A stretch of 42,895 bases of DNA from a virus, in the IMG/VR virus record IMGVR_UViG_3300029922_000131, positions 1 through 42,895 of that record. One strand, given 5' to 3'. The notes beneath the pieces were generated by a model that was given only the letters and a program-made list of their open reading frames with translations, was not told the origin of the DNA and did no database searches. The position numbers and the translations under genes are program-made. Shown in pieces: positions 1 through 42,895 of the stretch; the stretch's first letter is position 1; each line of letters begins with the position of its first letter.

Positions 1-6
1 CGGGGG

Positions 7-348
7 TCATGGCTGGGTACTTTCTGCAATTGGGTAGTCGAGTAGTCCGCCCAGCATGACGTGGTGACGGCAAGCGGCATTGAGGCCATGCCATTCCTCA
101 AGAGTCGGTTGCCTCCATTCCCTGGTCGGGTGCGTCCATCCCTCGTCGCGGTAGAATAGGGAGGTAGCCTGTCCGCCGCACTTCTCGCACCGCGTCATCA
201 TCGGCGTGGTTCCGTCCACACGCTCGATAGTCACCAGCGACCAGCCGCATTTGCATGCCCAGCGATTGAGTCGCGGCTCCAAAAGCCTCTTGGCCGCTGG
301 GAATGGCAGTGCGTTGTGGCGCCGAAAGGATCGTCCTGGGCTACTCAT
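7..348 (-). CDS. Small zinc-ribbon protein, function unknown
   Basis: 113 aa. It contains two Cys pairs, CKCGW near residue 33 and CEKCGG near residue 54, spaced as in a zinc ribbon, and a His-rich patch (ACRHH) near the C-terminus. No catalytic motif is visible. The start overlaps the stop of the preceding gene as ATGA (345-348). Its own TGA (7-9) overlaps an ATG at 8-10 that opens the gene continuing across the window ends, so it is a link in the leftward early operon. A nucleic-acid-binding role is possible but is inference only. Confidence 0.7.
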   Translation of the reverse strand: MSSPGRSFRRHNALPFPAAKRLLEPRLNRWACKCGWSLVTIERVDGTTPMMTRCEKCGGQATSLFYRDEGWTHPTREWRQPTLEEWHGLNAACRHHVMLGGLLDYPIAESTQP

Positions 349-611
349 ATACTTCCCCTCTCCGTCCCATCGGACATGATAACCGTGACCACATGATGAT
401 CCTGCCGCGAATCCATACGGATGCGCAGGTGGCTATACTCGTTCTCATATTCCGTCATCACGTGCGTCCCTGGATCGGTGTAGGTGGCGGTCAGCCGCCA
501 GCCCAGCGATTTCAATTCATGGGCGCTGATCCTGGCAGCGGTGAACAGGTCGAGCAGGATGCAATACTGGAGCCTGTCGGCATCGTCACTGGAGGCGTAC
601 TTGGTGCTCAT
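345..611 (-). CDS. Hypothetical early protein, 88 aa
   Basis: The frame is open further upstream, but the ATG at 609-611 is preferred: it is preceded by a GGTGGG stretch and overlaps the stop of the micro-ORF at 608-661 as ATGA. The protein begins MSTKYASSDDADRLQY and has a mixed alpha/beta look with no signal peptide or membrane segment. I do not recognise a family. The stop overlaps the next start (ATGA), so translation is probably coupled to its neighbours. Confidence 0.6.
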   Translation of the reverse strand: MSTKYASSDDADRLQYCILLDLFTAARISAHELKSLGWRLTATYTDPGTHVMTEYENEYSHLRIRMDSRQDHHVVTVIMSDGTERGSI

Positions 612-661
612 CGTCCCACCGTCAGCCGATGCCCGGTGAGCCAGCAGATGAGGCGGGTCAT
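608..661 (-). CDS. Micro-ORF of 17 codons bridging two genes
   Basis: ATG at 659-661 overlaps the TGA of the upstream gene, and its own TGA (608-610) overlaps the next ATG (609-611). The peptide is MTRLICWLTGHRLTVGR. Its start resembles the N-terminus of small phage proteins of the DUF1660 kind (a Leu-Cys-x-Leu-x-Gly-His pattern), without their Cys pair. It fills the only gap in this stretch of ATGA-coupled genes, so it may keep ribosomes moving from one gene to the next or be the remnant of a longer gene. Expression is not demonstrated. Confidence 0.4.
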   Translation of the reverse strand: MTRLICWLTGHRLTVGR

Positions 662-960
662 AGGGACTCCAGGGCGGTAAGGGCTTCGTCGAGCGCCTCA
701 CATCGGTCAGCCGTGGTCGGGGATAGCTCGGTGTGGCGCAGCAGGAAACACGCCTCCTTGGCCCTTTTCGCCACCGCAATCAACTTGAGCACGGTGCCAG
801 GGTCGTAGGCGGCGATGAAGGCGGTGTCAGCGTGGCTATTGCATCGCGCTAAGATCAGTCGATTGCCTGGCTCATATGGCGCCTTGACTGAGGTATGGTC
901 CTGGTCGTACGGTCCTGCCGTCGCCTTCTCCGCGAGCCCGGCCAATTCGTCGAGGGTCAT
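658..960 (-). CDS. Hypothetical early protein, 100 aa
   Basis: The start at 958-960 is chosen because it overlaps the upstream stop as ATGA; an upstream in-frame start would overlap the previous gene further. The protein begins MTLDELAGLAEKATAGPY and ends with a helical segment rich in Leu, Ala and Glu. The opening and the internal pattern (AFIAAYDPGTVLKLI) are typical of the variable small proteins of phage early regions (Ead/Ea22-like). The family match is by eye and the function is unknown. Confidence 0.7.
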   Translation of the reverse strand: MTLDELAGLAEKATAGPYDQDHTSVKAPYEPGNRLILARCNSHADTAFIAAYDPGTVLKLIAVAKRAKEACFLLRHTELSPTTADRCEALDEALTALESL

Positions 961-1172
961 GCTCCACCCACCTTCGCCAACGATTGGCAACGAATCACCG
1001 CAGACTTGATGGCCTGGTTGATCTCAACGCGGCAGCGGGCGCACATGTCGTAATTCCACAGGCCGCCGTTTATGCCGTCCTCCGGGCAGTGTAGCCTAAT
1101 CGGCTTTACCGCGAACTCCCATGAGCTTCCGCCTAGTTCGCCGCATAGATCGCATTTTAGGACGATGCTCAT
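957..1172 (-). CDS. Small Cys-rich protein, probable zinc binder
   Basis: 71 aa. Two CxxC pairs (CDLCGE near residue 8 and CARCRVE near residue 44) with a further Cys and His between them (LHCPED) suggest one zinc site. It lies in the ATGA-coupled string, overlapping genes on both sides by 4 bp. No enzyme motif is visible. A regulatory or DNA-binding role is possible but cannot be read from the sequence. Confidence 0.7.
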   Translation of the reverse strand: MSIVLKCDLCGELGGSSWEFAVKPIRLHCPEDGINGGLWNYDMCARCRVEINQAIKSAVIRCQSLAKVGGA

Positions 1173-1468
1173 GACTTCTCCCCTGTAGTAGCTCTGGCGA
1201 TGGCAGAACGGGCACGTACCAGCGCCTCGCTAAAATCATTATTCGTATCGGCAAGATCCCGCAGCGCCGCCAGCAGGGCATCGCGATGGGCGGTCAATGC
1301 CTGCACGGTGGGCGACATGGCGAGGGCCCTGAGCACCAGCTGCGCATTGGCTTCGTCGGTCGATGTCGGCTGAAACGTGCCGCGCCGATGGAAGATCGCC
1401 AGGGTGACACCGCGGCTCTGGAGAGCGCTGCCTTCGGCGGTCCAGGGAAGTGGGCTGTGGTCGGTCAT
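1169..1468 (-). CDS. Hypothetical early protein, 99 aa
   Basis: The ATG at 1466-1468 is chosen over an upstream in-frame start because it overlaps the stop of the preceding gene (1465-1468, ATGA). The protein begins MTDHSPLPWTAEGSAL, an opening seen in many small phage early proteins, and continues with an acidic, Leu/Ala-rich helical C-terminal half. The middle segment (DEANAQLVLRALAMSPTVQA) fits the same broad family. Function unknown. Confidence 0.7.
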   Translation of the reverse strand: MTDHSPLPWTAEGSALQSRGVTLAIFHRRGTFQPTSTDEANAQLVLRALAMSPTVQALTAHRDALLAALRDLADTNNDFSEALVRARSAIARATTGEKS

Positions 1469-1719
1469 TCCGGCCGTACCGCCTTCCCCGTGAGCGTGAC
1501 AGGTCCTTTGCAGAATGGGCAGCACACCGGATCGCCACGATCGATCTCGCGCTCCGTGCTATCGGTGCCCTTCACCTTGCAGCGGTTGACACAGTCGTAG
1601 GTCAGCGTGTCGACGGTGTCAGACTCGCCGGTGCAGCATGGGCCGCACAGCTCCAGGCCGTGGAAGCCCCACGGCTGGAGCAGACGGCAGTCGCAGGAGT
1701 CGCAGTTGGTCTCGCTCAC
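1465..1719 (-). CDS. Small protein with multiple Cys pairs, zinc-ribbon-like
   Basis: 84 aa with at least ten Cys, including CDSCDC near the start, CGPCC near residue 25, CVNRC near residue 43 and CCPFC near residue 67. This is enough for two zinc-binding knuckles. It overlaps both neighbours by ATGA and sits immediately downstream of the exonuclease gene. A nucleic-acid or protein-binding role is likely but unproven. Confidence 0.7.
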   Translation of the reverse strand: MSETNCDSCDCRLLQPWGFHGLELCGPCCTGESDTVDTLTYDCVNRCKVKGTDSTEREIDRGDPVCCPFCKGPVTLTGKAVRPE

Positions 1720-2609
1720 GACGCCGCCTTCCGCATCGCCCGATCAGTCAGCCACTTGGGCGGATTGATCGGCACGATATCAGCCGGCCCATTGGGCCAC
1801 TCGTTCTTCTCGATGCACTCCTGGAGCCGCAGAAGATCGAACTCGGTTTCATGCCACCCGGCTTCCAGGTACGTCTCGGACATCTGCACGATGCCGACCC
1901 GGAACGGCTCTTCCTTCTCGGCCACCATCAGGAAGTGCGCCGTCTCGCCGACATCGGGCGACTGGAAGAGCACCCAGCCGTCGAGAGCAGCCTGGCGGTG
2001 GTAGCCGTAGTTGTAGATCGGCTTGCCTTCCTGCGGGCCACCCGGATCGCTCTCATTGAACCAGTCCGACCAGTCGGCGGTGGTTTTGAGGTTGACGCTG
2101 TACTTCCTACCCTCGGACAGGGCGCAGGGTTCGAGCGAGAGCCAATCAGGACGGGACTGCAACCCCGTGCCGTACTTGGTCGTCGGCTTGCGCACCGTGA
2201 CCTGGGACTTGATGCGCGGATGGATCAGGACCGGATAGAGCGGATGCGCCAGGATGGCCGCGTGCAGCCGCTGCATCATCTGCCACTCGTCCCAGGAGAT
2301 GACGCCCTTGCCCTGGCAGTGGGCTTTCTTCCAGTCCTTGCCCACGGTGGTGGCGAAGGACATCCCCTCGGGCTTGATGACGTACTCGGCGTCGAACTGC
2401 TCGACCGAGACGGTCACCAGGGTGTCGATGGCGCACCCAAGGCGCAGGGCGTCGGTCTGCTCTTCCTTCGGTATCTCCTTGGTGATGTACCTCTTGCGGT
2501 AGTAGAGAGCGCCCTTCTCGTTCAGCGACTTGAGCTTGGACGACGAGGCGCAGGCGTTGTCGTGGTAGGCCTCGTTGGCTTCCCCGAAGATCAGGAGAGA
2601 GTCGCTCAT
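1716..2609 (-). CDS. PD-(D/E)xK exonuclease, DUF3799/RecE-like
   Basis: 297 aa. The layout fits the phage exonuclease family of the DUF3799 (exodeoxyribonuclease VIII-like) type: an N-terminal Ser/Lys-rich segment (SSSKLKSLNEKGA), then SRPDWL with Asp155, a beta strand with NLKTT at 173-177, and a YHRQAALD helix at 203-210 that matches the family's Y-x-x-Q-A motif. Such enzymes resect duplex DNA so that an annealing protein can recombine it. The next gene upstream encodes an SMC-like ATPase and the one beyond a putative annealing protein, which supports a recombination role. Oddity: the acidic residue usually found two before the catalytic Lys is Asn173 here. It overlaps both neighbours as ATGA. 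Confidence 0.8.
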   Translation of the reverse strand: MSDSLLIFGEANEAYHDNACASSSKLKSLNEKGALYYRKRYITKEIPKEEQTDALRLGCAIDTLVTVSVEQFDAEYVIKPEGMSFATTVGKDWKKAHCQGKGVISWDEWQMMQRLHAAILAHPLYPVLIHPRIKSQVTVRKPTTKYGTGLQSRPDWLSLEPCALSEGRKYSVNLKTTADWSDWFNESDPGGPQEGKPIYNYGYHRQAALDGWVLFQSPDVGETAHFLMVAEKEEPFRVGIVQMSETYLEAGWHETEFDLLRLQECIEKNEWPNGPADIVPINPPKWLTDRAMRKAAS

Positions 2610-4051
2610 GGTGCCACCGCCTGGTCGTCTGCCACCACGCTGCCGTCCTCAATCAGGACGCTGACCTCTTCGCCGTTCCCGACCCGCTCCACCCAGACCT
2701 GGCTGTCCTTCTCAGCAGCCATCTTGGCGATCAGGGCCATGTTCTCGTCGTCGAGCAGGCTACCATCGCGGATCAGGACGACCCGCAGCTTCGGGTTGAG
2801 CGCCAGGCCCATGGCCACGCTGACGCGGAGTTGCTCAGCGGAGCTCGCCTGGCTGAACGGCACGCCCTTGAAGAGCACCCCGGTGTCGTTGAAGGACAGG
2901 CCTTCGACCGGGAACGCCACCTTGGCCATGGCGTCCTTCTTCTGCTGATCGATGACGTTGATCGCCGCCGTCAGCTCCTGCCACCGTTCCATGCACTTCT
3001 CGACGTAGGCGTTCTGCTCCTTCTGGGCGAGGTTCTCGCGCACCTTCCGATTGATGATGTCCACCTTGCTGATCCGTTCGAGCAGCTCGGCGACAGGCTT
3101 CTCGCTGATTCCGTTGACCTGATCGGTGAGCGCCTCGGACTCCTTGGCGGCAGCAAGCGCCTTCTCGTTCTCCTGGGTGACCAGCAGTTCCGTGGCCGTC
3201 TTGACGTTCTCCATCATCGTGTCGATCTCGGTGGCCAGCGGGGAGAGCATGGGACGGATCTCGGCCAGACGCTTCTCGAGGCGCTCGACTTCCTCCCGCA
3301 GCGATTGCTGACGGGACTGCGCCTCGGCGATGGTCCTGGTGTATCGCACGATCTCGGGTGTCAGCCGGCGACCCTCCTTGATCGCCTGGACGTGGCCACG
3401 CAGGTCAATCGCCTGCTGACTGGCGGCGTCGGCCTGGCGCTGCATCTCCAGCCGCTTGGCGTTGTGCTGCCGCGCCTCTTCGACCTGGGCGATGATCTCG
3501 TTCGCGCTGACCTCTTCGGCAGGCACATCGGGATGATGCGGCATGGCGTCCCGCTGCGCCTTCCTGGCCTGTCCGTCGCGCCCGACCTGGGTGCGATCGT
3601 CGGCCAGCGTCAGCCGCTTGGCGTCCAGGGCCCTGAAGTCGAGCCCCACCAGGGTGGTGAGCGTCTCCAGTTGCTTCTTCGGATCCATCCGGCTGAACGC
3701 CATCGGGTCGAAGGTGATGCGTCCCACGAGGTTATCGAGCAGGGTCTGGGGCGACTTGTGCTTGTTGCCGTCCTTGCCCTTGACCACCAGGGCGGTCCCA
3801 CCGTCCTTGGCGAAGGTGCGCTTCACCACGAGATCGCCGAGATCGACGATGATCTCGCCCGACTCGGCGCCTTCGCGCAGGGGGCGGTCGCAGAAGACGG
3901 ATTGGCCACCCAGGGCCATGGTGATGGAGTCGAGCAGGCTGCTCTTCCCCTGGGCATTGCGACCACCCACGACGACCATGTTGCCATCGGGGGTTATGTC
4001 CACGGCCTTTAGGCGCTTCACGTTCTCGACGTGTAGGGCGACGATTCTCAT
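2606..4051 (-). CDS. SMC/RecF-like AAA ATPase
   Basis: 481 aa. The N-terminus is an ABC-type ATPase half: MRIVALHVENVKRLKAV, then a Walker A loop GRNAQGKS at residues 30-37. A long charged segment (about 130-350) is predicted by eye to form coiled coil, with many Gln/Glu/Arg heptads. Near the C-terminus SSAEQLRVSVAM looks like the ABC signature and LRVVLIRDGSLLD like a Walker B strand. The fold matches the RecF/SbcC/SMC class that handles DNA ends or bridges strands. It lies between the exonuclease and the putative annealing gene with 4-bp overlaps, so it probably works with them in phage DNA recombination. Confidence 0.85.
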   Translation of the reverse strand: MRIVALHVENVKRLKAVDITPDGNMVVVGGRNAQGKSSLLDSITMALGGQSVFCDRPLREGAESGEIIVDLGDLVVKRTFAKDGGTALVVKGKDGNKHKSPQTLLDNLVGRITFDPMAFSRMDPKKQLETLTTLVGLDFRALDAKRLTLADDRTQVGRDGQARKAQRDAMPHHPDVPAEEVSANEIIAQVEEARQHNAKRLEMQRQADAASQQAIDLRGHVQAIKEGRRLTPEIVRYTRTIAEAQSRQQSLREEVERLEKRLAEIRPMLSPLATEIDTMMENVKTATELLVTQENEKALAAAKESEALTDQVNGISEKPVAELLERISKVDIINRKVRENLAQKEQNAYVEKCMERWQELTAAINVIDQQKKDAMAKVAFPVEGLSFNDTGVLFKGVPFSQASSAEQLRVSVAMGLALNPKLRVVLIRDGSLLDDENMALIAKMAAEKDSQVWVERVGNGEEVSVLIEDGSVVADDQAVAP

Positions 4052-5103
4052 GACTGCTTCCCTTCCTTCACCGACACCAGCATTCCGTGGAAGGCGGTCA
4101 GATCAGCCGGCTTGACGCTGGCGATCGTGTGGACCTGGAACGTCTCCATGACCGCCATGACATCCTCGTCCTTCATGGTCTTGGCCAGGGCGACGCACAT
4201 CTCGACGGTGACGGCGGCGGGGATGGTCTGCTGCTTGCCGTCGCCGGTCGCCTGGTCCTTGGTGAAGCGGGCAGCCGGGTTGGCGTCGGGATGCTTGGCA
4301 TCCATCGCTGAGCGCCAGGTGGTCTCGCCGTCCTTGATGGCCGCATGCAGAGCGCGCAACTCGACCAGGTCGGCCGGGCTGAGCTTGTCGAGATCGGCGC
4401 CGATGTACTTCTTGAGGTCGACGACGCTGACGTTCAGCGCGGCGAAGGCGTCGAGCAGCTTCTTGCGAGCGGCATCGGGATCGGCCGCGTCGCGCTTCTT
4501 CTGCGTCTCGACGACCACGTCCATGCACTCGTCGATGAGGTCGCCGGGGACCAGGCGCAGGGCCAGGGTGCGGATCGCCTTGGAGAGCAGCGCGTTCTTC
4601 TTGTTGAGCAGATCGTCCTCGGTGGCGCGCAGGATGAACACGCGGTCGCCCTTGCTGTTGAAGCGCTCGCGGATGACCTCGTCTCCCTGCTTGGCGTTCC
4701 TGCGCTCCACCGTCTTGTCGATGGTGACGCTGGTGGTATAGGGCACGTTCGCCTCGAGATCGGTCACGCTGACCTGGATGATGCGCTTCTCGTCGTCGTC
4801 GTAGGTGGTGGTCTCATCGATGACGATGTTGCCCATGCAGCGGACGGCGGCCTCGGCGAAGCGGATCGAAGGGCCGACCACGCCCTTACCGATCGGCTTG
4901 TTGTAGCGGGCGACCTCGGCGAAGGACGGACGACGGCACTCCTTCAGGAGGAGCTCGCGGGCGCGGTCCATGTCGCGCGGACGGCTGATGGCGACGGTGT
5001 AGCGCGCCTCGACCAGGGCCTTGGTCTGCGAGGCAGCAGCTGATGCGGCGGTCTCGTTGGTGCGGTGGACGGTGGGAAGCATGGGGCTTTGCGGAGTGTT
5101 CAT
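4048..5103 (-). CDS. Putative single-strand annealing/recombination protein
   Basis: 351 aa from the ATG at 5101-5103, chosen because it overlaps the upstream stop as ATGA. The conserved-looking core reads ISRPRDMDRARELLLKEC, then RPSFAEVARYNKP and GPSIRFAEAAVRCMGNI, a pattern I know from phage proteins encoded beside exonucleases. The C-terminal third is a helical, Asp/Lys-rich tail. Because it neighbours an exonuclease and an SMC-like ATPase, a role as the annealing partner is likely, but the family assignment by eye is uncertain and it could instead be a conserved phage protein of unknown activity. Confidence 0.55.
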   Translation of the reverse strand: MNTPQSPMLPTVHRTNETAASAAASQTKALVEARYTVAISRPRDMDRARELLLKECRRPSFAEVARYNKPIGKGVVGPSIRFAEAAVRCMGNIVIDETTTYDDDEKRIIQVSVTDLEANVPYTTSVTIDKTVERRNAKQGDEVIRERFNSKGDRVFILRATEDDLLNKKNALLSKAIRTLALRLVPGDLIDECMDVVVETQKKRDAADPDAARKKLLDAFAALNVSVVDLKKYIGADLDKLSPADLVELRALHAAIKDGETTWRSAMDAKHPDANPAARFTKDQATGDGKQQTIPAAVTVEMCVALAKTMKDEDVMAVMETFQVHTIASVKPADLTAFHGMLVSVKEGKQS

Positions 5104-5390
5104 GGGGTGCTCTTGGTTCCGGTGGGGTTGGTGATGACGCGGCACTCAGCGATGCCCGCGCTGATGCGGTCGAACATCGCATTGCGATCACCCGTCACGA
5201 CGGTGAGCCGCAGGGCAAGCAGATAGTTGTTCAGGGCTTCGACGCGCCGGATCGCGCGCGCATCATCACTGACGAGCGTGCCGCGCATGTCGGTCGGATT
5301 GCGCGCCATCAACTCGGCTAGCAGATCTTCAAGCTTTTCTGCCAGCTGCGTTGACGTTGGGATTGGAGGGATTAGATTCTGTGCGTCCAT
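5100..5390 (-). CDS. Hypothetical early protein, 96 aa
   Basis: The ATG at 5388-5390 gives a protein starting MDAQNLIPPIPTSTQ. An in-frame non-ATG start at 5429 would place the start inside a perfect hairpin and is less likely. The body is helical and charged (EKLEDLLAELMARN) with no recognised motif. The stop overlaps the next ATG. No strong ribosome binding site is visible, so the hairpin upstream (5413-5439) may shape its translation. Function unknown. Confidence 0.6.
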   Translation of the reverse strand: MDAQNLIPPIPTSTQLAEKLEDLLAELMARNPTDMRGTLVSDDARAIRRVEALNNYLLALRLTVVTGDRNAMFDRISAGIAECRVITNPTGTKSTP

Positions 5391-5412
5391 GGCGTGTGCT
5401 CGCTGTGGTGGG

Positions 5413-5439
5413 GACCTAGCCTTTTGCAAAGGCTAGGTC
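5413..5439. repeat. Perfect 12-bp inverted repeat (hairpin)
   Basis: GACCTAGCCTTT at 5413-5424 is followed by a 3-base loop (TGC) and its exact complement at 5428-5439. In the leftward transcript it begins at the stop codon of the gene at 5439-5711 and ends 22 bases before the next start. On the leftward strand it is followed by a C-rich run, not Ts, so it is not a classical Rho-independent terminator in that direction. It may slow transcription, protect a processed mRNA end or bind a protein. Confidence 0.75.
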
Positions 5440-5711
5440 TATTTATTGAGTGAATCGAGATATGCCTGTGCGGCTTCTCTCTGCTGAGGATTGGTCGATG
5501 TCGCGACGATCGCCTGACAGATCTCTGTCCTGACCTTGATCAAGTTCTCGCGCGTCCGCTGATTCTTGAAATTGCCCTTGGCTGCCGATCGGAGCATCTT
5601 GCGCGCGAGTCCCGTCGGCTTGCGATCGGGGAGCATCTTGGCGATGGTCGCGGGGATATTGAGGCGTCGGCGCATTGGTGCGTTCCAGTTGAGCGAATGC
5701 CCAGGTTTCAA
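5439..5711 (-). CDS. Small basic protein, function unknown
   Basis: Up to 90 aa. Two starts are possible: a TTG at 5709-5711, three bases after the TGA of the upstream lysozyme-like gene, or an ATG at 5673-5675 preceded by GGAA. From the ATG the protein begins MRRRLNIPATIAKML. It is Lys/Arg-rich through its middle and ends in a helical Gln/Ala/Leu tail. The overlapping frame (5443-5724) reads like a shadow, rich in Arg, Gln and Asp without hydrophobic pattern. The basic charge suggests nucleic-acid binding, but nothing is certain. Confidence 0.55.
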   Translation of the reverse strand: MKPGHSLNWNAPMRRRLNIPATIAKMLPDRKPTGLARKMLRSAAKGNFKNQRTRENLIKVRTEICQAIVATSTNPQQREAAQAYLDSLNK

Positions 5712-5713
5712 AG

Positions 5714-6112
5714 TCAGGGGACATAGATCTGGGCGAGGTTCAAACAGTCTTGAGCATAGCGCCGAGCCGCTGCTGAGTGATCATGCCGTAGCCCCGAATG
5801 ATAGGCGCCCAAAGCGCTGCGCCAGTTCCGCGTGATCGCGTATAGATGTGCAAGCCAACGGCGGACGATACTCTCCGCATAGACGGGATCATGACCCGCT
5901 TGCCACGGATCCGCGTGGAGATCATGTAGTAGCGCTCGCGAAATTTGCCACGCGGACATATCCGGCCCCAGCCACTGAGGCGTACCAGATGCCAGGTGCC
6001 CGCGCCAGACTGAGCCGGTCTCGTGCATCGCGACAGCGGCAATGATCGCATCAGGTACATCTGGTCCTCCAACGAGTGTCAGGGTGGCGACGATGGCCGG
6101 TAGGGCGATCAT
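5714..6112 (-). CDS. Lysozyme-like (SLT-type transglycosylase) protein
   Basis: 132 aa. It starts with a short hydrophobic stretch (residues 2-16), which may export or anchor it. The lytic-transglycosylase pattern follows: AVAMHETGS with a candidate catalytic Glu31, then a WQIS segment near residue 55, and near the C-terminus WRSALGAYHSG, which matches the ALAAYNAG-type motif of SLT domains. It would cut peptidoglycan glycan strands and is the best endolysin candidate here. A one-TM protein is encoded just upstream. The ATG overlaps the stop of a 15-codon ORF. It is short for a complete SLT domain, so activity is inferred. Confidence 0.65.
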   Translation of the reverse strand: MIALPAIVATLTLVGGPDVPDAIIAAVAMHETGSVWRGHLASGTPQWLGPDMSAWQISRALLHDLHADPWQAGHDPVYAESIVRRWLAHLYAITRNWRSALGAYHSGLRHDHSAAARRYAQDCLNLAQIYVP

Positions 6113-6156
6113 CGGGAGAGCGGCTCAAGCAGCCAGGCGATTAGTCGGCGGAACAT
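6109..6156 (-). CDS. 15-codon micro-ORF leading into the lysozyme-like gene
   Basis: ATG at 6154-6156 is preceded by a good ribosome site (AGGAG five bases before), and its TGA overlaps the ATG of the lysozyme-like gene at 6110-6112. The peptide is MFRRLIAWLLEPLSR. The lysozyme gene itself has no clear ribosome site, so this small frame may supply ribosomes to it by coupling. Whether the peptide has a role of its own cannot be told. Confidence 0.4.
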   Translation of the reverse strand: MFRRLIAWLLEPLSR

Positions 6157-6164
6157 GGCGTCTC

Positions 6165-6290
6165 CTAGAACAGGGTGAGATGATTGAGCGCGTCAGGAGA
6201 AATGAATAGGACGAGATCGAGAGCAGCCAGCACGAGGAAGATGGCGAGGAGGGCGATGGCAACGTAGAGCCAGGGGTCAACGGGTTGCAT
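6165..6290 (-). CDS. 41-aa single-TM protein, holin-like candidate
   Basis: The peptide begins MQPVDPWLYVAIALLAIF and has one long hydrophobic helix covering residues 8-30, then a short polar tail ending in HLTLF. It lies directly upstream of the lysozyme-like gene (8 bases, then the micro-ORF) and overlaps the previous gene by 14 bp. Size, topology and neighbour suggest a small holin or a membrane regulator of lysis. A single-TM phage membrane protein of other purpose is equally possible. Confidence 0.55.
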   Translation of the reverse strand: MQPVDPWLYVAIALLAIFLVLAALDLVLFISPDALNHLTLF

Positions 6291-6417
6291 ATGCCTTCCG
6301 CTTCTTCTCGAACTCACCCGCCGCCTGACGCTGCGCACGAATGGTCGGACGTGCGGGGAGGATCGGCTTGGTTGAGGCGGTGATCTTCGGCTCGTAGTCG
6401 GTGAGGGTGTGGCGCAT
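6277..6417 (-). CDS. 46-aa basic protein, function unknown
   Basis: ATG at 6415-6417 is preceded by TAAGG about nine bases upstream. The product begins MRHTLTDYEPKITAST, is rich in Pro, Arg and Lys, and ends FEKKRKAYATR. It has no hydrophobic core. It overlaps the single-TM gene downstream by 14 bp. A promoter-like element with a GTCCCGGTA repeat sits just upstream (6424-6451). Function unknown. Confidence 0.5.
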   Translation of the reverse strand: MRHTLTDYEPKITASTKPILPARPTIRAQRQAAGEFEKKRKAYATR

Positions 6418-6423
6418 GGCAGG

Positions 6424-6451
6424 ACCTTATGCGACCGTCCCGGTACGTCAA
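6424..6451 (-). promoter_or_regulatory. Possible internal leftward promoter with operator-like repeat
   Basis: On the minus strand TTGACG (6446-6451) and TAAGGT (6424-6429) are 16 bases apart, a weak sigma70-like pair. The spacer carries TACCGGGAC, the same core found twice in the divergent promoter region. The TAAGG part also serves as the ribosome site of the 46-aa gene, so the -10 reading is uncertain. Confidence 0.3.
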
Positions 6452-6621
6452 CGACTTTCCGCAGCTTTCGCTTCGCGCCTTGCTTTTGCCGCTGCTTTGC
6501 GCGCCTTCACGGCATTCGACACGGCCTTTCGCTTCTCTTCATCGGTCTTGCCTTTCCACCTGGCCTCGTTGCCACGACGGGAGAACTCGGCCAGGGTCAT
6601 TGATTTATTGGTGGTGTTCAT
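6448..6621 (-). CDS. 57-aa very basic protein, first gene of the leftward operon
   Basis: ATG at 6619-6621, stop at 6448-6450. The product begins MNTTNKSMTLAEFSRRG, and its second half is nearly all Lys, Arg, Ala and Glu, which would form a charged helix. This could bind DNA or RNA. It is the gene nearest the divergent promoter region, the place where a phage regulator is often encoded, but no helix-turn-helix is visible. Confidence 0.5.
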   Translation of the reverse strand: MNTTNKSMTLAEFSRRGNEARWKGKTDEEKRKAVSNAVKARKAAAKARREAKAAESR

Positions 6622-6627
6622 GGCGGC

Positions 6628-6656
6628 ACGCTACTGTCCCGGTACATCGTTGACAA
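6628..6656 (-). promoter_or_regulatory. Candidate promoter of the leftward operon
   Basis: Minus-strand TTGTCA (6651-6656) and TAGCGT (6628-6633) are 17 bases apart. The -35 matches 5 of 6 consensus bases and the -10 only 3 of 6. It would start transcription just ahead of the 57-aa gene. The -35 overlaps that of the rightward promoter, so one factor could control both. Confidence 0.4.
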
Positions 6657-6677
6657 GTAGAAACGTCCCGGTATTGG
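6650..6677 (+). promoter_or_regulatory. Candidate promoter of the rightward operon
   Basis: Consensus TTGACA at 6650-6655, followed after 16 bases by TATTGG (6672-6677), a poor -10. A GTCCCGGTA repeat (6665-6673) fills the end of the spacer and overlaps the -10, where a bound protein would block or help polymerase. The first gene starts at 6685, so the leader would be nearly absent. Confidence 0.4.
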
Positions 6678-6684
6678 TTCGGGC

Positions 6685-6954
6685 ATGCTCTGCCTCATCA
6701 CCGACCACAACACCTTCACTGCAGAACCGAGGTCCGACGCGTCGAACCCGGTTCTCTGCGCCATGATCGATTCGATGTACCGGATCCACTGGAACAGCAG
6801 GATCGACAGTAATCCGAAGTTCTTCATCGATGAGGAGACACTGGAGTCGCTTGAGGTAGAAGCGGAGCGGAACGATCAGTACTTCGGCGATGCGCTTCTC
6901 AGGCAATTCATGGGCGTCCCCGTCTACATCGTGCAACTTGGAACCAAGCCATGA
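6685..6954 (+). CDS. Hypothetical protein, first of the rightward operon, 89 aa
   Basis: Begins MLCLITDHNTFTAEPRSD. The middle has an EETLESLEVEAERNDQYFGD helix followed by a hydrophobic strand (GVPVYIVQLG). It looks like a small compact alpha/beta protein with no known motif. The start lies only a few bases after the predicted -10, so the transcript may be almost leaderless. The stop overlaps the next ATG at 6951 (ATGA). Function unknown. Confidence 0.6.
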   Translation: MLCLITDHNTFTAEPRSDASNPVLCAMIDSMYRIHWNSRIDSNPKFFIDEETLESLEVEAERNDQYFGDALLRQFMGVPVYIVQLGTKP

Positions 6955-7673
6955 CCATCCGCCCCATCCCCCTCGACGGCCTGAACCGCATCCATCAGTT
7001 CCTACTTGATCGTCGCGTCTCTGGCCCAGATCCTTACCACGATGCGACCATGTCGGACGTCAAGCAGTTGGCCGAGCAGATCAAGTATCAGCACGACGAA
7101 GAGCCCGGCTATTTCTGCGGCATGTGCGGCAAGCGCGTTGTCGGTGGTCTTTGCCCGCATCTTTCTCGCGGCAAGGTTGATGCCGGTGTTCGCCTGCTAA
7201 CTGGCGATCATGTCGGTGCGACCGCTGCCGAATGGGACGCCCTGGAGATCGTCCAGCTCCGGGAGATGGTGAAAGCACGAGACGAGGAAATCTCGAAGAT
7301 CCTGAACAAGGGCGAAGACTTCGTGAGAGTTAGCAAGCAGGACCTGGCCGAACTGGAACTGCTCGGCCACCGCTGCGGCGTCAAGGCCGCACAGCGATAC
7401 ACTGATGCCATCAAGGATCGTCTCGACGAGAATGACCACAGGATCGCCGAGCTTTGCCGTCGATTCAATCAGGAGGTCTTCACCCATCGCGAGACCAAGG
7501 CCGCATTGCAGAAGCAGATGGAGCTAACCCAGAGTATCGAAGCGGATTACAAGAAGGAGATCGCTAGGCTCAAGGAGCCGCGTCTGATTTCCCTGGATCA
7601 CCTGAAGGAGCGACAGGTGGTGGTCGCGGAACTCAACGCGCTAAGCGCCAGGGTGAGCGAGGGGAGGCTGTAG
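6951..7673 (+). CDS. Zinc-knuckle and coiled-coil protein, function unknown
   Basis: 240 aa. Near residues 55-70 it has CGMCGKRVVGGLCPHLS, a Cys/His knuckle. The segment from about 95 to the C-terminus is strongly helical and charged (EIVQLREMVKARDEEISKIL, then further heptads), by eye a coiled coil. This fits a scaffold or nucleic-acid-associated early protein. It is coupled to the gene before it by ATGA and followed after two bases by the next gene. I do not recognise the family. Confidence 0.7.
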   Translation: MTIRPIPLDGLNRIHQFLLDRRVSGPDPYHDATMSDVKQLAEQIKYQHDEEPGYFCGMCGKRVVGGLCPHLSRGKVDAGVRLLTGDHVGATAAEWDALEIVQLREMVKARDEEISKILNKGEDFVRVSKQDLAELELLGHRCGVKAAQRYTDAIKDRLDENDHRIAELCRRFNQEVFTHRETKAALQKQMELTQSIEADYKKEIARLKEPRLISLDHLKERQVVVAELNALSARVSEGRL

Positions 7674-7675
7674 AC

Positions 7676-7942
7676 ATGCCTGACTTTATCATTGAATACC
7701 CAGTCGATACCAAGGTCACTGATCAACCAAGTGAACGCTTTCGCTGGCTCGTGTCGGCCATGGTCGAGGCCAGCCTGAATGTCCCCATGCTCGTCTACGC
7801 TCACCACGACGAAGGACAGGTCCGCACACCCAAGGGCCTGATGTGGCGCGATCGTGTCAACGTCGGAATGTCGCCAGGTTGCCAGCACTTCGCGTTCAGT
7901 GATCGCGGTATTATGTTCATCGACTTCGCGAGGGACACATAA
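7676..7942 (+). CDS. Hypothetical protein, 88 aa
   Basis: ATG two bases after the upstream stop, so probably translated by reinitiation. Begins MPDFIIEYPVDTKVTDQP and is a mixed alpha/beta protein with a hydrophobic helix (RWLVSAMVEASLNVPMLVY) that is too polar to be a membrane segment. No motif recognised. A small hairpin (ACGTT/AACGT, 7958-7974) follows just before the ribosome site of the next gene. Confidence 0.65.
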   Translation: MPDFIIEYPVDTKVTDQPSERFRWLVSAMVEASLNVPMLVYAHHDEGQVRTPKGLMWRDRVNVGMSPGCQHFAFSDRGIMFIDFARDT

Positions 7943-7988
7943 GCGAATCACGCCATAACGTTACCAAAAAACGTAGGGAGTCGAACTA

Positions 7989-8366
7989 ATGGGCAGTTTA
8001 CCGTCAGCAACCTCACATCTCGAAGCCGAGGCCATCGCTCTGATCAACAGCCTCACCGCGCTGTGGGGCCAGCTCGACGCGGCCGAGACCCGCCACGTCG
8101 AGAGCGATCCGCTCAGGCGCAGCACGCTGTCCCGGATCAAGCACGTCCAGGAGACCAATGGCGTATTCATGGCCATCCGCCAGCTTTTCCACATACCTGA
8201 AAATGTCAGGGTCTCCGACTTCCCGCAATGGCTGGAGCAGGCGATGCAGATCCAGAAAGATCGCATGTTCGCCGAGTGGCAGGAGCGGCTGGCGAGGAAG
8301 CGCATCGAGGCGCCGATGGAGCAGGACTTTGAGCCAGACAACTTCCTGGTCCATGGTGGGGAATGA
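7989..8366 (+). CDS. Hypothetical helical protein, 125 aa
   Basis: ATG with a strong AGGGAG ribosome site at 7975-7980. The protein is mostly helical (LEAEAIALINSLTALWGQLD), with Arg/Glu-rich stretches near the C-terminus and an acidic tail. No membrane segment or catalytic motif is seen. The TGA overlaps the next ATG at 8363. Function unknown. Confidence 0.7.
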   Translation: MGSLPSATSHLEAEAIALINSLTALWGQLDAAETRHVESDPLRRSTLSRIKHVQETNGVFMAIRQLFHIPENVRVSDFPQWLEQAMQIQKDRMFAEWQERLARKRIEAPMEQDFEPDNFLVHGGE

Positions 8367-8899
8367 GACATACCATAGAACAGATCCAGGCAGTCGTACG
8401 CCGATCTATCAAGAGAGATAGGAAGCCGCGGAAGAACGACGGATCGGTCTACGTCGACCAGAGCGGGACTGCTGGGACTCCAGAGTACAAGGCGTGGTGG
8501 GCGGCGAGGAAGAGATGCGCCGATCCCACCGATTTGGCCTTCTCCGATTACGGTGGTCGTGGCATTCGCATGTGCCAGGAGTGGATTGATTCGTTCGCCA
8601 GCTTCCTTTTGTCTGTTGGACCACGGCCGAGCCCAGGACATTGGATCGACCGCGAGGACAGCAATGGCAATTATGAGCCCGGGAATTGTCGATGGATCCC
8701 AATGCCGATGAGCAACCGGAACAAGAGGAACAACGTCATCCTGACTGCGTTCGGTGAAACCAAGTGCGAATCAGAGTGGGCCGATGAGTTCGGCATGGGT
8801 CGGACCACCTTGCGCGCGCGGCTGAAGACCGGCATGGATCTACATATCGCTCTCTGTCTTCCGAAACAAAAGTACGAAAGGAAATCACCATGCCCGTAG
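8363..8899 (+). CDS. HNH-like homing endonuclease family protein
   Basis: 178 aa. Residues 42-115 carry the pattern of a phage endonuclease-like family: YKAWWAARKRC, then YGGRGIRMCQEW, a WIDRED pair near 94, and NGNYEPGNCRW. The last third (FGETKCESEWADEFGMGRTT) resembles a DNA-binding helix-turn-helix that these proteins often carry. They are usually free-standing mobile nucleases. Coupled to the upstream gene (ATGA) and overlapping the next by 10 bp, it is well embedded in the operon rather than recently inserted. The nuclease call is by motif only. Confidence 0.65.
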   Translation: MRHTIEQIQAVVRRSIKRDRKPRKNDGSVYVDQSGTAGTPEYKAWWAARKRCADPTDLAFSDYGGRGIRMCQEWIDSFASFLLSVGPRPSPGHWIDREDSNGNYEPGNCRWIPMPMSNRNKRNNVILTAFGETKCESEWADEFGMGRTTLRARLKTGMDLHIALCLPKQKYERKSPCP

Positions 8900-9246
8900 A
8901 CATGGACCACGACTGGCACATGCACCCCAAGGACTTCCCTGATGAGCATTCGCGCAAGATGCACATCGGCAACATCTGCATGGGGATCTTGCACACCAGG
9001 TATCCCGCGCCCAAGGGATCGCTGTCCGTGGTGACCCAGGAAGCGATCGTGAAGTACGGGCCGAGGTTGGGCACTCAAATCGACAATATGTTCAGAGACT
9101 GCTGCGAGACAGGAAGGAGCATCCACTACAAGGTGCTGTGGGCGCCGGATGGTTCACCAGTCATCGAGCCGATGAACAAGAAGATCATCATGCCCACCGA
9201 TCTCGACACGTTCGAGATCGCCAAGAAGAACGCCGAGCGGAACTAG
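8890..9246 (+). CDS. Hypothetical protein, last of the rightward operon, 118 aa
   Basis: Begins MPVDMDHDWHMHPKDFPDE; the N-terminus is rich in His, Asp and Met, which could bind metal. The remainder is alpha/beta with no recognised motif. It overlaps the preceding gene by 10 bp. Its TAG stop (9244-9246) shares a CTAG palindrome with the stop of the fibre gene on the other strand. There is no room for a terminator between the two convergent genes. Confidence 0.7.
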   Translation: MPVDMDHDWHMHPKDFPDEHSRKMHIGNICMGILHTRYPAPKGSLSVVTQEAIVKYGPRLGTQIDNMFRDCCETGRSIHYKVLWAPDGSPVIEPMNKKIIMPTDLDTFEIAKKNAERN

Positions 9247-11435
9247 GGCAGACGGACAGCTGTTATGCTGCCATCTATAACCGGACTTCCCGCCGCATAC
9301 GTCAGATTGCATGTCAAGAACTCGCTGGTCGTGGCGCTGATGTTGACCACCTGGGGATCGATGGTCATCACGAAAAGACCGTTGGCGAGCAGCGACAGCG
9401 CCGACTGTTGCACCATCGTGGTGCCGCTGGTTCCGGTCGCTGCCGTGCCGACCGGGCAGGATGCCTGCATCGTGCTGCCGGCGGTCAGTCCGGTAGCGCC
9501 ACCATGAATGATGACCTTGCCGCTGACAAGCCACTTGCCTGCCGTGAGCGAGACGCTTCCGACGTTGCCAGTGGCCGTGGTCAGTCCGGCTGCAACTGCG
9601 GAGAATGCGCCGGTGATCGTCTCGCCGACGGCACCGACCGTGTCCGCAGCAGCGTTGTTGCGGCCATAAAGAATTGGACCGCCAAAAGTATTCGCAGCAG
9701 GATTTGCTCCAGGGGCGGTTATGATGCCAGTGGGATCTACGTGAAACTTGGATACGCTAGCGGTTTGGAGATCAAGCAGATACGATCCCGCACCACTGGC
9801 CGTGTTGGTGATATTGACCTTTTGCCCGACAAAGACCTGCGCACCATTATTCCAGGTGCCAGTGACATTGAGGAGGGCCTGTCCGTTTGCGGTCTGAGTC
9901 TGCGGTGTGATATTCACGCCATAATCGTTTACCTCGAAGATCAGGGCATTTCCGGTTCCTGGCTGAGTAGAGGTGCCCGCTGATGCGCCGGTGTTCAGAT
10001 AAAGCCGGATGCCATTTCCAGATCCCACCGATCCACTATGTCCTGACTGAAGCCAATGGGCAAAGCCCTTGCCGGCTTGTCCAAACTCCATTTTCATCTG
10101 CGAGACGACACCGGAATAGGTGCTGTTGTCGCCATTCTGAGCATCGAATGCGGCACTCCCTGCTGTTACAGCGGTTGCAGTATAAGATGTACCTTGACCG
10201 CTTGACGTAAGTGTGGTGAACGCACCGCTCCCGGCTGCCGTTCCACCAATAGAGCCAGGAGAGGCGAATGTCGCCCCACCGAGGCTTGAAGCATTTAGGT
10301 TAGCGACGTTGGTGGTGCTGGTCACCGCAAGCGGCGCGGTGCCAGTTGCCACGTTGCTGATGAGCTGCGTTCCGGTGACTGTGCTGCCGCCGGTGATCGC
10401 GCCGCCAATGCCGGCGCCCCCGATCACAACCAATGCGCCAGTCCCAGTCGTGGTGCTGGCAGTGGTGTTGCTGACGGTCGTGATGGCGCTGAAGGTCTTG
10501 GCACCGCTGACGGTCTGTGCCAAGCCAAGCGTACCCACCGTATCGGCGCCAGTGATGTTGGGGAAGCTGAGCGTCTGGCTTGTCGTCTGAGCCTCGGATA
10601 GCGTCAGGATCGTCGAAGCCGTGGCACCACTGGGCAGGAACCGAATCTGCTTTGATGGTGTGGTCACATCGTTGATCGACACTCCGTTGGCATAGTCCAC
10701 GTTCAGCACGGCGGTCGGCGTGGCGCCTACGTCGATGTTCACGGTCCCGGTTGCACCGACTGCGCCCACATCCAACAGGTTGTCGGACGAGTAGAGGTAG
10801 CCACCATGCGCCACGGTAAACGGTGCAATGCCGCCGGCTGATCCGTTGATGCCGAAGTCGACGTAATGAGTGGAGGCGGTGCCGTCGTTTGCGGTCGCCG
10901 TGAAATCGGTGCTCGCCGAGCTACCGGAGCTCAGGTTCTGAAGCTGAAGCTCGAAGTAGTTATTGATGCTGCCCTGGTAGAAGGCCGCCTCTTGGGTGCC
11001 GGGCGGGATAATCGCCGGGGTCGCACCGACTGCCGTCACTCCGGTATCATCGACCTGGAATATCACCGCGCCCTGGTTGTTGATCTGCTGCTGGTAGATG
11101 TGCGGCGTGGTGTAGATCACCGCCACCGCCGTGCCGCTGGTGTATGCAGTGCAGTTCCATCGATAGAGTCCTGGCACCACGAAGGTCAGCGCGGTCTGCG
11201 TGGTGGTGTAGGTCCCGATGTTCGTCCAGTTCACGTTGTCCGTGCTGAACTGGAATACCAGGGTCGCCGAGAAGGTGCCGGTGATCGAGTAGGTCCCGGT
11301 CATCGCCGGGTTCTGCCCCCCGGTCAGCGGTACCGCGACGCTGGTGGTCGCGCTGGTGAAGCTGGTGCTGACCGTGGCGGCCGGCGCCAGCGATGTCAGG
11401 AGAGCTAGGAGGAGGATCGAGAGGTTACGCAACAT
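9243..11435 (-). CDS. Secreted or virion fibre protein with signal peptide
   Basis: 730 aa from the ATG at 11433-11435, which has AAGGA upstream; a longer frame upstream is less likely. Residues 1-22 form a clear signal peptide (MLRNLSILLLALLTSLAPA) with likely cleavage near APA. The mature part is Thr/Ser/Gly/Ala-rich with repeats typical of phage fibres (GGAGIGGAITGGSTVTG, GSIGGTAAGSGAFTTL). The last 130 residues resemble a fibre-tip beta domain (VGSVSLTAGKWLVSGKVI). A signal peptide is unusual on a tail fibre, so it may be displayed on the cell or used in the periplasm. It is the last late gene, overlapping the lipase by 11 bp. Confidence 0.7.
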   Translation of the reverse strand: MLRNLSILLLALLTSLAPAATVSTSFTSATTSVAVPLTGGQNPAMTGTYSITGTFSATLVFQFSTDNVNWTNIGTYTTTQTALTFVVPGLYRWNCTAYTSGTAVAVIYTTPHIYQQQINNQGAVIFQVDDTGVTAVGATPAIIPPGTQEAAFYQGSINNYFELQLQNLSSGSSASTDFTATANDGTASTHYVDFGINGSAGGIAPFTVAHGGYLYSSDNLLDVGAVGATGTVNIDVGATPTAVLNVDYANGVSINDVTTPSKQIRFLPSGATASTILTLSEAQTTSQTLSFPNITGADTVGTLGLAQTVSGAKTFSAITTVSNTTASTTTGTGALVVIGGAGIGGAITGGSTVTGTQLISNVATGTAPLAVTSTTNVANLNASSLGGATFASPGSIGGTAAGSGAFTTLTSSGQGTSYTATAVTAGSAAFDAQNGDNSTYSGVVSQMKMEFGQAGKGFAHWLQSGHSGSVGSGNGIRLYLNTGASAGTSTQPGTGNALIFEVNDYGVNITPQTQTANGQALLNVTGTWNNGAQVFVGQKVNITNTASGAGSYLLDLQTASVSKFHVDPTGIITAPGANPAANTFGGPILYGRNNAAADTVGAVGETITGAFSAVAAGLTTATGNVGSVSLTAGKWLVSGKVIIHGGATGLTAGSTMQASCPVGTAATGTSGTTMVQQSALSLLANGLFVMTIDPQVVNISATTSEFLTCNLTYAAGSPVIDGSITAVRLP

Positions 11436-12192
11436 TGTGGAGTTCCTTCTGTAGGTAAAGGCTGACAGATGAGGCATAGTTGGCGAGCTTGTGATCTTGG
11501 AGCGCCTGACCGTCGACATCGGCGAGGAGGTACCGTGCCTCTTCGCGCATCATGCGATTGAAGCCGAACAGGTTGCGGAACCAGTTGCGGGCATCGCTGG
11601 TGGCCGTGCCATCATCCAGGAGGTGCAGCAGGCCGTCGACGTGGTGGTAGTTGATGTTCGGGACGCGCGGGACGATGTCGTAGTGATGGACGACGCGGGT
11701 GGTCTCAATGGCCATTTTGTTGTACTGGGCCACGAAGGCGTCGTCACCGACCCGTGGGCTGCCGAAGGTCACGCAGGACACCTGGCGCCCGTAACCCTGG
11801 TGGACCATGTCGGAGGCATAGAGGGTGGCCAGGCCCCCCCCCAGGCTGTGGCCGACGACCAGGATGGGCTTGTCGCCTTCGTTGACGACGATCCTGTCCC
11901 TGACGCTCCCGTAGGCGCTCAGGAAGCCACTGTGGACCCGCGAGTCGTACCATTCGGTCTGGATGATCTGGGCATCAATTAGCATGTCCCGGATGCTTGA
12001 GGTCCCCTTGAATCCGGCGAGGTCGAACTGGTCACCGCGGGCGATGAAGCAGCGGGTGTCGGTCTCGATGGAATCGAAGCACTGGACCCCCGTGAATCCC
12101 AGCCTCCCCAGGCGGTCCGTGGCGTCCCCGTCTTCCAGGTAGGCGATCTGGGAGAAGAGGACGCATCCGGCAAGACTTGGCCATGCAGTCAC
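11425..12192 (-). CDS. Class 3 lipase (alpha/beta hydrolase)
   Basis: 255 aa from a GTG start. The Lipase_3 pattern is complete: FKGTSSIRDM near residue 61 (oxyanion region), VHSGFLSAY at 86-94, the nucleophile elbow GHSLGGG with Ser116, FGSPRVGD at 143-150, Asp172 in YDIVPRVP and His234 in DHKLANY, a plausible Ser-Asp-His triad. It would hydrolyse acylglycerols or other esters. No signal peptide is evident. It lies between a small membrane protein gene and the signal-peptide fibre gene, coupled by GTGA upstream and an 11-bp overlap downstream. It may attack outer-membrane lipids at lysis or entry. The substrate is not known. Confidence 0.88.
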   Translation of the reverse strand: MTAWPSLAGCVLFSQIAYLEDGDATDRLGRLGFTGVQCFDSIETDTRCFIARGDQFDLAGFKGTSSIRDMLIDAQIIQTEWYDSRVHSGFLSAYGSVRDRIVVNEGDKPILVVGHSLGGGLATLYASDMVHQGYGRQVSCVTFGSPRVGDDAFVAQYNKMAIETTRVVHHYDIVPRVPNINYHHVDGLLHLLDDGTATSDARNWFRNLFGFNRMMREEARYLLADVDGQALQDHKLANYASSVSLYLQKELHNVA

Positions 12193-12398
12193 GTCTTCGT
12201 GGCTCCTGGGGCAGCGGGTGGGGAGGGGGGTGGGTACATCGTGGCGATGATGTGCCCGGCCTTGCCGCAGACGACGATCGCGATGGCCGCGATAGCGCCC
12301 CAGTGGGAGTCCTGGCCGCAGGCCGCCTGGACCTGGCTGGCGACCACCTGGGCGATTCCCAGGACGGTCACGATCTGGGAGAAGGGCAGCGCCTTCAC
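12189..12398 (-). CDS. Small membrane-associated protein, 69 aa
   Basis: Begins MKALPFSQIVTVLGIAQVV, with a second hydrophobic stretch (HWGAIAAIAIVVCGKAG) around residues 32-48 and a Pro-rich tail (PPPSPPAAPGA). Two weak membrane helices and a location between an Ala-rich protein and the lipase make it a candidate holin or membrane helper of the cassette. It overlaps both neighbours by 4 bp. I cannot assign it to a holin family. Confidence 0.55.
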   Translation of the reverse strand: MKALPFSQIVTVLGIAQVVASQVQAACGQDSHWGAIAAIAIVVCGKAGHIIATMYPPPSPPAAPGATKT

Positions 12399-13027
12399 GG
12401 GCTCACCGGAGCGGCTGGGGGCGTGGCTGCGGCCGCGGTTGCCGTCCCGTGGGCGACCGCTGCAGCCGTCTGGTCGGAACTGCTGGCCCTGGTGGTGGCC
12501 GCGACCAGGTGGCTGGCGGCGGCCACGCTGGCGGTGACCAGCGCCTGCTGATCCGGCGGCAGGGCGGCGGTTGCCTCGGCATGCGATGCCGCCATGTCGG
12601 TGGCGCCGACCTGGATGGCAGCCACCGCGTCGGCCGCGCCAGCCGCACCCAGCGTCCCGGTCAGGGCGGTCTGGATGGTCGGCGCGAAGGTCTTGGCGAG
12701 ACCGGCGACCACCCCGATGGCGATGGCCTGCCCGGTCGCGCTGGGAGTTGCTGAGGTCTGGGCGGCCTGGGCAGCCTTGATGCCCTGCTCGGCGAGCTCT
12801 ACCCCTGCACCGATGGCGGGCGCCAGAGCTGGATCGGCTGCGCTGGCGATGGCGCCGGCGATCGGCAGGGCGACCGCGGCGTCTTTCTCGACCTCGGCCA
12901 GGACCTGATCGGCGGTGGTGGGATCGCCATCCTTCGAGGTCTGCTCGGCGATGGCCTGCGACTCGGCCGCTGCCTTGGCCGGGTCGTTCAGGATGTCCTG
13001 GACGGACGGGACTGGGAGGTCGCTCAT
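12395..13027 (-). CDS. Ala-rich protein, function unknown
   Basis: 210 aa from the ATG at 13025-13027, which overlaps the upstream stop as ATGA. Nearly a third is Ala, with glycine-zipper-like hydrophobic patches (ALPIAGAIASAADPALAPAI, later AIAIGVVAGLAKTFAP) separated by Gln/Thr/Asp stretches, and a Pro/Ala tail. Such composition fits a membrane-inserting or flexible virion or lysis protein, but no family is recognised. It belongs to the run of five coupled genes ending in lipase and fibre. Confidence 0.6.
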   Translation of the reverse strand: MSDLPVPSVQDILNDPAKAAAESQAIAEQTSKDGDPTTADQVLAEVEKDAAVALPIAGAIASAADPALAPAIGAGVELAEQGIKAAQAAQTSATPSATGQAIAIGVVAGLAKTFAPTIQTALTGTLGAAGAADAVAAIQVGATDMAASHAEATAALPPDQQALVTASVAAASHLVAATTRASSSDQTAAAVAHGTATAAAATPPAAPVSP

Positions 13028-13281
13028 GGCGTGGCTTTCCCGGCCTTGGCCGGCGCTGTGGGGTTGGTAGTGGGGAGAACAGGTGGCACCAGATCGTGAC
13101 CCATGGCGTGGCCTATGGACACACACTGGAGCATGATCTGCGTCACGGCTGGGCTAGGCGGCAGGGTGGCCGCGTAGTTGAGCGCGGTCTGCGCGCTGTT
13201 GGCCACATCCTGATCCCGTGTTGCCGGCACGCAGCTGGCGAGTGAGATGAGCAGGCAGGCGATGAGGGCGATCTTGATCAC
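13024..13281 (-). CDS. Small lipoprotein, possible outer-membrane spanin
   Basis: 85 aa. The N-terminus MIKIALIACLLISLASC is a lipoprotein signal with Cys17 in an LASC lipobox. The rest is polar with a Pro-rich tail (PPVLPTTNPTAPAK). Size and lipobox fit the outer-membrane spanin (Rz1-like), and the gene directly upstream (9-base gap) encodes a one-TM protein fitting the inner spanin. Together they could fuse the inner and outer membranes at lysis of a Gram-negative host. The pair is inferred from layout. Confidence 0.6.
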   Translation of the reverse strand: MIKIALIACLLISLASCVPATRDQDVANSAQTALNYAATLPPSPAVTQIMLQCVSIGHAMGHDLVPPVLPTTNPTAPAKAGKATP

Positions 13282-13290
13282 GGTGGTCTC

Positions 13291-13638
13291 CTAGTGGGGA
13301 GGGTGATAACCGGGGAGTGGGGTCTTCCGGGGTGTGTCGTCGACCAGGCACTTGCGCTCTTTCAGGGCTCCGAGCAATTGGCGAAACAGGCCAGTCTGCT
13401 CGCGCGTTTCTGCGGTGAGAACCGACATCACATCATTGCCCTTGGCAATGTGGCTAGTGAGGATGTCAGTCTTCTCGGCCTGAACGGTGTCGAGCCGATG
13501 GCTCAACGACTTGACCAGGTTGAATAGAAATCGTCCGAAGATGAAGACCACCACCACCAGGAGCACAAGGAGGGTGGCGACGATGCCGCCGACCTTCCAG
13601 ACTTCTGCGGTGATGCTTGCAAGCGTTGCGGGATCCAT
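13291..13638 (-). CDS. Single-TM protein, possible inner-membrane spanin or holin
   Basis: 115 aa from the ATG at 13636-13638, preferred because GGAG lies six bases upstream; another ATG at 13648-13650 would add four residues. Residues about 16-38 form one membrane helix (VGGIVATLLVLLVVVVFIFG). The following charged helix (LVKSLSHRLDTVQAEKTDIL) could be a coiled coil. This resembles inner-membrane spanins and some holins. It lies between the tailspike and the lipoprotein gene. Confidence 0.6.
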   Translation of the reverse strand: MDPATLASITAEVWKVGGIVATLLVLLVVVVFIFGRFLFNLVKSLSHRLDTVQAEKTDILTSHIAKGNDVMSVLTAETREQTGLFRQLLGALKERKCLVDDTPRKTPLPGYHPPH

Positions 13639-13667
13639 GAGTGGCTCCATGATCAGCGTGGCGACGA

Positions 13668-15866
13668 CTAGTTGAAGGTGAGACCAGTTGAGTAGGCGGA
13701 ATTGATCGTCATGACGTCCCATACACCAGCAACGGTGCAGCTCAGCTCCACGCCGATGTTGATGGTCGTGATGTCCAGCGGCATATTCACGTTCGAGCAC
13801 CCGAATATTTTATCAGCCGCCTGCGGTTGCATCCGCAGTGTAAACGCAACCTGGCGACGAAACCGCAGCTTGATGCCTGGCTGCGCCACCGGCAGGTTAT
13901 AAATGCATAGGCCGCCACCATAAGTAGAGGTGAATGTCCAGCCATTCTGGCTGACGTTGATCGTATGCGTAAAGTCTGCCGTCTGATAGACCTTGCTCGT
14001 TCCAATCAGGCCATTGAGCTGATACGGATACGCATTCGCCCAATATTCTGCGCCATTGATGACACCCGGCTGAATCTGATTATCGAGATCCAGCGTGGCA
14101 TAGAGCGCGGATGCTGCGACTTCAGTGGCCGGAACCGCCGTCGATCCCCATTGAATCGGCCAGGTATCGACCAGACCGACATTGTTCTTCATCCGGCACA
14201 GATTAGGAATATGGAAGAGGCGGATGATGCACGACGATGACGTTCCGCCGTCGAGGCTGAAACAGTCGCTGTTCAGAATGATGACCTCAGTCGGGCTTGA
14301 GATCGGATACCCCGTCTGTGTCGTCGCGAAATTATTGACAGCGGTCATGCTGCCCGTCTCGCCGCCAAATCGGCACGCATCGATAAGCACAGCGCCAGTG
14401 CGGCCTCCATTCACATAGACGGTCGAACTGTAATAATTATTGATCCACGCCGTTTCGGTGTAGATTCCGCGCGCGCTCGGGACGAGGAGGATCCCTCGCA
14501 TCACCAGGCGACCATAGTTGTTGATCGATGCCTGCTGGTTTGCCGTGGGGGTTCCGCTGCTGATCCAGCAATTATCCAGCACGCAGTAGTCACAGGCATT
14601 GTTGTTCAGCACCACGAAGCAATTATAGAATATGCATCCGGTGATGGTGACGATCGATGACTGGCAGGTATTGTCGATGGCCGTGGCGCAATTGAGGAAG
14701 ATGCAATTGCGGATCGTCAACTGACCGGAGTTGACATTGTTGTTATTGAGCTGGATCGCCGAGCCGCCGATGAAGGAGATGCCGTCGATGAGCAGGCGAT
14801 ATCCCGGACCAGGAGAGCTCGGCGCGAAGACATATCCCCCCATCGAGGGGATGATTTGCGCGCGATTGCCGCGGATCATCAGATACGAATAGTAATTGAT
14901 CGTCGAGGAAACCTTGTAGAGCCCCTGCGGGAATATCACCTCGGGATAATTGCCATCATAAATGGCGGTATACAGCGTCGATACCGTAATGGCATTCGCC
15001 CAGGTGATCGCTGCCTGGATGGCCGCCGTATCATCGGTGATTCCGTTGCCCGTCGCGCCAAACTGCTTCACATTGACCAGTTGGTTGACCGCCAGGAGAT
15101 TGAATCGGCCAGTAACGACTCCTGCAACCTGGATGATGGAACCGCCATTGTCGACCCTGGTGTCTGCCGAATTCCAGACATACACCGACTGTCCACCGTC
15201 GGCGGCAGCGGCATATCCAGCGGTCGCAATGAGGATTCCTGCGAGCGTCGGCTGAGTGGCAAGACGCAACGAGGCGACATTGAGGACTTGCTGCTCGACG
15301 CCAAAGATCGCTGCGGCTGCGGTAAGTGACGTCGCCTGTACAACTGGCTGCATCGCTGTCGAGATCGGTACGCCACTCGTTGGTCCAGGGGTGACGATGG
15401 CGTTACCAGCCGAATCGTAGGCCTGGAAGAGATTGGCGCGCTGGGATGCCGACGGGAGTAAGGTCGTCGTTCCCTCATTGATCGGGATCCGGATACTCTG
15501 TGCAATCTGCGTGGCCAGCGCCTGGATGCTCATCGTGTCGAGATCGAACTGCTGCTCGACGCTCGTCGGATCATAGCTGCCCTGGTTCTGGAGATCGGTG
15601 TCCTGGACCGGGTTGGGATTGCGGAACAGGATGACGTTGTAGCCGGCGGTGATATTGCCGCCGTTGAAGGTGACGGTACCGCCCCCGGGATTGGCCAGAC
15701 CGGCAAGGGTGTAGGTGCTCGACGACTGGAGGACCGGGCTGGCGCCTGGGACCTGAATGTAGACCAGGATGTCGACGGCGTTGAGGAAACGCCAGGGGAT
15801 GGTGAAGGTCGCCTGGCTGCCCGAGGCGACGTACGAGACCGGCTGTGCGACTGCGGCTACGGTCAT
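13668..15866 (-). CDS. Tailspike with beta-helix (pectate-lyase-like) domain
   Basis: 732 aa. The first about 110 residues (VSYVASGSQATFTIPWRFLN, YNVILFRNPNPVQD, VEQQFDLDTMSIQALATQI) match the virion-attachment part of T7-like tail proteins. From about residue 265 a beta-helix begins with the Pectate_lyase_3 signature NVKQFGATGNGITDDTAAIQ. Short repeats rich in Asn, Cys and Ile follow (IRNCIFLNCATAIDN). This architecture is that of a capsule or O-antigen depolymerase that determines host range. It follows the internal virion genes, as expected. The substrate cannot be read from the sequence. Confidence 0.88.
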   Translation of the reverse strand: MTVAAVAQPVSYVASGSQATFTIPWRFLNAVDILVYIQVPGASPVLQSSSTYTLAGLANPGGGTVTFNGGNITAGYNVILFRNPNPVQDTDLQNQGSYDPTSVEQQFDLDTMSIQALATQIAQSIRIPINEGTTTLLPSASQRANLFQAYDSAGNAIVTPGPTSGVPISTAMQPVVQATSLTAAAAIFGVEQQVLNVASLRLATQPTLAGILIATAGYAAAADGGQSVYVWNSADTRVDNGGSIIQVAGVVTGRFNLLAVNQLVNVKQFGATGNGITDDTAAIQAAITWANAITVSTLYTAIYDGNYPEVIFPQGLYKVSSTINYYSYLMIRGNRAQIIPSMGGYVFAPSSPGPGYRLLIDGISFIGGSAIQLNNNNVNSGQLTIRNCIFLNCATAIDNTCQSSIVTITGCIFYNCFVVLNNNACDYCVLDNCWISSGTPTANQQASINNYGRLVMRGILLVPSARGIYTETAWINNYYSSTVYVNGGRTGAVLIDACRFGGETGSMTAVNNFATTQTGYPISSPTEVIILNSDCFSLDGGTSSSCIIRLFHIPNLCRMKNNVGLVDTWPIQWGSTAVPATEVAASALYATLDLDNQIQPGVINGAEYWANAYPYQLNGLIGTSKVYQTADFTHTINVSQNGWTFTSTYGGGLCIYNLPVAQPGIKLRFRRQVAFTLRMQPQAADKIFGCSNVNMPLDITTINIGVELSCTVAGVWDVMTINSAYSTGLTFN

Positions 15867-15914
15867 ATTGCCCTTGCTATGTTGATTTTCTTATCACGGA
15901 TGATGCGTTTTGCA

Positions 15915-18900
15915 TCACTTCTTCGCCTTCGGTGGTCCGACGGCGAGGTTCCAGAGCTTGTTCAGCGCGTCCGCTTCATGGGTCTGGTTGTAGCGCCAGC
16001 CATCCCAGATGTTCCCGAGTTGAGTGGCCGGTACGCCCAGCAGCGGGCCGGTGGCCCCTAATGCGGCGTGGACATCTTTGTCGACCGTCTTGTGCTTGGC
16101 ATTCGCCGCGTAGTTGACGGCGCCCTGGATGTTGTGCATCCACCCCATGCCGGTCACGCTGGCGGGCTGATGGCCATCGAAGAGCGGCGCCATGAGGTCA
16201 CGGAGCAGCGGAACGGTGTGCACGAAGGATGCCGCGCCGGCGGTCAGCAGGTTCTCTGCTGCGCCACCCGGTGTCTCCCAGGACTTCAACTGATCGTCGA
16301 GGCTCTTGTGCTTCATGGTGTCGTAGATGAAGTTCCAGACGATGCCCTGCCCCATCGTGCTGGCTAGGATGCGGACCACGCCCTTGAGCGCCTGTCCGGC
16401 GTCGCCCTTCTCGATGCCGTAGCGCACCTGGTGGAACGATCCGGCCACGTTGTTGTAGTTGGCGATGTCGAAGGTCATGCGGTTGAGCAGGGCCTTGAAC
16501 GCCGGGTTGCGCTTCAACTCCGGGATGTCCTTGTCGGCATTGGAACCGGCAATGCGGTTGACGACCTGCATGGCATAGGCGGCCGATTCCTTGGGGTTGC
16601 TGGTCAAGGCCATGTGCTTCTTGAACGCGGCATTGGCGGCGATCACGGACTGCGATTGCCAGAAGAGCTTGTGGACCATCCACATGCCCGCCTGCTGCAT
16701 CTTATCCTTGGCATCGGTGTAGAGCGGGATGTTGTCGGTGATGTGCTCCTGGGCCTTGGACTGCGCTTCGAGCTCGGGCATGAGGTCGTACATGCGACGG
16801 GTGACGCCACGGACATTCAGACCGTACTCGATCGCCGATGCGATGGCGTGCAGGCCACCGACCTCACTGGCCACTTGGACGGACTGTGATGCGTGGGCCG
16901 CGGCGAACACCGGATTGAATCCCCAGGCGGCGAAGTTGGCGTTGCTGGTGATGGTATTCACAAACTTGGCGAGGAAGCCGACCGATCGGCGGTTGCCCAC
17001 GGCCATGCCCTGCGCCTGTCGCAGGAAGACTTCGTAGCCGTGGCGACCAAGCGCACGCTCCATGGCGTCCTTGACCGTGGCGTTGGTTAGCAGCTTGAAG
17101 TTGTTCACCAGGAAATCGCGGTGGGAGAGCTGGTGGACGACCTCGTACTGCGCGCGATCCCAGTCGGCCAGGTTGAGGCTGACGGCCTTCCCCTTGAGAT
17201 TCGCCACGCGCTCCTTGCCACCGGCCACCGTCATGCCGCGCGTCGCTGATCCGCTCAGGATGCCCTGGGTGATCTCCTCGGGCGACTGCTCGGGCATGCC
17301 GTCGTAGTAGAGGTGATCGTAACCGCCCTTGTAGATGCCGTTCGGCAGTTTGACTGGCAACGCCTCGACCTTCTCGCGCGCGAATCCGTTGTACTTCTCG
17401 TCCTGCGCCTTGATCTCGGACCACAGCGATTCGCGGTTGTCGACCATCTTGTTGCTGTAGGCGATGTCCTTGGCGTCCAGGCTCGAGAGGATCTTGATCA
17501 CATCCTCGTGGCTCAGGCCGTGCATGTCCTGAACGCGCTGCCGGCCTTCCTTATGGCCGTAGGTCGCCAGGAGCTTGAGTTTCTCGCCCAGGCTCATCGT
17601 CGACCGAGGGTTGATCAGTTCATTGTCCGAACCCATGCGCCCCCACTGGATGCCCTTGGGCAGCGGCTTCTGACGCGTCAATTCGAGGCTGTTGCGCTTG
17701 CCCCATTCGGCGTTTGCCGCCCGCTTTGGTGCGTTCAGTCGCTCGGACAACTGGATCTCGCTGGCGTAGGCTTCGCCGGCCGGATGCACGAACGTCCGCT
17801 GCATCGGTCCCAGCTTGTGACCGTCTGCCTGCTCGGCGAGACGTGCCGGCCCTACAAGTTCCGCAAGGTAGTGCGCCAGCTTCCCGATGAACCCATGATC
17901 ACCCATCCATCGCTTGATGGAGTTGGCCTCCAAGCCGGTAGCGATCTCGTTGGCCTTGGCCTGCAACTCGATCGCCTTCCCCTCGGCATCGACTGAGTTC
18001 TTCAGCCGTGCCATCTTGGCCAGGTTGTCGACGGCGTTGCGCACGTCACGGAACTCGTCGACTGTCAGCGTCTTCCAGTTGCGCTTGCCTGCCTTGTACT
18101 GATCCAGCACCGAGTCCGGGATGTCGGCCGCAAAGCCGGTCGGGTGGCCGTTGCTGTCGAACATCTCGCCGTACAGAAAATCCTGGATATTTTTCAGCGT
18201 CTGGAGGTTTTTTGACCCCAGGGTGGTCAGGTTGTAGAGATCCAGGATTTTATCGATCTGATCAAGATAGGGCGCCGTGCGCTCGAAGGTGCCGCCGGCA
18301 TTCATGGCCTCGGTGCGCGCGTCCTTCTCGGCCGATGTGCCGCCGTCCTTGGGTGATGAAAAGGACTTCTGTGGCCGACCATCGGGGTAGGTGACGGTCC
18401 ACTCGTAGCCGCCAGCCTTGCCGATGGCCTTGCGGGTTGCCGCGTTCGTCGCGATCTGTTTGAGATGGGCGCGGTCAGCCTCGGCGCGATCCTGGGCCTT
18501 GAACGCAGCCTTGGCCAGTTCGGCGTTCATCAGCTGCTGACGTTTCGCCTGCCAGGCATCGTCGTACCGGCCGTCATGCATGGCCTCGGCGTACCGCTCG
18601 GCCGCCTTCTTCTCGCCGGCCGTGAACCTCTCGGGCTTGAGCGACGACACCGTCTGCTCGCGCACGATGGCCTTGGCGGCGATCGTCATCTGCTTGCGCT
18701 CGAGGCGGAAGTCCGGGCGCTCGACGCCAGCGAGCTGGGCAGCTTGGCGGGTCTCGATTTCCAGAAGGCGTGCGCGAATGTTCGGCAAGTGCAGCGCGGT
18801 GTCGGCCAGGCGACTCATCAGCGCAGGGTCTTCGCTCGGCACAGGGTACTTGGATTTCATCGCGGTGTCGGTCAGTCCGTCGATCTTCTGATCCCGGTCC

Positions 18901-21900
18901 TCGGCCCTGGCCAGATCGGTCAGCATCTCGGCGCCGCTCTGGTAGCCCAGCGTCTTGGCGGCCGTTTCCACGTCGGTCGTGTCCTCGTTGGAGAAGATCG
19001 ACGGGCCACGGTTCTTGCTCGCCTCGTCGTGCTTGCCGGGCAGCGCAGCCAGTTGATCCTTGCCCAGCAACTTCTCGACCTCGGAGCGCTTCAGCTTGAT
19101 GCGCGGCGTCTCCCGGCCATCCGGCGTCTCGCCGTGCTGCAGTGCCGACATGGCGCGGTATGCCGGCTCCTGTCCGACCTGGTCAGCAATGCGGCTGCGC
19201 ATGTCGGCGCGGTCGGCCTTGGCGGCATCAGATTCCGCCTTCAGCGCCAGGTCGTTTAGCTTGCCGTTGAGCTCGTCGCGTGCCGCCTGGTGAGCCGACC
19301 GCAGGAGGTTCTGGTACTCGTCCCATTGTTCGACGGACATGCCGGACTTGGCGCGATCGGTCCACGCCGGGGTGTCTGATACGCGCTCCCTGGCTGCCTG
19401 AATCTCCGTCTCGCTGGCCAGCATGCGATCAAGCACGCCACGCACATCGTCATTCAGATCATCGACCTTCAGGCTGGACACCTGCTTGTAGATGTTCATC
19501 AGCCAGCCCTTGAAGCGGGCGAAGGCACGGCGCAGGCCGATGGTTGGCGCGATCCCTTCCATGACGTAACGCTCGAAGGCGCGCGCCAAGCGTTCGTGCG
19601 GCTCGGCCAGCTCCCTGAGACGAGCCTTCTGTCCGTCCGTAGCCTCTCCATCGCCAATAGCCTCATGGATGGCCATCATCTCGTCTCGGGCCTTGATCAT
19701 GCCGGCGCGGTCACCAAACCCGGACCATGTCATCAGCTTCTGATAGTCGTCCTTGAGCTCCTGGGGCGCGTCGGCGCGATCGACCAGCTTGCCCATGACT
19801 TCCGTAAAGTAGTGCATCGTCTCATGGAGGGCCGTGCTGGCGTTCTTGCCCGACCACAGGGTGATGACGTGCGTCAGGTCATCATCGATGTGGTAGGTGC
19901 CCTGTGGTGCACCGCCCTCCCCCTGACCCAGGGAGATCCCGCGCTCGGCGTCCTTCTTGGCCGCCTCCATGATCATCTTGTGCCAAGCCGGATCCGCGGC
20001 ATCCGGGCGCTTCCCGCCGTTGGCCTTCGCCCACTCACGCATGATGGCGAACACATCGAGGCGTCCGGATGCCGGGGCGTTGATGCGCTCGCCCTGCTGC
20101 AGGACGATGCGCTTGCCCGTGCCGGGCGCGCGCAACAGGTTCATCTCGCCTTCGGAGCGGTACGGCTCCGGGTTCAGGTCGGCCGGAGGCTCTCCAGTCC
20201 AGTCGCGCACCTTGCGCAGGCCGGGCTTCAGATCGTGCTCGTACTCGTCGATCTCCTTCTCGCTGTAGCCCTTGCTGCGGAGATATTCGCGCTCCACGGC
20301 GTTGGCGACGTCGTGCGCGTCGTCGTAGGACATGCCCTTCTTCATCAGCCGCGTCTCGGTGATCTCATGCAGCGACGTGGGGATGACGGTCTCGATCTCG
20401 CCACCCTCGCGCATCTTCATCTTCAGCGGGAACTGCGGATCGATGTAGCGCTTGGTTTCGGCCACATCCATGCCCATGCCGTAGGGCACGTTCTTGGCTT
20501 TGACGAGCGGCACCTTGGGGAGTTCGGCCAGAGACTCGGCCAGGTGCGCCTGGATGGCCGGACGCCCCATCTTGGCTTCGACGGCATCGGCGCGCGCCTT
20601 GTCCTGGACGGGGTCGTAGCCGCCATGCGGCTTGCGGCCGCTCGACGTTCCCAGGCCATGGGCGTCGCCCTGCTCTGAGCGCGTCTGCTCGCCCAGGATG
20701 CCCATACGCTTGCCAAACTCGGCCAGGACGTCCTTGTTGGAGTGCTTGGCGAGATCGATGCCGAGACGCTTCAGCGCGCTGTTGGCCTCCGTCTCGACGG
20801 GACCGGTAGGACCGGATGTGCGCAGGCGGTCCAGCAGGCCATTGATGTTCCCGTTGGAGATCTGCTCCTCGAGGACCGACGGCAACTTGGCGGCCACGCG
20901 CGTTTGGAATCCAGCGCGCACATCCTCGGCTGTCATGGGACTGGCGCCGGCATCACCGCGCACCCGATTGAACAGGGCGGCCAGCTTGCTGAAAAAGGTC
21001 TGGTGGATGCCGCCCAGGTAGCTCGCGCGCGCCTCCGGTTCGCCGGCCGCCAGGAATTGCTGCTTCACCGTCTCGGCGATGCTGCCGCCTTCGCTCACGG
21101 GGGCGGTGTTCGCGGCCAGTTCGGTCTGCGCCAGGATCTTCGCCCGCTCCTGGAGGTCGGCGAGCTTGGTCGGGTCCTCCTGGATGCTCTTGGCCGCCTC
21201 CTCGGGGGTGGGCGCATCGGGTGCCAGACTCACCTTGCCGGTGATGTTGGCGCCCTCGCCAGCCTCGGATCCCAGCTGCATGAAGGCGCCCATGGGGACC
21301 TTCATCTTGGTCGCCAGTCCCTGGGCCTGCTTGTACTCATCGGTCAGCCCGAGCTTGGCCGCATACTCCTGCGGGGTGGTGCCCAGGGACTCGGCGTGCC
21401 TGGCGAAGTCGTCGGCCTGCATCCAGACCGCCGTGCGCCCACGGGCCGCCAACTGGTCGATGAGGCCCTGGACGGCCTTGGCGCCTCCGTCGCCGGTCTG
21501 GGCGGCCTGGGACTGCTTGTAGGTGTCGATCCCCATCTGCAGAAGGTCACCATCGTGAACCGCCTGCACCGCTTTCTGGCGTTGGGCCAGGAATGGACGG
21601 CTCATGGCATCGGGAAGGGCGAAGGCGGCTCCCGTGATACCGCCCGTTGCCGCCCCTACAGCCAGCCTCCTGGCCACGTTGTCGGGCTTGAGGGCCTCCG
21701 GGTCCACTCCGGTGAGATAATCGCTCAGCGAGCCTGCCAGCGCCTGCACGGCCCCTATGCCGGCCTGTGGCACCGCGCTGGTGACCAGTTCCCTGAGTGC
21801 GCCACGGTAGCCGGCCGGCACCTTGGCGATCGACTCTTCCGGTGACGGATTGAGGCGCCGGTACTCGGCTTCGGCAAGCTGCTGACGCTGCTTCTCCAGC

Positions 21901-23222
21901 GCGAGGACCTTGGCGCCCTGCTCTGTCTGTGCGTATTCCGTGATACCGAAAGGCTTTGCGGTTTCACCGGCGCCAGTCGGCCCCCAGCCGCGTTCCAGCA
22001 CGATCTGCTTGTCGATGGCATCGATCTGCGGGGTGCGGATCTTTTCAAGCGCGCCGGCAGGGATTGATTCGCCGGCGTCACCAAGCAAGTGCTTGGCAAC
22101 ACCGACTTTGCCGAACGCTCCTGGGATGACGGTGTTCAGCAGAGCGTCCATGGCACCTGGAACGATGCCATGCTCCTGCGCGGTCTCGGCACCGCTGACC
22201 GCAGCCATGGGCGCCATCGTGGCGGCTACCGGCAGCGCTTCGGTACTCAGGTACTTGGCGATGCGCGCGCCGACGAACGGCGTGAACAGCGACTCGGCGC
22301 GCCGGGCCCGCAGGATGCCCTCGGCGAGCTTGCCCACCGGGCCGCCGGCGAGCATCAGCGGGAGGGTAGCGACCTGGCCACCGATCGCGCGCTTGACGTC
22401 GCCCCAGACGCCTGGCGACTCCTGCGCCGAGAGGATGCCGGTGTAGTCGGCGGTGGTTCCGGTGGGGTACGGGCCCTGGTGAACGAGCTTCAGGAACCGC
22501 TCGCCCTCGGACAGGAATCCGGCGCCGATGTCGCCCAGACCGGCCTTCGCCAGGGTATCGTAGACGCCACGGTTGGCCTGAAGATTGACCTCGTTGGCGA
22601 GCTCGTTGTTGCCCTTCTCGCGCAGGCGATCCTGAAGGTCCTGGATCGTGTCATACTGCTGAGCGTTCGCCCCCTGTGGCTCGATGATCTTGCCATGCGA
22701 GAACAGGAATCCCTCGGGCAGGACGCCCAGAGCATCACCGTCCGGATTGGCGAGTTGCTGGGTGATGTGCGACAGCGTGGTCAGCACCGGGACATCGTTC
22801 TTGGCGATGCCGGCGTTGTTGGGTTGGCTCAGCCAGTTGAGCAGATCTGGGTGATCCCGCTGGAGCTCCGGAACGTTGATCCCCTGAAGGGCCTTGGCGC
22901 GGGCTATGTCCTCGACCTTGGCCTCGTTGCCATCGACCAGGCCGGGCGACAGGCCGGTGCGGTTCGAGAGGTCCAGGATCTTGGCATGCTGATCCGGGGA
23001 CTTCTGCGATGCCGCCAGGAGGCTGGAGCGCAGTCGGACCTCCTGTGCGGATGCGTACTGGTCGATCGCGGTATCGAAGTCGGTCGGGGTGGTTCCCGGC
23101 GGGGTCGGCGGTGCTGCAGTCTGCTGCGGAGTGCTGCTGGGTGCTGCATCTTGCTGCACGGGTGGCTTGGGACCGGCATCGGCTAGGTACTGATCCGTGG
23201 CAACATCGAAATCAGTGCCCAT
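15915..23222 (-). CDS. Giant internal (ejected) virion protein with zincin motif
   Basis: 2435 aa, the largest gene here. Its place after gp14- and gp15-like genes matches the ejected core protein gp16 of podoviruses, and the composition fits 'large polyvalent' phage proteins. It carries an HExxH motif, HETMH at residues 1133-1137, and a downstream ARAFERY segment with Glu1217 as a possible third zinc ligand, suggesting a metallopeptidase. Several regions are Ala/Gly-rich hydrophobic (about 270-360), which could line a membrane channel during DNA entry; much of the middle is helical. No transglycosylase motif is clear. The stop lies about 50 bp before the tailspike. Confidence 0.75.
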   Translation of the reverse strand: MGTDFDVATDQYLADAGPKPPVQQDAAPSSTPQQTAAPPTPPGTTPTDFDTAIDQYASAQEVRLRSSLLAASQKSPDQHAKILDLSNRTGLSPGLVDGNEAKVEDIARAKALQGINVPELQRDHPDLLNWLSQPNNAGIAKNDVPVLTTLSHITQQLANPDGDALGVLPEGFLFSHGKIIEPQGANAQQYDTIQDLQDRLREKGNNELANEVNLQANRGVYDTLAKAGLGDIGAGFLSEGERFLKLVHQGPYPTGTTADYTGILSAQESPGVWGDVKRAIGGQVATLPLMLAGGPVGKLAEGILRARRAESLFTPFVGARIAKYLSTEALPVAATMAPMAAVSGAETAQEHGIVPGAMDALLNTVIPGAFGKVGVAKHLLGDAGESIPAGALEKIRTPQIDAIDKQIVLERGWGPTGAGETAKPFGITEYAQTEQGAKVLALEKQRQQLAEAEYRRLNPSPEESIAKVPAGYRGALRELVTSAVPQAGIGAVQALAGSLSDYLTGVDPEALKPDNVARRLAVGAATGGITGAAFALPDAMSRPFLAQRQKAVQAVHDGDLLQMGIDTYKQSQAAQTGDGGAKAVQGLIDQLAARGRTAVWMQADDFARHAESLGTTPQEYAAKLGLTDEYKQAQGLATKMKVPMGAFMQLGSEAGEGANITGKVSLAPDAPTPEEAAKSIQEDPTKLADLQERAKILAQTELAANTAPVSEGGSIAETVKQQFLAAGEPEARASYLGGIHQTFFSKLAALFNRVRGDAGASPMTAEDVRAGFQTRVAAKLPSVLEEQISNGNINGLLDRLRTSGPTGPVETEANSALKRLGIDLAKHSNKDVLAEFGKRMGILGEQTRSEQGDAHGLGTSSGRKPHGGYDPVQDKARADAVEAKMGRPAIQAHLAESLAELPKVPLVKAKNVPYGMGMDVAETKRYIDPQFPLKMKMREGGEIETVIPTSLHEITETRLMKKGMSYDDAHDVANAVEREYLRSKGYSEKEIDEYEHDLKPGLRKVRDWTGEPPADLNPEPYRSEGEMNLLRAPGTGKRIVLQQGERINAPASGRLDVFAIMREWAKANGGKRPDAADPAWHKMIMEAAKKDAERGISLGQGEGGAPQGTYHIDDDLTHVITLWSGKNASTALHETMHYFTEVMGKLVDRADAPQELKDDYQKLMTWSGFGDRAGMIKARDEMMAIHEAIGDGEATDGQKARLRELAEPHERLARAFERYVMEGIAPTIGLRRAFARFKGWLMNIYKQVSSLKVDDLNDDVRGVLDRMLASETEIQAARERVSDTPAWTDRAKSGMSVEQWDEYQNLLRSAHQAARDELNGKLNDLALKAESDAAKADRADMRSRIADQVGQEPAYRAMSALQHGETPDGRETPRIKLKRSEVEKLLGKDQLAALPGKHDEASKNRGPSIFSNEDTTDVETAAKTLGYQSGAEMLTDLARAEDRDQKIDGLTDTAMKSKYPVPSEDPALMSRLADTALHLPNIRARLLEIETRQAAQLAGVERPDFRLERKQMTIAAKAIVREQTVSSLKPERFTAGEKKAAERYAEAMHDGRYDDAWQAKRQQLMNAELAKAAFKAQDRAEADRAHLKQIATNAATRKAIGKAGGYEWTVTYPDGRPQKSFSSPKDGGTSAEKDARTEAMNAGGTFERTAPYLDQIDKILDLYNLTTLGSKNLQTLKNIQDFLYGEMFDSNGHPTGFAADIPDSVLDQYKAGKRNWKTLTVDEFRDVRNAVDNLAKMARLKNSVDAEGKAIELQAKANEIATGLEANSIKRWMGDHGFIGKLAHYLAELVGPARLAEQADGHKLGPMQRTFVHPAGEAYASEIQLSERLNAPKRAANAEWGKRNSLELTRQKPLPKGIQWGRMGSDNELINPRSTMSLGEKLKLLATYGHKEGRQRVQDMHGLSHEDVIKILSSLDAKDIAYSNKMVDNRESLWSEIKAQDEKYNGFAREKVEALPVKLPNGIYKGGYDHLYYDGMPEQSPEEITQGILSGSATRGMTVAGGKERVANLKGKAVSLNLADWDRAQYEVVHQLSHRDFLVNNFKLLTNATVKDAMERALGRHGYEVFLRQAQGMAVGNRRSVGFLAKFVNTITSNANFAAWGFNPVFAAAHASQSVQVASEVGGLHAIASAIEYGLNVRGVTRRMYDLMPELEAQSKAQEHITDNIPLYTDAKDKMQQAGMWMVHKLFWQSQSVIAANAAFKKHMALTSNPKESAAYAMQVVNRIAGSNADKDIPELKRNPAFKALLNRMTFDIANYNNVAGSFHQVRYGIEKGDAGQALKGVVRILASTMGQGIVWNFIYDTMKHKSLDDQLKSWETPGGAAENLLTAGAASFVHTVPLLRDLMAPLFDGHQPASVTGMGWMHNIQGAVNYAANAKHKTVDKDVHAALGATGPLLGVPATQLGNIWDGWRYNQTHEADALNKLWNLAVGPPKAKK

Positions 23223-23224
23223 GA

Positions 23225-25075
23225 TCAGCCTCCTGCCGGCGCAGGATTGTTCGCATCATAGGGGGAATCGCCGGGTTGCGGTTCTTCACCCTTGGGTTTC
23301 GTCGGGGTGGCAGCCTTGGCCTTCTGCGCCTTCATGGTCTTCGAACGGTTGTAGATGTTGATCATCGCCTCATCGCGTTGGGCCTGCGTCTGGAACGACA
23401 CTCCGCGCTTGGCCAGTCCGGCAGCGATGGTCGTGCGGTCAGCGTCCGGGATCTGCGTCGTCGAGAAGGCGAAGTCCGTGGCGCCAGGAACATCGAAGAG
23501 CGCCTTCTGTGATGTAGCGCCGGTGGCATCACGGTAGGCCGACTGCAGGGCGACCTGCTTGCCGAGCTCGGTCACTTCGCCGTAGGTCAGCGGGCGCTTC
23601 TCCTTTTGCTCCTGGGCTTCGATCTCCCGATCTAGGATGTTCTTGTAGGACACGACGCGCTGCGTGTTCTCCTTGTTCTGGTAGTCGATCTTGGGATTGA
23701 TGCCTTGCTCGGAAAGGATCTCGCTTGAGACGCGCTCCCGGATGGCGTCGGGGGTGTTCCTTGGCGACTTGGTGGCGTCTGAGGTCTTGCGCGCAATGGC
23801 CTCGACCTTCGCCATCTCCAGACGGTTGTAGTCCGCTTCCGACATGCTCGACCGGATGGGGGAGAAGTCCTGGGTCGAACCGCCGTCGGGGTCCGCCGCC
23901 ATGCGCTCGCGTGCGAGGTAGTAGGCAGGGCTGCCATCCTGGGGCATCGTCAGCTTGATGATCTGGTCCTGCCGGCGCATCAGCTGGTCCTGTTGATCGC
24001 CGGTGAGTTGCTGAAACTTGGTGGCTGGCACGGCGTCCTGGAGCTTGATGCCCTGGTTCATCGCCTTGACGCCGTCGTCCATGATCCCCTTCTGCTGAGC
24101 CATGGTCTGCTGGTCCTTGACGCTGAAGTAACGCTCTCCCTGCTCGGCGACCTTGTTGTAGAGCCTGAGGCCTTCGGCGCCCTCGAAGCGTGGATCATTC
24201 TTGCGGGCTTCCTCGAGGGTGTCGAAGTAGGTCGACCTGGTGGCCGGATTGCCCTTGTCATCTGGCTGGGTGAACTCGCCGAACAGCTCGTTGGTGGTGG
24301 CGTCGACCTCGACGTTCTTCGCTGCGCCCTGGAGGATCCGGCGCTGGGAGTGCTCTATCTCCTGCCCGTGGGTGTCCATCAACTGCTTGGCGTAGTCGAG
24401 TTTCCCGGTGTTGATGGCATCCTCGGCCACGGCGGCGTAGGTCGCGCTCTTGGCGTTGGCGATGTTGAGATCGATCTGCGCCTGGGGCTGACCGGACCGC
24501 TCGCCGTAGTCCTTGATCAGCGCCACTTGCTTGTCGACCTGGTGCTGGAGCGGATCGCCTTGCGCCGGATCTGCTGGGAGGTCGTAGGTGTTCAGCGCGG
24601 CTTCCTGCGACATCTTCACGCTGGCCGTGACGTTCTCGCCGTCCCACTTGTTGTACTGGTTGCGCTCGTAGACGAATCCCTGGCGCTGCACCATGTTCAG
24701 GTGCTCGTTGCTTGAGCGCATGAACTGCGCCTTGGCCATCGCGCTGGGGAGCTGCGCGGCGATCTCGCTCTGCTTGGCCTTATAGTCGGCCATCGTCTGT
24801 TCGACCGCTGGACCGGCATCCTTGCCCAGGTTCTGGCTCAGCAGGCCGCCCTTGGGGTCGTAGAGCTTCTCGTTGTCGAGGGCCTGGAACTGGGTCTGCG
24901 CGTCGACGGCGGTGGCGTGGGCCTTCCAGTAGGCCATGCGCTGCTGGATGGACGCGGACTCTTCGATCGCGCCGCTGATGGGCGTGGATAGAGGAACGTT
25001 CGCCGTCAACTCCGCGTTGGGCTCAACCTGCGGGGCTACGGTCGGGATCTGATCTTCGGGCTGTTGGCCGGGCAT
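23225..25075 (-). CDS. Internal virion protein, gp15-like
   Basis: 616 aa, highly helical and polar, rich in Gln, Lys and Ala, with no membrane segment. The segments MADYKAKQSEIAAQLPSAMA and INTGKLDYAKQLMDTHGQEI are typical of the core protein of short-tailed phages that is ejected and bridges the periplasm. It lies between the gp14-like gene and the giant protein (2-bp gap to each), which is the usual order. Assignment rests on order and composition. Confidence 0.7.
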   Translation of the reverse strand: MPGQQPEDQIPTVAPQVEPNAELTANVPLSTPISGAIEESASIQQRMAYWKAHATAVDAQTQFQALDNEKLYDPKGGLLSQNLGKDAGPAVEQTMADYKAKQSEIAAQLPSAMAKAQFMRSSNEHLNMVQRQGFVYERNQYNKWDGENVTASVKMSQEAALNTYDLPADPAQGDPLQHQVDKQVALIKDYGERSGQPQAQIDLNIANAKSATYAAVAEDAINTGKLDYAKQLMDTHGQEIEHSQRRILQGAAKNVEVDATTNELFGEFTQPDDKGNPATRSTYFDTLEEARKNDPRFEGAEGLRLYNKVAEQGERYFSVKDQQTMAQQKGIMDDGVKAMNQGIKLQDAVPATKFQQLTGDQQDQLMRRQDQIIKLTMPQDGSPAYYLARERMAADPDGGSTQDFSPIRSSMSEADYNRLEMAKVEAIARKTSDATKSPRNTPDAIRERVSSEILSEQGINPKIDYQNKENTQRVVSYKNILDREIEAQEQKEKRPLTYGEVTELGKQVALQSAYRDATGATSQKALFDVPGATDFAFSTTQIPDADRTTIAAGLAKRGVSFQTQAQRDEAMINIYNRSKTMKAQKAKAATPTKPKGEEPQPGDSPYDANNPAPAGG

Positions 25076-25078
25076 GGG

Positions 25079-25603
25079 CTACACCTGACTGTCGAAGATT
25101 GACCCGCCACCGCCGTTGCTGTTGTCCGCGTAGACCTGGCCGGTGGAACCGCGCCCCTTGTAATTCGGATCTGCATCCCGCTCCTCGGCTGCCCCGCTCT
25201 TGATGAGCGCAGCCAGGGCGGCTTCGTTGCCGGCGACGCCAGCCTGCTTGGCCTGGAAGTCCATGTTGGCGGCCTTGACCTGATAGCCGAAAGCAGCGCG
25301 CGATGCGTTGATCTCCAACATCATCTGGTCCATACGACTGGTGGCCGTGGTGCCGGCCTGGACGGTGCGATTGGTGCCAGCGGTTGCCACGGTGTTGCCG
25401 CCGGCCGCAGCGCCCTGCTCGGCGCCACGTACGATCTCGCCGCGGATCTCGCGGTTGCCGGCCTCGAAGCCGCCGGCGCTGATGGCCTGATCCGCCTGGA
25501 TGCGCGCATTGTTGGCGTTGAAGGTGTCGATGGCCTTGTTGCGCTGGCCGGCCGAGTAGGCCTGAGCCGCACCGGCGACGCCGGAAAGACCATCACTCAT
25601 CAT
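25079..25603 (-). CDS. Internal virion protein, gp14-like
   Basis: 174 aa. It opens MMSDGLSGVAGAAQAYSAGQ, continues with an Ala/Gly/Asn-rich helical body, and ends with a Gly/Asn tail. Size and position between the nozzle protein and the gp15-like protein match the small ejected protein gp14 of T7-like phages, thought to sit in the outer membrane during DNA entry. Two ATG codons at the start make the exact first residue uncertain. Confidence 0.7.
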   Translation of the reverse strand: MMSDGLSGVAGAAQAYSAGQRNKAIDTFNANNARIQADQAISAGGFEAGNREIRGEIVRGAEQGAAAGGNTVATAGTNRTVQAGTTATSRMDQMMLEINASRAAFGYQVKAANMDFQAKQAGVAGNEAALAALIKSGAAEERDADPNYKGRGSTGQVYADNSNGGGGSIFDSQV

Positions 25604-25627
25604 GGCCGTGTCTGAAATTGGAGTACC

Positions 25628-28600
25628 CTACCCTTCCGCTGTATAGCCAGTCGGAGCGATGGCGCTGATCGACATGGGCAATGGATCGGTCTGCTGCAAA
25701 CACACCTGGCCGCTGTCCTGCCAAGCACCCGCCAGCGGGATGAGCGCGCGCCCCGTGAATAGTGCCGGGGCCTGTCCCATGGGCTCGAACTGTATGCCGC
25801 GCTGATCCCATTCATAGAGGTGCTGGAAGTCCGGACCCCAGTAGCCGCCGCGGGTGTTGTAGAACATCACCGCGGCCTCGACCATCAACTGCTCCTTGTT
25901 CATCAGTGTCTCGGTGCGGCCACCGCTATCGCGCGGGAGCGTCTGCACCTGGCCGATGATCGGTAGGCCGGCGGTCAGGACGAGGTAGTTCCTGGTGGTA
26001 GTGAAGACGCCCGCGTTGCTGACCACGGTCGGCGTGGCGTCCGTCAGCGCGTTGGCCACCACGGCACCGTCGCCCTGAGCGCTGATCGCCAGACCGGCGA
26101 GCTGGGTCATCCCCGAGAAGGTGTTGGCCATCAGGCCCCAGGTGGTCAGCGCGATGCCCTGCGCCCAGGTCGGGACGTTCTTGCTCGGCGTGCAGGTCAC
26201 GATGCTCGTGCTGGTGATGCCGATGATCGTGAAGACCACCTGGTCGATCACCCAGCCGATGGGGTACGGCGCGGGGATGGTGTTGGCGTTCGCGGTCGTC
26301 GGGTCGATCGGCATCAGCTGCGTGCCGTTGGCGATCTCGCGCAGGACCACGGCGTTGCCGACGCTCAGCGTCCCGAATGCCGCCACGCTCGAGGTCAGGG
26401 TGATGACATCGTTCGGCGTCCAGGTCCCGGCGGTCGAGCTGGTGACCGTGGTCGCCGACGTGTTGCGTCCGTCATAGGTCATGCTGCAGTCGGTGAAGAT
26501 CGCGTCGGTGAGATACTGGAGATCGGCGAACTCCCGGTTGGCCAGACGCTCGATGGTGCGCTGGGTGGCGCCCAGGACGGTGCGGTTCACGACTAGGTAG
26601 ACGGTCACTGCCGGACCCTCGCGCACACAGCAGACCTGCTCGACGATTCCCAGGTAGAAGTCGTGCGCGCTCCACGCCCACATCTCCTGGTCCATTATGT
26701 AGGTCATGCCCAGCAGCGCGCCCTTGGTCTGCACGCACCAGACGATGGAGTTCCATGTTTTCTGCCAATCGATCTGCAGAATGGTGTTGTTCTCGAAGAG
26801 CTGGGGGGCGTAGAGCGTGGTGTCCTTGCCGGCATAGGTGGTGGTGTAGATCGAATAGCGGAGATCGCGGATGATGTTCGCTGCCGAGTCGACGTAGATG
26901 GCCGTGATTCCGATGGCGAAGCCCGAGACGAGCGCGGCGCCGGACGTTCCGTTGCGCTGGCACGCCGTGGCGGTTGCCGTCACCTCGCCGAAGGCATTCC
27001 CGGGCGCCACATATTCGCCGCCGCTGGTCAGGATCACCATCTTGCCGATGTCGATGATGCCGTTGATGAACTGGCGCTCATTGCCGGTCAGCGTGAAGCT
27101 GAAGGCCATGGCATCGGTGACGGGCAGGAAGTTGGTGAAGTTGTGGTAGTCGGTGATGTTGCTGCCCCACGCGGTCTGCGGGGCGTTGAAGGTGTTGGCG
27201 AACAGGAGGCGCGACTGCATGGCGGCGACTACGGCTGGGTAGTCGTTGGGCGTCGAGAACAGCGGGATCTGGGCGGGCGGCTGCTTGGCGGTATTCGGCG
27301 TGATGCCGGTGTCATTGAAAGAGGTGATCACCGATGATCCGATGAAACCAGGGATGCCATTCACGATCGAATAGATGTTATACGATGCGGCTCCTGTCAC
27401 GGGATTCCATGAGATGGCGTTCGGGTAACTTCCGTTCGGCGGCAGCGTGGTGATCACACCCGCGTTGCTCTGGAACCCCTCTGCTCCACTCGCCAAGCTG
27501 ACAGCGGTGATCACATAGTCATAAGTGACGTAACCAGGGCCTGGCGGCGGCTGGGTGCTCGGGGGAATGCCGGTGTCGGTGAACGTCGTCGTGATGCCGC
27601 CAGCGACATTGGCCATCAGGCCGAACTGCCCGGTGGTGTGGTTCAGCTTGTAGACGTAGAACCCCGTGGCTTCCGGCTGGTTATTCGTCCAGCTGATGAC
27701 CACATTGTTTGCCGCATCGGCCTGGCCGACCGTGCTGATGGCGATGGGGCTCAATGGCAGGTAGGACGCGATCGGCAGGTAGGCCGAGACCACATACTGA
27801 TCGGGTGGCTGCAGCGTGACATCACCACCAACGGCGGTGACAGCGCTTGGTGCATTGCCTGCCACCAGTGAGTTCGTCACGTTGACGCCAGTCGGTGCCG
27901 CGATGCCGGTGGTGGGCGTGAATGCAGCCATGGTCCACAGTTGAAGCAGTGAATAGGTCAACTGCTGCGGCTGGAAGAGTTGGTTCGCAATGAAGAGTTG
28001 GTCTTGGATCTGTGCAACCGTCAGGGTGGCCAGGGCCGCCTGCGGGATGGACGTCGGGAGCTCATAGACCGTCGCACTCGGCTGTGCATACCAGTAGGTC
28101 GCATTTGGCGGTGCATTGTTGGTCGTGTTGGCGATGCAGAGATAGTAGACCCCGGCGTACAGGACCATCATCCCAGGCGTGTAGGCCTGTCCGCTGTTCC
28201 ACGGGTTCTGCAGGAGGAGCGCCCAGGTCGCATTGAATGTCGGCGATGGGGTGACGTTGGTGTTGACCGCCTTGGCCTGGAAGTAGTTGGATCCCGATGA
28301 CACCACGGTCCCGACCTGATAGGTCGTCAGGCTCGACCACGCAGCGGCCGGAAACAGACCATTCATCGGTATCGGTCCGATGGGCGCACCATTGAGATAG
28401 AAGCGCAGATACAGGTTGCCCATCTCGAGCAGCAGTTCCTGGTTGGTCGAGATCCCGAACTTCACCAGGCGCACCTGGTTGGCCGAGTTCTTCACGTTCG
28501 CGACGTAGACCGATCCGCTGCGGTTCTCGATCGCGCCATTGCGCACGACCAGGAAATTGCGCAGGACGGCGAAACCGGACTGGTACTTCTGGAGATCGAC

Positions 28601-28672
28601 GCGGCCGAGAAGCTGGGGGGAGAGCAACCCGCCCGAGAAGCTGGACTGTCGGAGGGTGGCGGATTCAGCCAT
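25628..28672 (-). CDS. Tail nozzle protein (tail tubular protein B-like)
   Basis: 1014 aa. The N-terminus SSFSGGLLSPQLLGRVDLQK followed by GFAVLRNFLVVRNGAIENR is the hallmark of the nozzle protein family of short-tailed phages. The remainder is beta-rich with repeated fibronectin-like segments near residues 280-440 (NNVVISWTNNQPEATGFYVY, later SWNPVTGAASYNIY). These may be surface Ig-like additions, since T7 gp12 is shorter. It forms the distal tube of the tail, binding the adaptor and the spikes. The start overlaps the adaptor gene by 8 bp. Confidence 0.88.
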   Translation of the reverse strand: MAESATLRQSSFSGGLLSPQLLGRVDLQKYQSGFAVLRNFLVVRNGAIENRSGSVYVANVKNSANQVRLVKFGISTNQELLLEMGNLYLRFYLNGAPIGPIPMNGLFPAAAWSSLTTYQVGTVVSSGSNYFQAKAVNTNVTPSPTFNATWALLLQNPWNSGQAYTPGMMVLYAGVYYLCIANTTNNAPPNATYWYAQPSATVYELPTSIPQAALATLTVAQIQDQLFIANQLFQPQQLTYSLLQLWTMAAFTPTTGIAAPTGVNVTNSLVAGNAPSAVTAVGGDVTLQPPDQYVVSAYLPIASYLPLSPIAISTVGQADAANNVVISWTNNQPEATGFYVYKLNHTTGQFGLMANVAGGITTTFTDTGIPPSTQPPPGPGYVTYDYVITAVSLASGAEGFQSNAGVITTLPPNGSYPNAISWNPVTGAASYNIYSIVNGIPGFIGSSVITSFNDTGITPNTAKQPPAQIPLFSTPNDYPAVVAAMQSRLLFANTFNAPQTAWGSNITDYHNFTNFLPVTDAMAFSFTLTGNERQFINGIIDIGKMVILTSGGEYVAPGNAFGEVTATATACQRNGTSGAALVSGFAIGITAIYVDSAANIIRDLRYSIYTTTYAGKDTTLYAPQLFENNTILQIDWQKTWNSIVWCVQTKGALLGMTYIMDQEMWAWSAHDFYLGIVEQVCCVREGPAVTVYLVVNRTVLGATQRTIERLANREFADLQYLTDAIFTDCSMTYDGRNTSATTVTSSTAGTWTPNDVITLTSSVAAFGTLSVGNAVVLREIANGTQLMPIDPTTANANTIPAPYPIGWVIDQVVFTIIGITSTSIVTCTPSKNVPTWAQGIALTTWGLMANTFSGMTQLAGLAISAQGDGAVVANALTDATPTVVSNAGVFTTTRNYLVLTAGLPIIGQVQTLPRDSGGRTETLMNKEQLMVEAAVMFYNTRGGYWGPDFQHLYEWDQRGIQFEPMGQAPALFTGRALIPLAGAWQDSGQVCLQQTDPLPMSISAIAPTGYTAEG

Positions 28673-29390
28673 TGTAGCGACCGCGCACGAACTCGGAATT
28701 GTAGTCCACCTGCGGCTGCGAGTTCTGCTGCGAATTCAACATCTGCCCCCTCGCCTTCGCCTTCCAGAACTCGTAGAGCTTGATGTTCTCCTCGCGGCGC
28801 TTGGCATCCCGGCACAGCGCGTAGAGCTCGACGGCCACGCGGAAGGCCAGCAGGTTGGCGAAGTCGTACGAGAAGACCGCGGCATTCTGCTGCTGGGTGG
28901 TGTAGCGGATCCAGGCGTTGGGCGCGTCGGTGTAGATCAGCCGGCCCACGTTGTCGACGCCATCCTCGAACGGCCAGGGGTTCGCATCACCATCCTGGCG
29001 AGCGAAGGCCAGGGACTGGTAACCGGCGTTGCTGGGGATGCCCGTCATCGGCGGGATGATGGGCGGCGGGGCAACGATGTTGCCACAGACGATGCGCCGC
29101 ACGGCCAGGCAGTCGGAGGGGTACCGGTAACTGTAGATCCACTCTGGGGTCGCCGGAACTCCTACGGTCGGCGTCGGGCCGCCCACCTGGTTGAGCGCCA
29201 CGTAGAGCATGGCGAACGGGTACGGCCAGTCGGTGAGCTCGGCATCCCGGCAGAAGTAGTACCAGAACTGAAGCTGCGCCATCTCGTTCGACTTGGGCGC
29301 GCCGGTCAACGAGCTGACGTTCTGGGATGAACCAATGCGGTTCAGCGCCATGTTCGAGATTGAGAGATCGCTGAGCTGGACGGTCGTCAC
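28665..29390 (-). CDS. Tail adaptor protein (tail tubular protein A-like)
   Basis: 241 aa from a GTG preceded by GGAG. The N-terminus LSISNMALNRIGSSQ and the later WPYPFAMLYVALNQVG, WIYSYRYPSDCLAVRRI and FANLLAFRVAVELYALC are typical of the family that joins the portal to the nozzle. It is the usual neighbour of the nozzle gene and of the usual size. The C-terminal tail is Gln/Asn-rich. Confidence 0.88.
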   Translation of the reverse strand: MTTVQLSDLSISNMALNRIGSSQNVSSLTGAPKSNEMAQLQFWYYFCRDAELTDWPYPFAMLYVALNQVGGPTPTVGVPATPEWIYSYRYPSDCLAVRRIVCGNIVAPPPIIPPMTGIPSNAGYQSLAFARQDGDANPWPFEDGVDNVGRLIYTDAPNAWIRYTTQQQNAAVFSYDFANLLAFRVAVELYALCRDAKRREENIKLYEFWKAKARGQMLNSQQNSQPQVDYNSEFVRGRYNG

Positions 29391-29423
29391 GGGCTACTCC
29401 ACAGTGAGGCGCCCCGGTGACTC

Positions 29424-29990
29424 CTAGCGGGCCATCGCGGCGCGGGTCGCGTCGTTGATCGCCGCCAGGGGATCCTTCACCTGGTTGTGCACGCCGGTCA
29501 GCGGGATGCCGACGCCGGGGGTGAAGCCAGGGCCGTGGCCGACGATGTCGCTCTTGAGGTTCGGGATGGCGGCGCCGGGCATCCGCATCCATTCCTCGCG
29601 GAAGTGGTCCTTATTCTTGATCCGGAAGCGGTCGCCGGGATTGCGCAGCCAGGCATGCATGGCGCCCGGCTCGGGGTAGGTGCCCTGGTTGTAGGCCTCG
29701 ACCTCGATCGTCCACTCGGGCGGCGGGAGGGCGGCGACGCGGGCAGCCTCGTCGCTGACCTTCTTGGCCTCGGCCGCCACACGAGCCTCGTCGCGCGCCA
29801 GCATCTCCTTGAGCATGCCGACGAGCTTCTGGTTCTCGGCCTCGAGCGCGGCCAGGCGCCCATCGGTGTCGCCGACCGGGGGCTTGGCCTGGGGCGCCGG
29901 GGACTGCCGGATGGAGTCGTTCTGCTCGTTGAGCACCGCCGTCGACATGGTCGGGGTGGCGGGCTCCTGTTCTTTGACTTTCCTGGGCAT
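29424..29990 (-). CDS. Structural-region protein, function unknown
   Basis: 188 aa. The first part is Pro/Gln-rich, followed by a coiled-coil-like helix (LAALEAENQKLVGMLKEML) and a globular C-terminal half with WTIEVEAYNQGTYPEPGAM. A ribosome site (GGAG) precedes the ATG. Lying between cement and adaptor, it is probably a minor virion or assembly protein. I do not recognise its family. Confidence 0.7.
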   Translation of the reverse strand: MPRKVKEQEPATPTMSTAVLNEQNDSIRQSPAPQAKPPVGDTDGRLAALEAENQKLVGMLKEMLARDEARVAAEAKKVSDEAARVAALPPPEWTIEVEAYNQGTYPEPGAMHAWLRNPGDRFRIKNKDHFREEWMRMPGAAIPNLKSDIVGHGPGFTPGVGIPLTGVHNQVKDPLAAINDATRAAMAR

Positions 29991-30026
29991 GACGAGCTCC
30001 GGGTGAGGCGACGAAGGCAGGGAGGG

Positions 30027-30494
30027 CTACTTGACCGTGTAGCCGATCGGCAGCGGCAGGTTGTCCTGCATCGCGTCGTTGGTCAGCCAGGAGTTCAGGC
30101 TGCCAGTCGAGTGGGTACCGACGCTGATGGCCTTGATGCGGATGTACCGGTAGTTGTTGAGGTTCAGCTGCGCATTGGCGTAGATGAACGCACGCGGGAC
30201 CTTCATCTTGAACTCGGCGTTGATCAGCAGGCTGGCCTCGGCGATGACCCCGGTGTCGAGGATGATCACGCTGGTACCGGCCGCGAAGGTCGGGTCGGTG
30301 TTGTTGCCCTGGAGCTGGAGGTCGAGGCTGGTGCCGACCGTGAAGGTCGCGGCCAGCTGGATGTACCAGATCCAGTCGCTGCCCATGCCCCAGTCATCCA
30401 GTGCACCGGTGTCGAGGTAGACGCTCGGGTACTGGGTGCCGGTCGTGGGCGCGAAGGCCGTGGCCAGCTGAGTGTTCGCGTCGAGGATGGCCAT
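30027..30494 (-). CDS. Capsid cement protein, Bbp16-like
   Basis: 155 aa, beta-rich. It opens MAILDANTQLATAFAPTTGT and has SLDLQLQGNNTDPTFAAGT and NNYRYIRIKAISVGT, as in the Bbp16 family of capsid-stabilising proteins of phage BPP-1 and relatives. It follows the major capsid gene as in those phages. It would bind the outer capsid surface and strengthen it. Confidence 0.75.
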   Translation of the reverse strand: MAILDANTQLATAFAPTTGTQYPSVYLDTGALDDWGMGSDWIWYIQLAATFTVGTSLDLQLQGNNTDPTFAAGTSVIILDTGVIAEASLLINAEFKMKVPRAFIYANAQLNLNNYRYIRIKAISVGTHSTGSLNSWLTNDAMQDNLPLPIGYTVK

Positions 30495-30549
30495 GGCAGG
30501 AGCTCCGGAAGGTTCCGTGGGGGTAGGTCTGGTCGGTGCCTGAGATGAC

Positions 30550-31602
30550 TCAGGTCACCTGGCTCTCGGTGCTGAGGAGCTGGTCGCTGTTCAGGATGGG
30601 GATGCCCATGTGGAAGAGCACCTTCAGCCCGAAGATCTCACCCCAGGTCAGGGTGTTGTTGCGCTTGTTGTCGGCCTGGATGTGCAGCATCTCGCGGATG
30701 GTGCGGTTGCAGACCCAGACGTTGCGCGCCGAGATCGGGATCGAGGTCATCGGGTTGCCGGTGGTCGAGGCCGGCATGCTGATGGACGGCAGGCGGTACA
30801 GCGCCTTGGTCATCAGCTTGATGAGATCCGCGGCGTTGTTCTCGTTGGTCAGATTGGTCGTGTCGATGTTGGCGATGCGGACGCACTGCCTCCAGTCCTT
30901 CAGCGCGATGCCGCAGTTCCAGGTGAACTGGTCGCGGTAGACCGGCAGCATGGTGGCCGCGTAGCCGGCGGTGACCTGGGCGATCTGCTGGCCCCAGTCG
31001 CGGTGCTGGAGACCGCTGGCCATGCCGCGCGGGAAGATGCCGGTCAGGCTCTTGGTGCCCAGGCCGATGAGGTACATCGAGGCGTTGACGGTCGAGGTCC
31101 CGCCGCCATCCAGGACGTTCTGGGCGTTGGCCGCGTTGGCGCTGTTGACGGTCGGGTAGCGGCTCGAGAGGCCGTAGAAGTCCGACGTGGTCTGGGTCGA
31201 GTTGCCGTAGAACAGCAGGCCGCTGAACTTCTGGCTGAGCGCCTCGAAGTAGGGGATCGCCATGCGCAGGCGGTAGGCGCCGACCTCGCCATTGAGCTCG
31301 GCCATCTTGATGTCGACCTCGTTGAACACGTCGAGGATGCTCATCGCATCGTCGAACTGTGCCACGCGGCTGGTCGAGGTCGCGATGCCGGCGCCGAGTT
31401 GGCGGCTGGAGACGGTCGGCAGCAGGACCTGCACCGTGGTCCGATTCATCAGCGCGCCGTTGCTCTCTTCCCAGAGCATGTACTGGTTGATCTCGTTCGA
31501 CTGGTTCAGGATGCCGATGATGTCGGCAGCCTTACCGTCCGGATCGCGCCCCTTGGTCCAGTTGAGGAGGGTATCAACGCCAGAGGCGAGGGCAGTAGCC
31601 AT
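30550..31602 (-). CDS. Major capsid protein, Bbp17-like
   Basis: 350 aa, right between scaffold and cement genes. It opens MATALASGVDTLLNWTKGRD and contains the segments MLWEESNGALMNRTT and TVSSRQLGAGIATSTSRVAQ, where capsid proteins of the BPP-1 group carry similar residues. A helix with FYGNSTQTTSDFYGLSSRY follows. No protease site is evident. The fold is expected to be HK97-like; this is knowledge of the family, not visible here. Confidence 0.85.
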   Translation of the reverse strand: MATALASGVDTLLNWTKGRDPDGKAADIIGILNQSNEINQYMLWEESNGALMNRTTVQVLLPTVSSRQLGAGIATSTSRVAQFDDAMSILDVFNEVDIKMAELNGEVGAYRLRMAIPYFEALSQKFSGLLFYGNSTQTTSDFYGLSSRYPTVNSANAANAQNVLDGGGTSTVNASMYLIGLGTKSLTGIFPRGMASGLQHRDWGQQIAQVTAGYAATMLPVYRDQFTWNCGIALKDWRQCVRIANIDTTNLTNENNAADLIKLMTKALYRLPSISMPASTTGNPMTSIPISARNVWVCNRTIREMLHIQADNKRNNTLTWGEIFGLKVLFHMGIPILNSDQLLSTESQVT

Positions 31603-31626
31603 GGTGAGTTCCTAGGAAGGAAGTGG

Positions 31627-32478
31627 TCATTTCGTGCCAAACCAGCGCTCACCGGCCGATCTGAGATCAGTGGCCGTGTGAGATTGCCCTTCGATGGGCT
31701 TGTCTTCTTGGAGTAGTTTGCCGATCGCGGCGAGATCCTTGAGGACCGCTGGATCGGAGCCGTACGGGCTGCCCTTGAGCAGCTTGGTCACGTGCGGCAT
31801 GTTGACGAGGGCGCGGTTCGCCAGTGCCTTCGCGGCGGCGAACTTGGGGCCGGCGAGGTCGGGATCCTTGGCGGCCTGGGACTCGAAGTCATCGTACATC
31901 TTGTTCAGCGTGGCGCGCGCTTCGACCTGGGTGGCGGCGCGAACCTGCTCGACGACCCTGGACTCGCGATTGACCAGGAGCTGGGCGACCTCGGGGGCCA
32001 GCTTGTGCTCGCGCCCGTAGTTCTCGATCGCCTTGAGGTCGTCCGCGGTGAGCAGCGACTTCTCGGGCGCCTTGAGGTCGTACTTCGGCGCGTTGGGATC
32101 GACGACGACCGGCGGCGCTTCGGCCTTCTTGACCTCGGGCGGCGCGGTGACGGTCTCGTCGATCAGGGTCTTGCGCACCGGCGGCGCGTTGGGATCGACG
32201 GCCGGATCGGGCGTCTTGGTCTTGGCCGCTTCCGCAGCCTTGGCCGCTGCTGCCGCGTCCGCTGCGGCCTTGGCGGCATCGGCACCAGGTGCGGTCGACC
32301 CGGCTGGCAGCGTGGTGGCGCCCGGAGCAACGACCGGCGTCGGGCCGGCGGGCGGTGTGGCGGGTGCAGCCTGACGGGACGGATCATTGGCGGCCAGCGG
32401 CAACGTGTCGCGCGGTGCGTCGATCTTCACCGTGGTGGTGATGCTCGGGGGCTGCGTGATGGTGGTTGCGTCTGGCAT
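31627..32478 (-). CDS. Capsid scaffolding protein
   Basis: 283 aa. The N-terminal half is Pro/Ala/Thr-rich and looks disordered. The second half is helical: LLTADDLKAIENYGREHKLA, VVEQVRAATQVEARATLNKM, and an end segment PYGSDPAVLKDLAAIGKLL that fits the C-terminal capsid-binding helix of podovirus scaffolds. It lies immediately upstream of the major capsid gene, as scaffolds do. It would guide procapsid assembly and then leave. Confidence 0.8.
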   Translation of the reverse strand: MPDATTITQPPSITTTVKIDAPRDTLPLAANDPSRQAAPATPPAGPTPVVAPGATTLPAGSTAPGADAAKAAADAAAAAKAAEAAKTKTPDPAVDPNAPPVRKTLIDETVTAPPEVKKAEAPPVVVDPNAPKYDLKAPEKSLLTADDLKAIENYGREHKLAPEVAQLLVNRESRVVEQVRAATQVEARATLNKMYDDFESQAAKDPDLAGPKFAAAKALANRALVNMPHVTKLLKGSPYGSDPAVLKDLAAIGKLLQEDKPIEGQSHTATDLRSAGERWFGTK

Positions 32479-32519
32479 GTCTGGGTGTGGTGGTGGTATT
32501 TCTAGACGCAGGCGTTCAA

Positions 32520-32945
32520 TTAGTCAACGTTTTCTTGATCCTTGGTGCGTTTATGCAACGCGACCTGCCGTTCCTGCTCATCGATCTTGGCCTGTGCCGC
32601 GCGTTCGAGCAGCAGCTCCGGGTAGGTCGCCAGCGAGTGGCTGGCCAGGATTTTCAGGATCTCAGCGCCCACCCAGCGACGACCCTCCGCGCGCTGGATC
32701 ATGATCGGATCGCTGTCGGCGATGCTGAGCATGTCGCAGATTTCGAGCAGACGGTAGACGAAGCGGCGACCGTGCACGCTGGTCAGGATCGCGGTCAGAT
32801 CCAGCTTCTCCTGATCCTGGCGCCGACCGGCTTGCAGGACCGAGACCTCGATCTGGTTGGTGTCGGCCGCGTTGGGCTGCGGCGGCTCGAAGCCCTGAGC
32901 CGTCGGCAGCGTGTCCTCCGGAAGATCATCGGGGTTCTCGCTCAT
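32520..32945 (-). CDS. Bbp19-like head-region protein
   Basis: 141 aa. The central segment TSVHGRRFVYRLLEICDML and later EGRRWVGAEILKIL match the phage Bbp19-like domain, a small protein encoded between portal and scaffold in BPP-1-like phages. The N-terminus is acidic and disordered and the tail is charged. It overlaps the portal gene by 4 bp (ATGA). Its precise role in head assembly is not established. Confidence 0.7.
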   Translation of the reverse strand: MSENPDDLPEDTLPTAQGFEPPQPNAADTNQIEVSVLQAGRRQDQEKLDLTAILTSVHGRRFVYRLLEICDMLSIADSDPIMIQRAEGRRWVGAEILKILASHSLATYPELLLERAAQAKIDEQERQVALHKRTKDQENVD

Positions 32946-34675
32946 CCGGGCTGCCCGATCGCCTTGGAGATGCCGCTGAGGTCAGGCGCACCACCTCCTG
33001 CGGTCTGTCCCAGGGCGGCTACGGCCGGCGCCAGGTTCTTCGCGTTGGCTGCGATCTGCTGCGCCTGCTGGGTCTTCATGCGTTGCTCACGGATCTTCTG
33101 GATGTCCTCGTCGCTGTTCATGCACTTGGGCGGAACGCTGAGATCTTCGCCGTACTCGCGGTTCATCTCATCGCGGTTCATCAGGTCGCCGGCGCTGGGA
33201 TCGACCGCGATCTGGCTGCTGACGAAATTGTTCCAGCGGTCCAGCGAGGCGATCTTGAGCATGCGCTGAGCCTGGGCCAGGATCGACTCGAAGTGGAAGC
33301 CCGGGGTCTTGCCACGCAGGACCTCGGGGGGTGCCGGGATCTTGCCCTTCCGGCGCAGGATGTTCCACGTGCGCTGGATCAACGGCTTGAACAGCTCGTT
33401 GTTGCTGCGCTCAAGCACCGGGCCGAGCACCAGCATCTTCTCCTCCTGCTTGGCCCTGATCTCCTCGGCGGTGACCTGGCGCCGGTCGCTCTCGCTGATC
33501 ATCAAGAACAATTTCTTGTAGTACGCGTCCTCGATGCGATCGTGATGCTCGCGGATGTCCTCAAGCACGTGCTCGATGTCGAACTTCATCTCGAACGCCG
33601 GCTTGAAGCCCATCGAGCCGTCCTTCATGTCGCCATAGGTGATGTCGCCCGGCAGGATGCTCATCTTCTGGTTGGCCATCGCGGGCGACGCGATCATCGG
33701 CGGCTTGACCATCTTGTCGACGGCCTCGCTCTTGCGCTTCTGGAGCAGCTGCAGCCCCATCACGTCGCCCAGGCAATCCATGCCCGGGGAATTGCCGTAG
33801 AAGTTCTCGCCGGTGATGTCCCAGCGGCTGCAGATGATCGGGTTCTCGTTGAATCCCGAGCGGCGCAGCAGCTTGCCCTCGCCCTTCTCGACGGCGTAGG
33901 TGTTCAGCTCGTAGTGGACGCTGACCCAGCGCTTGAACTTGTGCGCCAGCGAGCCGTAGTAGGTGTTCGGGTGGATCACCTGAACGACGGGCCACCAGGT
34001 CTCTTTCTGGCCGCCCGACGGCGAATCGAAGTAGGACAGGACTTGGCTGGAGATGTTCTCGCGCGGGTAGTCGGCGACGATCTGCGCCGCGGTCATGTTC
34101 ACGATGCGCAGGATCAGCGTGATGCGCAGCGCCGAGTCGCCGGCGACCATGTAGCTGCCGATCGGGTACGGGAAGCAGCGGATGTCGTCTTCGCGGTCCT
34201 CGACGACCGAGAATGCCTGCGTGCCGTAGAGCGCCATGTCGCGGTAGGCGTTGACCAGCGTGGGGTACACGTTCGATTTCAGGAAGGCGTTGCGCACCTG
34301 GTCGGCGCCGTGCTCGCAGTAGTCCTGGACCTCGGACAGTTCCCGCAGTTCGTCGTCCTCGGGCTGGACCTTGAACCATTCGCGCGACGGGCTGGACATG
34401 CCGCCCATCATGCCGGCCGAGCACGTCCGCAGCGCCAGCGTGGCGCAGTTGTCGACGATGTCGTAGTCCTTGCGCTGGCCCTGATCCGGCTGGTTGATCG
34501 GGTTGAACCGGGACGAGCGCGGGAGGTTGAACCGGGCGAGTTGGGACCAGTGGGGCAGCCAGGACGACTGCTCGGTCTGCATGTACGACCGCAGCGATTC
34601 GTAGTAGGTCCGGAGCTGGATGTCGCTCTGCGGCCCCAGCAGGATCTGCTCGAATGGTGAGGTCGCTACTCGCAT
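32942..34675 (-). CDS. Portal protein (head-to-tail connector)
   Basis: 577 aa, the usual length for podovirus portals of the head-to-tail connecting family. It has the expected early segment YYESLRSYMQTEQSSWLPHW, then a GMMGGMSSPSREWFKV motif, a wing with the NPIICSRWDITGENFYG and GNSPGMDCLGDVMGLQLLQK motifs, and a long helical stem plus a Gln/Ala/Asn-rich tail. It forms the dodecameric ring through which DNA is packaged and exits. It lies next to the Bbp19-like and spike-base genes. Confidence 0.92.
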   Translation of the reverse strand: MRVATSPFEQILLGPQSDIQLRTYYESLRSYMQTEQSSWLPHWSQLARFNLPRSSRFNPINQPDQGQRKDYDIVDNCATLALRTCSAGMMGGMSSPSREWFKVQPEDDELRELSEVQDYCEHGADQVRNAFLKSNVYPTLVNAYRDMALYGTQAFSVVEDREDDIRCFPYPIGSYMVAGDSALRITLILRIVNMTAAQIVADYPRENISSQVLSYFDSPSGGQKETWWPVVQVIHPNTYYGSLAHKFKRWVSVHYELNTYAVEKGEGKLLRRSGFNENPIICSRWDITGENFYGNSPGMDCLGDVMGLQLLQKRKSEAVDKMVKPPMIASPAMANQKMSILPGDITYGDMKDGSMGFKPAFEMKFDIEHVLEDIREHHDRIEDAYYKKLFLMISESDRRQVTAEEIRAKQEEKMLVLGPVLERSNNELFKPLIQRTWNILRRKGKIPAPPEVLRGKTPGFHFESILAQAQRMLKIASLDRWNNFVSSQIAVDPSAGDLMNRDEMNREYGEDLSVPPKCMNSDEDIQKIREQRMKTQQAQQIAANAKNLAPAVAALGQTAGGGAPDLSGISKAIGQPG

Positions 34676-34676
34676 T

Positions 34677-34946
34677 TCAGTTCAGCGCGAACAGCCCAGT
34701 TGCGGACGTGCCGGTCGCCTTAACCTGGGTCACCGAGAACGGCAGGATGGTGCCGGCTGTCGCGGTGACGGCTGGGATCTGCACGGACGCGCCACCGATG
34801 ACGACCTGGATGGTTCCTGCTCCCGTGACGAGGATGCCCCTGGTCGCAAAGCCCAGCGGTGTCGTGTCACTGGGTGTGACCGCGACCATCGACGTGTACG
34901 GGGCCAGCGGCTCCTCGACGTGCGGCTTGAGGTTGACGTTCGCCAT
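34677..34946 (-). CDS. Spike-base-like small structural protein
   Basis: 89 aa with an AGGAG ribosome site. The sequence is beta-rich: VAVTPSDTTPLGFATRGI, a GAGTIQVVIGGASV strand pair, and AGTILPFSVTQVKATGTSAT. I recognise this as the small family named after the RCAP_Rcc01079 spike-base protein of gene transfer agents, also common near phage head genes. It may form a head-fibre base. The family call is by eye. Confidence 0.65.
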   Translation of the reverse strand: MANVNLKPHVEEPLAPYTSMVAVTPSDTTPLGFATRGILVTGAGTIQVVIGGASVQIPAVTATAGTILPFSVTQVKATGTSATGLFALN

Positions 34947-34954
34947 GGGTTCTC

Positions 34955-35233
34955 CTACGAGCCGAGTAAGGTCTTGCGTGGTGCGAGAGGATCGTTCGAG
35001 ATGCCGCCGCCCTCGCCGGGATTGCGGCTGTTGCTGGTGCCGGCCACCGATTGCGATTGCTGCTCTGCGATCTTGGTCTGCGTGGCGACGTCGACCTCGC
35101 CGCCGGTCGCACTGGCCGGTGCCGCTGGCTGGGCTGGCTGGCTCGGGCTCTTCTTCGACTGGCTCATGGAGTACGCCGTCGAGGCGGCTGCCAGGGCGAC
35201 CAGTGCAACCTCGCCTGCTCCAGCGGCAGCCAC
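34955..35233 (-). CDS. Small protein of the head region, function unknown
   Basis: 92 aa from a GTG with a GGAGGT ribosome site. The first 25 residues are Ala-rich and hydrophobic, then Ser/Pro/Gln-rich low complexity (SKKSPSQPAQPAAPASATGG), and the end reads RNPGEGGGISNDPLAPRKTL. It resembles small membrane-prone proteins found near podovirus portal genes. Not recognised further. Confidence 0.6.
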   Translation of the reverse strand: MAAAGAGEVALVALAAASTAYSMSQSKKSPSQPAQPAAPASATGGEVDVATQTKIAEQQSQSVAGTSNSRNPGEGGGISNDPLAPRKTLLGS

Positions 35234-35234
35234 G

Positions 35235-35753
35235 TCAGACCTCCGTCCGAGGGTGGAGCTGACGCGCGTACTGGACCTCGACCATCCCGAAGCCCATCCA
35301 CTCCAGCAGCGGGCTGAGGTCGTGCCGCGGCCTGGATCCGACGTAGAACATCGTCGCCCCCTCCTCAGTCGAGACCTTCATGGCGTGCTTGAGCAGGGCC
35401 CGGCCGGCGTCGGTACCGCTGCGCCACTCGGGCCGCACGTAGACCCCATCGACGCGCGCGATCTTGGCCCCGGTGTGGCTGTGGCGGCTGAGCACGACCG
35501 AGCAGTACCCGATCAACTCGCCGGTGGCCACGTCGGTGTCGGCGCGCATGGTGACCATACGCAGCCCTCCGACGGCCTGGAGTTGCTCGTAGGTCGATGT
35601 CGCCAAGTTCAGCGCGATCTCGGGCGTTCCGGTCACTTCCTCGTAGTGCGAGCGCGCCAGGGGCATCAGTTCCGGCCACAGATCGGCGTAGCTTTCGCAG
35701 CCCAGAATCAGCGTCTCGCGGTGTGCGAGGGTCTGGAGCTTCTCGGTTCGCAT
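35235..35753 (-). CDS. GNAT-family N-acetyltransferase
   Basis: 172 aa. The GNAT core is visible: GELIGYCSVVL (strand 4), VDGVYVRPEWRSGTDAGRAL (motif A, acetyl-CoA loop) and WMGFGMVEVQYARQL (motif B region). Such proteins are common in the head region of podoviruses; the substrate may be a capsid or host protein. The ATG at 35751-35753 coincides with the predicted transcription start of the late promoter, so its message may be leaderless. It is the first late gene. Confidence 0.8.
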   Translation of the reverse strand: MRTEKLQTLAHRETLILGCESYADLWPELMPLARSHYEEVTGTPEIALNLATSTYEQLQAVGGLRMVTMRADTDVATGELIGYCSVVLSRHSHTGAKIARVDGVYVRPEWRSGTDAGRALLKHAMKVSTEEGATMFYVGSRPRHDLSPLLEWMGFGMVEVQYARQLHPRTEV

Positions 35754-35759
35754 GTGGTG

Positions 35760-35788
35760 AATCTATACGCATGTGTTGAAAATATCAA
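35760..35788 (-). promoter_or_regulatory. Sigma70-like promoter of the late leftward operon
   Basis: On the minus strand, TTGATA (35783-35788) and TAGATT (35760-35765) are separated by 17 bases. The -35 matches 5 of 6 and the -10 4 of 6 consensus positions. The predicted start falls on or next to the ATG of the GNAT gene. It is the only good promoter seen ahead of the structural genes. Confidence 0.6.
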
Positions 35789-35789
35789 C
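35775..35789. promoter_or_regulatory. Inverted repeat in the divergent late control region
   Basis: GTTGA and TCAAC flank AAATA, an inverted repeat overlapping the -35 of the leftward late promoter and a TTGAAA (35776-35781) that could be the -35 of the rightward gene at 35821. The position suits an operator for both directions. The repeat is short, so chance is not excluded. Confidence 0.35.
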
Positions 35790-35820
35790 CTACGCCATAG
35801 CTTACCGCCAGGAGACACCT

Positions 35821-36174
35821 ATGGCACTGCGCGGACTGATCCTTCTCGACGGTGTCACCGGCACAGGTCTTGGTCAGACCGCTGGCATCATGTTCGAATC
35901 CATGGCGATCGGCGCTCTTGGCGCTTCGGCGCCCGGTGGGTCGAATCAGTACTACCCCTTCCCCTACGAGCTCTTCATCGCCTGCCTGGGTGGAACGGCG
36001 ACGGTGCAGATCAAGACCGGCAACACGATCGCCGGCCTGACGGTCGAGAACACGCTGACCATGGCGCTCAACCAGAGCATCAACCGCGTCGGCCGTCTGA
36101 AGTACCGGTACCTGGCGCTGAATGTGAGTGTGATCAGCGGTGCGACGCTGAACGCCTACCTGCGCTTCCCCTGA
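35821..36174 (+). CDS. Beta-rich protein encoded opposite the late genes
   Basis: 117 aa from the ATG at 35821, which has GGAGACACCT upstream; an in-frame TTG at 35773 is less likely. Begins MALRGLILLDGVTGTGLGQT, then strand-rich sequence (TATVQIKTGNTIAGLTVENT) ending NVSVISGATLNAYLRF. The look is that of a small capsid or fibre protein, but it is transcribed away from the structural operon and followed by a terminator hairpin, an arrangement typical of a self-contained accessory gene. Function unknown. Confidence 0.7.
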   Translation: MALRGLILLDGVTGTGLGQTAGIMFESMAIGALGASAPGGSNQYYPFPYELFIACLGGTATVQIKTGNTIAGLTVENTLTMALNQSINRVGRLKYRYLALNVSVISGATLNAYLRFP

Positions 36175-36213
36175 CCCATTCGGGACACCGGCGTCGCACC
36201 TGGTGGATTCCGA

Positions 36214-36250
36214 GACGAAGACCTCGCCATGTTGCGAGGTCTCGTTGTTC
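36214..36250 (+). terminator. Rho-independent terminator candidate after the rightward gene
   Basis: AGACCTCGC at 36219-36227 pairs exactly with 36234-36242 across a 6-base loop; with one bulged base the stem extends a little further. It is followed on the plus strand by CGTTGTTCT, a modest T tract. It lies 40 bases after the stop at 36174. Confidence 0.6.
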
Positions 36251-36328
36251 TAGGCCGTTGGCACAATTCCCATCCGCCGTCCTGGACTCGAACACTTCGC
36301 CGGTAGTCTGAGGCGAAGGAGTCTCATC

Positions 36329-36631
36329 ATGGATTATCCACGTGCCCAACAGGCCTCGACGGCGCAAGCCCGACAGGCATCACAGATGGACCAGACGCGC
36401 ATGCGCTTGGAAGCACTCGGCAAGGCGCTGAACAGCCTCGACGGCGATCTCGCCGATCGTCTGCTCGCGGCTCGATCGCACTTCGAACACCCGCGGCCGG
36501 CGAAAGAGGAGTTGAAAGGCTCACCGATGCCGCCCAGTGGTGGACCGCTTGACGGTCAGATGAACGAGATCGAACAGACCATCCAGTCCTTGGTGGGCAA
36601 GGTCGCTGGATTCCGGGAACTGTTCGGATAG
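36329..36631 (+). CDS. Small helical protein, function unknown
   Basis: 100 aa with a good ribosome site (AAGGAG). Begins MDYPRAQQASTAQARQ; most of it is a Gln/Arg/Ala-rich helix (MDQTRMRLEALGKALNSLDG), then a Pro-rich link and a second helix (EIEQTIQSLVGKVAGFRELF). No motif recognised. It converges with the large terminase gene, and a shared hairpin lies between them. The intergenic 36175-36328 holds the terminator above and no clear promoter. Confidence 0.7.
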   Translation: MDYPRAQQASTAQARQASQMDQTRMRLEALGKALNSLDGDLADRLLAARSHFEHPRPAKEELKGSPMPPSGGPLDGQMNEIEQTIQSLVGKVAGFRELFG

Positions 36632-36770
36632 CCTACCGGCCTCTGAATCGCGGACGAGGGTCGCAGACGTAGATACGGAATGCGGACGCACCGGCCAGAG
36701 CCGGGACCTGATGACTCCGAGTAAGCCGGGGGACCAACAGCCCAGGAGAAATACCTGGGCTGCCTCGTTT
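36632..36770. other. 139-bp gene-free segment between convergent genes
   Basis: Contains several short potential hairpins (for example CCGGC/GCCGG near 36691-36704) and ends in the bidirectional hairpin at 36738-36762. No open frame of note. It may be only a terminator region, a structured RNA tail, or part of a packaging site next to the terminase; nothing decides between these. Confidence 0.4.
36738..36762. terminator. Bidirectional terminator hairpin between convergent units
   Basis: CAGCCCAGG at 36738-36746 pairs perfectly with 36754-36762 across a 7-base AT-rich loop. On the plus strand it is followed by CCTCGTTTCT, giving a short T run after the rightward gene. In the leftward direction it follows the terminase stop but lacks a T tract, so it works better rightward. 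Confidence 0.6.
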
Positions 36771-38210
36771 CTACTGCTCGGCCAAGAACCGTTCCATCGG
36801 GTTGTACTCGTCCTTGGCGTGATGCATGTGCTGGTTCGCCGTCGGATCCGCATGGTTCATCTTGGGCATGACCGGGCTGGCGAAGGTGTTGGCCAGCGCG
36901 TCGGCAATGTCCGGTGAGAAGCCCAGGCGCGCCTTGATGTGCTCCTTGGGCTCGACGATGATCTGGTCCTTCTTGAGCGTGTAGGTTGGCGCTGTGAGCT
37001 CCTTGGTCAGCTCATCGATGATCGGCAACGGAAGCGTGCCGCGGTCCTTCACCCACTCGGCCATCTCCCAGTGAACCTCGGCGCGCTTGTTGTAGAACCG
37101 CTGGTCGGTCGCCTGGCCTGAGCCATAGACCGGGACGCAGGCGAATCCGGCCTGGCGCAGACCATCCTCGACGCCGGCGCCGTAGCCGCCCGAGCCATCG
37201 ACGAAGATCATGTCGGGCATCCACGACATCGCGATCTTGGCCACGTTGGCGACGATGACCTCGGTGCGGGCCGCGCGTAGGATTAGCGGTACCGACGCGA
37301 ACAGGCCCTGGCGCGGGAAGATCACCGTGCGGTCGTCGCCGAAGCGGGCCACGTCGATGCCCAGGACCTTGGCGGCGTGGGTGTAGGCGCTGGGCGGGCA
37401 CTGGCGCTTGACCGATCTGGTGCAGTCATCGGGGCCGAGCAGGGCGTTGATCGACGACGGCGGGAATCGGCCAAACACGTTGACCAGGACCCATGGGTTC
37501 TCTTTCCCGAATCGCTCGATCTGCTCCTTCGCCCACTTCACGTCCACGCGAGACGAGCGCTTCGGATCATCGGGATCCGACGTGATCTCGGTCATGTGCC
37601 ACTGTTCGCGATCCGTTGTGCATGCGCGCCACAGCGGGCCGCTGGTCATGGTTGGGTTTCCGGCCATCACGATTTTGGTGTCCTTGCCGGTCGCCAATCC
37701 GGCCTCAGCTGCGACCATCACGCTTTCGGGGATGCTGCCGACCTCGTCGATCACGAACATGAGGTTGTCGGCGTGGAGTCCGGCCAGGGTGTCGGCCTGC
37801 TGCGTCGAGTCGGCGCCCTTCGACCAATTGCGCGCGCTGCACCACCACGTCTCTTCATGGTGCTTGCAGACGATGCGCGTCTTGCTCCAGGTGAACTGCG
37901 ACAGGAGCAGCGGGCTGTTGTGCTGCCATTTGGCCAGCTCGGTCCACAGACCATCCGAGAGGTTGTCGCCGCTGATCGATGTGCAGGCGATCTTCGGATG
38001 AAGCCTGGTCACCAGGAAGTTCCAGATCATCCAAGACAGGACGGCGGTCTTGCCCGGACCTTTTGACGCCCGTGCGCCGATGCGCCGATGCGTTGGGAAC
38101 GCGGCCAGCATGTCGGCCTGCCATCCATCCGGCTCGGCCTTGAGGCATTCTCGAACGAACGCGATGGGGTCTTCGCGCCAGCGGCGGATGGTGTCGGATG
38201 CTTGGCTCAT
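36771..38210 (-). CDS. terL: Terminase large subunit
   Basis: 479 aa from the ATG at 38208-38210, which overlaps the upstream stop as ATGA. The ATPase domain has the Walker A GARASKGPGKT (residues 45-55) and Walker B MFVIDE (151-156). The nuclease domain has GIDVARFGDDRT with Asp286, IFVDGSGG with Asp338, and a C-terminal DIADALANTF. It cuts and pumps DNA into the procapsid with the small subunit and the portal. A homing-type HNH gene separates it from the small terminase gene. It is the last gene of the leftward early operon before the terminator. Confidence 0.95.
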   Translation of the reverse strand: MSQASDTIRRWREDPIAFVRECLKAEPDGWQADMLAAFPTHRRIGARASKGPGKTAVLSWMIWNFLVTRLHPKIACTSISGDNLSDGLWTELAKWQHNSPLLLSQFTWSKTRIVCKHHEETWWCSARNWSKGADSTQQADTLAGLHADNLMFVIDEVGSIPESVMVAAEAGLATGKDTKIVMAGNPTMTSGPLWRACTTDREQWHMTEITSDPDDPKRSSRVDVKWAKEQIERFGKENPWVLVNVFGRFPPSSINALLGPDDCTRSVKRQCPPSAYTHAAKVLGIDVARFGDDRTVIFPRQGLFASVPLILRAARTEVIVANVAKIAMSWMPDMIFVDGSGGYGAGVEDGLRQAGFACVPVYGSGQATDQRFYNKRAEVHWEMAEWVKDRGTLPLPIIDELTKELTAPTYTLKKDQIIVEPKEHIKARLGFSPDIADALANTFASPVMPKMNHADPTANQHMHHAKDEYNPMERFLAEQ

Positions 38211-38695
38211 TTGATGATCTCCAGATGTGTCCAGCGTTTCCCGTTGACGACCTGACTGACGGTTGCCCCACACAGACCGAACCTCACCGCAAGGGCGCGC
38301 TGCGTCACTCCACCAGCGGCGTATATCCGTCTGATCTCCAGCACGATTTCATCCGTCAGCTTGGCCATCGGGTGCTTCTCGCCTGTGGGGTGCGCCGATC
38401 TACCCTTGAGCGCGCGATCGGTATTGTTCAGCCCGTTCGTGCCGGCCCAGAGATGCTTCGGGTTGCAGCACGCTCGGTTGTCGCAGGAGTGGCAGACCGC
38501 TGGCGGATTCTGGTCGTGGGCGATTCCGAAAGCAATGCGATGGGCACGCAATGAGTGCGAAGTGCTCGCGAACTTTCCGTAGCCGCGATCACTCTTCAAC
38601 CCGAGCCATGGCCAGCACTCATCTTCGCCGCCGCGCTTGACCTTGGACCAGAAGAGATCGACGTTGACGCTGAAGGTGCGGATGTAGTTATTCAT
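38207..38695 (-). CDS. HNH endonuclease with C-terminal HTH (homing-type)
   Basis: 162 aa. It has the phage HNH_3 layout: AHRIAFG near 51-57, CHSCDNRACCNPKHL at 68-82 (zinc and catalytic residues) and an NTDRALKGR segment. A DNA-binding HTH follows at about 112-155 (KLTDEIVLEIRRIYAAGG). Such free-standing genes insert next to conserved phage genes and cut the matching site in competitors. Here it sits between the two terminase subunits, overlapping the large subunit gene by 4 bp (ATGA), so it does not break either gene. Confidence 0.88.
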   Translation of the reverse strand: MNNYIRTFSVNVDLFWSKVKRGGEDECWPWLGLKSDRGYGKFASTSHSLRAHRIAFGIAHDQNPPAVCHSCDNRACCNPKHLWAGTNGLNNTDRALKGRSAHPTGEKHPMAKLTDEIVLEIRRIYAAGGVTQRALAVRFGLCGATVSQVVNGKRWTHLEIIK

Positions 38696-38725
38696 CCCAC
38701 CAGCTTGTCATGGACCCTCATGTAA

Positions 38726-39160
38726 TCAACCGGGCTTCTTTTCCGGCGGCTTGGGCAACGACTCACTCACCAGCTCTTCAAGCGTCAGATGCCCCGAGTG
38801 CTCGACCGCCGTCTTCTCGCGCCAGTCCTGCGAGCGCTTGTTGCTCAGGAAGAACTTGATCGCGTGGACATCGGGCGGGTAGTGGGACTCCTTGTGCTCG
38901 TAGCCCTCAGCACGTTTCATCAGCGCGCGCTCGACACGATCAATGGCGTCGCTCTTGCCCTGGGCTATTGCTGCGGCAAAAGTCGGATGTTCGTCGATCC
39001 ACCTGGTGACGGTACCGCGGTCGATTCCAAGAGCTTCGGCCAGATCCATGTATGACTTGCCCGCGGCCATCATCTCCCTGGCCACCTTGGGTGACTCGAT
39101 GATGTCGAACTTGGACGGTCGACCGAGCGCGTCGTGATCCTTGGTGAGCTTTTTCTTCAT
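38726..39160 (-). CDS. terS: Terminase small subunit
   Basis: 144 aa. The N-terminal half has a helix-turn-helix (MAAGKSYMDLAEALGIDRGT, WIDEHPTFAAAIAQGK), followed by the segment YEHKESHYPPDVHAIKFFLS and a Glu/Pro-rich tail. This is the layout of phage small terminase subunits, which recognise the packaging site and deliver DNA to the large subunit. The start overlaps the upstream stop by 4 bp. There is a 30-bp gap to the HNH gene. Confidence 0.85.
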   Translation of the reverse strand: MKKKLTKDHDALGRPSKFDIIESPKVAREMMAAGKSYMDLAEALGIDRGTVTRWIDEHPTFAAAIAQGKSDAIDRVERALMKRAEGYEHKESHYPPDVHAIKFFLSNKRSQDWREKTAVEHSGHLTLEELVSESLPKPPEKKPG

Positions 39161-39480
39161 GCGCAGTTCAGGCTAGCCGATTTCTTCGCCCGTTCCATCC
39201 TCTTGGCTTTCAGCTTGGCCAGGACCTTCAACTTGTGGTCGTGGTACCACTTTCGTTTTCGCTCACGGTCCCTCATTTTCGACGCGCTCAGGCCATCGAT
39301 CGGTGCCGGTGGTCGCCCCTGAACTGATCCCTGCAACGCCTTCTCGCGTCGTCGTGCAACCCAGATCGAAGTCTGGATGGCATGGGTCAGGCGCTTGCGC
39401 TGCATGCTGCTGAGCAGGTGCAGATCGAGGCGCCAATCCGCCGTGCACAGAGCTACGAGGCGATCGAGGGCGATGGTCAT
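39157..39480 (-). CDS. Small basic protein, function unknown
   Basis: 107 aa from the ATG at 39478-39480 (ATGA overlap with the upstream gene). Begins MTIALDRLVALCTADWRLD; the second half is extremely Lys/Arg-rich (MRDRERKRKWYHDHKLKVLA), which suggests nucleic-acid binding. It precedes the small terminase gene and overlaps it by 4 bp. No recognised family. Confidence 0.6.
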   Translation of the reverse strand: MTIALDRLVALCTADWRLDLHLLSSMQRKRLTHAIQTSIWVARRREKALQGSVQGRPPAPIDGLSASKMRDRERKRKWYHDHKLKVLAKLKAKRMERAKKSASLNCA

Positions 39481-40007
39481 GGCTCGGTCCAAGCTGCGGC
39501 ATTGACCTCGGCATCCGCCTGGCGCTGAGGATCCTCGGTGCCCCTACGGTTGCGGTACGGATCCATGGGCGGTGGCCGGCAGAGCTTCATCGCCGCCATG
39601 ATCGTCCAGGCGTAGTGCACTTTCCGGCGCACCTGATGCCCGCTGAGGCCCGATCGCCAGTCGCCCACGCTCGGCACACCCAGTGACTCGGCGAGTCGAT
39701 CCCTGAGCCCGCACTGGCGCATGACGTGTTCCTGGACCTTGGCGAGTTGCCAGTCCTCGAGCACGATGGCGTCGACCTTGCCCGAGATCCCCTCGGGGTT
39801 GCCGCATGCCGCCATGGGGTTCGCGGTCCTCGACCATACCTTCGCCTTGGCTCGGAACAGCGTGCGGTCGAGCATCTTGACGTCGTCGACGAAGGCCTTG
39901 TCGAGCTGGTCGAGGATCCAGTACCAGCCGCGGTCGTAGTCTTGCTCGAGGGCGACGGTCTCGCTCGACTTGGAGACCTCAGCCTTGGTGTTGATTGGAA
40001 TGGGCAC
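39477..40007 (-). CDS. Hypothetical protein, 176 aa
   Basis: GTG start with AGGAA upstream. Begins MPIPINTKAEVSKSSETVAL and is a globular alpha/beta protein with an LEDWQLAKVQEHVMRQCGL helix and RRKVHYAWTIMAAMKLCRP near the C-terminus. It overlaps the replication gene by 29 bp and the next gene by 4 bp. Not recognised; it may take part in replication or packaging given its neighbours. Confidence 0.65.
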   Translation of the reverse strand: MPIPINTKAEVSKSSETVALEQDYDRGWYWILDQLDKAFVDDVKMLDRTLFRAKAKVWSRTANPMAACGNPEGISGKVDAIVLEDWQLAKVQEHVMRQCGLRDRLAESLGVPSVGDWRSGLSGHQVRRKVHYAWTIMAAMKLCRPPPMDPYRNRRGTEDPQRQADAEVNAAAWTEP

Positions 40008-40857
40008 TGGTTGTTCCTGGTGGTGGGGTGATGCCGGCGCGCTGGTAGTCCTCGGTGGTGAGGCGGTACCGATCTTTGTACCACCTGGCCCACTCGTCGA
40101 CCATGATCCGCTGCTTGCCCGGTTCCTTGAGATGGACGACCCCCTGGAGGGCGGTCAGGGCTTCGATGCTGAGGTCCCAGCCGTAGAGCGCCAGGAGGGT
40201 CTCAGCCTGATCCCGGCCATCCCGGAAGACGATGAGCTCAGGGATCACGGCCTGGAGATCGCCGAGTCGGGACTGCCTCGGGTTGAGCGGAGGGGGGGTG
40301 GGCTTGCCGATATCCATTTCATCGATCAAAGGGGTAGCCGCCGCCGCCGCCTCAGAAGGACCCACAGGGGACTTCTGATCTGCTTCTCCTTCTCCTTCTC
40401 CTTCTCCTTCTCCTTCTCCTTCTCCTTCTCCTTCTCCTTGGGCTAACAAAGCTTTACCGTGGTTTACCCGGCTAACTTTTGTTGACGTGGTTGTCTTCTT
40501 GCCCTTCCTTCGCTCGGCCATGTAGTTGCGCATATACTCGCGGCGCTCATCTTCACTGCGCCGATTTCTGTAATCCTCGTAATTCACAAGTGTATATCCA
40601 CCATCTACTTCCACGACTCTACGACCTTCCAGTGTCTTGGTCTTGGAGTATGGATCTGGCGCCATAAGTTCAGCAAGCGCCTGCTTGGTTTCCTCCAATG
40701 TCAAGTTAGCTAACCGTGCTAACCCAGGCAACGCAGCCTCAATGAAACCGGTCCCGTCCGCTCGGGCGAGCATGCTCACGAAGAGCAGGCGGGACTCTTT
40801 CGACCCCGACCAGAGGGAGGACTCGGTGATGTTGCTGAAGAGTTTGGCGTAGCTCAT
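39979..40857 (-). CDS. Replication-initiator-like protein
   Basis: 292 aa. The N-terminus MSYAKLFSNITESSLWSGSK and ARLANLTLEETKQALAELMA is the winged-helix opening of a phage replication protein family also seen as DnaD/O-like. YTLVNYEDYRNRRSEDERRE follows. The middle holds nine Gly-Glu repeats encoded by a TTCTCC hexanucleotide run (40384-40437). The C-terminal half is a helical domain ending in a His/Gln-rich tail. It would bind the origin and recruit host helicase; GTTAGC repeats inside the gene could be its binding sites. Confidence 0.7.
   Translation of the reverse strand: MSYAKLFSNITESSLWSGSKESRLLFVSMLARADGTGFIEAALPGLARLANLTLEETKQALAELMAPDPYSKTKTLEGRRVVEVDGGYTLVNYEDYRNRRSEDERREYMRNYMAERRKGKKTTTSTKVSRVNHGKALLAQGEGEGEGEGEGEGEGEGEADQKSPVGPSEAAAAATPLIDEMDIGKPTPPPLNPRQSRLGDLQAVIPELIVFRDGRDQAETLLALYGWDLSIEALTALQGVVHLKEPGKQRIMVDEWARWYKDRYRLTTEDYQRAGITPPPGTTSAHSNQHQG
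40384..40437. repeat. Hexanucleotide microsatellite, nine copies of TTCTCC
   Basis: Nine uninterrupted TTCTCC units, read on the minus strand as GGAGAA and translated as nine Gly-Glu pairs in the replication protein. Copy-number change would lengthen a linker without shifting the frame. On the coding strand it is all purine, which could form unusual DNA structure. Confidence 0.85.
40442..40723. repeat. GTTAGC/GCTAAC repeats within the replication gene, iteron-like
   Basis: GCTAAC occurs on the plus strand at 40442-40447, 40471-40476, 40709-40714 and 40718-40723, with an opposite copy at 40705-40710 forming the palindrome GTTAGCTAAC. TTTACC occurs between the first two copies (40453-40458, 40463-40468). 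These positions use AT-rich codons such as TTA for Leu, which are unusual in this GC-rich genome. They may be binding sites of an origin. Confidence 0.4.
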
Positions 40858-41007
40858 GGTGACCTTGTAAATACGGTAAACGTTTATTCAAGAGGCTGCT
40901 TGCCAGGAGGCGATTCCCGTCACTCACAGGCCACATCGGGCGCCGGTGTACCCATGGCATGGTCAAGGGGGAGATCGTGGCACGGCGGTCATCCTGGGCG
41001 GCGGCGT
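40858..41007 (-). promoter_or_regulatory. AT-rich leader of the replication gene, possible promoter/operator
   Basis: Just upstream of the ATG at 40857 the minus strand has AAGGT as a ribosome site, TACAAG as a possible -10 and TTGAAT 16 bases further as a possible -35. A perfect palindrome TAAACGTTTA lies at 40877-40886. A 90-codon frame (40739-41011) opens as ATGA with the methyltransferase stop but overlaps the replication gene by 119 bp and is not accepted as a gene. Confidence 0.35.
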
Positions 41008-41697
41008 TCATAGCCCGATGGTCTGCTGCTGGCCGATGGGATCGGCGACCGCAATGCGATGCCGGGCGACGGCGGCATAGCGCTCGTCGAGCTCGCACCC
41101 GACGAAGTCGCAGCCGGCCACAACCGCGCCGGCGCCGGTGGCCCCACTGCCGGTGAACGGATCGAGGACTACCCCCCCCCTGGGGCACACGACGCGGCAG
41201 AGGTATTCCATCAGCGGCACAGGTTTCTGGTTCGGATGGACGAGCTGATTCGGATCGACGCGCTCGAATGGGAGCACCGATGCCGGGCGCCGGTTGGGGA
41301 ACGCGAACTGGCCCTTGATGGCGAACCAGATGTCTTCATGCCGCGGGCCGAAGGAGGCCTTCAGGTCTCCTGTGCCGTGGATGAGCTTGTCCCAGATGAC
41401 CTGGCTCTTGACCGTCCATCCGGCCTTCTCGATCGCCAGGCGGAAGACCTCGGCGACATCCCAGCGGCAGAAGCAGATCAGCGCGGCGGCCGGCTTGGCG
41501 ATGCGGTAGGACTCCGGGAGCCAGTCGACGAAGGGGACCATGTCATTGGCGATCTTGGCCAGGAGATCGCTCTCCGTCCGATGGTTCGACTGGAAATCAA
41601 TGCCGTAGGGCGGGTCGGTGATGATGGCGTCAACGGACTCAGCCGCGATGGTGGGGAGGATTGAAAGTCAGTCGCCGTGGCGAACTTCGAAGGTCAT
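41008..41697 (-). pseudogene. Beta-class DNA adenine/cytosine-N4 methyltransferase, interrupted by TGA at codon 10
   Basis: Read from the ATG at 41695-41697 the frame gives MTFEVRHGD, then a TGA at 41668-41670, then LSILPTIAAESVDAIITDPPYG. The catalytic DPPY is residues 28-31 and the cofactor motif DPFTGSGATG lies near the C-terminus, an order typical of the N6_N4_Mtase family. The TGA falls where relatives usually have Cys in GDCLxxL. No ATG, GTG or TTG follows the stop before DPPY; the next ATG (41541) removes that motif. Apart from this one codon the frame is intact, so it is a recent loss, a sequencing error or a read-through case. It would have methylated phage DNA against restriction. 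Confidence 0.8.
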
Positions 41698-41760
41698 CTC
41701 GGCCTCTGGTAATTGGTAGATGGGAACCCCTGCTCACCCTCGGGGTATCGGACGACCCGA

Positions 41761-41880
41761 CTACGCTCCGGGAATCTTCTCCTGGTCCGGGTCCTCCTCG
41801 CTGTCGACGACGAAGGCGACCTCGATCATCGACCAGCTCTTGAGATCCTCGTGGCTGGTCTTTGGCACGGTGGACTTCAC
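41761..41880 (-). CDS. Very small protein, possible, 39 aa
   Basis: A GTG at 41878-41880 opens a 39-residue frame ending EEDPDQEKIPGA. The central segment WSMIEVAFVVDSEED has plausible hydrophobic pattern. No good ribosome site is visible and the frame is open a little further upstream. It lies between the PGDYL-like gene and the methyltransferase. Low confidence. Confidence 0.35.
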   Translation of the reverse strand: MKSTVPKTSHEDLKSWSMIEVAFVVDSEEDPDQEKIPGA

Positions 41881-41897
41881 CTGCGCGTGGACGTTGA

Positions 41898-42161
41898 TCA
41901 GGCCGGCTCGTAGGTGCGCTCGAACTTGTCGCCCGGGCACACGTAGATCTCGCCGTCGAGGCCGGTGATGATCCAATCGCCGACGCCAGCGTGGTTCAGA
42001 CCGGTGGCATTGCGCACGGCGACGTAGCTCCAGCTATCGTGCCAGATGATGGTGTCCTTCGGCACGTCGAGATGCTTGAAGTTGCCCTCGGGGTCCTTCA
42101 GCATCTCGGCTGTGACCTGGAGTGCTTCGATGATGATGGGCTTCTTGCGGTACTTGGCCAC
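41898..42161 (-). CDS. Conserved phage protein, PGDYL-like
   Basis: 87 aa from a GTG with AGGAG upstream. It begins with KYRKKPIIIEALQV after the start and has NATGLNHAGVGDWIITGLDG and ends KFERTYEPA. This pattern (Lys-rich start, GDWIITG, F-x-x-x-YEP end) is widespread in small phage early proteins often labelled PGDYL. Its function is not established. It follows RusA after 10 bases. Confidence 0.75.
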   Translation of the reverse strand: MAKYRKKPIIIEALQVTAEMLKDPEGNFKHLDVPKDTIIWHDSWSYVAVRNATGLNHAGVGDWIITGLDGEIYVCPGDKFERTYEPA

Positions 42162-42171
42162 GGGAGATCTC

Positions 42172-42588
42172 CTACAGTTCAGTGATGATGACAATAGCGG
42201 CCCCGTCCTTGAGGACCTTGCCGCGGCGAAGTGTGAGCTCGTCGACGAGGCTGTCATCCCGCCATATACCGGCGTGGGTGAGCGCGTCGAAGATGCCCTT
42301 CAGGTGGTTGTCGATGTCGCGCGACCGGCGATCGGGGGCACGCAGTTCGATATCGATGCGAACCGGCGCCTCGAATGCCGTCGACCTGGCCGGTCCCATG
42401 ATCTTGCGAATGGCGGCATGCACGTCGGTGCGGTAGAGGCGGGCACGCTTGGTCAGCGACATGACGACGCGACCACCCGGGACCGGGAATGGCTGCCAGT
42501 AGCTATTGACGCTCGGAGGCCAGGGGAGCGTCAGGGCCAGCGATGCCTTGACGATCTCGGCTGGAGGGAAGATCTCGGTCTGGTTCAT
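42172..42588 (-). CDS. rusA: RusA-family Holliday junction resolvase
   Basis: 138 aa. The RusA signature is complete: LPWPPSVNSYW near residue 21, PDRRSRDIDNHLKGIFDALT at 85-104 with Asp91 and Asp93, Lys97, and WRDDSLVDELTLRR with Asp111/Asp112. It cleaves Holliday junctions symmetrically, resolving recombination intermediates or branched replication DNA before packaging. The start overlaps the upstream stop by 4 bp. It fits the recombination genes at the other end of the same operon. Confidence 0.92.
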   Translation of the reverse strand: MNQTEIFPPAEIVKASLALTLPWPPSVNSYWQPFPVPGGRVVMSLTKRARLYRTDVHAAIRKIMGPARSTAFEAPVRIDIELRAPDRRSRDIDNHLKGIFDALTHAGIWRDDSLVDELTLRRGKVLKDGAAIVIITEL

Positions 42589-42895
42589 GTCCCACCATCC
42601 AGCACCCTGATCGCCTCATTCAACCCATCCAGGTGCCCACTCGTCGCCGGTATCACCGTCGCCAGCTTCCTGGCCTCAGCGGCGACACGCTCTAGGGCGG
42701 CGAGGCGGCTCGCCCCCCTGCCCCGCTCGGCCAGCTCAGCGAGGCTGGCATGCAGCTCCTCTATCTCCTTCTCAGCATCGTCGTGCAGCCTGGACATAGC
42801 CTTGGCGGTCTGCGCATTGGCATCCCGTTCCGCCAGGGCGGCATGCAACGCAGATTCCACCGCCGCCGCTGGCCCAGATGGGGCGGGGGCGCGGG
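42585..42895 (-). CDS. Coiled-coil protein spanning the window ends
   Basis: Within the window, a frame from the right edge to 42585 encodes a charged helical protein (MSRLHDDAEKEIEELHASLA). The frame stays open to base 42895. If the ends are joined it continues through bases 1-10 to an ATG at 8-10, giving 106 aa starting MTPARAPAPSGPAAAVES. That ATG overlaps the TGA of the gene at 7-348. Its stop overlaps the RusA start (ATGA). A GTG at 42858-42860 is an alternative start if the ends do not join. The function is unknown; the helix suggests a small structural or adaptor protein. Confidence 0.7.
   Translation of the reverse strand, partial: RAPAPSGPAAAVESALHAALAERDANAQTAKAMSRLHDDAEKEIEELHASLAELAERGRGASRLAALERVAAEARKLATVIPATSGHLDGLNEAIRVLDGGT

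Follow-up and report, generated by a model that had tools for sequence, protein, structure and literature searches.

What does a class 3 lipase do in a tailed phage when its gene lies between a tailspike and a second fibre, and overlaps the genes on both of its sides? This question is raised by a viral genome, IMG/VR record IMGVR_UViG_3300029922_000131, whose whole analysed stretch of 42,895 nucleotides is referred to here as the window. An earlier note on this DNA had placed the lipase in the lysis and host-contact cassette of a phage with a Gram-negative host, and had proposed that it might weaken outer-membrane lipids. The explanation that we favour, and regard as quite possible, is a cytosolic late esterase, which would be freed at lysis and would cleave esters of the envelope or of surface polymers.

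The lipase gene product

The gene in question is the following.

11425 to 12192, minus strand: class 3 lipase (Lipase_3), 255 aa, GTG start, with a Ser116-Asp172-His234 triad

The product matches the PF01764 profile over residues 60-181 (E 9.5e-28), scoring 97 bits against a curated cut-off of 22, and also matches PHROG 21992, "esterase/lipase" (E 6e-18). A sequence search of the PDB returned 42 distinct entries, with fungal lipases on top. The three residues of the triad lie in the motifs GHSLGGG (Ser116), HYDIVP (Asp172) and DHKLANY (His234), and are invariant in both alignments of divergent phage lipases (17 and 19 sequences), whose members share 23-37% identity with the lipase of the window. 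The AlphaFold2 model has a pLDDT of 82.9 and a pTM of 0.84; it is of low confidence at residues 211-231, around His234, and the assignment of the histidine rests on conservation. With this model, Foldseek placed fungal class 3 lipases (Rhizopus, Rhizomucor) and an Aspergillus feruloyl esterase as the best matches, with E 1e-14 to the lipases, and the viral structure models matched best were class 3 lipases from giant viruses and a phage protein labelled "fungal lipase-like". Judged by sequence and model, this is an intact Lipase_3 gene with a conserved triad and the alpha/beta-hydrolase fold of fungal lipases, for which carboxylester hydrolysis is predicted. The claim of a complete Lipase_3 with this triad thus holds on profile, conservation and fold alike.

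Neither a signal peptide nor a transmembrane segment was predicted in the lipase sequence, and the N-termini of its nearest phage relatives, read by eye, have no obvious one of either kind. Nothing in the 255 residues was recognised by profile searches as a domain for anchoring in the virion, for trimerisation or for carbohydrate binding. A single-sequence scan of IMG/VR with the lipase gave no confirmed relatives.

The phage and its host

The virus that bears the lipase is a soil-type podovirus, related to epsilon15, BPP-1, Carin1, UFJF_PfDIW6 and Jess A. The window carries podovirus markers, namely a PF12236 portal, a GP7-family major capsid protein and tail tube proteins, together with a virion lysozyme-like protein (phrog_1044) and a 2435-aa internal virion protein. 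The latter, at 15915-23222 on the minus strand, contains a large-polyvalent-protein domain (LPD22) close to its N-terminus.

Related portals, in prophages, are found in Caldimonas, Hydrogenophaga, other Burkholderiales, Sphingomonadales and others. The host is probably Gram-negative, as the earlier note had held, because the hosts of the phage relatives and the bacteria with related portals are all diderm, and mostly proteobacterial. No Lipase_3 was found in the bacterial genomes whose prophages carry these related portals. Contigs L005-L011, which come from several further metagenomes, encode a portal protein 100% identical to that of the window, and the phage is thus not confined to a single sample; these contigs end before the position of the lipase, and are uninformative on its presence.

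The genes around the lipase

The lipase belongs to a run of minus-strand genes that extends from the tailspike to the fibre, listed here with the likely endolysin of the window.

13668 to 15866, minus strand: tailspike, with a phrog_1640-type N-terminal virion anchor and a pectate-lyase fold, by Pfam and PHROG matches
13291 to 13638, minus strand: 115-aa protein with one strong N-terminal transmembrane segment, i-spanin-like by architecture
13024 to 13281, minus strand: predicted lipoprotein, 85 aa, lipobox LASC, o-spanin-like by architecture
12395 to 13027, minus strand: Ala-rich protein, 210 aa, function unassigned, with 4-nt overlaps with both neighbours
12189 to 12398, minus strand: small membrane protein, 69 aa, with two hydrophobic segments by hydropathy, holin-like or a lipase partner
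9243 to 11435, minus strand: fibre-like protein, 730 aa, with a predicted signal peptide, overlapping the lipase end by 11 nt
5714 to 6112, minus strand: likely endolysin, 132 aa, hydrophobic at the N-terminus, with an SLT-like lytic transglycosylase match whose E of 4e-4 falls short of the family cut-off

Overlaps of 4 nt chain four consecutive genes, those of the lipoprotein, the Ala-rich protein, the small membrane protein and the lipase, whose start shares GTGA with the gene before it. At the other end, the fibre ATG at 11435 falls within the end of the lipase gene, and a Shine-Dalgarno-like sequence precedes lipase and fibre alike. The proposed coupling of the lipase to the small membrane protein and to the fibre is consistent with these overlaps. 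The distance from tailspike to lipase is 1.5 kb.

Several of these products stand alone in the searches. Pfam and PHROG yielded no family for the small membrane protein, the Ala-rich protein or the fibre; a single-sequence IMG/VR scan gave no confirmed relative of the small membrane protein, tblastn no phage match to the Ala-rich protein, and the fibre has no detectable phage homologue. The same kind of IMG/VR scan with the tailspike gave no confirmed relatives. The fibre also carries a predicted Sec signal peptide, which is unusual for a phage fibre.

A spanin-like pair had been described upstream of the lipase. The architecture and adjacency of the transmembrane protein and the lipoprotein fit a two-component spanin, but family support did not follow, as the best family match is the Rz-like phrog_456 at E 0.076.

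Is the cluster a lysis cassette?

Pfam and PHROG searches of the cluster found no family that names a holin or an endolysin, and the holin and spanin assignments within it rest on hydropathy and architecture. A scan of the other plausible open reading frames left the gene at 5714-6112, which contains the motifs MHETG and ALGAYHSG, as the sole endolysin candidate. It is possibly a SAR-type endolysin, encoded far from the other lysis-like genes. Since this candidate lies 5.3 kb from the lipase, with plus-strand genes (about 6.95-9.25 kb) in between, the run from tailspike to fibre is plausible, rather than proven, as a lysis cassette with a holin and spanins suggested by hydropathy. The label given to it earlier is therefore only partly upheld: the genes sit where BPP-1-like relatives keep their lysis genes, but the cluster has no endolysin of its own.

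The comparison with these relatives is as follows. In Carin1 the tailspike is followed by genes for small membrane proteins, an amidase and a lipoprotein, and in Jess A by genes for small proteins and an endolysin of the glycosyl-hydrolase type; behind its tropism cassette, BPP-1 has a transmembrane protein, an endolysin-like gene and bbp1. The annotations of this slot in the three phages include no lipase. By gene order, the lipase of the window occupies the slot of the lysis genes in BPP-1, Carin1 and Jess A.

Lipases in other podoviral contigs

A PF12236 portal is present on four further lipase-bearing IMG/VR contigs (L073, L026, L028 and L120), and in three of them (all but L120) the Lipase_3 gene comes right after the tailspike region. 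The lipase of L073, a contig of 45 kb, is 38% identical to that of the window, and its structural proteins are 24-34% identical; the order there is tailspike, a secreted HELLH-containing protein, a small protein, a protein with one transmembrane segment, lipase and a lipoprotein, the last with a 4-nt overlap. The tailspike directly precedes the lipase in L026 and L028, and in L028 the lipase is followed by a small gene, a transmembrane protein, an endolysin (phrog_17001) and a holin (phrog_3427). Unlike in the window, the Lipase_3 gene of L120 (5866-6711) is directly upstream of the podoviral portal gene.

A single origin of the podoviral lipases is unsupported, because a tree of 61 rows places them in more than one clade, at a cost of four label changes, and because that tree is poorly resolved, especially in its deep branches. 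A repeated recruitment of Lipase_3 by podoviruses is possible on this poorly resolved tree.

A wider survey of Lipase_3

The survey counted at least 503 stretches of IMG/VR with a relative of Lipase_3, a set that may include some cellular DNA. Five of 50 lipase records have a GH24 lysozyme, which in four of the five lies 0.6-3.4 kb from the lipase; the simulated P for this proximity is about 0.017, with thresholds picked after the data were seen. Two lipase records have a free SLT enzyme, 9 kb distant from the lipase in one and 16 kb in the other, and the profile search for Amidase_2 and Peptidase_M15_3 found neither in any of the 50. Many other lipase records have no evident lysis neighbour beside Lipase_3. 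An association between lipase and lysis genes across the survey is at most suggestive.

Predicted secreted proteases, trypsin-like or HELLH-containing, adjoin Lipase_3 in some records; they follow it in L024, L025 and L079, and in L073 the HELLH-containing one (4548-5150) precedes it. A fecal "phage" record, MT836410 (L004), encodes at 8068-10161 a multidomain lipase of about 700 aa that resembles type VI secretion effectors. It was set aside as a phage lipase, being longer, multidomain and effector-like in a record that is unannotated, and the record may be bacterial contamination.

Proposed role and its rivals

In the explanation that we favour, the lipase would be read late, together with the overlapping genes behind the tailspike, and would be retained in the cytoplasm, lacking an export signal, until lysis opens the membrane. 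The freed enzyme would then reach the envelope and hydrolyse esters, either the acyl chains of phospholipids or LPS, or the O-acyl groups of surface polymers. This cleavage would help to break the outer layers and to release virions from debris, alongside the spanin-like proteins and the endolysin encoded elsewhere. We infer the activity of the lipase, its timing, its release at lysis and its substrate alike. Release at lysis followed by attack on envelope or surface esters is favoured because of the missing export signal, the position in the operon and the lysis slot; the triad and fold, the recurrence in L073, L026 and L028, and the proximity of GH24 also speak for it. Against it count the cluster without an endolysin, holin and spanin calls made from hydropathy, the position in L120, and the distance of the free SLT enzymes. 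The lipase moreover adjoins a fibre, with the tailspike 1.5 kb away, and a role in host contact fits this arrangement.

The main rival is a virion-associated surface esterase, carried with the tailspike or fibre, which would deacylate capsule, exopolysaccharide or O-antigen, or loosen surface lipids, at adsorption. In the window the gene has a tailspike of pectate-lyase fold on one side and a second fibre on the other, in L026 and L028 it directly follows the tailspike, and in L120 it is beside the portal gene; the closest folds of its product include feruloyl esterases, whose substrates are polysaccharide esters. However, its 255 residues include no recognised domain for virion anchoring, trimerisation or carbohydrate binding, and genes for a membrane protein and a lipoprotein separate it from the tailspike, as other small genes do in L073; we hold this rival to be rather unlikely. 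A slightly weaker case can be made for an esterase that spills out at lysis and clears exopolysaccharide, biofilm and membrane debris for the spread of progeny, while being dispensable for lysis itself. Such a role resembles that proposed for a lysis-cassette lipase by analogy with phiNIT1 PghP (PMC12173070), and the secreted proteases predicted beside Lipase_3 in L073, L024, L025 and L079 recall sets of degradative enzymes. In the window, however, the neighbour is a fibre and not a protease, and the substrate role is putative, so that this explanation appears unlikely.

The lipase may also be accessory cargo, for host lipid turnover or the exclusion of competitor phages, without being tied to lysis or entry in particular. 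Phage Lipase_3 genes are found in many contexts, the podoviral ones are not one clade, and a lipase is lacking from the bacteria whose prophages have related portals, all of which would suit cargo. Yet the gene overlaps those on both of its sides, and its slot is common to L073, L026 and L028, and we judge cargo to be improbable. The esterase released at lysis remains our preferred reading.

Comparison with known systems

The fungal class 3 lipases and feruloyl esterases, such as those of Rhizomucor miehei (1tgl) and Aspergillus niger (FaeA, 1uwc), share the family, triad and fold of the lipase of the window. These fungal enzymes are secreted, whereas the phage lipase has no signal peptide, lies in a phage operon and has 24-28% identity to them over the structural alignments. 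Among phages, g71 of the Cylindrospermopsis phage Cr-LKS4 (PHROG 21992) has the same family and triad, but adjoins a dCTP deaminase, while the lipase of the window adjoins tailspike and lysis-like genes.

Also among the closest published systems is a siphovirus of Pseudomonas syringae (Nickievirus) whose lysis cassette encodes a GDSL-type lipase that is active on C2-C10 esters and has been proposed to act at, or weaken, the surface or outer membrane (PMC12173070, 2025). What the two phages have in common is an esterase gene within a lysis module, a putative one in the window, and a Gram-negative host, probable in the case of the window; the siphovirus enzyme is of another family, with a helix and a carbohydrate-binding domain, and lies beside a holin and an endolysin. 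The lipase of the window was rejected as one of this kind, having no GDSL family match and no adjacent endolysin. With this publication, the general idea of a Gram-negative lysis-cassette esterase is already in print, and the possibly new role once suggested is new only in part. A recurrence of class 3 lipases behind the tailspike in BPP-1-like podoviruses is not described in the literature searched. The lipase of the window could be a new tool to weaken Gram-negative envelopes, a use for which a different phage lipase has already been tried (PMC12173070).

Phages without recognisable spanins make up about 13% of 677 genomes, with BPP-1 among those listed, and call for another route of outer-membrane disruption (PMC6139136). 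For such a route, an esterase in a recurrent slot is a concrete candidate enzyme. One could go further and propose that podoviruses have repeatedly recruited Lipase_3 behind the tailspike to disrupt the outer membrane of diderm hosts enzymatically, either in support of spanins or in their place, and that the enzyme thereby parallels LysB beyond the mycolata; we consider this a long shot. Mycobacteriophage Ms6 requires LysB for efficient lysis (PMC5707550). An identity with LysB was discarded, as neither the PDB sequence matches nor the 50 best fold matches include a LysB, and class 3 lipases come first. The two are alike in concept, each being an alpha/beta-hydrolase esterase for the last barrier of the envelope, but LysB acts on mycolic esters in mycolata hosts, whereas the host of this phage would be diderm, like the mostly proteobacterial hosts of its phage relatives and of the related prophage portals.
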